NCBI GenBank assembly: GCA_937858935.1 | Contig: CALLZX010000425.1 | Location: forward strand, 1 to 46,845 | Source of the DNA: an uncultured Ignavibacteriales bacterium | GTDB lineage: Bacteria > Bacteroidota > Ignavibacteria > Ignavibacteriales > Ignavibacteriaceae | Reading direction: 5' to 3' | Length of the DNA stretch: 46,845 nt | Shown: positions 1 to 46,845 of the stretch, piece after piece | How positions within the stretch are numbered: the stretch's first letter is position 1 | Layout: every line of letters starts with the position of its first letter | Translations under genes and position numbers: made by a program | Notes under the pieces: generated by a model | What the model was told of the DNA's origin: nothing | Seen by the model: the letters and a program-made list of their open reading frames with translations, nothing else | The model's database searches: none

Positions 1-1
1 A

Positions 2-430
2 AAAGAATATGATTCTTGTGTTGTGATTATGCATATCAAAGGAAATCCAAAGACCATGCAGGATAATCCTGAATACAGTGATGTTGTAAAAGAAGTTTAT
101 GATTTTTTACTTGTACAGAGTATAAAATCAAAACAAAATGGCCTCGATAAAATTATTGTCGATCCCGGTATTGGTTTTGGAAAACGAATCGAAGATAATT
201 TTAGCTTAATTAAAAATCTGGATTACTTTCAATCACTTGGATATCCGGTGATGGTTGGACTTTCAAAAAAATCTTTCATTGGCAGAACTTTAGATTTGGA
301 TATTAATCAAAGAGATGTTGGAACCGTAATTATGGAAACAATATCGATTTTAAAGACTGCAAGAATTATTCGCACACATAATGTAAAATATTGTAATCAA
401 ATAGTTAAATTAGCCTCACACATTCTTTAA
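2..430 (+). CDS. folP: Dihydropteroate synthase, C-terminal part (5' truncated by window edge)
   Basis: This is the C-terminal half of dihydropteroate synthase, which condenses p-aminobenzoate with the pterin pyrophosphate in folate synthesis in the cytoplasm. The open frame runs back to base 2 without a stop, and the residues before the internal GTG at 23 still match the family (CVVIMH before the IKG.PKTMQ loop), so the gene starts outside the window. Seen motifs are MHIKGNPKTMQ, DPGIGFGK and GLSKKSFIGR, the pterin- and phosphate-binding loops, and a late HNV. The stop lies only 6 bases before cdaA. The folP-cdaA order is a recurrent pair in Bacteroidota and Chlorobi relatives. Identification is firm; only the N-terminus is missing. 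Confidence 0.95.
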   Translation, partial: KEYDSCVVIMHIKGNPKTMQDNPEYSDVVKEVYDFLLVQSIKSKQNGLDKIIVDPGIGFGKRIEDNFSLIKNLDYFQSLGYPVMVGLSKKSFIGRTLDLDINQRDVGTVIMETISILKTARIIRTHNVKYCNQIVKLASHIL

Positions 431-436
431 TACTTA

Positions 437-1255
437 ATGATTGATCTTTTCAAAATAGGTTTTCTGACCATAACACTATCCGATGTAATTGATATTGCGA
501 TTGTCTCGTTTATCTTTTACAAACTTTATACTATTCTCCGCGGTACTGTAGCAGCGCAGATTTTTATCGGATTACTCGTTATTATTTTGGTTTCATTTAT
601 AGCTCAGATACTTAATTTTAGAGCTGTTAGTTGGTTATTAAGATTGATAACCGATATTTGGGTTATTGCATTTGTAATTCTGTTTCAACCAGAAATAAGA
701 AGACTTTTAGTTTTATTGGCCCGTAATCCTTTCTTCAAGGTGTTTGCTAAATCAGAGTCTCATGAAGTTTCGGATGTCATTGCCGATGCATCATTTCAAT
801 TATCACAACATCAGCATGGTGCTTTGATAGTGCTAATTAAATCATCAGGCATAAGAGGATTTGCAGAAACCGGTGAAATATTAAATGCTCGATTAAGTGC
901 CCCACTTTTAACATCTATTTTCTATCCAAGGTCTCCATTACACGATGGTGCTGTAATTGTTAATAAAAATTTTATTGAAGCTGCTAGATGCACACTCCCA
1001 TTATCTCAACAAACATCTGTTAAAGGTGAAAGTTTAGGAATGCGGCATCGTGCTGGTTTAGGAATTTCTGAACAGGCGGATGTGATAAGCGTAATTGTAT
1101 CGGAAGAAACCGGTAGTATTTCGATTGCTGATAATGGGGAACTCACAAAAGGACTTTCTAAAGATGCACTAAAAAGAAGACTTAACAAAGCATTAAAAGG
1201 ACCTGAGAAAAAAGGATGGAAAGGTTTTATTGAACAGCTTAAATCAAGAAACTAA
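437..1255 (+). CDS. cdaA: Diadenylate cyclase CdaA (membrane-bound c-di-AMP synthase)
   Basis: CdaA makes cyclic di-AMP from two ATP at the inner membrane; c-di-AMP controls potassium and osmolyte transport and envelope homeostasis. The 272-aa length is normal. Three hydrophobic segments occupy about residues 9-30, 38-60 and 66-84, followed by a DisA_N catalytic domain. It shows the DGA motif (170-172), the RHRAGLG motif (203-209) and the EETG stretch (223-226), so the active site looks intact. The gene follows folP by 6 bases, and its 3' end overlaps the next gene by 26 bases, suggesting one transcript. The CdaR and GlmM partners common in Firmicutes are not adjacent here. Confidence 0.95.
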   Translation: MIDLFKIGFLTITLSDVIDIAIVSFIFYKLYTILRGTVAAQIFIGLLVIILVSFIAQILNFRAVSWLLRLITDIWVIAFVILFQPEIRRLLVLLARNPFFKVFAKSESHEVSDVIADASFQLSQHQHGALIVLIKSSGIRGFAETGEILNARLSAPLLTSIFYPRSPLHDGAVIVNKNFIEAARCTLPLSQQTSVKGESLGMRHRAGLGISEQADVISVIVSEETGSISIADNGELTKGLSKDALKRRLNKALKGPEKKGWKGFIEQLKSRN

Positions 1256-1898
1256 AGTTTGTGCAGTTATACCTTTTTATAATGAGAAAGATTTTTTATT
1301 TGATGTTGTTTCAGAAACATTAAATTTTGTTGATAAAATAATTGCTGTAAATGACGGCTCAACAGATGGTTCAGAAAAAACGATTAATAATATGGAGAGA
1401 GTGCAGGTAATTTCATTAAATCGGAATTATGGTAAAGGATATGCACTTCAAAAAGGATTTGATGAAAGCATTAAACAAAACTTCAATAATGTAATTACAC
1501 TCGATGCTGATAAGCAGCATAATCCTGCATTCATTCCCGAATTTATCTCTGAACTTACTAATTTTAATATTTTAATTGGCAATAGACTTAATGATACTAA
1601 AAATATGCCGATACAAAGAATATTAAGTAATAAATTAACTTCATTGCTGCTTACAGTAAAAACCGGACAGAAGATATTAGATGGCCAGTGCGGTTATAGA
1701 AGTTATAGTATTGAAGTGCTGAAAAGAGTAAAATCATCCACAATAGGATTTGAAGCTGAAAGTGAAATGATTGTATATGCAGCCAGAGAAGGATTTAAGA
1801 TTGGATTTGTTAATATTTCCACAATTTATGGAAATGAAAAAAGTAAAATGAATCCAATAAATGCAATAATTGGTTTTATTAAAATATTATTCAAGTAA
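1230..1898 (+). CDS. Family 2 glycosyltransferase (DPM1-like)
   Basis: This is a GT-A fold glycosyltransferase of family 2, closest in motifs to polyprenyl-phosphate sugar transferases of the DPM1 type. Such enzymes move a sugar from a nucleotide donor to a lipid phosphate on the cytoplasmic membrane face. Visible motifs are IPFYNE (14-19), NDGSTDGS (41-48), the metal-binding DADKQHNP (92-99) and DGQCGYRSYS (151-160). At 222 aa it has no C-terminal membrane helices, so it would act as a soluble or peripheral enzyme. The start is TTG at 1230, preceded by AAGG at 1221-1224 and lying inside the end of cdaA. The sugar and acceptor cannot be read from sequence. Confidence 0.85.
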   Translation: MNSLNQETKVCAVIPFYNEKDFLFDVVSETLNFVDKIIAVNDGSTDGSEKTINNMERVQVISLNRNYGKGYALQKGFDESIKQNFNNVITLDADKQHNPAFIPEFISELTNFNILIGNRLNDTKNMPIQRILSNKLTSLLLTVKTGQKILDGQCGYRSYSIEVLKRVKSSTIGFEAESEMIVYAAREGFKIGFVNISTIYGNEKSKMNPINAIIGFIKILFK

Positions 1899-1906
1899 AG
1901 ATTATT

Positions 1907-2362
1907 ATGAAAAGGAAATGGGAAATTGAAAAATTAAAAGACTCTAAACAGTTTAAAAAATCTGCAAACATTATTTTGCGAAACCGTATTGAGAGTTTGC
2001 TGTATTTTACAGACAAATACTTTCAGGACTTATCAGTTGAAAGTTTGCACGATGTTAGGATTGCTTTGAGAAGAGTCCGATATTCAATGGAATTATTTAT
2101 CATTTGTTACGACAAGAAAATATTTCTCAAATTCTATAATAAAGTGCAATTACTTCAGGATCTTTCTGGAAATGTTAGAGATGTCGATATTTCGTTAGAA
2201 AACATTAACTCTTTAACAAGTCAAAATCACATCGGAATTGATGATGAAATGATTAAAAAAGCAAATGAAAGGAAGATTGTTCTAGAAGAAAAATTTAATT
2301 TAGAATTAATGAAATTTTCTTCTGGTAGAGTTCTTAGAGATTTCTTAAAACTTTTATCATAA
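1907..2362 (+). CDS. Minimal CHAD domain protein
   Basis: This 151-aa protein matches the N-terminal half of a CHAD domain, an alpha-helical fold rich in conserved His, Arg and Lys that binds inorganic polyphosphate. The core signature is seen as LHDVRIALRRVRYSMELF followed by LQDLSGNVRDVDI. Typical CHAD proteins are 250-500 aa and often carry a CYTH phosphatase domain; here only about one four-helix unit is present, with no CYTH domain. The gene starts with ATG 8 bases after the glycosyltransferase stop and ends 16 bases before the UPF0173 gene, so it is probably in the cdaA operon. Polyphosphate binding is inferred from the family. Confidence 0.75.
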   Translation: MKRKWEIEKLKDSKQFKKSANIILRNRIESLLYFTDKYFQDLSVESLHDVRIALRRVRYSMELFIICYDKKIFLKFYNKVQLLQDLSGNVRDVDISLENINSLTSQNHIGIDDEMIKKANERKIVLEEKFNLELMKFSSGRVLRDFLKLLS

Positions 2363-2378
2363 CAGAGGAGATTAAATT

Positions 2379-3056
2379 TTGAAACTAAGATATTTTGGTC
2401 ACTCGGCTTTTCAAATAACAACGGGTAAGGGGATAAAAATTTTAATTGATCCTTTTCTTGATGATAATCCTGTAAGTCCAGTAAAATCAAAGGATATTAA
2501 TGCTGAATTTATTATTCTAACACATGGACATGGAGATCATGTTGGTGATGGGCTGAAAATAGGTAAACGCTGTAATTCACTATTTATATGTGTAAATGAA
2601 TTGGCAGAATGGGTTAAATCTAAAGGACTTAACGCACATAATATGCACATTGGAGGAGCACATAATTTTGATTTCGGCAGAGTGAAATTTACAATTGCAC
2701 ATCACGGTTCGCTTTCGCCTGATAATCAATACACAGGAGAAGCTTCAGGGGTTTTAGTTATGATCGAAGGAAAAACTATTTATCATACAGGCGATACAGG
2801 ATTATTTTATGATATGAAATTAATTGGTGAGATGAATCCAATAGATTATATGCTGCTGCCAATTGGTGATAATTATACTATGGGAATTAAAGATGCTGTA
2901 AAAGCTGTTGAACTGGCGAATCCCAAGACGGCAATACCAATACATTATAATACTTTTCCTGTAATCAATTCTGATCCAAATGAATTTAAAACTCTTGTTG
3001 AGGCAAAAGGAATAAATGGCAAAGTTTTATCATTTGGTGAAGAGATAGAATTATAA
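2379..3056 (+). CDS. UPF0173 metal-dependent hydrolase (metallo-beta-lactamase fold)
   Basis: This 225-aa protein belongs to the UPF0173 (YtkL-like) group of small metallo-beta-lactamase fold hydrolases. It begins with the characteristic FGHSAF and has the metal-binding THGHGDH at residues 48-54. Further metal ligands are suggested by AHHG, HTGDTG and IPIHYNTFP. The biological substrate of this family is not established. The start is TTG at 2379, chosen because AGAGGAG (2364-2370) lies 8 bases upstream and the translated start MKLRYFGHSAF matches the family. It ends the folP-cdaA run; the next gene, parA, has its own 68-base leader. Confidence 0.88.
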   Translation: MKLRYFGHSAFQITTGKGIKILIDPFLDDNPVSPVKSKDINAEFIILTHGHGDHVGDGLKIGKRCNSLFICVNELAEWVKSKGLNAHNMHIGGAHNFDFGRVKFTIAHHGSLSPDNQYTGEASGVLVMIEGKTIYHTGDTGLFYDMKLIGEMNPIDYMLLPIGDNYTMGIKDAVKAVELANPKTAIPIHYNTFPVINSDPNEFKTLVEAKGINGKVLSFGEEIEL

Positions 3057-3088
3057 TTTTTACTGTTTATATATAACTTTCATTCATT

Positions 3089-3096
3089 TATCTTTG
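3089..3096 (+). promoter_or_regulatory. Possible -7 element upstream of parA
   Basis: TATCTTTG fits the TAnnTTTG -7 element described for the Bacteroidota-type primary sigma factor and lies 28 bases before the parA start. A matching TTG at the -33 region is not obvious, and use of this promoter type in this organism is assumed. Confidence 0.25.
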
Positions 3097-3124
3097 AACT
3101 CAATTTTTTAACAATTCTATTTAG

Positions 3125-3901
3125 ATGGCAAAAATAATTTCAATAGCAAATCAGAAAGGTGGAGTGGGTAAAACCACAACAACCATTAATTTATCTTCTT
3201 TGCTGGCTGCTGCCGAAAAGCGTACATTATTAGTGGATATTGATCCCCAGGCAAATTCCTCTTCTGGATTAAGTGTAACAAATCAAATTCCCTCAGTTTA
3301 TGAAGTTTTGGTTGGTACCAGAAATATAAATGAAGTTATAATTAATACATTTATGCCGTTTCTTGATATGCTTCCATCAAACATAAATCTTGTTGGAGCT
3401 GAAATAGAAATGGTTGATATGGAGAATCGTGAAACTCTTCTCCGAACAGCACTTGCAGAAATAAATGAAAAATATGATTATATACTAATCGATTGCCCGC
3501 CATCTTTAGGTTTGCTTACCCTTAATTCACTTACTGCTTCTAATTCAGTTCTTATTCCTGTTCAATGCGAGTACTTTGCATTAGAAGGTTTAGGACAATT
3601 ATTAAACACTATCAACATCGTAAAAAAACATTTTAATAAAGAATTGGCTATTGAAGGAGTTTTATTAACTATGTTTGATACAAGATTAAGACTATCACAT
3701 CAAGTTGCCGAAGAAGTTAGAAAGTATTTTGGAGATAAAGTATATAACACAGTTATAAACAGAAATGTAAGAATTTCAGAAGCACCAAGTTACGGTAAGC
3801 CAATTATTCTTTATGATGCTATCTCAAGTGGTGCACAAAATTATATGGCACTAGCGTCTGAATTACTGGAAAAGAATTCAGGTATTTTAAATAACCAATG
3901 A
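3125..3901 (+). CDS. parA: Chromosome-partitioning ATPase ParA/Soj
   Basis: ParA is the deviant Walker ATPase that, with ParB bound at parS, segregates replication origins. The 258-aa length is that of short chromosomal ParA/Soj without an N-terminal DNA-binding extension. The Walker A box [10 protein letters not shown] spans residues 11-20. DIDPQAN and [12 protein letters not shown] mark the other nucleotide-binding regions, and [11 protein letters not shown] near the C-terminus is typical. The ATG start at 3125 opens a two-gene unit with parB one base after the stop. The gene pair often lies near oriC, but no origin or rRNA marker is in this window to confirm that. Confidence 0.96.
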
Positions 3902-3902
3902 T

Positions 3903-4850
3903 ATGAGCAAAATGAAATCGAGTTTAGGACGAGGATTGGATGCCTTAATCAATCCAAACAGATTTAATGAAACTGAAGAACAAAAGAATCATGATTACTC
4001 CAACGTTAAATTTGATGATGGGAAACAGGTTGATATATTAGCTAAAATTGCAGTTGATTTTATCTCACCAAATCCATTTCAACCCAGATTAAATTTTGAT
4101 CCAATTGCTCTTGATGAATTAAAGAAATCTATAATTGCAAATGGTTTGATTCAGCCCATTACAGTAAGAAGAATTGCAGGTAATCAGTATCAATTGGTAT
4201 CCGGTGAAAGAAGATTACGTGCATATTCTGACATTGGTTACAAGGAAATTCCAGCTTATATAATTAAAGTAGATTCTGATGAAATAATGCTGGCTCTGGC
4301 ATTGATTGAAAATATCCAAAGAGAGACGTTAAATCCTATTGAAGTGAGTAAAGCATATAAAAGATTAATGGATGAATGCCATTTAACGCAGGAACAGATT
4401 GCTGATAAGGTTGGGAAAGACAGAACTACTATTGCAAATTCTATAAGATTATTAAAGCTTCCGGATAAAATTCAGCAATGTCTTGTTGATGAAAGCATTT
4501 CTGCCGGTCATGCAAGGGCATTAATAAATCTGCCCGGTGAAGATATGCAGCTTTATGCACTGGAAAGAATTCTATTGGATAATTTATCCGTTAGAAAAGT
4601 TGAATATCTTACAAAAAAGCTTATTAGTGAAGGAATTCCAAGTAAAAAATCATTCAGCATAAAACAAAAGAAAACTATTAACTCAAACTTAAATGATGTT
4701 GAAGATAAGTTAAGAAAAATATTCGGGACTAAAGTTCTTTGCAAACAGGATAAAAGTGGAGGCGGTGAGATTATAATCGAATTTTTCTCCAACGATGAAT
4801 TAGAAAGATTGTTTGAACTTTTTGAAATCATTGACAGCAAATACAATTAA
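3903..4850 (+). CDS. parB: Chromosome-partitioning protein ParB (CTPase, parS binding)
   Basis: ParB binds centromere-like parS sites, spreads as a CTP-dependent clamp and stimulates ParA. The order is complete in 315 aa. The N-terminal ParA-activating peptide reads SSLGRGLDALI (residues 6-16). The CTPase region contains PNPFQPR and GERRLRAY. Next come the ENIQRETLNPIE segment and a helix-turn-helix (about 155-200, EQIADKVGKDRTTIANSIRLL). A C-terminal dimer domain closes the protein. It starts one base after the parA stop. I did not find a full parS palindrome nearby. Confidence 0.95.
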   Translation: MSKMKSSLGRGLDALINPNRFNETEEQKNHDYSNVKFDDGKQVDILAKIAVDFISPNPFQPRLNFDPIALDELKKSIIANGLIQPITVRRIAGNQYQLVSGERRLRAYSDIGYKEIPAYIIKVDSDEIMLALALIENIQRETLNPIEVSKAYKRLMDECHLTQEQIADKVGKDRTTIANSIRLLKLPDKIQQCLVDESISAGHARALINLPGEDMQLYALERILLDNLSVRKVEYLTKKLISEGIPSKKSFSIKQKKTINSNLNDVEDKLRKIFGTKVLCKQDKSGGGEIIIEFFSNDELERLFELFEIIDSKYN

Positions 4851-5319
4851 GATATTTACGTTTATTTTTCTTCTTAATTTAAGTTTATTCTCACAGCAGG
4901 ATACAACGGAGATTCAAGATACCACAACAATTAGCTCAGATGTTTTCGTAATGAAAAAGTCTCCATGGGGAGCTGTAGGAAGAAGTGCGATTCTGCCTGG
5001 TTGGGGACAGATATACAACGAATCTTACTGGAAAGCTCCTGTTATTTGGGGAGTAATGGGGTGGTTTGTTTACGCTTGGGTCGATAACAACAACAACTAT
5101 AACGACTATAAAGACCTTTATTCTCAGACAGGTGAATCAAAGTATTTAGATTATCGTAATTTTTATAGAGATCAGCGAGACGAGTTTGCAATATATTTTG
5201 TACTAACATACTTTCTTAATCTTGTAGATGCATATGTAGATGCACATCTTTTTGATTTTAACGTAGGTGAGAATTATATGACTGGTACTAAAATGTTAAA
5301 CATAAGAGTTAATTTTTAA
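4813..5319 (+). CDS. DUF5683 membrane protein following parAB
   Basis: This 168-aa exported or membrane protein matches the DUF5683 family, whose hallmark is the stretch RSAILPGWGQIYN (about residues 57-69) before a hydrophobic segment. In Bacteroidota relatives a gene of this family commonly follows parB, and its function is unknown. An N-terminal hydrophobic stretch (about residues 12-27, ending LFSQQ) looks like a signal peptide; two further hydrophobic segments follow at about 75-92 and 122-140. The start lies inside parB: TTG at 4813 gives a 38-base overlap, and TTG at 4822 or 4831 are alternatives that keep most of the signal peptide. No strong ribosome binding site separates them. Confidence 0.72.
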   Translation: MNFLKSLTANTIKIFTFIFLLNLSLFSQQDTTEIQDTTTISSDVFVMKKSPWGAVGRSAILPGWGQIYNESYWKAPVIWGVMGWFVYAWVDNNNNYNDYKDLYSQTGESKYLDYRNFYRDQRDEFAIYFVLTYFLNLVDAYVDAHLFDFNVGENYMTGTKMLNIRVNF

Positions 5320-5332
5320 GAATAGTCAAACT

Positions 5333-6046
5333 ATGCTTTTTGAATATACAAAATGTAAAAAGTGCAATCACTTAAACCCAGCATATAAAAACATATGTTC
5401 AGAATGTAAATCCTACCTAAGAGAAAGAGTTGTAAACATAGACTTATGGAATACAATACAATTAATTATTGAAGATCCATATAAGGCTTTTAAACAGATA
5501 ATATTTTCTGAACACAAGAATTTTACAGTCTTTATTACTTTTTTTATTGTCATTAAGAATCTGTTAATTTCACGATTTCTTTCGGTTCCTGAATTAGGTA
5601 TCAACGGAGTTACGACATCATTATTTTTAAGTCTTGTCTTTATGATCTTTATAACCTTAATCCTAAGTTCCACATTCGTTTTAATTCAAAAGAGTTTATA
5701 CACCAAAAAAGAAATAGTACTTAGGTTTAGAGATATTTATGCTGTCAATTCATATTCATTTATTCCTTACTTATTTGGTTTGGTTTTTATTTTCCCCGTT
5801 GAATTAGTTGTTCTTGGAGGAGATATATTTTCCAATAATCCATATTCTTTTGAGATAAAACCATTCATTTCGTATATCTTAATTGGTTTTGAACTGATTA
5901 CAATTATTTGGTCTTTTTTTCTTATACAAAAAAGTATTATAGCAATCTCGGCAAACAGAATGTTTTCAATCATAATAACTTCAGCATATTTCATTTCCTG
6001 GTTGGCTGCATTATTCTTTTCCTCAAAAATAGTTTTCTCCATTTAA
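5333..6046 (+). CDS. Zinc-ribbon plus Yip1-like membrane protein
   Basis: The 237-aa product begins with a zinc-ribbon of two CxxC pairs (CKKC and CSEC, about residues 8-26). About five hydrophobic segments follow, between residues 60 and 237. The segment IIEDPYKAFKQI before the first helix is typical of bacterial Yip1-like proteins, where a short amphipathic start precedes a multi-helix bundle. Function is not known; the zinc ribbon faces the cytoplasm if the usual topology holds. It lies 13 bases after the DUF5683 gene and 68 bases before nadB, so it is probably the last gene of the parAB transcript. Confidence 0.65.
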   Translation: MLFEYTKCKKCNHLNPAYKNICSECKSYLRERVVNIDLWNTIQLIIEDPYKAFKQIIFSEHKNFTVFITFFIVIKNLLISRFLSVPELGINGVTTSLFLSLVFMIFITLILSSTFVLIQKSLYTKKEIVLRFRDIYAVNSYSFIPYLFGLVFIFPVELVVLGGDIFSNNPYSFEIKPFISYILIGFELITIIWSFFLIQKSIIAISANRMFSIIITSAYFISWLAALFFSSKIVFSI

Positions 6047-6114
6047 GCATATCTTTTATTACCTTTAATTAACTATCTTAATCCATTATTTCATCAAAAA
6101 TAATTGGAATGTAA

Positions 6115-7740
6115 ATGTCTATAAAAACGGATGTCTTAATTATTGGAAGTGGTATTGCCGGATTATTTGCTGCATTAAAAGTATCGGAATATGCAGATGT
6201 AATCCTTGTAACAAAGAAAAATAAAGCAGAATCAAATACCAACTATGCACAAGGTGGAATTGCTTCTGTGATTGATCCAAATGATTCTTTTGAAAAACAT
6301 GTTGAAGATACTATAATCGCAGGTGCTGGTTTATGTGATAGAGAAGCGGTTGAATCTATGGTTAAGGAGGGACCTGAAAGAATTAAAGATTTGATTGATA
6401 TAGGAACTATGTTTACTAGGAAAGGCAACGAATTTGATCTTGCAAAAGAGGGCGGACATTCTATGTCTAGAATATTGCATGCAAAAGATTTAACTGGGCA
6501 GGAGATTGAAAGAGCCTTAATTCACTCAGTGGAGCAAAAAGTAAATATAAAGATTTTTGAAAATGCTATTGCAATTGATCTTTTAACGGAGCATAATATA
6601 CCTGGAAAATTAAAATCACTAAATGAAAATATGAACTGCTGGGGAGCATATATTTTAGATACTTCAAAAAATGAGGTTATCAAAATTATTGCAAAGGCAA
6701 CGGTTTTAGCTACGGGCGGACTGGGTCAAGTTTATCTTCATACAACTAATCCGTTAATTGCTACAGGTGATGGTTTTGCAATGGCTTATCGTGCTGGAGT
6801 TGAGATAGGAAATATGGAGTTTATTCAATTTCATCCGACATCATTTTATAGTACTAAATCAATATATGATTTCGATGGACATTCATTTTTAATATCAGAA
6901 GCTGTAAGAGGGTTTGGCGGATTGCTTCGAACGAAAGATGGTGGTTTATTTATGCATAATTATGATGCAAGAAAAGAATTAGCGCCGAGAGATATAGTTG
7001 CCCGTGCAATTGATAATGAATTAAAAAAACGCGGAGAAGATTTTGTTTATCTGGATTTAACACATAAAAACTCTCAAGAAGTTATTGATCACTTTCCAAA
7101 TATTTATCAGACATGTCTTAAAAATAATATTGATATTACAAAAGAATTTATCCCTGTTGTGCCGGCAGCACATTATGCCTGCGGAGGAATTGTAGTAGAC
7201 CTAAATGGACAATCTTCATTAAGTGGTCTTTATGCAAGCGGAGAAGTAACAATGACAGGAGTTCATGGGGCAAACAGACTTGCAAGCAATTCATTATTAG
7301 AAGCTTTAGTTTATGCTTATAGATGTTCAAATTCGATAAAAGAATTTTTAAAATATTCAGAGATTTCAATACCCGAACTCTTAGATTGGGATGATTCGGG
7401 AGTGTTAACTTATGATGAGAAGGTGCTAATAACACATAGTATAAATGAGGTTAAACAGACAATGTGGGATTATGTTGGTATAGTCCGTTCTAATTTAAGA
7501 TTAGAACGTGCCGAAAGAAGAATTCATAATATTTTTCGGGAAACCGAAGATCTTTATAAAAAGACTAATGTATTTCAGGAAATTCTGGAATTGAGAAATA
7601 TAGTAACGTGCTCCCACACGATTATAAAATCTGCAAAGCTTAGAAAAGAAAGCAGAGGATTGCACTATACAATTGACTATCCAAACACGTTGCCTTCCGA
7701 AAAAATTCAAAATACTTTACTGAAGAATAAGAATATTTAG
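6115..7740 (+). CDS. nadB: L-aspartate oxidase
   Basis: NadB oxidises L-aspartate to iminoaspartate, the first step of de novo NAD synthesis. The 541-aa length is right. Features include the FAD-binding GSGIAG (11-16), TNYAQGGIASV, the catalytic-loop segment HSMSRILHAKDLTGQEI, QFHPTSFY and HGANRLASNSLLEAL. A C-terminal helical domain with RSNLRLERAERR follows. The order and the segment EGGHSMSRILH favour NadB over the related succinate dehydrogenase and fumarate reductase flavoproteins. nadA and nadC are not adjacent, and the gene is followed by a 335-base gap, so it may be transcribed alone or at the end of the parAB run. Confidence 0.93.
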   Translation: MSIKTDVLIIGSGIAGLFAALKVSEYADVILVTKKNKAESNTNYAQGGIASVIDPNDSFEKHVEDTIIAGAGLCDREAVESMVKEGPERIKDLIDIGTMFTRKGNEFDLAKEGGHSMSRILHAKDLTGQEIERALIHSVEQKVNIKIFENAIAIDLLTEHNIPGKLKSLNENMNCWGAYILDTSKNEVIKIIAKATVLATGGLGQVYLHTTNPLIATGDGFAMAYRAGVEIGNMEFIQFHPTSFYSTKSIYDFDGHSFLISEAVRGFGGLLRTKDGGLFMHNYDARKELAPRDIVARAIDNELKKRGEDFVYLDLTHKNSQEVIDHFPNIYQTCLKNNIDITKEFIPVVPAAHYACGGIVVDLNGQSSLSGLYASGEVTMTGVHGANRLASNSLLEALVYAYRCSNSIKEFLKYSEISIPELLDWDDSGVLTYDEKVLITHSINEVKQTMWDYVGIVRSNLRLERAERRIHNIFRETEDLYKKTNVFQEILELRNIVTCSHTIIKSAKLRKESRGLHYTIDYPNTLPSEKIQNTLLKNKNI

Positions 7741-8075
7741 TATTATTATTAACATTAATTTCAAGACTATAAATTTAATATATCAATAAGTTAAGTTAAT
7801 TATTAACTATTTTTAATAATATAAGCTAATCTTGTCTCATTTATATTTCTAGTTCACAACCTTTTGCAATCAGTTTAATTATTTTATTTAACAAACAGGG
7901 GAGTGAATAAAATTAGGTGCTCCCAAATTTTAGGTCACATTCAAAAATGCCTTCCTTTATAATAATAAAATAACACAACTTTTGTTGACATATTTCAAAT
8001 TTATCAAACAAACCAATTTCTCACTACATTTATCGACTTTTTTATTTATTTTCGGTGCAACTTAATGAGTAAATT
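7741..8075. other. 335-bp AT-rich intergenic region without a visible gene
   Basis: No open frame, tRNA or clear intrinsic terminator is visible on either strand. It contains a 15-base palindrome around 7794-7808 (AGTTAAT T ATTAACT), whose single-base centre prevents a good hairpin. There is also a weak 5-bp inverted repeat GGGAG/CTCCC (7899-7903 and 7920-7924). A TTGACA hexamer near 7983 could be a -35 element for the next gene, but no convincing -10 pairs with it. It is likely the nadB trailer plus the promoter of the next gene. Confidence 0.5.
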
Positions 8076-8591
8076 ATGAAAAATATTTCAACAATCTCCA
8101 AAGTCTTTGCAGTTCTTTCATTAATTGCGGCAGCTATATGGGTTGGTTCATATTTATCCAGATTATTTTTAGTTTATCAGTTATTTGAAGGACCTGATTT
8201 AATTCTTAAGAGTTACATTACAAATGAAAATGTTAACGGTATTTTATTCTCAATATTACCTTCCTTCGTTGTGCACTTTATTGCTTTCATTGTGATGTTT
8301 CTTTCCACTATCATTTTTTATCTTACTTCTAAAATTAATCTAAGATACAACGGATGGCTATTTATAATACTTATAGCAATCATTATAACCACACCGTTTG
8401 AAATTTATTTAATGTTGATAGATTACAAAATAATTATGATGTTGAACAACGGTTCTTTTGATTCCAACACAGTTATCAGTTTGCTGAGGGATAGAATAAA
8501 AGATCTTAGCAGTTATTCTATTGTGGCAATATTAACATATCTTTCATTTTATTATTTTATAGTTTTTCAACCCCTAACAAAAAAAGATTAG
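8076..8591 (+). CDS. Four-helix integral membrane protein of unknown function
   Basis: I do not recognise this 171-aa protein. It shows four strongly hydrophobic segments at about residues 7-29, 60-85, 93-117 and 143-163. Soluble loops of 30 residues or less separate them, and the tail is short and lysine-rich. There is no signal peptide cleavage site, and no conserved Cys/His cluster or catalytic motif. It sits 11 bases upstream of the 90-aa gene that is coupled to aroQ, so it may share that transcript; its own upstream gap of 335 bases probably carries the promoter. Confidence 0.55.
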   Translation: MKNISTISKVFAVLSLIAAAIWVGSYLSRLFLVYQLFEGPDLILKSYITNENVNGILFSILPSFVVHFIAFIVMFLSTIIFYLTSKINLRYNGWLFIILIAIIITTPFEIYLMLIDYKIIMMLNNGSFDSNTVISLLRDRIKDLSSYSIVAILTYLSFYYFIVFQPLTKKD

Positions 8592-8602
8592 CCTAATAAA
8601 AG

Positions 8603-8875
8603 ATGAAATTAAAAGAAAAAGAGTTTGAAGAAATAATTCAGGATTTAAGATCAGTTGCAAGCCAACTAGGTGCATCTGTTAGATTTGAGAAAGGTGATTT
8701 TAAGGGTGGTTATTGTTTACTAAAAGAGAGTAAAGTTATTGTTATTAACAAAAATGCTAACCTTCAACGTAAAGCTATGATTCTATCTGTTGCGTTAAAA
8801 GAACTTGGTGTTGATGAAATTTATCTTAATCCTAAGCTGCGTGAGCTTATTGAAGAGATGGGAGATCTTAAATGA
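8603..8875 (+). CDS. Conserved small protein translationally coupled to aroQ
   Basis: This 90-aa protein has no motif that I can assign. Its composition is a mixed alpha/beta pattern: a charged N-terminal helix (residues 1-22), strand-like segments around ASVRFEKG and SKVIVINKN, and a C-terminal helix ending LRELIEEMGDLK. It has no signal peptide and no membrane segment. Its last four bases ATGA contain the aroQ start, so the two proteins are likely made together. Reading frame and codon use look like the neighbours, which supports a real gene. Confidence 0.65.
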   Translation: MKLKEKEFEEIIQDLRSVASQLGASVRFEKGDFKGGYCLLKESKVIVINKNANLQRKAMILSVALKELGVDEIYLNPKLRELIEEMGDLK

Positions 8876-9297
8876 AAATTCTTGTAATCAACGGACCAAA
8901 TTTAAATATGCTCTCAAAAAGGGATGAAACTAAATATTCTTCGCTAAATATTGAACAGATCATTGATCTTCTTAAAAAGGAATTTCCAGAAATAGCATTT
9001 TCATCTTTCCAATCCAATTTGGAAGGTGAACTTGTTTCTGCAATTCATTCAGCTGATGAAAATTATGACGGCATTATTGTTAATCCCGGCGGATATTCGC
9101 ATACATCAGTAGCAATACTTGATGCACTTGAAATATGTAAGATACCAAAGATAGAAGTTCATTTATCTAACCTCGCCAACAGAGAAGAATACAGGCAAAA
9201 TCTGCTAACTGCAAAAAATACAAATGGTTATATCTCCGGCTTCAAAGAAAACAGTTACCTTGCGGCAGTTTACTTGCTTATTAGAATAATAAAATAG
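8872..9297 (+). CDS. aroQ: 3-dehydroquinate dehydratase, type II
   Basis: AroQ catalyses the third step of the shikimate pathway, dehydration of 3-dehydroquinate, as a dodecamer in the cytoplasm. The 141-aa length is normal. The N-terminal VINGPNLNML is diagnostic, the mobile catalytic loop holds R17 and Y22, and the active-site segment reads VNPGGYSHTSVAILDAL with the catalytic His in YSHTS. The substrate-binding EVHLSN and REEYR segments follow. The start overlaps the stop of the preceding 90-aa gene in ATGA. Other aro genes are not in the window. Confidence 0.94.
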   Translation: MKILVINGPNLNMLSKRDETKYSSLNIEQIIDLLKKEFPEIAFSSFQSNLEGELVSAIHSADENYDGIIVNPGGYSHTSVAILDALEICKIPKIEVHLSNLANREEYRQNLLTAKNTNGYISGFKENSYLAAVYLLIRIIK

Positions 9298-9465
9298 TAT
9301 TTAATAGTATCCTGTTTCTATTAAATCAATTTATGCTACGATAGATGATATTCACTTTATGTATATACGTTAGTAAGATTCACTAATATTAAAATTAAAT
9401 AAGATCATAAAGTTGATATTAATAAGAGGATTAGTTATTTTCGATTAAACAATTTTAAGAAGCCT

Positions 9466-9858
9466 ATGAAGGATTTGTCAATAAAAAAACTTTACTACTC
9501 TATTAGTGAAGTAAGTAAGATAACTAATATTGAACAATATGTTCTTAGATACTGGGAAACTGAATTTGAACAGTTAAAACCACAAAAGAACAGAGCTGGG
9601 AATAGAATCTATACAAATAAAGATATACAGCTCATACTTCATATTAAGACTTTGTTAAGAGAGCGAAAGTACACAATTGAAGGCGCAAAAAAGATAATGG
9701 AAAACTATGCACCCGAAAAAGTACTTCAAACTGGTGAACAAGAAAGCGAACCAGTAACTGTGGATGAACCTCAGTCAGTTAGAAGAGATAAAACAGGCTT
9801 ACAAAAGGATCTTGAAGAAATTAAAAGTTTATTAGAGTTATTAGTATCTAAATTATAA
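9466..9858 (+). CDS. MerR-family transcriptional regulator
   Basis: The 130-aa protein carries an N-terminal MerR winged helix-turn-helix at about residues 9-77 (YSISEVSKITNIEQYVLRYW, then the wing around NRAGNRIYTNKDI). A short C-terminal helix (LQKDLEEIKSLLELLVSKL) could form the usual dimerising coiled coil. There is no effector-binding domain and no cysteine cluster, so it belongs to the short, ligand-less MerR-like proteins. It ends 4 bases before the tRNA-Pro gene. The 168-base upstream gap has a short inverted repeat TTAGT/ACTAA (9370-9386), which might be an operator; this is speculative. Confidence 0.82.
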   Translation: MKDLSIKKLYYSISEVSKITNIEQYVLRYWETEFEQLKPQKNRAGNRIYTNKDIQLILHIKTLLRERKYTIEGAKKIMENYAPEKVLQTGEQESEPVTVDEPQSVRRDKTGLQKDLEEIKSLLELLVSKL

Positions 9859-9862
9859 AATT

Positions 9863-9936
9863 CGGAACGTGGCGCAGTCCGGTAGCGTACTTGAATGGGG
9901 TTCAAGGGGTCGCGGGTTCAAATCCCGCCGTTCCGA
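9863..9936 (+). tRNA. trnP: tRNA-Pro with anticodon GGG
   Basis: All four arms fold by eye. The acceptor CGGAACG (9863-9869) pairs with CGTTCCG (9929-9935) with discriminator A at 9936. The D stem is GCGC/GCGT with GG in the loop. The anticodon stem CTTGA/TCAAG (9890-9894 and 9902-9906) encloses ATGGGGT, giving anticodon GGG at 9897-9899 followed by G37. The T arm GCGGG/CCCGC encloses TTCAAAT. C1-G72 and G37 fit bacterial proline tRNA. The CCA end is not encoded. It reads codons CCC and CCU. Confidence 0.97.
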
Positions 9937-10217
9937 CAATGAATTTAAATTTAGATGTATAGCCTATCCTGATGGTAGCCCACTAGTAGCTTTTAAATTT
10001 CTACACTCCAAATTAAACATCTTCAAATATCCAATCATATAATATTATAATTATATCCTAAATAAGATTAATCTTATTAAATATAATAAGTTTAACCATT
10101 CACCTAACTCACAAAATAGAATATATTTCAAAATTATTCATTAAAAATAGATTTAATTCTGTTTATTAACTTTTTACCACAATTCTACGATAATAGTATT
10201 AAAAACAAAAATTTAAT

Positions 10218-10619
10218 ATGAAAAATTCAACTATAATCGTAATTATGATAGTAAGTTCAATTCAATTCATTGGGTGCTCAACAATATTTAATACCACAAC
10301 TCAGGAAGTTGAATTAAATTCAAATCCGCCAAATGCTAAAATTTATGTGGACGGGAAAATATTTGGTACGACTCCGCAAGTAATTAATATTAAAAGAGGT
10401 GTTGACCATTCGGTAAAATTTGAATTGGATGGATTTGAAACCTACGAAACTCAAATAACCAGACAAATGTCCAACTGGTTTTGGATTAATGCCTTAAACG
10501 GCTTTATTCCAGGAATGTCGGTGGATTTACTTACAGGCGGAATGTACAGCCTTTTCCCCGATGAGATGAATGCGGAGTTAAGTCCTGCAAAAATAGAAAC
10601 AAAAACGAAGAAAAAATAA
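10218..10619 (+). CDS. PEGA-domain lipoprotein
   Basis: This 133-aa protein has a hydrophobic N-terminus ending in a lipobox-like IGC (Cys at residue 20), so it is probably a lipid-anchored envelope protein. Residues about 31-75 fit a PEGA domain: VELNSNPPNAKIYVDG, then G(T)TP and a closing FELDGFETYETQI, a small beta sandwich often found on cell-surface proteins. A later hydrophobic stretch, WFWINALNGFIPGMSVDLLTG, resembles the C-terminal hydrophobic segment of small PEGA proteins. The gene follows a 281-base gap after the tRNA that shows no other gene, and lies 23 bases upstream of the hemerythrin gene. Confidence 0.72.
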   Translation: MKNSTIIVIMIVSSIQFIGCSTIFNTTTQEVELNSNPPNAKIYVDGKIFGTTPQVINIKRGVDHSVKFELDGFETYETQITRQMSNWFWINALNGFIPGMSVDLLTGGMYSLFPDEMNAELSPAKIETKTKKK

Positions 10620-10642
10620 ACTGATCGAACCGAAAAATTAAT

Positions 10643-11053
10643 ATGGAAATAGTAACCTGGTCTAAAAGTTATGAAACAGGACATCCGGTGGTTGATGGAC
10701 AGCACCGTAATTTGTTTAAGTTGATAAATAATCTGAATCTGGAATTAGCAGATAAAGAATCGAATCAGGCTTTTTCAGATGCTATAGAAATACTATCTGC
10801 TTATGTTGAAACTCATTTTAAAACTGAAGAAGATTTAATGAAATCCATATCTTACCCTGATTTTGAAAATCATAGGCAGGAACACGATAATTTAAAAAAA
10901 CAATCAGAAAAATTAATTAAGCTTTTCCGTTTAGGCAAAGTTGATTTAACTGCAACAATATCTAAATTTTTATCAGATTGGTTGAAAAATCACATACAAG
11001 AAATAGATAAAAAGATGATTGATTGGTTGAAAGGGCAAGAAGGAGGAAATTAA
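10643..11053 (+). CDS. Bacteriohemerythrin (oxygen-binding di-iron protein)
   Basis: This single-domain, 136-aa bacteriohemerythrin would bind oxygen at a di-iron centre inside a four-helix bundle. The full ligand set is visible: H21 (after WSKSYETGHPVVDGQ), H58 and E62 (HFKTEE), H77 and H81 (HRQEH), and H117 with D122 (HIQEID). No signal peptide is present, so it is cytoplasmic. Proposed roles in the family are oxygen storage, sensing or delivery to oxygen-sensitive enzymes. It follows the PEGA lipoprotein gene by 23 bases, which may be chance rather than shared function. Confidence 0.94.
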   Translation: MEIVTWSKSYETGHPVVDGQHRNLFKLINNLNLELADKESNQAFSDAIEILSAYVETHFKTEEDLMKSISYPDFENHRQEHDNLKKQSEKLIKLFRLGKVDLTATISKFLSDWLKNHIQEIDKKMIDWLKGQEGGN

Positions 11054-11176
11054 ATACAAATAATATTATTTGTAAAAACTAAATTACATTTCAATCCAAA
11101 TCAAAATCTAATATTTTCCGTCCAAGAACTTCATTCTATAAATATTTTAATTAACTGCAAAGTTCTCTTAAAATTA

Positions 11177-11210
11177 TTTGATACTTTATTTTAAGTGTAT
11201 TGTATATTTG
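11177..11210 (+). promoter_or_regulatory. Candidate Bacteroidota-type promoter for the M16 protease gene
   Basis: TTTG (11177-11180) and TATATTTG (11203-11210) are separated by 22 bases. They resemble the -33 TTTG and -7 TAnnTTTG elements of Bacteroidota housekeeping promoters. The -7 element lies 37 bases before the ATG at 11248, which also has AGGAG at 11236-11240. Assigning this promoter class to the organism is an inference. Confidence 0.35.
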
Positions 11211-11247
11211 AGTCATAGTTTTTAAAATAAATTGCAGGAGAGATTAA

Positions 11248-14088
11248 ATGATTTCGAAGATATTTAAAAAATCGTACTTACTTTTAACATTATTTAGTTT
11301 TATTACAATAAATGCTCAAACTGATTTTAAACTTGATTACGAAAAATACACTTTAGAAAATGGACTTCAGGTAATTCTACACAAGGATAAATCTGATCCA
11401 ATTGCTGCAGTTGCAATACAATTCCATGTCGGTTCTAATAGAGAAACACCCGGTAAAACCGGATTTGCACATTTATTTGAACATATCATGTTCCAGGAAT
11501 CACAACACGTTCCTCAGGATCAGTTTTTTAAGCTTATACAAGGTAATGGCGGCACTTTAAATGGTGGTACCTGGCAAGACGGCACAATGTATTTTGAAAT
11601 TGTACCAAACAGCGCTCTTGAGTTAGCTTTATGGCTTGAATCAGATAGAATGGGATATATGCTTCCTACGGTTACTTATGATGCATTCTTAAATCAGCAG
11701 CAAGTTGTACAGAATGAAAAAAGACAGAACTATGATAATCAGCCGTACGGGCAATCAAGTTACATTATCGGAAAATTACTTTATCCTGAAGGTCATCCAT
11801 ATAACTGGACAACGATTGGTGCACTTGAAGATTTGCAAAATGCTACTCTAAAAGATGTTCACGATTTTTATACGAAATGGTATGGACCAAATAATGCAAC
11901 ACTTGTAGTTGCCGGAGATTTTGATGTTGATCAAACAAAAGAATGGATTGAAAAATACTTTGGCGAAATAAAATCATCCGCACCAGTTGCACCTTTAAAA
12001 CCACAGCTTGTCACATTGGATTCTTGGAAGCGGGCTTCTTATGAAGATAATTTTGCACAGTCTCCGGAGCTAACTATGCTTTTTCCAACAGTTGAACAGT
12101 TTACAAACGATAGTTATGCTTTAGATGTTTTATCAGATCTAATAGGAAGAGGAAAAAAATCTCCTCTTTATAAAATAGTTGTTGAAGAAAAAAAACTTGC
12201 TCCAACTGTAATGACATTTAATAACAGCAGTGAAGTTGCGGGTGATTTCAGGATACGAATAAGAACTTTTCCAGATAAGAATTTAACTGAAGTAGAAAGC
12301 GCTATTAAAGAAGCATTTTCCAGATTTGAAAAAGATGGATTTACTGAAAAAGATCTAGCCAGAACAAAAGCAGGCATCGAAACAAATTTCTACAATGGAA
12401 TTTCAAGTGTTCTTGGTAAAGCACGCCAGCTTGGCAACTATAATGTATTTACAGGTTCACCAGATTATCTTAATACGGATTTAAATAAAAGTATAGCCGT
12501 TACCTCAGAGGATGTTTGGCGCGTTTATAACAGGTACATTAAGAATCAGAAATATGTTTTACTAAGCTTTGTTCCAAAAGGTAAATTAGAATTGGCAGCA
12601 GAAAATTCAACCCCGTTTATTGTAGAAGGAGACAACATCAAATCCTATACGGAAGAAGAAAAAATAAAAATAAAAAATAATTCTGAAAATTTAGTTAAAG
12701 TTGAGAAATTAGAATCAAAATTTGATCGTTCTAAAATTCCAATGAACGGTCCAGATCCGTTATTAAAAGAACAAATAATATGGGACAATGAATTATCAAA
12801 TGGTATTAAAATTCTTGGGATTGAGCAGAATGAGTTACCTTTAATTGATTTTCAAATCACAATTAAAGGCGGTTTGCTTTTAGATGATATTAACAAGGTT
12901 GGTTCTGCAAATCTTGTAAGCAGAATGCTTATGCAAGGAACGAAAAATAAAACTCCTTTAGAGCTAGAACAGGCAATTGAGGATCTTGGTTCTAACATTT
13001 CAGTAGTTACCTCAGATGATGCAATTATTGTTCGTGGAAATTGTCTTTCTACAAAATTTGAAGAAACAGTAAATCTGATCAAGGAAATAATGTTTGAGCC
13101 GAGATGGGATGTTAAAGAATTTGACCGATTAAAAAATGAAACGATTGAATCGATAAAAAGAAGTAAAACTTCTGCAAGTTCTACAGCATCATTAGTATTT
13201 TCTAAACTTATTTATGGTAATGAGAATATTGTTTCAAAAAGCACAGCAGGCACAGAAGAATCAGTTTCTGCATTGACTTTAGATGATCTGAAAAGTTATT
13301 ATGTTAAGAGTTTTTCTCCTCAAAATGCAAACATTACAATTGCAGGTGATATTAGTGAAGATGATGCAATTGATGTATTTACAGGTTTTGAGACAATATG
13401 GAAAAAGACTGATGTAACTGTATATGTACCAAAATCATTTAAAACTTTAGAATCATCAGTTGTTTATTTTATTGATTTTCCAGGAGCTAAACAATCTGAA
13501 ATTAGAATAGGAAACATTGGATTAGCCTATACACATCCGGATTATTTTAAAGCTACAGTAATGAACTATAAACTTGGCGGTAGTTTTAATGGAATAGTAA
13601 ATTTAATCTTGAGAGAAGAAAAAGGATATACTTACGGTGCAAGAACCAGTTTTACAGGATCTGAATTTCCTGGTTATTTTATCGCATCTGCAGGTGTTCA
13701 ATCTAATGCAACGTATGAATCTGTTGGAATATTTAAAGATGAGATGATAAAATATAGAAACGGTATTTCTTCAGAGGACATGAAGTTTACGAAAGATGCA
13801 TTAATTAAATCTAATGCTCTAAGATTTGAAACTATTGGTGCATTAAGAGGAATGTTAGGGCAAATTGCTAAATATGATTTACCTTATGATTATGTGAAAG
13901 ATCAGGAAAAGCAAATATCTGACATGACTTTGGAGGAACTTAAAGATCTTGCTCAAGAATATATTCATCCGGATAAAATGGTTTATTTAATCGCTGGTGA
14001 TAAAGCAACGCAATTGGATAAATTAAAAGAATTAGGTTTTGGTGATCCAATTTTACTTGATAAAGAAGGAAATATAATTAAGAATTGA
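11248..14088 (+). CDS. Exported M16-family zinc metallopeptidase, two M16 units
   Basis: This 946-aa protein is a pitrilysin/insulinase-type M16 protease with a signal peptide (residues 1-23, ending ITINAQ). The inverted zinc motif HLFEH lies at residues 75-79, with the distal Glu in the VVQNEKR region near residue 155. The first M16 half and its C-terminal domain run to about residue 470. A second, non-catalytic M16 half from about 520 lacks HxxEH, as expected for the clam-shell partner. Such periplasmic or surface proteases degrade peptides. AGGAG 7 bases before the ATG supports the start. It appears to be monocistronic, with a 91-base gap before dsbD. Confidence 0.93.
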   Translation: MISKIFKKSYLLLTLFSFITINAQTDFKLDYEKYTLENGLQVILHKDKSDPIAAVAIQFHVGSNRETPGKTGFAHLFEHIMFQESQHVPQDQFFKLIQGNGGTLNGGTWQDGTMYFEIVPNSALELALWLESDRMGYMLPTVTYDAFLNQQQVVQNEKRQNYDNQPYGQSSYIIGKLLYPEGHPYNWTTIGALEDLQNATLKDVHDFYTKWYGPNNATLVVAGDFDVDQTKEWIEKYFGEIKSSAPVAPLKPQLVTLDSWKRASYEDNFAQSPELTMLFPTVEQFTNDSYALDVLSDLIGRGKKSPLYKIVVEEKKLAPTVMTFNNSSEVAGDFRIRIRTFPDKNLTEVESAIKEAFSRFEKDGFTEKDLARTKAGIETNFYNGISSVLGKARQLGNYNVFTGSPDYLNTDLNKSIAVTSEDVWRVYNRYIKNQKYVLLSFVPKGKLELAAENSTPFIVEGDNIKSYTEEEKIKIKNNSENLVKVEKLESKFDRSKIPMNGPDPLLKEQIIWDNELSNGIKILGIEQNELPLIDFQITIKGGLLLDDINKVGSANLVSRMLMQGTKNKTPLELEQAIEDLGSNISVVTSDDAIIVRGNCLSTKFEETVNLIKEIMFEPRWDVKEFDRLKNETIESIKRSKTSASSTASLVFSKLIYGNENIVSKSTAGTEESVSALTLDDLKSYYVKSFSPQNANITIAGDISEDDAIDVFTGFETIWKKTDVTVYVPKSFKTLESSVVYFIDFPGAKQSEIRIGNIGLAYTHPDYFKATVMNYKLGGSFNGIVNLILREEKGYTYGARTSFTGSEFPGYFIASAGVQSNATYESVGIFKDEMIKYRNGISSEDMKFTKDALIKSNALRFETIGALRGMLGQIAKYDLPYDYVKDQEKQISDMTLEELKDLAQEYIHPDKMVYLIAGDKATQLDKLKELGFGDPILLDKEGNIIKN

Positions 14089-14179
14089 TTTGAAACTTTT
14101 TACAGTGTACAAACATCAAATCAATAAGTGTTAAAGATTATTACTAAGTAATTATATTGTAAAAGGAAATAGAATAAAA

Positions 14180-16006
14180 ATGAATTTCATTAGTAAAAAG
14201 ATATTTGAGCTATCAATAATTATTTTTCTGATAATGGGTTTACAATCATTCGCTCAAAATCAGGATGTAGTTGATATTTCTGTAGTTGAGAAATCATTAA
14301 AGATTGTTCAAGGTGAACAATTTTCAATTACTTTATCAATAACTGTAATGCCAACATGGCATATTAATTCAAATAGACCAAACGATGATTTTTTGATCCC
14401 AAGTGAAATTACAGCTAAAGGAAATGGAATAAAATTAATTGGTGTAAAATATCCAAAGGCGCACGAATTAAAACTATCATTTTCTGAAGAACTTGTTTCG
14501 GTTTATGAAGCAACTTCAAATGCAAAGCTTACTTTTAAGGTGGGTCCCGATGCGCCTGCAGGCAAGCAAAAAGTCCTAATAACATTGGATTATCAAGCTT
14601 GTAACGATGTTTCATGTATGCCCCCAAATGCAATTTCAACAGAATATGAGATAGAAGTAATAAAAAAAGAAGGCGAAGATAATTCACAATCAGAGATACT
14701 TCCTCAATTAGACACTAATAATATTAATTTAGATTCTGATGAGTTGGCTAAACAAAATCCTAAAACTGATGATGTTAAGAAAGAATTATCTAAAGTTGAA
14801 AAAAGCGAAGAAAGTTCTATTGCATCAACATTAGAGAACAGCGGATTGTTTTTAAGTTTGATTTTCATTTTCCTTGCAGGCCTGGCCCTTAATCTTACTC
14901 CTTGTGTTTATCCATTGATACCTATTACAATCGGTTACTTTGGTGGTCAATCAGAAGGGAAGACCAGCAGGTTAGTAATGCTTGGATTACTTTACATGCT
15001 TGGGATGGCATTGACGTATTCGGTGGTTGGCGTTGTTACTTCGCTAAGTGGTGCTGTATTCGGTAGTCTTCTTCAAAATCCTATTGTAATAATTATAATC
15101 GCTCTTCTATTTTTTGCTTTAGCACTTAGTCAGTTTGGCGTTTATGAATTTAAACTTCCAGACTCCTGGGTAATGAAAGCTGGCGGGGCAAAAGGCGGTG
15201 CCTTTGGTGCTTTCTTTATGGGTTTAACAATGGGAATTGTTGCTGCACCTTGTATTGGACCGTTTGTACTTGGACTCGTTACCTACGTTGCAGCAAAAGG
15301 TGACCCACTTTATGGATTCCTTATGTTCTTTGTACTTGCTCTAGGCTTAGGATTTCCTTATTTATTGCTTGCAATCTTTTCAGGTAAAATAAAAAATTTA
15401 CCACGTGCCGGTTTATGGATGGAAGGGGTAAAACATATTTTTGGTTTTTTGCTAATAGGAATGGCATTTTATTTTTTAGACCCAATTTTGCCAAAAGCAA
15501 TACAGGGTTATTCACTTCCTATCTTTGGAATAATTACTGCAATTATTTTACTTTTTGTTGATAAAACTGCTAATAATGCAAAAGGATTCAGGACATTTAA
15601 AATCATATTTTCAGTTTTAGTGCTGGCCGTTTCGATTTACGCTTTGATCCCAAAAGAACAACTTGAACCTGAATGGAAAAAATTCAGTACAGAAAATTAT
15701 GAAGCATCCCTTAAGAATAATGAACGAATGGTGATAGATTTTTATGCGGATTGGTGTATTCCTTGTAAGGAATTAGATGCACTAACTTTTTCTGATCAAC
15801 GGGTATTAAATGAATTTGAACGTTTTACAGTTTATAAAGTTGATATGACTAAAAACAATGAAGTGAATGAGCAGCTTAGAAAAAGATTTAATGTAATTGG
15901 TATGCCTACTGTTTTGATTATTGATTCAAAAGGAAGTGAGATAAAACGATTAACAGGATTTGTTAATGCTGATGAGTTTTTGTCATTCATTAACATGGTT
16001 GATTAG
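14180..16006 (+). CDS. dsbD: Thiol:disulfide interchange protein DsbD
   Basis: DsbD carries electrons from cytoplasmic thioredoxin across the inner membrane to periplasmic thiol pathways. All three modules are present in 608 aa. A signal peptide (1-25) leads to an N-terminal DsbD-alpha domain with Cys141 and Cys146 (CNDVSC). A CcdA-like membrane core (about 222-490) has Cys242 (LTPCVYPL) and Cys358 (APCIGP). A C-terminal thioredoxin domain has the WCIPC pair Cys526/Cys529. It is followed by a strong intrinsic terminator, so the message ends here. In this setting it probably supplies reductant to cytochrome c maturation or disulfide isomerisation; the partner is not in the window. Confidence 0.95.
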   Translation: MNFISKKIFELSIIIFLIMGLQSFAQNQDVVDISVVEKSLKIVQGEQFSITLSITVMPTWHINSNRPNDDFLIPSEITAKGNGIKLIGVKYPKAHELKLSFSEELVSVYEATSNAKLTFKVGPDAPAGKQKVLITLDYQACNDVSCMPPNAISTEYEIEVIKKEGEDNSQSEILPQLDTNNINLDSDELAKQNPKTDDVKKELSKVEKSEESSIASTLENSGLFLSLIFIFLAGLALNLTPCVYPLIPITIGYFGGQSEGKTSRLVMLGLLYMLGMALTYSVVGVVTSLSGAVFGSLLQNPIVIIIIALLFFALALSQFGVYEFKLPDSWVMKAGGAKGGAFGAFFMGLTMGIVAAPCIGPFVLGLVTYVAAKGDPLYGFLMFFVLALGLGFPYLLLAIFSGKIKNLPRAGLWMEGVKHIFGFLLIGMAFYFLDPILPKAIQGYSLPIFGIITAIILLFVDKTANNAKGFRTFKIIFSVLVLAVSIYALIPKEQLEPEWKKFSTENYEASLKNNERMVIDFYADWCIPCKELDALTFSDQRVLNEFERFTVYKVDMTKNNEVNEQLRKRFNVIGMPTVLIIDSKGSEIKRLTGFVNADEFLSFINMVD

Positions 16007-16040
16007 AATTATCAAAGTCTTATCAGAATTTATTTATTTT

Positions 16041-16068
16041 TAAGGGAGTATAGACTCCCTTATTTTTT
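16041..16068 (+). terminator. Intrinsic terminator after dsbD
   Basis: A 9-bp perfect stem (16041-16049 TAAGGGAGT with 16054-16062 ACTCCCTTA) closes a 4-base loop ATAG. It is followed directly by six T residues (16063-16068). It lies 35 bases after the dsbD stop on the same strand. Confidence 0.92.
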
Positions 16069-16193
16069 ACTTTTTCCAATATCCATTTGTCTAATGGGTG
16101 ATAGTTACACTATTTCGTGCTCAATTTAACATTAAAAAATATATTTATTTTAATTAGATTTGATGCAACCAATTCACTCAAATAAAACAGTCT

Positions 16194-18629
16194 GTGAACA
16201 GAAATACAATAGTTAAAATATCAGTTGCTTTACTTACTACAGCCATTCTTTTTACATTTCGAGTAATTCCAAATACGTTTGATTCCTTTTTAATTTCTTC
16301 ATTTAATCTGATTTCAGGTGAAAAAGTACCTGATTCTTCTATAGTCATTATCCACATTACTTCAGAAGACATTGAGCAACTAGGTCCGTGGCCATTAAAG
16401 AGAAGTTATTATGCTTTGTTATTAAATAATCTTTCGTCCTATCAGGTAAAGAAAATAGGACTTGAAATATTTTTAAGTGCAAAGTTTGTTTCACAAGCTG
16501 TTTATGATAATGTACTTCAGAGAGAAATCAGCAGAGCAAATAATGTTGTTCTTAGTTCGCTTGCAGGAAGTTTAGAAGAAATTAACGATCATTTTATTAC
16601 AGACTCATTAAGTTATCCAAGTCCAAAACTAATTAATGATCAGATTCCAACGGGGCATATTAATATTATCCACAACAATGGCATTGAGATACCTTTACAA
16701 ATTTCGAATCGATCTATAAATGAATCTGCATTTAGTTTAAGCCTAGCGGGTATACACAATAGTTATCCTAAAAAGATTAAAATTAATTTCGTTTCAGGAT
16801 GGAAGAAGTTTAAGAATTATTCTCTTGTGGATTATTTTCAATTAGTACAAGAAAATGAACGTGAACTTCTGCAATTAAAGAACAAAATCATTTTAGTCGG
16901 AATAAGTGATCCTCAATTATCATCTGTGTTTAAAACAGAATTTGATGAAAAATTACCGGGAGTTGCATTACATGCTTTTGCGTTAGACAATCTATTAAAT
17001 GATAGATTTATTAACGACTCCTATTACAACTTATCAATTTATGCGTTTCTATTATTTATCATTCTTTTAATAATATTTCTAAAGAAACAAAAGCGGATTC
17101 TTATTTTATATCCTATAATATTTTCAGTCTCACTGTTAGTCTATTTCTTAATTTATAGACTATGGTTTTTAGAATTAGCTTTCTCATTTTTGTTAATTCC
17201 CTTGACATTAATGTTTATTGCCAATATATCTTTCATACTTATTGATAAGAGAAACCAATTAACAGGATATTATAATGAATCAGAGTTATTCAAAAAACTT
17301 TTATCTGAAAAGGAAAAAGAACTTACCCGTATACAGAATGTTCTTAATCAATCATCAACGCAAAACACTGGACAATTATTGGAAAAAATTGAAGTGTTAA
17401 AAGATGACATTGAAAAATTAAGAGAGAATGAAAATGATCAGATACCAGCAGAAGTTAGTGACGCAGTAGTTGAACAGAATTTCTCAGGCTTAGTATTTAA
17501 ATCTGCGGGAATGAAAAATGTTGTGGAATTGATAAATAAATCTGCTCCTACAGATGCTTCAATAATGATAACAGGTGAAAGCGGTACAGGAAAAGAGCTA
17601 GTTGCAAAAGCAATTCATTCCCTTAGTAATAGGAATGATAAAAAGTTTGTTGCCGTTAATTGTGCTGCTCTTACAGAATCACTTCTTGAAAGCGAATTAT
17701 TCGGACATGTGAAAGGTGCATTTACAGGAGCCATTATTGATAAGATTGGAAAGTTTGAAGCAGCAGATAAAGGAACTATATTTTTAGATGAAATTGGTGA
17801 AACAACGGAGAATTTTCAGGTAAAACTTTTGCGCGTGATTCAATCTGGTGAGTATGATAAAGTTGGTTCAGTAAATACATCATTTACTGATGTACGGGTT
17901 ATTTCTGCTACCAATAAAGAGCTTAAAGTGCTTATTAAGGAAAAGAAATTTAGAGAAGATCTTTTTTATAGATTAAATGTGATCAATATTAACATTCCAT
18001 CATTGCGTGAAAGAAAAGAAGATATTGAACCAATCGCAAGATATTTTTGCGAAGTTGATGATAAAAAATACCATCTCTCACTGGCAGCTCTAAAATCTTT
18101 GAATGATTACGATTGGCCAGGTAATGTTAGAGAACTGGAATCAGTTATCCGAAGAGCAAAAGTATTTTGTGAAGCGGGGAATAGAAGTTTAATTCAATTA
18201 AATGATTTACCCGATGAAATTGTAAAAAGTGTAAAACTTAATTTTGAGGATTTAGTCATTGAATCCCTACGAAACAAGAAGTTCACACATTCCTCTATAA
18301 ATGAAACTGCAAGAGAACTCGGTAATGTGAGCCGAACTCTTGTTGCAGAAAACCTTAGAGGACTATCGTTAAAAATATTAGTTGAAAATAATTTTGATGA
18401 AATGAAATCGATTATTACCATTTCTAAAGATGAGAATGATGAAGTATTAACAAGAGTAAAATCAAAATTGGATACCTGGCTGGTAAATATTCAAAAAGAC
18501 GTTGAGTTGAATAAATCTTTATCATTCAACGAAATAAAACTAAAACTTAATTCTAAGTATAAAAACCTTCCACAAAAATATCATACCTATCTCGATGAAG
18601 TGATTAGACATATTATTAATAAGAATTAA
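16194..18629 (+). CDS. Membrane-bound CHASE2-sigma54 AAA+ regulator
   Basis: This 811-aa protein joins an extracytoplasmic CHASE2 sensor to a sigma54-activator ATPase. The CHASE2 region covers about residues 25-270 (IVIIHITSEDIEQLGPWPLKR is split across its start). Three hydrophobic helices occupy about 278-345, followed by a coiled-coil linker (360-420). The AAA+ domain (about 435-660) has Walker A GESGTGKE (near 460), the sigma54-contact loop GAFTGA (near 507) and Walker B GTIFLDEIGE (near 526). A helix-turn-helix-like segment SINETARELGNVSRTLV lies near 701, then a 90-aa tail of unknown fold. The start is GTG at 16194, with a poor ribosome binding site. It converges with the FecR-like gene, 2 bases away. 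Confidence 0.85.
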   Translation: MNRNTIVKISVALLTTAILFTFRVIPNTFDSFLISSFNLISGEKVPDSSIVIIHITSEDIEQLGPWPLKRSYYALLLNNLSSYQVKKIGLEIFLSAKFVSQAVYDNVLQREISRANNVVLSSLAGSLEEINDHFITDSLSYPSPKLINDQIPTGHINIIHNNGIEIPLQISNRSINESAFSLSLAGIHNSYPKKIKINFVSGWKKFKNYSLVDYFQLVQENERELLQLKNKIILVGISDPQLSSVFKTEFDEKLPGVALHAFALDNLLNDRFINDSYYNLSIYAFLLFIILLIIFLKKQKRILILYPIIFSVSLLVYFLIYRLWFLELAFSFLLIPLTLMFIANISFILIDKRNQLTGYYNESELFKKLLSEKEKELTRIQNVLNQSSTQNTGQLLEKIEVLKDDIEKLRENENDQIPAEVSDAVVEQNFSGLVFKSAGMKNVVELINKSAPTDASIMITGESGTGKELVAKAIHSLSNRNDKKFVAVNCAALTESLLESELFGHVKGAFTGAIIDKIGKFEAADKGTIFLDEIGETTENFQVKLLRVIQSGEYDKVGSVNTSFTDVRVISATNKELKVLIKEKKFREDLFYRLNVININIPSLRERKEDIEPIARYFCEVDDKKYHLSLAALKSLNDYDWPGNVRELESVIRRAKVFCEAGNRSLIQLNDLPDEIVKSVKLNFEDLVIESLRNKKFTHSSINETARELGNVSRTLVAENLRGLSLKILVENNFDEMKSIITISKDENDEVLTRVKSKLDTWLVNIQKDVELNKSLSFNEIKLKLNSKYKNLPQKYHTYLDEVIRHIINKN

Positions 18630-18631
18630 GA

Positions 18632-19315
18632 CTATTTGTTAATCAGTTTTTTATTTATTTGTTCAAGTTTTTCGTTAACGTGACTTTTCTGTTCACTTTT
18701 AAGTTCAAGTAATTTAATCTCAGTGTACTCATCATAAGATTCCTCATAAAGTCCGCTGCCAAATAAAAGATCTGCAAAATATATTCTGCTAACTGCATCT
18801 TTTTTTGTATCAGGATATTTTCGATATACTTCTTTTGAAGCAACAATCGCTGACTCTTTCATACCATTTTCAGCTAACTGTTTAGCGCCATTTAGCCGCT
18901 TCATTCCAAAATCATTGGAGTTTAAAGTTGAAAGAGTTTCCTTCGAAATCTTATCTCCATAAACACCAGTATTATCAGATTTTTCATTTCCTTTTTTTCT
19001 TGGAGTGTTCATTACATTTTCCATAGCCAACGCAAGTATTAATTCATCCAAAGTCATATTTTTTATATTTGCCACAGTAATTGCTGATGATTCTTTTAAT
19101 GTAAATGATAAATCATTACCCTTAATTAAAACTGAAGAATTTTTATCAGTACTAACAACATCATTTTCATTTAAGATCATTTTAGATTTGACTTGCTGCC
19201 AAGTGTTGCTGTTACTCGATAACATTTTAACATTCCCATTAAGTTTCTCAACTTGAAATGTTTGAGAGTGAATAACAGAAACTGAGAATAACAGAACTAA
19301 TATATACTTTTTCAT
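18632..19315 (-). CDS. FecR-like exported protein with helical repeat tail
   Basis: The 227-aa product has a signal peptide (1-17, ending VIHSQ) and an N-terminal FecR-like beta domain (about 20-85). In this domain a secreted protein holds a GNV..L...W..V..... pattern, followed by the NDVVSTDKNSSVLI segment typical of FecR domains. The C-terminal half (about 120-227) is helical and fits one or two TPR-like repeats (AENGMKESAIVASKEVYRKY, then ALLFGSGLYEESYDEY-like). It is the last gene of a minus-strand unit, 17 bases after the barrel/transglutaminase gene. The classical FecR anti-sigma function is not implied; there is no cytoplasmic domain. Confidence 0.65.
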   Translation of the reverse strand: MKKYILVLLFSVSVIHSQTFQVEKLNGNVKMLSSNSNTWQQVKSKMILNENDVVSTDKNSSVLIKGNDLSFTLKESSAITVANIKNMTLDELILALAMENVMNTPRKKGNEKSDNTGVYGDKISKETLSTLNSNDFGMKRLNGAKQLAENGMKESAIVASKEVYRKYPDTKKDAVSRIYFADLLFGSGLYEESYDEYTEIKLLELKSEQKSHVNEKLEQINKKLINK

Positions 19316-19332
19316 TTTCTTACCTTTAACGG

Positions 19333-21315
19333 TTAATAAACATCTATAATTTGCACATCGCCTTTAACTAAACCAAAGTTGTTAATTGCTTCAGTTTGGA
19401 ATTTGTCCGAGGCAATCGCCCAAGCACTTTCAAAATCTGATAGGGAAGTGGTTTCAACGGGAATCCATACTTCATCATTGCCGGATTCATTTTTTCTAAT
19501 AAAATACTTTGTGTCATTTTCAGAAATTAATTCTGCCTGCTGTGGTGAAAGTTTAGTATTAAATATAATGTTGACATGCCTTAAGACATCATTTGATTTA
19601 TAATCAACTAAAGCTGTTTCAATACCAATACTTTCAAGAAATGAACTATAACAAACGCTAAGATCATCGCAATCACCACCTTTTAATTCAAGTGTTTGGC
19701 TGGGATATTGAACATACTCAGCAGAAGCTCTTGGATCAGAAGTATATGTTAGATTTTCAATGAATGAATTGAATATAATTCTGGCTTTATAAAAATCGGA
19801 TATAACATTTGCAAGTGTATCTATTTCCGATTTATGTTTAGCTAATATCGCTTTTGAATACTTAACTGAAAAATCCATATAACGTTGAATGAAATATCTC
19901 AAATTCTTAACATTTCCATCCCATGCATTTATTCCATTAATAAGCAAAGCCTTTTGATATTCATCATCAAAATCATCATTCACAGTAAGTAAATAAAAGT
20001 TTGCGTATGTAATTTCCGGATTTACGCCAGTGTAGGATTCTGAAATAACAGCATAATAATTTACTTCACTTGTGTCATAAGGAAGAATTGAGATTATAGG
20101 AGATTGAAGTTTTTCTTCACTAATTCGATTAATTACCATAACAGGCTTAACATCTATTCGTTCATTTGTAAGATTTACAACTTTGGCAGTTGCTATAGGA
20201 TTATCAAGGTACTTATCATTTAAAGCAGGATAAATATTTTGATTTATTTCTACACCCAGAAACTTTACACGCTGGTCAACAAGTGTATTTAATTTAAAAT
20301 TTGTAGTTAAAAGAAGTTTATCATAACTGTATTTATTGTTTATAATATTTGAAATACCATTCTCCTTAAATTCAGAATAACTTCCAGAGTTATTTCTATC
20401 ACTAAAATATTTTATATAAGTAAGCGAAAGATCTAAATATTTTGATGTGAATACTGCTGCCGGAATTATTCCTGCTATAAATGGCTCTTGTTCTTTATCG
20501 TGAAAAGCTGAAACTGAAAATCCAATTTTATTTTTATTAAAATCAACCAAATAGGACATACCGCCTAAAAAAGAATTATTAGTTTCTAAGCTGAGATGTA
20601 AGTTCAAATCATTAACTGGCGAATAATTGATTCCTGCAAAAACGGCTTTCTCAGTTCTAATTTCGAAATCACTATTTTCTTCGTTGGTAATTTCGCTGCC
20701 AAAAGTTAATAGATTAATCGAACCGAAATTAAAAGTCAATGTTTCTGATGTTTTCCAAACAAAGCCAATATCAGTTTTCCATATGTCAGAATTATCTAAT
20801 TCTGTTTCCCTAACAAAATAAATCGTATCAGAAAATATTGCAGTTACATTTTCGTTTGTAAAATCCTGTTTGAAATATCTCAAATTTAGTCCAAGGCTAA
20901 ATTCTTTATTCACACTGTAAGAATAACCCAAACCGAATAGCTCTTTATATTGAAACTTTGATTCCAGTGTTATTGGCTCAGTATTGTTATATGGAATTGC
21001 TTCACCAGATTTGAATATAAATTCTTTTTGATATCCGGGTGTATACCGAAGAGATATAAAATGTGAACCAAATGTTTTTGCTGCAGTTACCTGGTATAAA
21101 TTACTTGAAACTGATGACGCGAACTCACCACCATAAGTGAAGGAAAAACCCCAATCTTTTATAACAGAATAATTTGAGATGTTGTATTCAAATGAATTCA
21201 ATGATGTAAAAGATTCACTTGAAATTCCATACACACCGTTAAGCCCAAAAGATGTTTGGCCTGATCCAGAAACAATTGAAAGCATAACCAAACCTGTGAT
21301 AAAAATTATTCTCAA
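19333..21315 (-). CDS. Outer-membrane barrel-like protein fused to a transglutaminase-like domain
   Basis: This 660-aa protein has a signal peptide (1-19, ending SGSGQ). Residues about 20-320 are rich in alternating aromatic strands (GLGYSYSVNKEFSLGLNLRY is a typical example), suggesting an outer-membrane beta barrel of the PorV/conserved-barrel type. A central beta domain (about 325-450) follows. The C-terminal part (about 450-640) matches a transglutaminase-like cysteine fold: GGDCDDLSVCYSSFL with Cys549, then LRHVNIIF supplying His and VWIPVETT supplying the acidic member. The start ATG overlaps the stop of the upstream lipoprotein gene by 4 bases. Enzyme activity is not established; many such domains act in peptide-bond cleavage or are non-catalytic. 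Confidence 0.7.
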   Translation of the reverse strand: MRIIFITGLVMLSIVSGSGQTSFGLNGVYGISSESFTSLNSFEYNISNYSVIKDWGFSFTYGGEFASSVSSNLYQVTAAKTFGSHFISLRYTPGYQKEFIFKSGEAIPYNNTEPITLESKFQYKELFGLGYSYSVNKEFSLGLNLRYFKQDFTNENVTAIFSDTIYFVRETELDNSDIWKTDIGFVWKTSETLTFNFGSINLLTFGSEITNEENSDFEIRTEKAVFAGINYSPVNDLNLHLSLETNNSFLGGMSYLVDFNKNKIGFSVSAFHDKEQEPFIAGIIPAAVFTSKYLDLSLTYIKYFSDRNNSGSYSEFKENGISNIINNKYSYDKLLLTTNFKLNTLVDQRVKFLGVEINQNIYPALNDKYLDNPIATAKVVNLTNERIDVKPVMVINRISEEKLQSPIISILPYDTSEVNYYAVISESYTGVNPEITYANFYLLTVNDDFDDEYQKALLINGINAWDGNVKNLRYFIQRYMDFSVKYSKAILAKHKSEIDTLANVISDFYKARIIFNSFIENLTYTSDPRASAEYVQYPSQTLELKGGDCDDLSVCYSSFLESIGIETALVDYKSNDVLRHVNIIFNTKLSPQQAELISENDTKYFIRKNESGNDEVWIPVETTSLSDFESAWAIASDKFQTEAINNFGLVKGDVQIIDVY

Positions 21316-22223
21316 GGAATGTCTACAATAATTGTGTGAATGCTTTGTGAACTAACATAAAGTTCAGTATTCTGAACTTGTACTAACTTATCGTACTTTC
21401 TAACAAAGGTAAGTGATATTTTATTAAACCTATCACGTGGAATATTTTTTAAAATTGAATTTGGAATTATAAGTGTTCCATCATCTTTTGTTTTAATCCT
21501 AAAAAAAGGGACTACCTGTTGATTAGAATTTTTAACTCCGCCTAGAATAATTGAAAAATTATTTACGTACTCAGCATTCCATAATAGTTCAGCATTAAAT
21601 TTATTCTGATTATTCAATTTAACCAGTCTAACACTGCCAGTTAATTCTTTGGGCGTTGCTATATCAAAACCTGATGGTTGACCAATAAATGGATCATAAG
21701 TGAAAGAAATTGTTGAATTATATGGATAAATAAACGGATCATTAAATGATCTGCCATTTACATTAAACAATTCATATTTTTTTCCTAAAACGGTATCAAT
21801 CAAAACTCCTTCTTCTCTGTAACGAACACGATAATTAGTTATTCTAGCTGTAACATCGTTAAACTTTATTATTCCAGGTACTATTGTGTTGTATCCAAGA
21901 ATAATTCCTCTTGGTGACTTAAAGGGTTTTGTTTTATCAAACAATAGTGTTTGAGCGCTTGAGATATTATCTGTGTGACCATTTCGAGTTAGTTTGATTC
22001 CACTTAAAGAAACGATACTCGCATAATTCCTCAAATCTTCTGTAACTCCGCTAGTATCAAATCCATTTGAGTAAAATTCATTATCAATTTCTTTGCTAAT
22101 TATTTCTACATCCAAATTTTCGGATTCATTTGGATCATTTATCAGTTCTGTGGGTCCAGGTTTATCACATCCAGGATAAATAAATGTGAATACGACTAAT
22201 ATGTAAAAAATATATTTTCTCAT
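21312..22223 (-). CDS. Lipoprotein of unknown function, first gene of the barrel/FecR unit
   Basis: I do not recognise this protein. Starting at the ATG at 22223 it has a clean lipoprotein signal (MRKYIFYILVVFTFIYPGC), so the Cys is at residue 19. A longer frame back to a TTG at 22259 adds 12 polar residues and has no better ribosome binding site, so the ATG is preferred. The mature part is about 285 aa, beta-rich, with no enzyme motif and no cysteine. It may form two or three immunoglobulin-like domains (segments around GIKLTRNGHTDN and ELLWNAEYVNNFSIILGG). The stop overlaps the barrel/transglutaminase start (ATGA), so the two are translationally coupled. Confidence 0.62.
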   Translation of the reverse strand: MRKYIFYILVVFTFIYPGCDKPGPTELINDPNESENLDVEIISKEIDNEFYSNGFDTSGVTEDLRNYASIVSLSGIKLTRNGHTDNISSAQTLLFDKTKPFKSPRGIILGYNTIVPGIIKFNDVTARITNYRVRYREEGVLIDTVLGKKYELFNVNGRSFNDPFIYPYNSTISFTYDPFIGQPSGFDIATPKELTGSVRLVKLNNQNKFNAELLWNAEYVNNFSIILGGVKNSNQQVVPFFRIKTKDDGTLIIPNSILKNIPRDRFNKISLTFVRKYDKLVQVQNTELYVSSQSIHTIIVDIP

Positions 22224-22296
22224 CTTTTTGAACTTACTATTACTTGTTAGCTTTTTCAATTAAAATATTCTTAATCTTAATTTACAAAAACATAAA

Positions 22297-22327
22297 CAAA
22301 CCCAATTTCTGTAAGAAATTGGGTTTG
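22297..22327 (-). terminator. Minus-strand intrinsic terminator after the 317-aa lipoprotein gene
   Basis: A perfect 13-bp stem (22297-22309 CAAACCCAATTTC with 22315-22327 GAAATTGGGTTTG) closes a 5-base loop. On the minus strand it is followed by a T-rich run containing TTTTT, as in a terminator. It separates the lipoprotein gene at 22348 from the downstream three-gene unit. Confidence 0.85.
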
Positions 22328-22347
22328 TAAATCAGATCAACAAAGTT

Positions 22348-23301
22348 TTATGGTCTTACAAAGTAGGGAACACCCCAAGATTCCATTTCAACCGGAGTTG
22401 AGTCATCGTATACAACCTGTTTAGGCATTGCATTTATAATTGCGTGAAAGAATCCGGGAAACTGATGTGCAACAAAAGTCTGCTCATATACTTTTTCATA
22501 AATGTTACCATTAGCATTTGAAGAAATCAAATCAAATTTTCTTTTAAATCTGTGCATTCCAAATCTATCAGCTCCAAATGTTAGTGTAACAAAATCTGTA
22601 TCTGCATAGGCACTGTTCAATTCAACTCTCAAAAGTACCTCACCTCCTTGATTAATTACAGGAACATGATGCCATCTCCACCACTGACCCCAATTTCTTA
22701 CAAGGTAATAGTCATTAGGTGAATTTATGACAAGAGTATCTCCATTGGGTAAAAATGCAGTGAATTTGTTTATATCAATATTTGGATTTAGTGTTCCGCC
22801 TTCTGGTAATGATATCGCAGCAATTTTCCAGTTTCTTTCAGGAAACTTTGTATTTGCTATCTTTACAAAAACAACATTTCTTGTAACCACTGATGTAAAA
22901 ACTTTTTTAATTAATGTATCAGGATTTGTTGCATTTGGATCATACGATCCTTTAATAGATAATACACCTTCAAAAGTTTTCGTAACTAATCCGTAAGCTG
23001 TATCACCATCAAATGTTACAGAAATGGTCCTATTAACCAATCTCATTTTATGACCAACTCTGAAGGGATAAATCTCAGTATTTACTTTATAAAGATCCAT
23101 ATCACCGCCTTCATCATAATTCGGTTCGAAAGACATAAGTACTGAATCTTCATCTGCGAGTTTTTGAAGAGCTTGCTGATCCGTTGTAATTTCGTCAGTC
23201 GATTGAACTGTCATATCGTCCTGACAGCCGACGAAAAAAGACATTATTACCAAAAGCAGCATAGGAAAAAAGTTTTTCTTCACGAATTCTGATGTTTTCA
23301 T
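22348..23301 (-). CDS. Lipoprotein of unknown function, separately transcribed
   Basis: This 317-aa product is not recognised. It carries a lipoprotein signal (about residues 8-26, hydrophobic LLLVIMSFFVGC, Cys at 26). The mature protein is beta-rich. A first half with TISVTFDGDTAYGLVTKT precedes a segment rich in aromatics and His (NWGQWWRWHHVPVI, about 204-217). A second half contains LTFGADRFGMHRFKRKF. The ATG at 23301 is backed by AGGAGCT (minus strand, 23307-23313) 5-7 bases away. A strong terminator ends it and the 246-base upstream region holds repeated elements, so it is probably a single-gene unit with its own control. Confidence 0.62.
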   Translation of the reverse strand: MKTSEFVKKNFFPMLLLVIMSFFVGCQDDMTVQSTDEITTDQQALQKLADEDSVLMSFEPNYDEGGDMDLYKVNTEIYPFRVGHKMRLVNRTISVTFDGDTAYGLVTKTFEGVLSIKGSYDPNATNPDTLIKKVFTSVVTRNVVFVKIANTKFPERNWKIAAISLPEGGTLNPNIDINKFTAFLPNGDTLVINSPNDYYLVRNWGQWWRWHHVPVINQGGEVLLRVELNSAYADTDFVTLTFGADRFGMHRFKRKFDLISSNANGNIYEKVYEQTFVAHQFPGFFHAIINAMPKQVVYDDSTPVEMESWGVPYFVRP

Positions 23302-23419
23302 TTTTGAGCTCCTATTATTTTGTGAAATTTATTATGAACTTTTAGGAAGTATTAACGAAGAATTGTGCCAGCTGTTATTTTAATGATATCTTTAGATTTT
23401 GGATGAAAATTAAATTTTT

Positions 23420-23464
23420 CATGCAGTTTACACTGCATGGAAATCAAGCTAATTTGCATGGAAA
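23420..23464. promoter_or_regulatory. Palindrome and repeated TGCATGGAAA upstream of lipoprotein gene
   Basis: An 8-bp perfect inverted repeat (23420-23427 CATGCAGT, 23432-23439 ACTGCATG) surrounds 4 bases. The decamer TGCATGGAAA occurs twice, at 23434-23443 and 23455-23464, exactly 21 bp apart, which places both on the same face of the helix. There is no T run, so a terminator is unlikely. It lies about 120-165 bases upstream of the minus-strand lipoprotein start and could be a regulator binding site. No binding protein is identified. Confidence 0.35.
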
Positions 23465-23547
23465 ATCTATTTCAGGCAGATTGGCTATTTTTCAAGAAGC
23501 GTTGAGCAAAAATTAATTAGGAGATATAACTTACTTAATAAATATTA

Positions 23548-25434
23548 TCAGGATAAACTATTTTTCAAACTTTCTAATTCCTCCCAACGATTATAGAGTT
23601 TTTTGACTTTATCTTTTGCATTTTCGAGTTTAGTATTTAATTCGTTGGTTTGAGCAGCGTATTTTCCAAAAAAATCGGGTGAACTGTATATTTTTTCAAT
23701 TTCTTCTATTTCAGATTCAGCCTGAACAATCTTTCCTTCAATTTGATCGAGTTCCAACGAATCTTTATAACTAAGCTTCTTCTGTTTATTTCTGATTCTG
23801 GAATCTTCAGTAATTTCTTTTGTTTTAAATTCCTTTAAGCTCTGTTCTCGTTTTTTCTTCTTTTCGATATAAAAGTCATATCCGCCTTCACTGTAAAAGA
23901 TTTCTTCATTGCCTTCCAATGCTAAGATTCCATCACAAATGCGATTGAGAAAATATCTATCGTGACTTACTACCACCACACAACCATCAAATGCTAAAAG
24001 AGCTTCTTCAAGTATTCTCAGTGTTGGTAAGTCAAGATCATTTGTTGGTTCATCCAGCATAAGAAAGTTACCACCATTGCACAATATCTTTGCAAGAGTT
24101 AATCGGCTTTTTTCACCACCAGATAATCTTCCCACAAGAGTATTAATTCTATCATCGGTAAAAAGAAATCTTCGTAAATAGGTCCAGATACTTAGCTGCT
24201 GTTTACCAAACCTGACTGTTTCACTTCCATCACCAATAGCTTTTATAACTGTATCATCATCATTTAATAATAATCTGGCCTGATCCACATAATTAAACTG
24301 TGTAGTTTCTCCAACTTCCATTTTGCCCATAGTTGGAGGAATTGAACCAAGAATCATTTTAAGCAAAGTAGTTTTACCAATACCATTCTGGCCAACCACT
24401 CCTATTTTTCTTCCCGGCTCAAAGATAAAATTAAAATTCTTGAATAAGAGTCTTTCACCGAGTTTTACTCCAACATCTTTAAACTCTAAAACTTTTTTAC
24501 CAAGTCTATCTGCAGGAGGAATAATCAACTCAACATCGAGCTCAACTTCATAATCAATTTGCGAAGCAATTTCCTGATAAGTATCAAGCCGACTTTTAGC
24601 TTTAGTTCTTCTTGCTTTTGGTCCGCGTCTTACCCATTCAAGTTCACGTCTCAAGAACATCTGTCTTTTACGCTCTTCAACTTCTTTAATTGCTTGCCGT
24701 TCTGATTTATTAATTAAATATTCTGTGTAGTTGCCTTGATGTGAATAGAATACTCCGGAGGATAATTCAACAATTCTATTTGCAATTCTATCAAGAAAAT
24801 ATCTATCGTGAGTAACGAATATACAGGTTCCATTATATTGAGCTAGAAAATCCTCAAGCCATTCGATTGATTTGGTATCAAGATGGTTTGTAGGTTCATC
24901 CAGAATAAGCAAATCGGGTTTTGATATTAAAGCCCTGCAAAGTGCTACACGTCTTTTTTCTCCGCCGGAAAGTGTTTTAATATCTCTTTCCGCAGCGGGG
25001 GCATCTAAAGAATCAATAAGCATCTTAATTCTTTTCTCAAGATTCCACGAATCAAGTCGTAATATCTTTTCTTCAAGATGATGTTTATGTGCAGCATCAA
25101 ATGAAGTATTTTCATATTCTTTGATGAGATTAAGTTCTAACACCGCTCCATCAAGAATATTCTCATAAACATTCTTGTATTCATCTAAAGTAAATTCTTG
25201 TGAAAGAAATCCAACAATTAGATCTTTTTTCTTGGCAACCTCACCAGAGTCAGCAGGCAGCAATCCAGAAATAATTTTTAAAAATGTTGATTTACCTGCT
25301 CCGTTTCTGCCCACCAATCCAATTCGATCCCCATCGTGAACACTCAATGAGGCTTTATCAAGTATAACTTGCTCACCAAAGTGCACTTCAAGTTCAAGAG
25401 CTGATAAAATAACCTGTGAAACATTATTTGCCAT
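23548..25434 (-). CDS. uup: ABC-F ATPase, Uup-like
   Basis: This is a soluble ABC-F protein with two ABC domains and no membrane segment; this family acts on ribosomes rather than transporting substrates. First domain: Walker A GRNGAGKST, signature LSGGEKRRVAL and Walker B LLILDEPTNHLD. A charged linker follows (RRGPKARRTKAKSRL). The second domain has GQNGIGKTT, LSGGEKSRLTLAK and FLMLDEPTNDLD. A C-terminal coiled coil (about the last 90 residues) points to the Uup branch. The frame is open to an ATG at 25479 with another at 25467. I chose the ATG at 25434 because family similarity begins just after it and none of the three has a good ribosome binding site. Confidence 0.88.
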   Translation of the reverse strand: MANNVSQVILSALELEVHFGEQVILDKASLSVHDGDRIGLVGRNGAGKSTFLKIISGLLPADSGEVAKKKDLIVGFLSQEFTLDEYKNVYENILDGAVLELNLIKEYENTSFDAAHKHHLEEKILRLDSWNLEKRIKMLIDSLDAPAAERDIKTLSGGEKRRVALCRALISKPDLLILDEPTNHLDTKSIEWLEDFLAQYNGTCIFVTHDRYFLDRIANRIVELSSGVFYSHQGNYTEYLINKSERQAIKEVEERKRQMFLRRELEWVRRGPKARRTKAKSRLDTYQEIASQIDYEVELDVELIIPPADRLGKKVLEFKDVGVKLGERLLFKNFNFIFEPGRKIGVVGQNGIGKTTLLKMILGSIPPTMGKMEVGETTQFNYVDQARLLLNDDDTVIKAIGDGSETVRFGKQQLSIWTYLRRFLFTDDRINTLVGRLSGGEKSRLTLAKILCNGGNFLMLDEPTNDLDLPTLRILEEALLAFDGCVVVVSHDRYFLNRICDGILALEGNEEIFYSEGGYDFYIEKKKKREQSLKEFKTKEITEDSRIRNKQKKLSYKDSLELDQIEGKIVQAESEIEEIEKIYSSPDFFGKYAAQTNELNTKLENAKDKVKKLYNRWEELESLKNSLS

Positions 25435-25659
25435 ACCAATTAGTCTTAATTCAAAATTATTATTCATACAAATATACATCCCTGTCTTGAATTTTAATCG
25501 TTATTCAACACAAGATTTGTAAATATAAGATCGTCTGATGATAATTCTGTATTTGATTCCTTGCTTTAGGTAACTGGTGCGAGGAATTATTTTTAATATA
25601 CCGCAAGTTTCCATTCTTAGTTACGTCTAATTAAATAAAATAATCAATATTTTTGGTGT

Positions 25660-26238
25660 ATGCAGGAATCCGAATTAATTAACAGGCTTAGAAATAAAGA
25701 TGAAGAAGCATTCAGAATAATTTTTAATGATAATCAAAAAAAAGTTACTAATGCATGTTATCGTTTAGTTAATGATATTGATATAGCTGAAGATTTAACT
25801 CAGGAAGTGTTCATTAAAGTATTTTCTTCATTTGAGCAGTTTAGGGGAGATTCACAATTATCAACCTGGATATACAGAATTGCAATTACAAAATCGTTAG
25901 ATCATTTAAGAGCACAGAAAAGGAAAAAACGTTTGGCTATTTTAAAATATTTTTCTGGCAATGAAGAAAAACAAATTGAGATAGAGGCTCCTGAGGACCA
26001 ACGTCCGGATGCACTTATGGATAATTCTGAGAGAATGAAAGTATTAAACGACGTACTTAATACATTACCGGAAAATCAAAGGATTGCTTTTTCACTAAGT
26101 AAATATGATGAAATGAGTTCTAAAGAAATTGCTGAAGTATTAGCAACCACTGTTTCTGCAGTTGAATCTCTAATTTATCGGGCAAAAAATAATCTTGAAA
26201 AGAAATTATATAATTATTATCGAAAACAGTTCGATTAA
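25660..26238 (+). CDS. ECF-type RNA polymerase sigma factor
   Basis: The 192-aa protein has the two-domain layout of an ECF sigma factor. Sigma2 spans about residues 20-90 (DIAEDLTQEVFIKVFSSFEQF, then STWIYRIAITKSLDHLRAQ). Sigma4 spans about 125-182 (LPENQRIAFSLSKYDEMSSK precedes the recognition helix TVSAVESLIYRAKNNL). There is no C-terminal extension. It opens a three-gene unit with a small membrane protein and a periplasmic sensor-like protein, an arrangement resembling CnrH-CnrY-CnrX. Such sigma factors usually respond to envelope or metal stress and often activate their own promoter; no self-promoter could be defined here. Confidence 0.92.
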   Translation: MQESELINRLRNKDEEAFRIIFNDNQKKVTNACYRLVNDIDIAEDLTQEVFIKVFSSFEQFRGDSQLSTWIYRIAITKSLDHLRAQKRKKRLAILKYFSGNEEKQIEIEAPEDQRPDALMDNSERMKVLNDVLNTLPENQRIAFSLSKYDEMSSKEIAEVLATTVSAVESLIYRAKNNLEKKLYNYYRKQFD

Positions 26239-26289
26239 TCGCAAAGATTTATAAATAACATCGTCTTATATTTTAAGGTATAATTTTAT

Positions 26290-26634
26290 ATGGATAAAAA
26301 TCAAAAAATATTGGATGAGGTAAAGAAAACCATTTCTTTACTTGATAACGTCAAAAACATTGAGCCAAATCCTTTCTTATACACACGGATTGCGACAAGG
26401 TTGGATGCTGAAGTACATAAACAGATATCTTCATCAAAAGAATTTGCTTTTAGAGTTTTACGACAATTTGTATTTGCAGTATTATTTCTATTTAATGCAT
26501 ATTCTGTTCTCTCATATTTAAGTGATGGAAGTGAAGATGAGCTAACTCGACAAACTTATATCAAAAATATTATTGCAGAATATTCTTTGGATGGTGAAAG
26601 CGATTACGTAACATATTATGAAGATAAGGATTGA
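26290..26634 (+). CDS. Small single-pass membrane protein, putative anti-sigma factor
   Basis: This 114-aa protein has an N-terminal cytoplasmic region of about 60 residues (KILDEVKKTISLLDNVKNIEPNPFLYTRIATRL), one membrane helix (about 55-76, FAFRVLRQFVFAVLFLFNAY) and a short outer tail. The cytoplasmic segment resembles the sigma-binding part of small anti-sigma factors, but the zinc anti-sigma motif HxxxCxxC is absent. Its position between the ECF sigma factor (51 bases upstream) and the Spy/CnrX-like gene (which it overlaps or abuts) is the main argument for an anti-sigma role. Function is inferred, not shown by a diagnostic motif. Confidence 0.62.
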   Translation: MDKNQKILDEVKKTISLLDNVKNIEPNPFLYTRIATRLDAEVHKQISSSKEFAFRVLRQFVFAVLFLFNAYSVLSYLSDGSEDELTRQTYIKNIIAEYSLDGESDYVTYYEDKD

Positions 26635-26636
26635 AA

Positions 26637-27158
26637 ATGGATTGGCTAGCAAAACAAAAAACTTATATTTGGCTTATTGTATTATTAATAATAATAAATC
26701 TTACAACATTAATTATTCTATGGTTTGGACGACCCGGTCAACCACCATTTAATAGGAATGAACGACCTGATACTAATAAATTCTTAAAACTTGAATTAGG
26801 ATTAAGCGATGAGCAGGAAAAAATGTTTACGCAAATTCGGAAGATACATTTTGATTCAACAGGCTCTCTCAATGAAGAATTATGGTTAAAAAGAAGATCA
26901 ATCCAGCAGGAAGCGTTTAAGGAAATTCCGGATACACAGATGGTTAATACTTTAAGTTATGAGATTGGTAAGCTACAGGAAATAAACGAAAAATTTATTT
27001 TCAATCATTTTTTGGAATTAAAAAAAGTATTGAATCGAGAGCAGTTAGTAAAATTTAAAGAGATAATTAGCAAAAAAGAAAAAAATAGACCACAACCATT
27101 TGACGGGGAAAGACAAGGCCCGCCGCCACAAGATGGTATGCCACCACCAGAGCATTAG
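26637..27158 (+). CDS. Membrane-anchored CnrX/Spy-like periplasmic sensor
   Basis: This protein of about 173 aa has one N-terminal anchor helix (about 9-32) and a periplasmic helical domain with the family signature LGLSDEQEKMFTQIRK (about 55-70). A second helix pair follows, with LNREQLVKFKEIISKK. A Pro-rich tail (GPPPQDGMPPPEH) ends it. This fits the CnrX/CpxP/Spy superfamily (heavy-metal sensor or chaperone). I place the start at ATG 26637, since AAGGA (26626-26630) is 6 bases upstream; a TTG at 26631 would overlap the previous stop. No clear metal-binding cluster is seen apart from His residues, including one at the end. Confidence 0.72.
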   Translation: MDWLAKQKTYIWLIVLLIIINLTTLIILWFGRPGQPPFNRNERPDTNKFLKLELGLSDEQEKMFTQIRKIHFDSTGSLNEELWLKRRSIQQEAFKEIPDTQMVNTLSYEIGKLQEINEKFIFNHFLELKKVLNREQLVKFKEIISKKEKNRPQPFDGERQGPPPQDGMPPPEH

Positions 27159-27193
27159 GATCAAATATTATTTAAGAAAACAAGGATTTTACA

Positions 27194-28786
27194 ATGTTTA
27201 AATTTCAAACAATTGGGTATTTTTTTATTGCATTGATATTTTTTGGCATATCGGTAAAATCTTCAGCACAAAATCCTGGAGATAATATTTTTTCAGAAAC
27301 ACAAGTCTTTAACATCAATATTAATTTTTATTATCCTAATTATTGGGATTCATTAGAGTATTACTATAATCTTGGAACGGAAATTTACATCCCAGCAGAT
27401 GTTATAGTTGAAGGAGACACTCTTATAAATGTTGGGGTAAGATTCAAAGGTAATTCATCATACAGTCATCCCAACAATAAAAAATCATTAAGATTAGGTA
27501 TTGATGAATTTGATGGTGCTTTGCGCTGGGATGGATTGAAAGGGGTTCACTTAAACAATTGTTATGGCGATCCAACTTTTATGAGAGAGAAGATTTATCT
27601 GGATTTTTGTAAAGATGCCGGAATAATTGCACCAAGAGCAAATTATGCTAAGGTTTCATTTAACGATACATTATTTGCATTTTATTCACTTATCGAGCAC
27701 GTTGATAAGATTTTTTTAAATACTCGCTTTGGAAATAAAAATGGAGATTTATTTAAAGCAGTTGATGATTTTGGAACAGCGAATTTGGTCTCAGATTTTA
27801 AATGGTACACAGCAGTTGAAGATTCTTATTACAATAGATATGAACTAAAAACAGATGGCTCGCTAACTGCGTATCCGAAACTCATCACTTTACTAGACTC
27901 TTTAAACAATGGGTCAAATGTTGAAACTACTCTGCCCATATTAATAAATCTAAGTAATCTCTACAACTCAGTAGCAGCAGATATTATTTTTGCAAATCTT
28001 GATTCTTACATAAACAGTGGCAGAAATTTTTATTTTTACTTTAATACTGCTACAAACAAAATGGAATGGGTTAAATGGGATGTTGGTTTAAGTTTTGGAG
28101 ATTTTAGCGGTGGTGTATCTAATTTTGAAAACTTAAATGCTAGTTATATTTTAAATTCAAATGAACGTCCTTTGTGGGGAAAAATTTTAAGCAACTCCGT
28201 TTTAAAAAATAACTATTTGTATTCACTTTGCTTATTGAATAAGGATTTTCTGAATACTGCTAATCTCTTTCAGCATATTGATAGTGTTGCAAATACAATT
28301 CGGAGTTTCGTTTATTCCGATACAAGGAAACAATACACAAACAATCAGTTTGAATTGAATATACTTAGTGATTTATCAATTTCCGGAGTTGGTGGAACGA
28401 CAAGAATTCCTGGTTTAAAATCTTTTTTAACTGCACGAAAAACTAGTATAAGCAATCAGTTAGCAACACTTGGTATAGATTGCTCAGGAACGGATTTAGA
28501 GGAAGAAGTTAATCCATTACCTCAGGAATTTATACTTAATCAAAACTATCCAAATCCATTTAATCCAACAACAACTATAAGTTTTTCGATAGGAAAACCG
28601 GAATTCGTAACTCTCAAAGTTTATGATCTTTTAGGCAGAGAGGTTGCTGTGTTGTTTAATAATTATCTTAACCAAGGAAATTATAGATTTGATTTTAATT
28701 CTTCGCCACTTTCAAGTGGAGTGTATTTATACCGTTTACAAACTGAAAGTTTCGATCAAACCAAACAAATGATTTTATTAAAATAG
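27194..28786 (+). CDS. CotH kinase-like protein with T9SS sorting domain
   Basis: This 530-aa exported protein has a signal peptide (1-25, ending SSAQ) and a CotH-like domain (about 50-420). In Bacillus CotH is a secretory protein kinase for spore coat proteins. Motifs include VRFKGNSSYSHPNNKKSLRL near 80-100, LNNCYGDPTFMREKI, and the catalytic-region patterns NLDSYINSGRNFYFYF and WVKWDVGLSFGD. The C-terminal 85 residues (from EFILNQNYPNPFNP) are the T9SS tail with GVYLYRL and a basic end. It starts 35 bases after the sensor gene, so it may be read with the sigma factor unit. Substrate unknown. Confidence 0.85.
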   Translation: MFKFQTIGYFFIALIFFGISVKSSAQNPGDNIFSETQVFNININFYYPNYWDSLEYYYNLGTEIYIPADVIVEGDTLINVGVRFKGNSSYSHPNNKKSLRLGIDEFDGALRWDGLKGVHLNNCYGDPTFMREKIYLDFCKDAGIIAPRANYAKVSFNDTLFAFYSLIEHVDKIFLNTRFGNKNGDLFKAVDDFGTANLVSDFKWYTAVEDSYYNRYELKTDGSLTAYPKLITLLDSLNNGSNVETTLPILINLSNLYNSVAADIIFANLDSYINSGRNFYFYFNTATNKMEWVKWDVGLSFGDFSGGVSNFENLNASYILNSNERPLWGKILSNSVLKNNYLYSLCLLNKDFLNTANLFQHIDSVANTIRSFVYSDTRKQYTNNQFELNILSDLSISGVGGTTRIPGLKSFLTARKTSISNQLATLGIDCSGTDLEEEVNPLPQEFILNQNYPNPFNPTTTISFSIGKPEFVTLKVYDLLGREVAVLFNNYLNQGNYRFDFNSSPLSSGVYLYRLQTESFDQTKQMILLK

Positions 28787-28818
28787 TTCTAATCATTACA
28801 TTATAAAGAAGGGTAAAA

Positions 28819-30612
28819 ATGCGAGGAAATAAACATTCCTACCTTAATACAAAAGTGCTTTTAATAGTTATTGTTCTTCTACTACCAGCATCTATAATAC
28901 CGCAAGCATATAATGGTTACACTTTGTTTAGTCAAAATAATTCACGCTATAGTTATTTAGTGGATATGAGCAACACCATTGTACATAGCTGGAATCATAC
29001 AAAAACCGGTGGTTACTCTTGTTATCTTTTACCTGATGGAGCATTAATGCGTTCAGCTGTATCAAGTAATTCTCAAATCAATGGTGGCGGAGCTACTGGT
29101 ATCGTGCAAAAAATTGCATGGGATGGAAGTTTGTTATGGGAGTATTCTTATAGCAGTTCAACATACCGAACTCATCATGATATAGAACCATTACCTAACG
29201 GAAATGTATTGCTTATTGCCTGGGAAGTTAAAACTGCAGCTCAATGTGTTGCAGCAGGATTAAATCATAGTGCTACATTATGGCCAGATCATATTATAGA
29301 AGTACAGCCTGTTGGCACTAATGGTGGAACAATTGTTTGGAAATGGCATTTCTGGGATCACTTAATACAGGATTATGATGCAACAAAATTAAACTATGGT
29401 GTTGTCGCTCAACATCCTGAATTGTTGGATATTAATGTTGGAAGTACTTCCGGAGATTGGATGCATGTAAATGGAATAAGTTATGATTCTGAAAAAGATC
29501 TTATCGTTTTTTCATCACACAATCTTGATGAATTGTATGTCATTGATCATAGCACAACAACAACAGAAGCTGCAGGCCATACTGGTGGTAATCATGGCAA
29601 GGGGGGAGATCTTCTTTATAGATGGGGGAAACCATCTAATTATGATGCTCCAGGATCGCAAATATTTAATGTTGTTCACAGTGCGATCTGGATACCCGAT
29701 TCTTTACCAGGTGGTGGAAATATAATGGCATTCAACAATCGAGAAGGACAGGGAACTTCAATGGTTGTTGAGATAACTCCTCCAACCGATACAGCAGGAA
29801 GTTTTATTTGGACTTCGGGAACAGCATTTGGTCCGGCACTGCCAATCTGGTCTTACACCGCAAGCGGATTTTATTCAAATCATCTTGGCGGATGCCAAAG
29901 ATTGCCGAATGGAAATACTTTTATTTGTGAAGCTACAAGCGGTTATATGTTTGAAGTTGATGTAAGTGGAAATGTAGTTTGGAGTTATAATCGTGGTGGA
30001 GAAATAGCACGAGCTAATCGATACGGACAAGACTATACTGGATTAATAAGTATTCCTGTTGAGTTAACATCCTTCACTGCTAATTTAGATAAAAATAATA
30101 TCCTGTTAAATTGGATCACTATTACAGAAACAAATAATTCTGGATTTGAGATTCAAAGAAGCATCGATAAATCAAATTTTGTAAAGATAGGATTTTTAAC
30201 TGGTACCGGCACTACAACTGAATTAACAAGATACAGTTATCAGGACAATGATTTAGAAAATGGTAAATACTATTATCGCCTTAAACAACTCGATTTTGAT
30301 GGAACATTTAGCTTTTCTGATGTTATTGAAGTTGAGGTGTATACAAAACTGGATTTTACATTATATCAGAATTATCCCAATCCGTTTAATCCGAATACAA
30401 CTATAAAATATCAAATACCGCTTTCATCAAAAGTAGTGTTAAAGGTATACAACATACTTGGTAAAGAAATTGCAACTTTAGTTAATGAAACAATAGAAGC
30501 TGGAACCCATTCAGTTAACTTTGATGCAAGTTCTATTTCAAGCGGAGTTTATATTTATAAAATAACAAGTGGTCAGTCTGTTCAAACAAAGCGAATGGTA
30601 CTTGTTAAATAA
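28819..30612 (+). CDS. Arylsulfotransferase-like protein with extra beta domain and T9SS tail
   Basis: This 597-aa exported protein resembles bacterial arylsulfotransferase (ASST) propeller enzymes of the Arylsulfotransferase_2 type. Its core (about 30-405) has many conserved His, for example YRTHHDIEPLPNGNVLLIAW, WMHVNGISYD, FSSHNLDELYVIDHS, VHSAIWIPD and NHLGGCQRLPNGN. A fibronectin-like module (about 412-508, starting VELTSFTANLDKNNILLNW) lies before the T9SS tail (YQNYPNPFNPNTTI ... GVYIYKI). ATG at 28819 has AAGGG 7-8 bases upstream. Its paralog at 32762 lacks the extra module. PQQ-independent sulfate transfer between phenols is the known family activity; substrates here are unknown. Confidence 0.8.
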   Translation: MRGNKHSYLNTKVLLIVIVLLLPASIIPQAYNGYTLFSQNNSRYSYLVDMSNTIVHSWNHTKTGGYSCYLLPDGALMRSAVSSNSQINGGGATGIVQKIAWDGSLLWEYSYSSSTYRTHHDIEPLPNGNVLLIAWEVKTAAQCVAAGLNHSATLWPDHIIEVQPVGTNGGTIVWKWHFWDHLIQDYDATKLNYGVVAQHPELLDINVGSTSGDWMHVNGISYDSEKDLIVFSSHNLDELYVIDHSTTTTEAAGHTGGNHGKGGDLLYRWGKPSNYDAPGSQIFNVVHSAIWIPDSLPGGGNIMAFNNREGQGTSMVVEITPPTDTAGSFIWTSGTAFGPALPIWSYTASGFYSNHLGGCQRLPNGNTFICEATSGYMFEVDVSGNVVWSYNRGGEIARANRYGQDYTGLISIPVELTSFTANLDKNNILLNWITITETNNSGFEIQRSIDKSNFVKIGFLTGTGTTTELTRYSYQDNDLENGKYYYRLKQLDFDGTFSFSDVIEVEVYTKLDFTLYQNYPNPFNPNTTIKYQIPLSSKVVLKVYNILGKEIATLVNETIEAGTHSVNFDASSISSGVYIYKITSGQSVQTKRMVLVK

Positions 30613-30626
30613 TTTGAAAGAAATAT

Positions 30627-32753
30627 ATGAAAAACAGTTTAGTAGCGTTCACATTAATTTTATTTGTTAATTTAACTTACTCACAGGATTGGTTTTGGCA
30701 AAATCCATTACCGCAAGGAAACACCATATATTCTACTTTTATGTTATCAGAAAACACTGCTTTCGCGGTGGGGGATGCCGGAACAATTCTAAAATCAATT
30801 GATGGCGCATTAAATTGGGAAAGAATTCCGGCCAATACGGATGCTTCGTTAAAATCAATAAATTTTATTGGTGATAATGGAATAATCGTTGGTGAATTTG
30901 GAGTGATATTAAAAACTACTAATACTGGGGATACTTGGAATTCTGTTTACACAGATTCAAGTATTTCACTTTGGTCAGTTTCCATATATTCATCATCAAA
31001 TGCTTGTGCAGTCGGAGAAAACTTAAGTGGAATTGGAAATGTTATTCTCTGGACAACAGATGGGGGAGTTACATGGGAACCAAAAATCACTAACTCTGAT
31101 TTCGGACTATTCTCGGTAGTTTTATTAAATCAAACAACTGCACTTGTAGCTGGTGCCAGTGAAACCATTTTAAAGACAACAGATAGCGGAACTACCTGGA
31201 CAGAAGTTAATAGCGGTTCGGTTTATAATTTATATGCTCTTGATTTTCCTAGTGATAGTATCGGGTATTGTGTAGGCAATGGTGGAATGATTTTAAAAAC
31301 TACAAACGCCGGTGATAACTGGTCAGCACAAAATAGCGGAAGTTTTAATTGGCTCAGCGATGTTGATTTTCTGGATGATAACGTTGGCTTTGCAGTTGGA
31401 TACAATGGAACCTGTCTGAAAACAACAAATGGCGGAACAGTATGGACTACTCTTACAACAAATACTATCGATTGGCTAAATACTATTTGTGCTTTTAATG
31501 AATACAAAATTTTGAGTTTAGGTGAATTTGGCGAATCAATATTAACTACGGATATGGGAACCAAGTGGGATAAAATTTCAGATGGCAATACAAGTACCAT
31601 GTTTTCAATAAAGTTCTTTAACGAAAATCTAGGATTTGCATCTGGTACAGAAGGTACTTTTTTAAAAACTACTGATGCTGGATTAAACTGGATTACAAAA
31701 ACAACAAATTCTTTTTCCTATTTATCCGATATCGATATAATTGATCGGGATAATATTTTTGTCGCATGTGATGATGGTTCTGTTCTTAGAACTACTGATT
31801 CAGGCGAAACCTGGACACCCTTAAATACAAATAATTTCAATTGGTTACACGCAGTTGAATTTACTTCGCAAGATATTGGATACGCATCAGGTTATTATGG
31901 TACATTAATAAAAACTACTGATGCTGGACTGAATTGGTCTGAGTTAAATAGTGGTACTAATACCATTTTACAAGATTTATTATTTTTGGATACGAATACA
32001 GGTTTTGCAGTTGGTGGAGATGATTATGGTGGTGCAGGAACGATAATAAAAACTACTGATGCTGGTGATACCTGGCAGTTAAAATATTCTGAAGCTGAAC
32101 AAATGATTCGATCAGTTTGTTTTATTGATTCTAATACTGGAATCGCAGTTGGAGGATTAAATACCGGTGCCGGTAGTAAAATTTTAAGAACAACCGATGC
32201 CGGAGAAACCTGGAATAATATTCCGAATGATTCTCAAAATAATTTGTATTCAGTTTATTTCACTTCTTCTTTAATTGGATATGCATGTGGTTATAACGGA
32301 ACAATCATCAAATCCACCGATGCAGGATTAACCTGGACATTACTGAATTCAGGTACAAAGAATATTCTCTATGGAAGTTATTTTACCTCTGATGAGATTG
32401 GTTATGTTACAGGTTTTGGCGGAACAATTTTAAAAACAACTACGGGGGGTGTAACTGGAATTAAATTAATGAATGATTATATGATGCCAAAGGAATATTC
32501 GCTTTTGCAAAACTATCCAAATCCATTCAACCCATCAACCACGATTCAGTTTCAAATTCCTGAACAATCCAATATAAAATTAATTGTTTATGATATTCTT
32601 GGAAAAGAAATTACCAAATTATTAGATGGAGAACTGAAAGCTGGGAATCATACTGTAAGTTTCAATGCATCATCTTTATCAAGCGGAGTATATTTTTATA
32701 GATTAATTACAAACAATGTTTCTATAACAAAACAAATGATTCTAATTAAGTAG
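30627..32753 (+). CDS. YCF48-like double propeller protein (14 repeats) with T9SS tail
   Basis: This 708-aa exported protein has a signal peptide (1-20) and then 14 repeats of about 41-46 residues. Each ends with a motif like TILKTTDAGLTW and carries a G.A.G or GFAVG strand in the middle. Such YCF48/BNR-like blades usually build 7-bladed propellers, so 14 copies suggest two propellers (about residues 25-615). The tail from LLQNYPNPFNPSTTI is a T9SS sorting domain. The DNA repeats, e.g. ACTACTGATGCTGG, are coding. It sits between the two arylsulfotransferase-like genes, 14 and 8 bases away. Likely a surface-binding or scaffold protein; ligand unknown. Confidence 0.82.
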   Translation: MKNSLVAFTLILFVNLTYSQDWFWQNPLPQGNTIYSTFMLSENTAFAVGDAGTILKSIDGALNWERIPANTDASLKSINFIGDNGIIVGEFGVILKTTNTGDTWNSVYTDSSISLWSVSIYSSSNACAVGENLSGIGNVILWTTDGGVTWEPKITNSDFGLFSVVLLNQTTALVAGASETILKTTDSGTTWTEVNSGSVYNLYALDFPSDSIGYCVGNGGMILKTTNAGDNWSAQNSGSFNWLSDVDFLDDNVGFAVGYNGTCLKTTNGGTVWTTLTTNTIDWLNTICAFNEYKILSLGEFGESILTTDMGTKWDKISDGNTSTMFSIKFFNENLGFASGTEGTFLKTTDAGLNWITKTTNSFSYLSDIDIIDRDNIFVACDDGSVLRTTDSGETWTPLNTNNFNWLHAVEFTSQDIGYASGYYGTLIKTTDAGLNWSELNSGTNTILQDLLFLDTNTGFAVGGDDYGGAGTIIKTTDAGDTWQLKYSEAEQMIRSVCFIDSNTGIAVGGLNTGAGSKILRTTDAGETWNNIPNDSQNNLYSVYFTSSLIGYACGYNGTIIKSTDAGLTWTLLNSGTKNILYGSYFTSDEIGYVTGFGGTILKTTTGGVTGIKLMNDYMMPKEYSLLQNYPNPFNPSTTIQFQIPEQSNIKLIVYDILGKEITKLLDGELKAGNHTVSFNASSLSSGVYFYRLITNNVSITKQMILIK

Positions 32754-32761
32754 GAGGCTGA

Positions 32762-34288
32762 TTGAAGTTAGGAAATAGATTTATTTTAAAAGCATTTATT
32801 TTATTAATAATAATTTTGGTCCCGGTTGAGTCATTCGCACAAGCATTTGATGGCTATACTTTATTTAGCCCGAATATGTCTCGTTATTCATATTTAGTTG
32901 ATATGAATAATCAAGTCGTTCATACGTGGACACATTCAAAGACTGGTGGATATTCCTGCTATTTGTTAGAAGATGGATCTCTAATGAGATCTGCAGAATC
33001 TAGTAACTCACAATTAAATGGTGGAGGAGCTGCAGGAATAATTCAAAAAATAAGCTGGACCGGAAACGTGTTATGGGAGTATACTTATAGTAGTTCTACA
33101 TATCGTTCTCATCATGATTTTGCACCTATGCCGAATGGAAATGTTCTATTGATCGCCTGGGAAGTTAAAACTGCAACACAAGCCGTTCAATCTGGATTAA
33201 ATCATAGTGCCGTAATCTGGCCAGACCATATTGTCGAAATTCAACCTGTTGGAACTACCGGAGGAAATATTGTTTGGGAATGGCATTTCTGGGATCATCT
33301 GATTCAGGATTATAATCCTACTAAAGATAATTATGGTGTTGTCGCTAATCATCCGGAGCTTCTGGATATAAATGTTGGAAGCAGTGGACAAGGTGATTGG
33401 ACACATATAAATGGAATAAGTTATAATCCATCATTAGATCAGATTGTAATTTCTTCTCACGAACTTGATGAAATTTATGTTATCGATCATAGTACAACAA
33501 CACAAGAAGCGGCAAGTCATTTCGGAGGGAACAGCGGAAAAGGTGGAGATATTCTCTATCGATGGGGAAGGCCATCAAATTATGATGCTCCCGGCTCACA
33601 AATATATAATGTAGTTCACTGTTCTGTTTGGATTCCTGATAGTTTGGAAGGTGGTGGAAATATAATGGCATTCAATAATCGTGAGGGCCAATCTTCCTCA
33701 ATTGTTATGGAAATTGTTCCGCCGCGTGAAAACAATGGAAATTACTCCTGGACATCTGGAACAGCTTATTTACCGGCGTCAGCAAATTGGTCATATACAG
33801 CAACTGGATTTTATTCTAATCATCTTGGTGGATGCCAAAGATTACCGAATGGCAATACATTAATTATTGAATCTACTAGCGGATATTTATTTGAAGTTAA
33901 CTCTATCGGTAATGTGGTTTGGAGTTATAATCGAGGTGGAGAAGTTGCTAGAGCACAAAGATATGCTCCTGATTATCCTGGTTTGGCGATTATTTCAGAT
34001 TCAAACTCTGAAACCGAACTTCCAACAGAATATGATCTTGGTCAGAATTATCCGAATCCATTTAATCCTTCGACAAAAATTGATTTTGTAATTCCACAAA
34101 AGGATTTTGTTACAATAAAAGTATATGATTTGCTGGGAAATGAAATTGCGATTTTACTAAATGAAGAAAGAGAAAAAGGAAAACATACAGTTGAATTTAA
34201 TTCAGCACAATTATCAAGTGCAGTATATCTTTACGTAATTAATGCTGGAAATTTTATCTCTTCTAAAAAAATGATTTTTCTTAAATAA
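32762..34288 (+). CDS. Arylsulfotransferase-like protein with T9SS tail (paralog)
   Basis: This 508-aa paralog of the protein encoded at 28819 has a signal peptide (ending SFAQ), the same propeller core with YRSHHDFAPMPNGNVLLIAW, WTHINGISY, ISSHELDEIYVIDHS and NHLGGCQRLPNGN, and a T9SS tail (GQNYPNPFNPSTKI ... AVYLYVI) from about 419. It lacks the fibronectin-like module of its twin. Its start is TTG at 32762, with AGGAGG at 32752-32757 overlapping the previous stop. The first gene of the pair starts at ATG 28819. It is the last gene of the T9SS cluster and its likely terminator sits inside the convergent neighbour. Confidence 0.8.
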   Translation: MKLGNRFILKAFILLIIILVPVESFAQAFDGYTLFSPNMSRYSYLVDMNNQVVHTWTHSKTGGYSCYLLEDGSLMRSAESSNSQLNGGGAAGIIQKISWTGNVLWEYTYSSSTYRSHHDFAPMPNGNVLLIAWEVKTATQAVQSGLNHSAVIWPDHIVEIQPVGTTGGNIVWEWHFWDHLIQDYNPTKDNYGVVANHPELLDINVGSSGQGDWTHINGISYNPSLDQIVISSHELDEIYVIDHSTTTQEAASHFGGNSGKGGDILYRWGRPSNYDAPGSQIYNVVHCSVWIPDSLEGGGNIMAFNNREGQSSSIVMEIVPPRENNGNYSWTSGTAYLPASANWSYTATGFYSNHLGGCQRLPNGNTLIIESTSGYLFEVNSIGNVVWSYNRGGEVARAQRYAPDYPGLAIISDSNSETELPTEYDLGQNYPNPFNPSTKIDFVIPQKDFVTIKVYDLLGNEIAILLNEEREKGKHTVEFNSAQLSSAVYLYVINAGNFISSKKMIFLK

Positions 34289-34300
34289 TAAATATTTTTA

Positions 34301-34345
34301 TACCGGGAATTAATTATTTATTAGTAATGAGTTTCTTTCCCGGTA
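34301..34345 (+). terminator. Possible terminator of the T9SS cargo cluster, inside convergent gene
   Basis: A 9-bp perfect inverted repeat (34301-34309 TACCGGGAA with 34337-34345 TTCCCGGTA) encloses 27 bases. It is followed on the + strand by ATTTTGTTTT. It begins 13 bases after the last cluster stop and reaches into the 3' end of the minus-strand lactonase gene. The long loop weakens the call. Confidence 0.45.
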
Positions 34346-35240
34346 ATTTTGTTTTAATATTATAAAGTGAGTTTGTTTCAACCTCGGTTAGATAAAGTGT
34401 CCTATAATCAGCATCACCAAACTCAAGATTTGTCGGTTTACTACCTGGAGTTTCAATTTTCTGAATTAGTTTTCCCTCAGGTGAAAAAATATAGATTGCT
34501 TTCCCGCCAAAATGTGCAACAAATAAATTTCCTCCAACATCAAATTCAATTCCGTCTGGATCACCTCCGGGAATCTCAACAAACTCTTGCTTATCAATTA
34601 ATTCATTTTCTTTCGTGATTGTGTATCTAAATATTTTTTGTTTCGCAGATTCACATACATAAAGTTTTCCATCAATAGGAGAAATATTTATACCGTTTGG
34701 AAATGCTAAACTGTCTTCAATAAGTTTTGTCTCTTTAGTATTTGCATCCACAAAAAATATTCTGCCGTCTAACATATTTTTATCATAACTCTTCGGATCA
34801 GTAAAAAATAGATTACCATTCTTATCAAAAGTTAAATCATTTGGCCGATTAAATTTTTCTCCCTTGTAACCATCAGAGTAAACTTCAATTCTACTGTCCG
34901 GGCTTACTCGAAGTATTTTTCCTTTACCATATTCACAAACGAATAAGCTACCATCATACCCAAATGCTAACCCATTTGTTTTTTCGATTAACAATGAATC
35001 GTCCACTTTTGAAATGAAAGTATCTTTAACCCCTTCAGAATATCTTGTAATCCAACCACCGTAGCAGTTTGAGATACATATTGTGAATTTGCCATCGAAA
35101 GCTGGTCCTTCAGGAAAATTTAACGCATCAGCAACTTTTACCCATTTTTCGTTTATATCGATAATCTGAGCGTTGAGATTAACTGTAAACCGAGATATAA
35201 AAACCATTATAAGGGTAATGAGGTATAAAATATTTTTCAT
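34314..35240 (-). CDS. Exported SMP-30/gluconolactonase-like beta propeller
   Basis: This 308-aa protein has a signal peptide (about 1-24) and an SMP-30/LRE propeller. The family-like pattern includes LNFPEGPAFDGK near the start, KTNGLAFGYDGSLFVCEYG, FNRPNDLTFDKNGNLFFTDP, AFPNGINISP, and PGGDPDGIEFDVGGNLFVAH. The Glu of PEGPAF and the Asn/Asp residues of RPND and DPDG are the metal-site positions in characterised family members. It is probably a periplasmic lactonase or lactone-binding enzyme; the substrate is unknown. It is transcribed away from the MetX-like hydrolase gene at 35336, which also encodes an exported protein, so the two may share a control region of 95 bases. Confidence 0.85.
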   Translation of the reverse strand: MKNILYLITLIMVFISRFTVNLNAQIIDINEKWVKVADALNFPEGPAFDGKFTICISNCYGGWITRYSEGVKDTFISKVDDSLLIEKTNGLAFGYDGSLFVCEYGKGKILRVSPDSRIEVYSDGYKGEKFNRPNDLTFDKNGNLFFTDPKSYDKNMLDGRIFFVDANTKETKLIEDSLAFPNGINISPIDGKLYVCESAKQKIFRYTITKENELIDKQEFVEIPGGDPDGIEFDVGGNLFVAHFGGKAIYIFSPEGKLIQKIETPGSKPTNLEFGDADYRTLYLTEVETNSLYNIKTKLPGKKLITNK

Positions 35241-35335
35241 TATTGGTCCAAATTTCTTTTGAATAATTCTTCTTAATGCTTAATCAAATTTATAGATTTT
35301 ATATGAATATAAATTAACTTTATTAAAATAGCCTT

Positions 35336-36358
35336 ATGAAAAAATTATTAGCATTCTCCATTATTATTTTTATAATCAGTTCAATTCAATTTGCTAATGC
35401 CCAGCAAAAATTTGCCGAGATTGGTAATCTTAAACTTATTAGTGGTGATGTAATTGAAAATTGTAAAATAGGATTTAGAACTTTTGGGAAATTGAATCAG
35501 GACTCAAGTAACGCGATTATTTTTCCAACCTGGTTTGAAGGAACGACAGATGATATTTCTCGTCTTATTCAAAAGTATAGTTTTTTAGATACAACAAAGT
35601 ATTTTATAATTGCGATTGATGCTTTAGGGAATGGGGTTTCTTCATCTCCATCCAACTATAATATCTATAAGATAAAATCATTTCCTGAGATTACTATCAG
35701 TGATATGGTAAACTCTCAGTATAAGTTTATTTCTGAAAACATGAATTTAAACCATCTATTTGCAGCTGTTGGGGGTTCTCTAGGCGCAATGCAAGTTTTG
35801 GAATGGTCTATTGCTTACCCAGACTTCGTATCAAATGTTGTTGCATATGTTGGTACCCCTAAAATGAGCACATATGATTTGCTCTGGATAAATACACAAC
35901 TAAACATTATAGAAACTGGAAAGAAATACGGCGTCACTGAAAAGGAAATTAGAAAATCTCTTGCCATGATGATGGCCGGAATTGGAAAGACACCCGATTA
36001 TTTTACTGAAAAAATCAAACCTCAAGATTTTCCAAAATACATTAATAATTTTGATAAAGAGTATTCAAACATTTTTACTATGGAGGATTACGAGTTTCAA
36101 CTTAAGTCTATTTCAAAACATGATATCTCAATTCAATTTGGTGGATCAATGGAAGAAACAGCAAATCGAATAAAAGCAAAATTATTTTTCATTATTTCGG
36201 AAACAGATTTACTTATTAATCCAGCGGAAACTAAACGGTTCGCTGAACAAACTGAATCAAAAATACTATTATTGAAAAATAACTGCGGTCATCTTGCTGT
36301 AAGCTGTGAGATTGAAAGATGCCGAAAAGCAATATCAGAATTTTTTGAAAATAAATAA
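35336..36358 (+). CDS. Exported MetX-like alpha/beta hydrolase
   Basis: The 340-aa protein has a signal peptide (1-22, ending FANAQ) and an alpha/beta-hydrolase fold most like the homoserine O-acetyltransferase (MetX) group. Nucleophile Ser148 sits in GGSLGAMQVLEWS, a MetX-type elbow. Further family segments are AIDALGNGVSSSP and FPEITISDMV. A likely catalytic His319 lies in NNCGHLAVS, and an Asp in SETDLLINPAE. Known MetX enzymes are cytoplasmic, so a signal peptide and a propeller-type lactonase neighbour point to a different, periplasmic reaction. It may be an acyltransferase or esterase; the substrate cannot be read. Confidence 0.82.
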   Translation: MKKLLAFSIIIFIISSIQFANAQQKFAEIGNLKLISGDVIENCKIGFRTFGKLNQDSSNAIIFPTWFEGTTDDISRLIQKYSFLDTTKYFIIAIDALGNGVSSSPSNYNIYKIKSFPEITISDMVNSQYKFISENMNLNHLFAAVGGSLGAMQVLEWSIAYPDFVSNVVAYVGTPKMSTYDLLWINTQLNIIETGKKYGVTEKEIRKSLAMMMAGIGKTPDYFTEKIKPQDFPKYINNFDKEYSNIFTMEDYEFQLKSISKHDISIQFGGSMEETANRIKAKLFFIISETDLLINPAETKRFAEQTESKILLLKNNCGHLAVSCEIERCRKAISEFFENK

Positions 36359-36387
36359 TTAAACGATGTAGCCACATAAGCATTAGA

Positions 36388-36840
36388 CTACATACGTGGA
36401 TATTTACCCGTCAATTTATTAATCCACCTGTGAAATTTGTGAATTGATTTGACGGGTTCTGCAAACATTAATATACACTCATCAGCAACATAATTAATTC
36501 CCTTTTCTTTACAGAAATTGATTGCATTTTTAGAAGATGAGCCCTGCTGCATCCAAACATTTTTAATATTCAAATCATTAGCTACATGAATTACTTCTTC
36601 GGTTTCGGCAGGGGGTACAATAGTTATAATTCCTTCTATAGGGTGATCAATTTTAAAAAGTGATGTGTAGAGCTTAATATTATTTGAAAATCCACCGATT
36701 CTATTCACAGCGAATACTGTATATCCATTATCCTTTAGATGATTATAAACTGAAGCACCAAATCCTTTTCCTGTTCTGGAAACACCAACAACAGCAATAT
36801 TTTTTAATTTTATAAATGATTTTATTGATTCGCTTTTCAT
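36388..36840 (-). CDS. CoA-binding protein (CoA_binding_2 family)
   Basis: This 150-aa cytoplasmic protein is a single Rossmann-like CoA-binding domain. It shows the start IKLKNIAVVGVSRTGKGFGA (glycine-rich nucleotide loop), VFAVNRIGG, EGIITIVPPAETEEV and the closing NVWMQQGSSSKNAINFCKEKG with the conserved Cys-Ile-Leu segment VADECILMFAEP. Members of this group resemble the CoA-binding part of succinyl-CoA synthetase alpha subunits but lack the ligase domain, and their biological role is not settled. It converges with the MetX-like gene with 29 bases between. Confidence 0.85.
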   Translation of the reverse strand: MKSESIKSFIKLKNIAVVGVSRTGKGFGASVYNHLKDNGYTVFAVNRIGGFSNNIKLYTSLFKIDHPIEGIITIVPPAETEEVIHVANDLNIKNVWMQQGSSSKNAINFCKEKGINYVADECILMFAEPVKSIHKFHRWINKLTGKYPRM

Positions 36841-36965
36841 AAATTATTTCCTATGTAAATAACTTCACAATATTACAATTAATTATGTAAAATATTTAAT
36901 GAAATTAATCACATTTTAGTTTTACAAATGCTAAGTATTGATTTCATAAAATATCTTCATTTACT

Positions 36966-36973
36966 TAACTTTG
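36966..36973 (+). promoter_or_regulatory. Possible -7 element upstream of purF
   Basis: TAACTTTG matches TAnnTTTG and lies 35 bases before the purF ATG. The nearest upstream TTG (36938-36940) is 25 bases away, longer than usual, so the promoter is tentative. Confidence 0.3.
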
Positions 36974-37008
36974 TTCGCAAATTATTTACAACTAAATCTT
37001 AAGAAAAA

Positions 37009-38490
37009 ATGAATTACGAAGAAGACAAACCTCTTTCCTATTGTGGTATTTTTGGCATATATGGTTCTAATACGGCATCTGCGCAAGCTTATTATGGTTT
37101 GCATGCTTTACAACATCGTGGGCAGGAGGCAAGTGGAATCGTAACTCGTTCTTTTAATGGAAATAATCGCGCCCACTTTAATATTATAAAAGGTGAAGGT
37201 TTAGTGTCTGAAGTTTTCGCTGATCATAATCTGCTTTCGGATTCTCTTTATGGAGATGCTGCTATTGGTCACAATAGATATTCAACAACAGGTGCTGCTA
37301 AATCAAGAAAAAACATTCAGCCGTTTATGGTTAACTACAGAATGGGAAACCTTGCAATCGGCCATAACGGAAATCTTACAAATGCAAAAGAACTTAGAGA
37401 AGAACTGGTTAATGAAGGTGCTATATTTCAGACAACAAGTGATACAGAAGTTATTCTTCATCTGATCGCTCGAAGTAAACTTGATAATCAAGTTGATCAG
37501 ATACTGGAGGCACTTAGAAAAATCGAAGGTGCTTATTGTGTTGTCATTCTTACTGATGATAAATTAATAGCTGCGCGTGATCCACTTGGCTTTCGCCCAT
37601 TATCTCTAGGCAAATTAGATGATGCAATACTGGTTGCATCAGAAACTTGTGCGTTTGATATTCAGCGTGCAGAGTTTTTACGTGAAGTTGAAGCTGGGGA
37701 AATGATTGTAATAGATGATGAGTCAATAAAAACAAAATTGATAAAATCATTTCGAATTAAAGACATACCTGAACCACAAAAACATTGTGTATTTGAGTAC
37801 ATATATTTTTCACGTCCCGATAGTTTTATATTTGGACATAATGTTGATAAAATGCGCCGCAGATTAGGTAAAGAGCTTGCACGAAAACATCCGGTTACTG
37901 ATCCTGATGGTGAAAGAGTTTATGTAATCAGCGTTCCTGATAGTTCTAACACAACCGCTTTAGGTTATGCAAGAGAATTAGAAAAACAAGGAATTGATGC
38001 ACGTTTAGAAATTGGTTTAATTAGAAGTCACTATATTGGAAGAACTTTTATACAACCCGGACAAACAAACCGTGAAACCGGAGTTAGAATAAAATTCAAT
38101 ATCGTAAAAGGTGTTCTTGAAGGAAGAACAATTGTTGTAGTTGATGATTCGATAGTTAGAGGAACAACATCAAAACAGTTAGTTCATCTACTAAAGGAAG
38201 CAAATCCTAAATCCATTCACCTAAGAATATCATCCCCACCGATTATGCACCCATGTTTTTATGGGATGGATTTTCCTAGCAGCCAGGAATTAATCGCATT
38301 TCAAAAGAATGGCAATATCGAAGAGATAAAAAAGTATCTTGAAGTAGATAGCTTAGAATACTTAACTATCGATGAATTGTTGGAAGCAGTTTCTGAAGCA
38401 GGCAAGGATAATTTTTGCACAGCTTGTTTTTCAGGAATATATCCGACTAATGTAGATACCAACTTCAAGAAGGAGATGTATGAAGTTTAA
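37009..38490 (+). CDS. purF: Amidophosphoribosyltransferase
   Basis: PurF makes 5-phosphoribosylamine from PRPP and glutamine, the first committed step of purine synthesis. The 493-aa protein has an 11-residue propeptide before the nucleophile Cys12 (SYCGIFGIYG), as in the Bacillus-type enzyme that matures by cleavage. The glutamine amidotransferase domain includes LQHRGQEASGI, GHNRYSTTG and GHNGNL. The PRPP-binding loop VVVDDSIVRGTT is near 374-385. Four cysteines fit the [4Fe-4S] ligands of this type (KHCVFEY, HPCFYG, and FCTAC near the end). Its last 11 bases overlap the next gene. Confidence 0.95.
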   Translation: MNYEEDKPLSYCGIFGIYGSNTASAQAYYGLHALQHRGQEASGIVTRSFNGNNRAHFNIIKGEGLVSEVFADHNLLSDSLYGDAAIGHNRYSTTGAAKSRKNIQPFMVNYRMGNLAIGHNGNLTNAKELREELVNEGAIFQTTSDTEVILHLIARSKLDNQVDQILEALRKIEGAYCVVILTDDKLIAARDPLGFRPLSLGKLDDAILVASETCAFDIQRAEFLREVEAGEMIVIDDESIKTKLIKSFRIKDIPEPQKHCVFEYIYFSRPDSFIFGHNVDKMRRRLGKELARKHPVTDPDGERVYVISVPDSSNTTALGYARELEKQGIDARLEIGLIRSHYIGRTFIQPGQTNRETGVRIKFNIVKGVLEGRTIVVVDDSIVRGTTSKQLVHLLKEANPKSIHLRISSPPIMHPCFYGMDFPSSQELIAFQKNGNIEEIKKYLEVDSLEYLTIDELLEAVSEAGKDNFCTACFSGIYPTNVDTNFKKEMYEV

Positions 38491-41400
38491 TCAGTTTCTT
38501 ATTCTCGCCTCATTAATTTTATTAACCATCCCATCATTTGCACAAACAACATACTTTATTAAATATAAAAGTAATGTGCCGATTGATATTGTTGACTCAA
38601 AAATATCAGATCAGATAATTTCAAATTCAATTGGTGATAGACCAGTTTCGCTACCAAGCTATAATGTAGATTATCTTGCAAAAGGTTTGGGAAGGGGAGA
38701 CGAAGTTCTTGGAAGAGTTATTAAGGTGAACTTTTCAGAAAATGTTGATGAAGCAAATTTTACTTCTATGCTTTCTTCGGATAATGATATTGAGTACATA
38801 CAAAAATCTACAAACTACCAGTTAGATATTGTTCCAAATGATAGTTTAATATCTCAGCAGTGGGCATTACAAAAAATAAAAGCATTTGATGCCTGGGACA
38901 TCGCTCAAGGAGTTGATACTGTTTTATTAGGAATTATTGATACTGGAATTGATTATAATCATCCTGATTTGGCAAATAAAATTTTTGTTAATTCTGGTGA
39001 AACTGGCACAGATCAATTTGGTAACGATAAAAAAAGTAATGGAGTTGATGATGATGGAAATAGTTTTATTGATGATTATCGTGGTTGGGATTTTACTGAT
39101 AGAGTCGGTTTTCCTTTTGATTCAACCGGTGGTGATTATTTAGATTGGGATAATGATCCTTTTGATGATCAAGGACACGGAACTTATATTTCTGGCATTG
39201 CTGGTGCTGAATCAAATAATCTTTATGGAATTTCAGGTGCTGCGCCAAAAATTAAATTATTAACTCTCAGGGCTTTCGATCCGGGTGGATATGGAGAAGA
39301 AGATGATGTTGCAGCAGCAATATTGTATGCAGTGGTTATGGGTTCCAAAGTAATTAATATGAGTTTTGGTGATAATGCTTTTTCATACGTGTTAAGAGAT
39401 GTAATTCGCTATGCTTATTCGCAAGATGTTATTTTAATTGCAAGTGCAGGTAATTCAGGCTCTAGCGCGCCACATTATCCTTCAGGTTATTCCGAAGTAA
39501 TTTGCGTAGGTAATTCAACACAGGAAGATTATGTAGCCGGTAGTTCAAACTTCGGTTCAACAATAGACTTAGTTGCTCCAGGTTCACTTATAATGACGAC
39601 TGCTAAAAATTCTGGTTATGCTCTTATTAGCGGAACTTCTGCTTCGGCACCATTTGTATCTGCCGCTGCTTGCTTAGTTTTATCTAAGCAAAGTTTTACT
39701 AATGAAGAAATTAAACAAATATTAAAATCAACTTCAGATGATATTGGTGAATCTGGCTGGGATTTAAGAAGCGGCGCCGGAAGATTAAATATTCTTAAAG
39801 CTCTTTCAGTTACTGCACCTTCAATAATTAAGTTTCATACTCCAACTCAGGACTTTGCAACATCAGGAAATAATATTACAATTGTTGTCTCAGTCCTTTC
39901 CCCCTACTTTACAAATTATAGTTTGGAAGTGGGCACAGGTTTTAATCCAACCAATTGGCTCCCTCTAATTACAAATAGTCTTACTCAAATTTCTAATCAG
40001 GAAATTTTTAATTTAAATGTTAGTGGTTATTTAGATTCAGTTTATACTTTAAGATTGATTGTTAATCAAACTACTGGTAGAACTCTTGAGGAACGTATTA
40101 ATTTTCATATTGATAGGACAGCACCGGTAACTGAATTGATTTCTATGATTCCAGCATTCTATGGTGATAAAGCAACAGTCCTAGCAGCAATGTATACAGA
40201 TGATCCGTCGGTAGTAAAAATGTATTATCGTGTATTTGGTGAACCCCAATTTAATTTTGTAACCTTAGATGGATTCACAATTAACAATCAGTTCGTAAAA
40301 TCACTCCATTATGGTTTCATTCCAAAAGATCTAGTTAGTCAGAATACTTTATATGAAATATATTTTGAGGCTGAAAATCTTGTAGGACTAAAATCTGAGG
40401 TAAAGAATAATGGTGAATATTTTATCCTCCCAACAACTTATAACGCTGAAATATCAACCGAATATAAATTACCATATACATTGCCTGCCGGAAGTATCTT
40501 TGAAAAATCACTTGCTTTAACCTCAAGTAATAATAATAATATAATTCTTAGAACTAATTCAAATCCAAAAGTTTCTTCAATTTATAATTTTGAAAATGAT
40601 ACATTTACGTTAATTGATTCGCTGAATGAAAAGATCGTTAAAGATGTGGGAGATTTTAATGGAAATGGATTGACAGATTTATTAAACTATTTTGTTCGTG
40701 ATGGATTTATAGATGAACAGACATCTTTAAATTCATCAACATTTACACAAAAATATTCAAACACTGGTAGTAAGTTTTGGCCTATACTTGCACGTGACAT
40801 TGATGCAGATGGAATTGTTGAAGTATTTTCAGTTCAAAATGATACGACAGTTGAGGTTTGGGAAGTGCAATCAAATCTAAACTTAACTAAAGCAACATCC
40901 TTGAAGAATTTTTCTCCTGTAGGTTTTGGTGGGAATATTATCAACTCCCCAAATGCCGTAGTTGATGATATTGATGGTGATGGGATAAGTGAATTCTGGA
41001 TGATTGATCAGGATGGTGATATTTATAGCTATAAGATCACTGGTAATAACCAATTTGTTGAACAATATGTGGTTCCAACTCAATTCCTTGGTTCCTCAGC
41101 TTATCTTACAAGCGGAGATTTTGATGGAGATGGTAAAAACGAGTTAGCTGTTTTACTTCATTCAATTGATGAATTGGATGTCTCGCCATTCTATCGTTTG
41201 GTTATTTTCAATCTTAATGGTGCTTCAGTAAATTTTATTATGGATCAAGCATTAATTGATGCTTCAACTGAATTCAATAATGCATTTAGAAAATCAGAAA
41301 ACAGTATAAGATTGAACGATCTTAACAATGATGGTGATGATGAATTGATCTTATTTGTTTTTCCTTATGCTTATATTATTCAAAGAGATTTTAGCGATAA

Positions 41401-42694
41401 TAAAATTATTGCATACAAAGAGAACATTAATTCAAATTCAATTTTTATTGGTGACTTAAATAATAACGGAATAAATGAAGTTGCTTTCCCAAATAATAAT
41501 GAAATTGAGTTTTTTGAATTTTCGTTTTCGAATCAAGCCTCCACTCCTCATAATGTTTTAGGATTTAGCAAAGACTCAATCAGTATTCAACTAAATTGGA
41601 GCGGTTTGGCGGAAAGATTTTACATTTACAAAGGACTCGATGCCTCCAATTTAGAATTAATTGATTCATTGGTTTTTGAACCATCATATCTTGATATAAA
41701 TGTTCAGAAGAACAAAACATATTATTATGCAGTCAAATCATATGATCCAGTTAAGGTTGAACCACTTTCAGGATTGAGCAATATAATTGAAGTTTATTCT
41801 CATACACCAGCACTACCAATTACTGCTGTCAGTAACAGTAACCGAAGTGTTATAGTTAAATTTTCTGAAAAAATGAAAAATACAATTGAGAACCTTCAAT
41901 CATTCGAAATTCCAACTGTTGGATATCCTAATTCAATTACTCCGAATAATCAATACTCTTATCTACTTTCATTTAATGAGAATCTTCCTGATGGTGAATT
42001 AAATGTAATTATTAAGGACATAAAAGATTTTTATAATTCGCCGATTGAAACAGACACTTTAGCTTTTTTAGTATCACCTTTACCGGAAATCCAGTCTTTT
42101 TATGTTACTTCATTTGAAGTGGTTAATTCATATAAAATAAAAGTTAGTTTTAATTTTGGTGTAGATCAGCTATCTGCACAAGATTTAAATAATTATATTT
42201 TTACACCCGAGAATAAAGTTTCATCAGTATTATTAGACCCGAATGATTCTAAAACTATTTACCTGGATCTAACTAATCAGAAACCAATTGGATCAATAGG
42301 GAAGGAGTACGTTCTTAGAATAAATAATCTTCGATCTGATGTAATAAGCGGAAGTGTTTTTATAAACAGTGGTGCAGGTAGTTATTTGGTACTTTCATCT
42401 TTCGCAAAAGATCTTTCTGATGTTTACGTTTATCCCAATCCAACAAAAGAAGGAACTGAAAAGATTACTTTTGCTAACTTACCCCAGAGAGCAAAGATTA
42501 CTATCTGGTCTATTGATGGAATTATGATTAATGAATTTGAAGAAACTGATGGTAATGGCGGTGTTGATTATAGTTTAATTGATTTGAGCGGAAATAAAAT
42601 ATCAACTGGAATTTACTTTTATCGAATTGTTCAGCTTGATGAAATGCTCAATGAAGGTGAAGAAAAGCTTGGTAAGTTTGCAGTTGTAAGATGA
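38480..42694 (+). CDS. Giant subtilisin-like (S8) protease with VCBS-type repeats and T9SS tail
   Basis: This 1404-aa exported protein has a signal peptide (ending SFAQT) and a propeptide-like region to about 115. The S8 domain runs about 130-450 with the complete triad Asp154 (IIDTGIDYNHPDL), His233 (GHGTYISGIAG) and Ser387 (SGTSASAPFVSAAA). Next come beta domains (450-720) and FG-GAP/VCBS-like stretches with DIDGDGISEFW, DFDGDGKNELAVL, DLNNDGDDELIL (720-1010). A fibronectin-like module follows near 1030-1115, with Ig-like modules and a divergent T9SS tail (VYVYPNPTKEG ... GIYFYRIV). The ATG overlaps the purF end by 11 bases, with AAGGAG 4 bases upstream. Confidence 0.9.
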   Translation: MKFNQFLILASLILLTIPSFAQTTYFIKYKSNVPIDIVDSKISDQIISNSIGDRPVSLPSYNVDYLAKGLGRGDEVLGRVIKVNFSENVDEANFTSMLSSDNDIEYIQKSTNYQLDIVPNDSLISQQWALQKIKAFDAWDIAQGVDTVLLGIIDTGIDYNHPDLANKIFVNSGETGTDQFGNDKKSNGVDDDGNSFIDDYRGWDFTDRVGFPFDSTGGDYLDWDNDPFDDQGHGTYISGIAGAESNNLYGISGAAPKIKLLTLRAFDPGGYGEEDDVAAAILYAVVMGSKVINMSFGDNAFSYVLRDVIRYAYSQDVILIASAGNSGSSAPHYPSGYSEVICVGNSTQEDYVAGSSNFGSTIDLVAPGSLIMTTAKNSGYALISGTSASAPFVSAAACLVLSKQSFTNEEIKQILKSTSDDIGESGWDLRSGAGRLNILKALSVTAPSIIKFHTPTQDFATSGNNITIVVSVLSPYFTNYSLEVGTGFNPTNWLPLITNSLTQISNQEIFNLNVSGYLDSVYTLRLIVNQTTGRTLEERINFHIDRTAPVTELISMIPAFYGDKATVLAAMYTDDPSVVKMYYRVFGEPQFNFVTLDGFTINNQFVKSLHYGFIPKDLVSQNTLYEIYFEAENLVGLKSEVKNNGEYFILPTTYNAEISTEYKLPYTLPAGSIFEKSLALTSSNNNNIILRTNSNPKVSSIYNFENDTFTLIDSLNEKIVKDVGDFNGNGLTDLLNYFVRDGFIDEQTSLNSSTFTQKYSNTGSKFWPILARDIDADGIVEVFSVQNDTTVEVWEVQSNLNLTKATSLKNFSPVGFGGNIINSPNAVVDDIDGDGISEFWMIDQDGDIYSYKITGNNQFVEQYVVPTQFLGSSAYLTSGDFDGDGKNELAVLLHSIDELDVSPFYRLVIFNLNGASVNFIMDQALIDASTEFNNAFRKSENSIRLNDLNNDGDDELILFVFPYAYIIQRDFSDNKIIAYKENINSNSIFIGDLNNNGINEVAFPNNNEIEFFEFSFSNQASTPHNVLGFSKDSISIQLNWSGLAERFYIYKGLDASNLELIDSLVFEPSYLDINVQKNKTYYYAVKSYDPVKVEPLSGLSNIIEVYSHTPALPITAVSNSNRSVIVKFSEKMKNTIENLQSFEIPTVGYPNSITPNNQYSYLLSFNENLPDGELNVIIKDIKDFYNSPIETDTLAFLVSPLPEIQSFYVTSFEVVNSYKIKVSFNFGVDQLSAQDLNNYIFTPENKVSSVLLDPNDSKTIYLDLTNQKPIGSIGKEYVLRINNLRSDVISGSVFINSGAGSYLVLSSFAKDLSDVYVYPNPTKEGTEKITFANLPQRAKITIWSIDGIMINEFEETDGNGGVDYSLIDLSGNKISTGIYFYRIVQLDEMLNEGEEKLGKFAVVR

Positions 42695-43263
42695 AATTTA
42701 GCAGAAAAGAAATATTTACAATATCAAATGGTATTAGTTTCCTTAGGTTCCTGCTTGTAATTCCATTGTGGTTTTTATTAGATAATTATGAATCTCAATC
42801 TGTGAGATATTTAACTTTTGCACTATGTGTTTTTGCTGCTGCAACAGATATGCTAGATGGATATCTTGCAAGAAAATTAAACCAGGTTACAGAAGTTGGG
42901 AAAATAATTGATCCTCTTGCAGATAAAACTGCGATGGCTGTTGTCGTTATAAAACTATTTCTAATTAATGAGATTTCTACTTTTTTCTTTCTCACTATTA
43001 TATTAAGAGATTTAATAATATTTATCGGTGGATTATTTGTGTCTAAAAAACTAGGTAGAGTTCTTCCATCCAATAAGCTTGGAAAGCTAACAGTGTTATT
43101 TATTGGTTCGGTTGTACTAATGATATTAATTGGAATTAGTAGCGAAAACATAATTTATCAGGTTATTTATATTTTAAGTATAGTATTAATGTATGCATCA
43201 TTATTAGCATACATATATAGAGCAATTGAATTTATAGAGAAAAAGAAAAATGAGTCTATTTAA
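42691..43263 (+). CDS. pgsA: CDP-alcohol phosphatidyltransferase, PgsA-like
   Basis: This 190-aa inner-membrane enzyme probably makes phosphatidylglycerol phosphate from CDP-diacylglycerol and glycerol-3-phosphate. The full CDP-alcohol motif is present: D53, D56-G57, A60-R61, G70, D74, D78 (TDMLDGYLAR and GKIIDPLADKT). About six hydrophobic helices follow the usual pattern. Whether the second substrate is glycerol phosphate or another alcohol cannot be told from the motif, so the symbol is provisional. The start overlaps the protease stop in ATGA, and its stop lies 14 bases inside ftsY. Confidence 0.85.
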   Translation: MKFSRKEIFTISNGISFLRFLLVIPLWFLLDNYESQSVRYLTFALCVFAAATDMLDGYLARKLNQVTEVGKIIDPLADKTAMAVVVIKLFLINEISTFFFLTIILRDLIIFIGGLFVSKKLGRVLPSNKLGKLTVLFIGSVVLMILIGISSENIIYQVIYILSIVLMYASLLAYIYRAIEFIEKKKNESI

Positions 43264-44179
43264 AAATTTTAACTTCAATAAATTAAAAGAAGGTCTTAGT
43301 AAAACACGTGATAAAATTGTTAATTCCATTACTGAAACAGTTACTGGTAAAGCAGTAATTGATGAATTAACTTTAGATCAGATTGAAGAAATTTTACTTG
43401 GTTCAGATATCGGGTTTGACACAACTGAAAAGATCATTGAATCTGTGAAAAGAAATCTTAAATCTGAAAGAGATCGTTCTGGTGACAAAATAATCTATTT
43501 AATAAAAAAGGAGCTAACAGACGTTTTATCAGTCAAGAATTCTGATAGCAAAGAATTGTCCTTAAATAAACCTTACATTATTTTGATTGTTGGCGTAAAT
43601 GGAGTGGGGAAGACAACCACAATAGGGAAATTAGCAAATAATTATAAAAAGATAGGCAAAAAAGTTATTGTCGGTGCAGCTGATACATTCAGAGCTGCTG
43701 CAAATGAGCAATTAGAAATTTGGGCTAAGCGAGTCGATGTTGATATTATTCAAAGTCTTAAAGGCACTGATCCTTCTTCTGTTGTATTTGAAACTGTAAA
43801 AAAATCGATTGATGAAAATTATGATATCGTTCTTATTGATACGGCTGGAAGACTTCACAACAAAACCAATTTGATGAATGAGCTTGATAAAATCAGACGA
43901 GTAATTAAGAAATTGCTCCCTGATGCTCCGCACGAGACACTTTTAATAGTCGATGGCAACACCGGTCAGAATGCAATACTCCAAGCCGAAGAATTTTCTA
44001 AAGTAACTGATATCTCAGGATTAGTAATTACCAAATTAGATGGTACAGCCAAAGGCGGAGTGGTTCTTCAGATTGTTGCCAAGCAAAATATTCCAGTTAA
44101 ATTTATCGGTGTTGGCGAAGGTATCGATGATCTTCAGGAATTTGATTCTAAAGCATTTGTGGAAGCTATTTTTAATTAG
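43250..44179 (+). CDS. ftsY: Signal recognition particle receptor FtsY
   Basis: FtsY is the membrane-associated SRP receptor GTPase that delivers ribosomes to the Sec translocon. The 309-aa protein is the compact NG form without a long acidic N-terminal domain. It has the P loop GVNGVGKTTT (about 114-123), GAADTFRAAANEQL, DTAGR near 197, and TKLDGTAKGG with the closing GVGEGIDDL. The start at ATG 43250 lies in the end of pgsA (14-base overlap), so translation is probably coupled. No ffh or other SRP gene is visible in this window. Confidence 0.95.
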   Translation: MSLFKNFNFNKLKEGLSKTRDKIVNSITETVTGKAVIDELTLDQIEEILLGSDIGFDTTEKIIESVKRNLKSERDRSGDKIIYLIKKELTDVLSVKNSDSKELSLNKPYIILIVGVNGVGKTTTIGKLANNYKKIGKKVIVGAADTFRAAANEQLEIWAKRVDVDIIQSLKGTDPSSVVFETVKKSIDENYDIVLIDTAGRLHNKTNLMNELDKIRRVIKKLLPDAPHETLLIVDGNTGQNAILQAEEFSKVTDISGLVITKLDGTAKGGVVLQIVAKQNIPVKFIGVGEGIDDLQEFDSKAFVEAIFN

Positions 44180-44190
44180 GATCTTTTAAT

Positions 44191-44397
44191 ATGTTAATGA
44201 AAAAACCACGACATAGAATTTTTGATTATCCAACCAGGTTTTATAAACCTAAAGAAGATCCTCAAGAGAAATTAAAAAAAAGATTGGGTTTTCAAAGTTC
44301 CAGAAAATATAAACATAGAAAGAAGAGTCCTGTTATCTGGATTGTGTTTATAATTGCAGTGATTTTTATAATATTCAAATTGAGTGGCAAAGGATAA
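44191..44397 (+). CDS. Small basic single-pass membrane protein of unknown function
   Basis: This 68-aa protein is very basic in its first 45 residues (many Lys/Arg, with RKYKHRKKS before the membrane). It ends with one hydrophobic helix (about 47-63, VIWIVFIIAVIFIIFKL) and a short tail. Topology is likely with the basic part in the cytoplasm. It begins 11 bases after ftsY. I see no domain. It may be an accessory membrane peptide, and its small size leaves some doubt; the position in a compact operon supports it. Confidence 0.55.
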   Translation: MLMKKPRHRIFDYPTRFYKPKEDPQEKLKKRLGFQSSRKYKHRKKSPVIWIVFIIAVIFIIFKLSGKG

Positions 44398-44451
44398 AAT
44401 AGGAAATTAGCTAGTTTACATAATATACATTATCGGACATATTTTAATAAG

Positions 44452-46533
44452 TTACCATTCTGAAGTTTTTGAAATATTCTCATCAGTTCCAAATAACACC
44501 AACATATCATCTCTTTCAACTAAATAATTATAACTCGGCATCACAATCCTAACATCACGTTGTGATTCATCAAATAACTCTTTACTTTTTTTGATCATTA
44601 AAACTTCAAGTCCATAAATATTACGCAGTTTTAATTCTGCCAATGTTTTCCCAACAAAATTCATACTTGGTCTTTTTTCAATTATTGCATAACCATCTGC
44701 AATTCTAGAAACTCTGGATTCATTCAAAGTCGATAGTTCACGAGTTAATCCATCTGCAAGATCACTCTTTAATGTCTCTTTGTTATAGATAGATAAAATA
44801 TCACTTCTTGATATGACGCCTACTACTTTTCTATCTTTTTCGTTTTCAATCACAGGTAATTCTTCTATATCACCTTTTATAACTATTTTTAATGCGTAAT
44901 CCAGATCCTGTTTACGTGTAATTGATGCAACCTGGTTATCAGCAATATCATTTGCAATAAGTGATTCTTTTAATGAATCAAATTCTGTTATAAGATCTCG
45001 AATATGATTGTCCGAAATAACTCCAGAAAGATTATTGTTATCATCAACTAAATAAATCCGATGATGTTTTGATTCCATTAACTTAGAAACAACTATTTTA
45101 AGAGTAGCATTCTGATGAATTATAACCGGGTTTAACTGCATTACTTGCTCAGCATAAATGGATCTTAAAATTCCCATTTCTTTGCCGGCATACATCCGGT
45201 AACCTTGTTTTTCTAATAACTTCTGGTGTACCGAGCCTTTATTTACGATTTGAACTATCGTTGAGCTTACAATCACACCAAGCATAAGTGGGAGCATGAT
45301 TGTATATTCTCTCGACATCTCAAAAATCATTAAAATGGCTGTGATTGGAATTGAGTTAATACCAGCTAGTGAAGCACCCATCCCTACAAGAATAAAAGTC
45401 GTTGGATCAGTTGGTATTCCGGTGGTTAAAGTAGTAAAATAAGAGAATAAATAACCGAGACATGCTCCGATAAACAATGCAGGAGCAAATGTACCGCCAA
45501 AACCACCGCTGTTCAATACTAATGGAACAAGAGTAAATTTTAATACTAATAATACGAGTACAATTTGCCAGGTAGATGAATTACTTAGAATTTTATTAAT
45601 ACCTAAATATCCTATTCCAAATATATCTGAATAAAAGTACCCGGATATACCAACAATCAAACCAACTATAACCATTGCCAGCCATCTGGGAAAAATTTTA
45701 GATATACTTTTTTTTAATATATAATTTGTAAGATCATTGTATTTTAGAAATAACACCGAAATAGCACCAGCAAGTAATCCTAAAAGTATAAATAGATAAA
45801 AGTAACTGTAACTGCCAATTTCAGGAGTGGAAAAAATAAATACTGAATCATTTCCTAAAAAGATTCGAGAGATTGCACTCGCTGTTACTGAGGCTAATAT
45901 AAGTGCTGAAAATGTTGGTGTGTGAAAATCATTGAGCAAAATGATTTCGAGTGCGAAGAACACTCCTCCCAGTGGAGTATTAAAAATAGAAGCTATGGCT
46001 GCTCCCGCCCCAGCAGCAGTAAAAATTCTTCTTCTCTGATCAGAAAATTTTAGGAGCGTTGTAATCTTACTAGCAACGCCACCACCAAGTTGAGCCGCAG
46101 GTCCTTCAGGTCCAACTGTACCGCCCGATCCAATACAAATCACTGGTGCAAAAAAATGGAATAAGGTTGTTCTAAATTGAATTAAACCGCCTTTAAGAGC
46201 AACGGATTTTATGATTTCAAGTACTCCCCTTTTTTTGGAAATTTCCGGAGCCACTTTTATCATCAAACTCTGAATAAACATACCGATTGCTGGAAGTATA
46301 ATTACTGCAGCAGCACCGAGAAAATATAATCCTTCTTTGGTTCTTTCAAAAAATATTTTATTGAAAAATTCTATCGATAAGTGGAACAAAACAGCAGATA
46401 AGCCTGCTGCTGCTCCTATAAGAATCGCATATAAACTAAATACCGTGTATTCAGGAAAAGTCGTTTTTTCTAAATAAAGTTTAACCTTATTAATTGAGTT
46501 ATTGATATTTATTTTATACTCGGATAACTTCAT
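44452..46533 (-). CDS. ClC-type chloride channel/antiporter with CBS and RCK_C domains
   Basis: This 693-aa protein has a ClC membrane core (about 30-440). It shows GSGGTVGPEGPAAQLGGG around 135-152, with gating Glu143 in GPEGP and later FGGTFAPALFIGACLG. The cytoplasmic part has a CBS pair (about 465-590, HHRIYLVDDNNNLSGVIS and LPVIENEKDRKVVGVISRS). A TrkA_C/RCK_C-like domain covers about 600-690 (FVGKTLAELKLRNIYGLEVL, then VERDDMLVLFG). ClC plus CBS plus RCK_C is a known architecture. CBS pairs often bind nucleotides and RCK_C can bind c-di-AMP in potassium transporters, so it could be a target of the cdaA product. The ion specificity and coupling cannot be inferred. Confidence 0.9.
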   Translation of the reverse strand: MKLSEYKININNSINKVKLYLEKTTFPEYTVFSLYAILIGAAAGLSAVLFHLSIEFFNKIFFERTKEGLYFLGAAAVIILPAIGMFIQSLMIKVAPEISKKRGVLEIIKSVALKGGLIQFRTTLFHFFAPVICIGSGGTVGPEGPAAQLGGGVASKITTLLKFSDQRRRIFTAAGAGAAIASIFNTPLGGVFFALEIILLNDFHTPTFSALILASVTASAISRIFLGNDSVFIFSTPEIGSYSYFYLFILLGLLAGAISVLFLKYNDLTNYILKKSISKIFPRWLAMVIVGLIVGISGYFYSDIFGIGYLGINKILSNSSTWQIVLVLLVLKFTLVPLVLNSGGFGGTFAPALFIGACLGYLFSYFTTLTTGIPTDPTTFILVGMGASLAGINSIPITAILMIFEMSREYTIMLPLMLGVIVSSTIVQIVNKGSVHQKLLEKQGYRMYAGKEMGILRSIYAEQVMQLNPVIIHQNATLKIVVSKLMESKHHRIYLVDDNNNLSGVISDNHIRDLITEFDSLKESLIANDIADNQVASITRKQDLDYALKIVIKGDIEELPVIENEKDRKVVGVISRSDILSIYNKETLKSDLADGLTRELSTLNESRVSRIADGYAIIEKRPSMNFVGKTLAELKLRNIYGLEVLMIKKSKELFDESQRDVRIVMPSYNYLVERDDMLVLFGTDENISKTSEW

Positions 46534-46538
46534 TTCTT

Positions 46539-46845
46539 TTAATACTTATAAAAGCCCTCCCCGGATTTTCGACCAAGTTTGTTTGCCGCAACCATTTTCT
46601 TTAGTAACGGGCACGGTCTGTACTTTGGATCATTAAAACCTTCATAAAGAACATTCATTATTGCAAGGCAGACATCAAGTCCGATAAAATCCGCAAGTGT
46701 TAGTGGCCCCATAGGATGAGCCATGCCTAGTTTCATTACAGAATCGATAGCTTCCTTTGATGCCACACCTTCCATCAGTGCAAATATTGCTTCATTAATC
46801 ATTGGCATTAAAATTCGATTTGATACAAAGCCGGGATAATCAAAT
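46539..46845 (-). CDS. hbd: 3-hydroxybutyryl-CoA dehydrogenase, C-terminal part (truncated by window edge)
   Basis: Only the C-terminal domain is in the window. The frame stays open to the end, reading [18 protein letters not shown], so the N-terminal NAD-binding part lies beyond. The rest matches 3-hydroxyacyl-CoA dehydrogenase C-terminal domains: [18 protein letters not shown], then [16 protein letters not shown]. The length and the GRKSGEGFY ending fit the short 3-hydroxybutyryl-CoA type, which interconverts acetoacetyl-CoA and 3-hydroxybutyryl-CoA. It ends 5 bases upstream of the ClC gene and is on the same strand. Confidence 0.9.

What the first reader, a model, noticed from the sequence alone, without database searches (positions are those of the whole stretch)
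18632..22223. Coupled three-gene envelope operon of unknown function
A beta-rich lipoprotein, a barrel/transglutaminase fusion (ATGA overlap) and a FecR-like protein (17-base gap) are on one strand and all exported. None has a clear assigned function. Tight coupling suggests the products form a complex at the outer membrane. This is the best candidate here for an undescribed system.
Basis: inference. Interest (0 to 1): 0.6.

Follow-up and report, generated by a model that had tools for sequence, protein, structure and literature searches.

The report
Envelope operon with dedicated sigma-54 activator
Three neighbouring genes of unknown function prove to be part of a conserved set of four envelope-protein genes plus their own membrane-bound gene activator; it is found in many Ignavibacteria, and its core in wider relatives, and it probably senses the state of the cell surface and switches on surface proteins in response.

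Summary
The three genes are real, coupled and conserved. In 70 further Ignavibacteria-type loci the barrel/transglutaminase gene (TGB) is followed by the 'FecR-like' gene in 69/69 and preceded by the lipoprotein gene in 66/68. The unit is larger than described. A fourth gene (W22, 22348-23301, a second lipoprotein) opens the operon behind a conserved sigma-54-type promoter and paired activator site. A terminator-like hairpin separates W22 from the other three. The regulator is the convergent neighbour at 16194-18629, a CHASE2 sensor fused to a sigma-54 activator. Its ortholog occurs in all 31 genomes with TGB and only one without, although it is not adjacent in 17; in wider relatives CHASE2-sigma54, TGB and FECR often form one operon. 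TGB is a FadL/PorV-type 14-strand barrel, an Ig-like domain, and a Cys-His-Glu transglutaminase-like domain, probably periplasmic. Other genes carrying the same promoter/activator site encode type IX-secreted surface proteins. Most likely this is a transenvelope signalling module that monitors the cell surface and drives surface-protein expression. The module and its regulatory DNA are well supported; signal, chemistry and complex formation are inferred. 'FecR' membership and the 'ATGA' detail were not confirmed. I found no description of it.

The parts
16194..18629 (+). CHASE2-sigma54 activator (811 aa): CHASE2 sensor domain, coiled-coil-like linker, sigma-54 AAA+ domain with GAFTGA loop, C-terminal helix-turn-helix-like stretch
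   Evidence: PF05226 2.6e-28, PF00158 1.8e-67; ortholog in 31/31 TGB genomes and only one of 28 others; adjacent or in one operon in many relatives
18632..19315 (-).
   Evidence: PF04773 not met; follows TGB in 69/69 loci
18956..18970 (-). conserved TxxYG motif (residues 116-120) in an otherwise variable linker of FECR; candidate binding or processing site (speculative)
   Evidence: T116, Y119, G120 invariant in 25 sequences; TYG in distant homologs
19333..21315 (-). TGB: signal peptide, 14-strand FadL/PorV-type barrel (residues 20-345), Ig-like domain (347-461), transglutaminase-like domain (to 660)
   Evidence: PF01841 in 24/25 members; AlphaFold model pLDDT 84; fold matches
19669..19671 (-). 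Cys549, presumed nucleophile of the transglutaminase-like domain (with His580 at 19576-19578 and Glu621 at 19453-19455)
   Evidence: invariant in 25 sequences
21312..22223 (-). LIPO: 303-aa lipoprotein, no known family
   Evidence: invariant Cys19; no Pfam family; precedes TGB in 66/68 loci
22296..22328 (-). terminator-like hairpin (dG -18.9, T-rich tail) between W22 and LIPO
   Evidence: hairpin dG <= -14 in 23/24 W22-LIPO gaps against 14% of 77 control gaps, 31/34 in further loci
22348..23301 (-). W22: 317-aa beta-sandwich lipoprotein, first gene of the operon, predicted most abundant product
   Evidence: precedes LIPO in 59/61 loci
23355..23370 (-). sigma-54-type promoter TGGCACAATTCTTCGT (consensus of the aligned sites TGGCAYR-N5-TG)
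23434..23463 (-). paired activator site TTCCATGCA-N12-TTCCATGCA (period 21 bp); in relatives mostly 89-94 nt from the first copy to the -24 element
   Evidence: strict pattern matched 8 times in 59 genomes, every time in front of W22

Best explanation
The locus is a conserved envelope-signalling and surface-display module: W22-LIPO-TGB-FECR plus the CHASE2-sigma54 activator. SHOWN by computation: conserved order; matching presence/absence of activator and TGB; a dedicated sigma-54-type promoter and paired upstream site in front of W22; a maintained hairpin after W22; TGB architecture of FadL/PorV-type barrel, Ig-like domain and transglutaminase-like domain with invariant Cys, His and Glu; the same promoter/upstream site in front of type IX-secreted surface proteins in five relatives. 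INFERRED: the CHASE2 domain reads, in the periplasm, a state reported by TGB and FECR (for example occupancy of the barrel by surface cargo, or cleavage or binding of FECR by the TG domain). This licenses the AAA+ domain to activate sigma-54 RNA polymerase at the W22 promoter. The hairpin makes W22, a surface or periplasmic lipoprotein, abundant, while LIPO-TGB-FECR are made in smaller amounts and set the sensitivity of the loop.
For: Gene order. Presence/absence: 31/31 TGB genomes carry the full-length activator and 27 of 28 others lack it, although it is not adjacent in 17; within genera g1, g37 and g39 some members have both and others neither. CHASE2-sigma54/TGB/FECR operons in families f28 and f46. 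Promoter: TGGCAY in 20/27 upstream regions against 0.83 expected; paired site plus -24 at fixed spacing in 25 of 37 further loci against 0 expected; T (83%) and G (60%) at the canonical -12 position, though not selected for. The strict upstream site occurs only in front of W22, with 0 hits for the reversed control. rpoN is in this genome. Hairpin. TGB domains. Further targets with sorting domain PF18962 in G008, G035, G045 and G048, and the start of the same motif at a truncated end in G039. Type IX cargo inside the operon in f28 and f36. Precedent: CHASE2 kinase plus FecR/LysM protein in the Burkholderia BiofilmReg operon (PMC5192318).
Against: No transcript, binding or protein data. The C of the -12 GC is not conserved. 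FECR does not meet PF04773. W22 occurs without the rest in 7 of 59 genomes, without this promoter where its upstream was read, so it is a client rather than core. G035 has the activator but no TGB or W22. Type IX cargo genes are common (143 matches in this genome, 4.7% of ORFs in the loci), so cargo next to the operon is weak evidence; only two independent cargo families carry the promoter. Neither the signal nor TG activity is known.
Confidence: 0.5

Rival explanations
1. Export/maturation machine: TGB is a specialised PorV-like shuttle whose TG domain processes or crosslinks W22 and the type IX cargo; LIPO and FECR are accessory factors, and the CHASE2-sigma54 gene merely times expression, without feedback from TGB or FECR.
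For: PorV-like barrel (NCBIfam PorV_fam 1.6e-6; Z 20.3 to PorV); regulon and operon contain type IX cargo; W22 probably made in excess; W22 relatives lie beside type IX cargo in other operons.
Against: FadL-type transporters score at least as well as PorV; the PorV_fam curated cut-off is not reached; the TG domain follows an even-stranded barrel and so should be periplasmic; it does not explain why FECR and CHASE2-sigma54 are the most conserved partners phylum-wide.
Confidence: 0.3
2. Transport operon: TGB is a FadL-type channel for a hydrophobic nutrient, W22 and LIPO are lipoproteins that capture the ligand, and CHASE2-sigma54 induces the operon when the ligand is present.
For: Best structural matches are FadL-family hydrocarbon and fatty-acid channels (CymD Z 22.6, TodX 22.0); W22 weakly resembles lipid-binding beta-sandwiches (RhoGDI, NPC2).
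Against: No catabolic or inner-membrane transport genes are conserved beside it; the fused TG domain and FECR have no role in such a system; further promoter targets are surface proteins, not enzymes.
Confidence: 0.12

Closest known systems
Burkholderia BiofilmReg operon (CHASE2 histidine kinase, FecR/LysM secreted protein, response regulator; PMC5192318)
   Same: CHASE2 membrane sensor genetically coupled to an exported FecR-type protein; affects biofilm formation
   Different: output there is a two-component pair, here a directly fused sigma-54 AAA+ activator; no barrel/TG protein and no W22 or LIPO; our FECR does not match PF04773
PorV, shuttle of the type IX secretion system
   Same: FadL-type 14-strand barrel with both ends predicted on the periplasmic side; gene linked to type IX cargo
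   Different: C-terminal Ig-like and transglutaminase-like domains; below the PorV_fam cut-off; own sigma-54 operon
LapG/LapD/LapA adhesin-release system (from own knowledge)
   Same: periplasmic transglutaminase-fold cysteine protease next to a protein with a retention-module-like N-terminus (E 0.002) and an inner-membrane sensor
   Different: no giant adhesin, no c-di-GMP receptor, TG domain fused to an outer-membrane barrel, output is sigma-54 transcription
FecA-FecR-FecI type outer-membrane signalling (from own knowledge)
   Same: an outer-membrane barrel, a periplasmic partner and a transcription activator encoded together
   Different: no TonB-dependent receptor, no ECF sigma factor, no FecR profile match

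Membership tests
FecR (PF04773) | match to the FecR profile | tested here: not met
   no hit in the window protein or 24 homologs; no hit anywhere in the genome
sigma-54 activators (bacterial enhancer-binding proteins) | sigma-54 AAA+ domain with GAFTGA-type loop | tested here: met
   PF00158 1.8e-67; GAFTGA in this protein, G[AS]FT[GN]A in homologs
sigma-54 activators (bacterial enhancer-binding proteins) | -24/-12 promoter and upstream activator sites at the target | tested here: met
   TGGCAYR-N5-TG and paired site at fixed spacing; C of the -12 element degenerate
CHASE2 sensors (PF05226) | CHASE2 domain | tested here: met
   2.6e-28, 99.8 bits
transglutaminase-like superfamily (PF01841) | profile match and Cys-His-Asp/Glu residues | tested here: met
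   24/25 members match; Cys549, His580, Glu621 invariant
transglutaminase-like superfamily (PF01841) | peptidase or transglutaminase activity | not testable with these tools
   needs biochemistry
FadL/PorV outer-membrane barrels | 14-strand barrel fold | tested here: met
   Z 22.6 to CymD, 20.3 to PorV 8gl6
PorV (NCBIfam PorV_fam) | curated cut-off of 90 bits | tested here: not met
   28 bits
LapA retention module (NF033682) | curated cut-off of 50 bits and a large adhesin | tested here: not met
   18.3 bits, 227 aa
type IX secretion machinery | needed for secretion of sorting-domain proteins | not testable with these tools
   only regulon and gene-neighbourhood links to sorting-domain proteins

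The most novel reading that the evidence does not exclude
A previously undescribed transenvelope circuit: a PorV-like barrel carrying its own periplasmic cysteine-protease/transglutaminase domain senses type IX cargo or surface status, cuts or modifies FECR at its conserved TxxYG linker, and FECR releases a CHASE2-fused sigma-54 activator that switches on one dedicated surface-protein regulon.
Probability: 0.2. Interest if true: 0.85.

Novelty: new variant of a known kind. Interest (0 to 1): 0.6.

Why it matters
It links a CHASE2 sensor, whose ligand is unknown, to a defined set of partners (TGB, FECR), a defined output (sigma-54) and a defined promoter with essentially one strong site per genome, so what CHASE2 senses becomes directly testable. 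It may also show how some type IX surface proteins are regulated in Ignavibacteria, and it assigns a promoter, a regulator and an expression logic to proteins that the searched family libraries hardly cover (three of the four operon proteins match none above cut-off).

Tried and rejected
FecR membership by Pfam: not met. A promoter directly in front of LIPO: no conserved sigma-54 element. W22 as a core component: rejected because it occurs without TGB in 7 genomes. Looser upstream-site pattern YCAKGCA-N14-YCAKGCA: too many background hits; most extra hits had no -24 element, and pattern hits outside the order looked like scattered background. Solved-structure sequence searches for FECR and LIPO gave only chance-level hits. 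Foldseek for W22 gave only generic beta-sandwich hits (RhoGDI, NPC2, RbmA). The structural list for TGB was filled by the barrel and did not test the TG domain, so its fold rests on Pfam and the invariant residues. Chance type IX linkage considered: base rate about 5%, so neighbourhood cargo is treated as weak and promoter-linked cargo as moderate evidence. Literature for CHASE2 with sigma-54, or PorV with transglutaminase, gave nothing relevant.

Full report
WHAT IS THERE. The three ORFs of the finding exist on the minus strand: LIPO 22223..21312, TGB 21315..19333, FECR 19315..18632. TTGA is the commonest junction in relatives, 19 of 30. Pfam gives only a transglutaminase core for TGB (PF01841) above cut-off and nothing for the other two. 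PF04773 FecR has no match in this protein, its homologs or the genome, so 'FecR-like' is a resemblance only; the weak hits are DUF7354 and the LapA retention module, both about E 0.002.

THE UNIT IS LARGER. TGB orthologs are present in 31 of 59 near relatives including this genome, one of them cut by a contig end. In every locus with enough flank the order is W22 > LIPO > TGB > FECR (one locus, L059, has an extra gene between W22 and LIPO). A second collection, of named genomes (Ignavibacteria, Melioribacteraceae and related MAGs), gave 70 loci, some of them the same genomes: FECR follows TGB in 69/69, LIPO precedes it in 66/68, W22 in 59/61. W22 is the gene at 22348-23301, a second lipoprotein outside the coordinates of the finding.

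THE REGULATOR. The convergent gene at 16194-18629 encodes CHASE2 (PF05226) fused to a sigma-54 AAA+ activator domain (PF00158). Orthologs matching along the protein occur in 32 of the 59 genomes: all 31 with TGB, plus G035; the next-best hits match the AAA+ domain only. The gene is adjacent in 14 of the 31 and not adjacent in 17; in eight genomes the unlinked copy follows rpoN and hslVU. Genera g1, g37 and g39 each contain species with both and species with neither. In other orders of the class the gene mostly sits directly in front of W22, and in families f28 and f46 CHASE2-sigma54, TGB and FECR are adjacent, with the TGB start mostly overlapping the CHASE2-sigma54 stop by 4 nt. The core is therefore CHASE2-sigma54/TGB/FECR; LIPO and W22 are replaceable or more recent partners.

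THE PROMOTER. In front of W22 a TGGCAY element lies within 95 nt of the start in 20 of 27 loci against 0.83 expected. Across the aligned sites (44 distinct, 42 with full flanks) the consensus is TGGCAYR-N5-TG with T 83% and G 60% at the canonical sigma-54 -12 position, though the usual C is degenerate. Upstream are two copies of YCAKGCA 21 bp apart, the first 85-94 nt before the -24 element, mostly 89-94. The pair with correct spacing was found in 25 of 37 further loci not used before, against 0 expected. The strict paired pattern matched 8 times in 59 genomes, each time in front of W22, with no match of the reversed control. rpoN is present in this genome. In this window the pair is at 23434-23463 and the -24/-12 element at 23355-23370.

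THE HAIRPIN. Between W22 and LIPO lies a strong stem-loop (22296-22328, dG -18.9) with a T-rich tail. Such hairpins, with unrelated sequences, occur in 23 of 24 W22-LIPO gaps (dG <= -14) against 14% of 77 control gaps (P = 7e-11, not corrected for relatedness), and in 31 of 34 further gaps. By analogy with other operons (general knowledge) this suggests partial termination and an excess of W22 over the downstream proteins. This is inference.

TGB. The AlphaFold model (pLDDT 84) shows a 14-strand barrel (20-345) matching FadL/TodX/CymD (Z up to 22.6) and type IX PorV (Z 20.3), then an Ig-like domain (347-461), then the TG region. Cys549, His580 and Glu621 are invariant in 25 sequences. An even number of strands puts both ends in the periplasm (inference), the compartment expected for FECR and for the CHASE2 domain.

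FURTHER TARGETS. The paired site with a -24 element also precedes a carboxypeptidase-regulatory-like protein in G008 and G035, and a second protein family in G039, G045 and G048. Four of these five carry the type IX sorting domain PF18962; the fifth is truncated at the end of the stretch read but shows the start of the same motif. Type IX cargo is also inside the f28 and f36 operons. The base rate of such genes is about 5%, so the link is suggestive: two independent promoter-linked families plus two operon contexts.

MECHANISM. Shown: a conserved module with its own activator and promoter. Inferred: TGB and FECR report an outer-membrane or surface state to CHASE2, which licenses sigma-54 transcription of W22 and surface proteins. 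Precedent for the CHASE2-FecR pairing is the BiofilmReg operon of Burkholderia (PMC5192318). A conserved TxxYG motif in the FECR linker is a candidate site for the TG domain; this is speculation. The main rival is an export/maturation machine with simple sigma-54 timing; a weaker one is a FadL-type transport operon.

NOVELTY. No paper in the searched library couples CHASE2 to sigma-54, or a PorV-type barrel to a transglutaminase; the library lacks most subscription journals. The parts are known kinds; the combination is new to me, hence 'new variant of a known kind'.

Noticed in passing
window 25660-34288: ECF sigma factor, possible anti-sigma and a small membrane-anchored protein followed by four consecutive proteins with type IX sorting domains; possibly a second surface-protein regulon.
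   Followed up: no
L186:6416-17582: In family f19 a CHASE2-adenylate/guanylate cyclase (PF00211) sits beside a TG/TPR protein and near a type IX cargo: the same CHASE2-TG association with another output.
   Followed up: partly
L192, L193, L194: W22 homologs in genomes without TGB lie in a gene cluster with a histidine kinase, response regulators, another lipoprotein and a type IX cargo, without the sigma-54 site.
   Followed up: partly
L271-L276, L278: Gammaproteobacterial MAGs encode about 1650-aa proteins with a closely related TG domain, in most of them within a conserved set of small neighbours; function unknown.
   Followed up: no
L063-L065, L067, L068, L070, L072, L074: Unlinked copies of the CHASE2-sigma54 gene follow rpoN-hslV-hslU; in most a predicted outer-membrane barrel gene (OMP_b-brl) lies directly downstream.
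   Followed up: partly
G035 (L063, L082): This genome keeps the activator and a type IX cargo with the full promoter but has no detectable TGB or W22: a natural test of activator function without TGB.
   Followed up: partly
whole genome G000: 143 matches to the type IX sorting domain PF18962, a large surface proteome.
   Followed up: no
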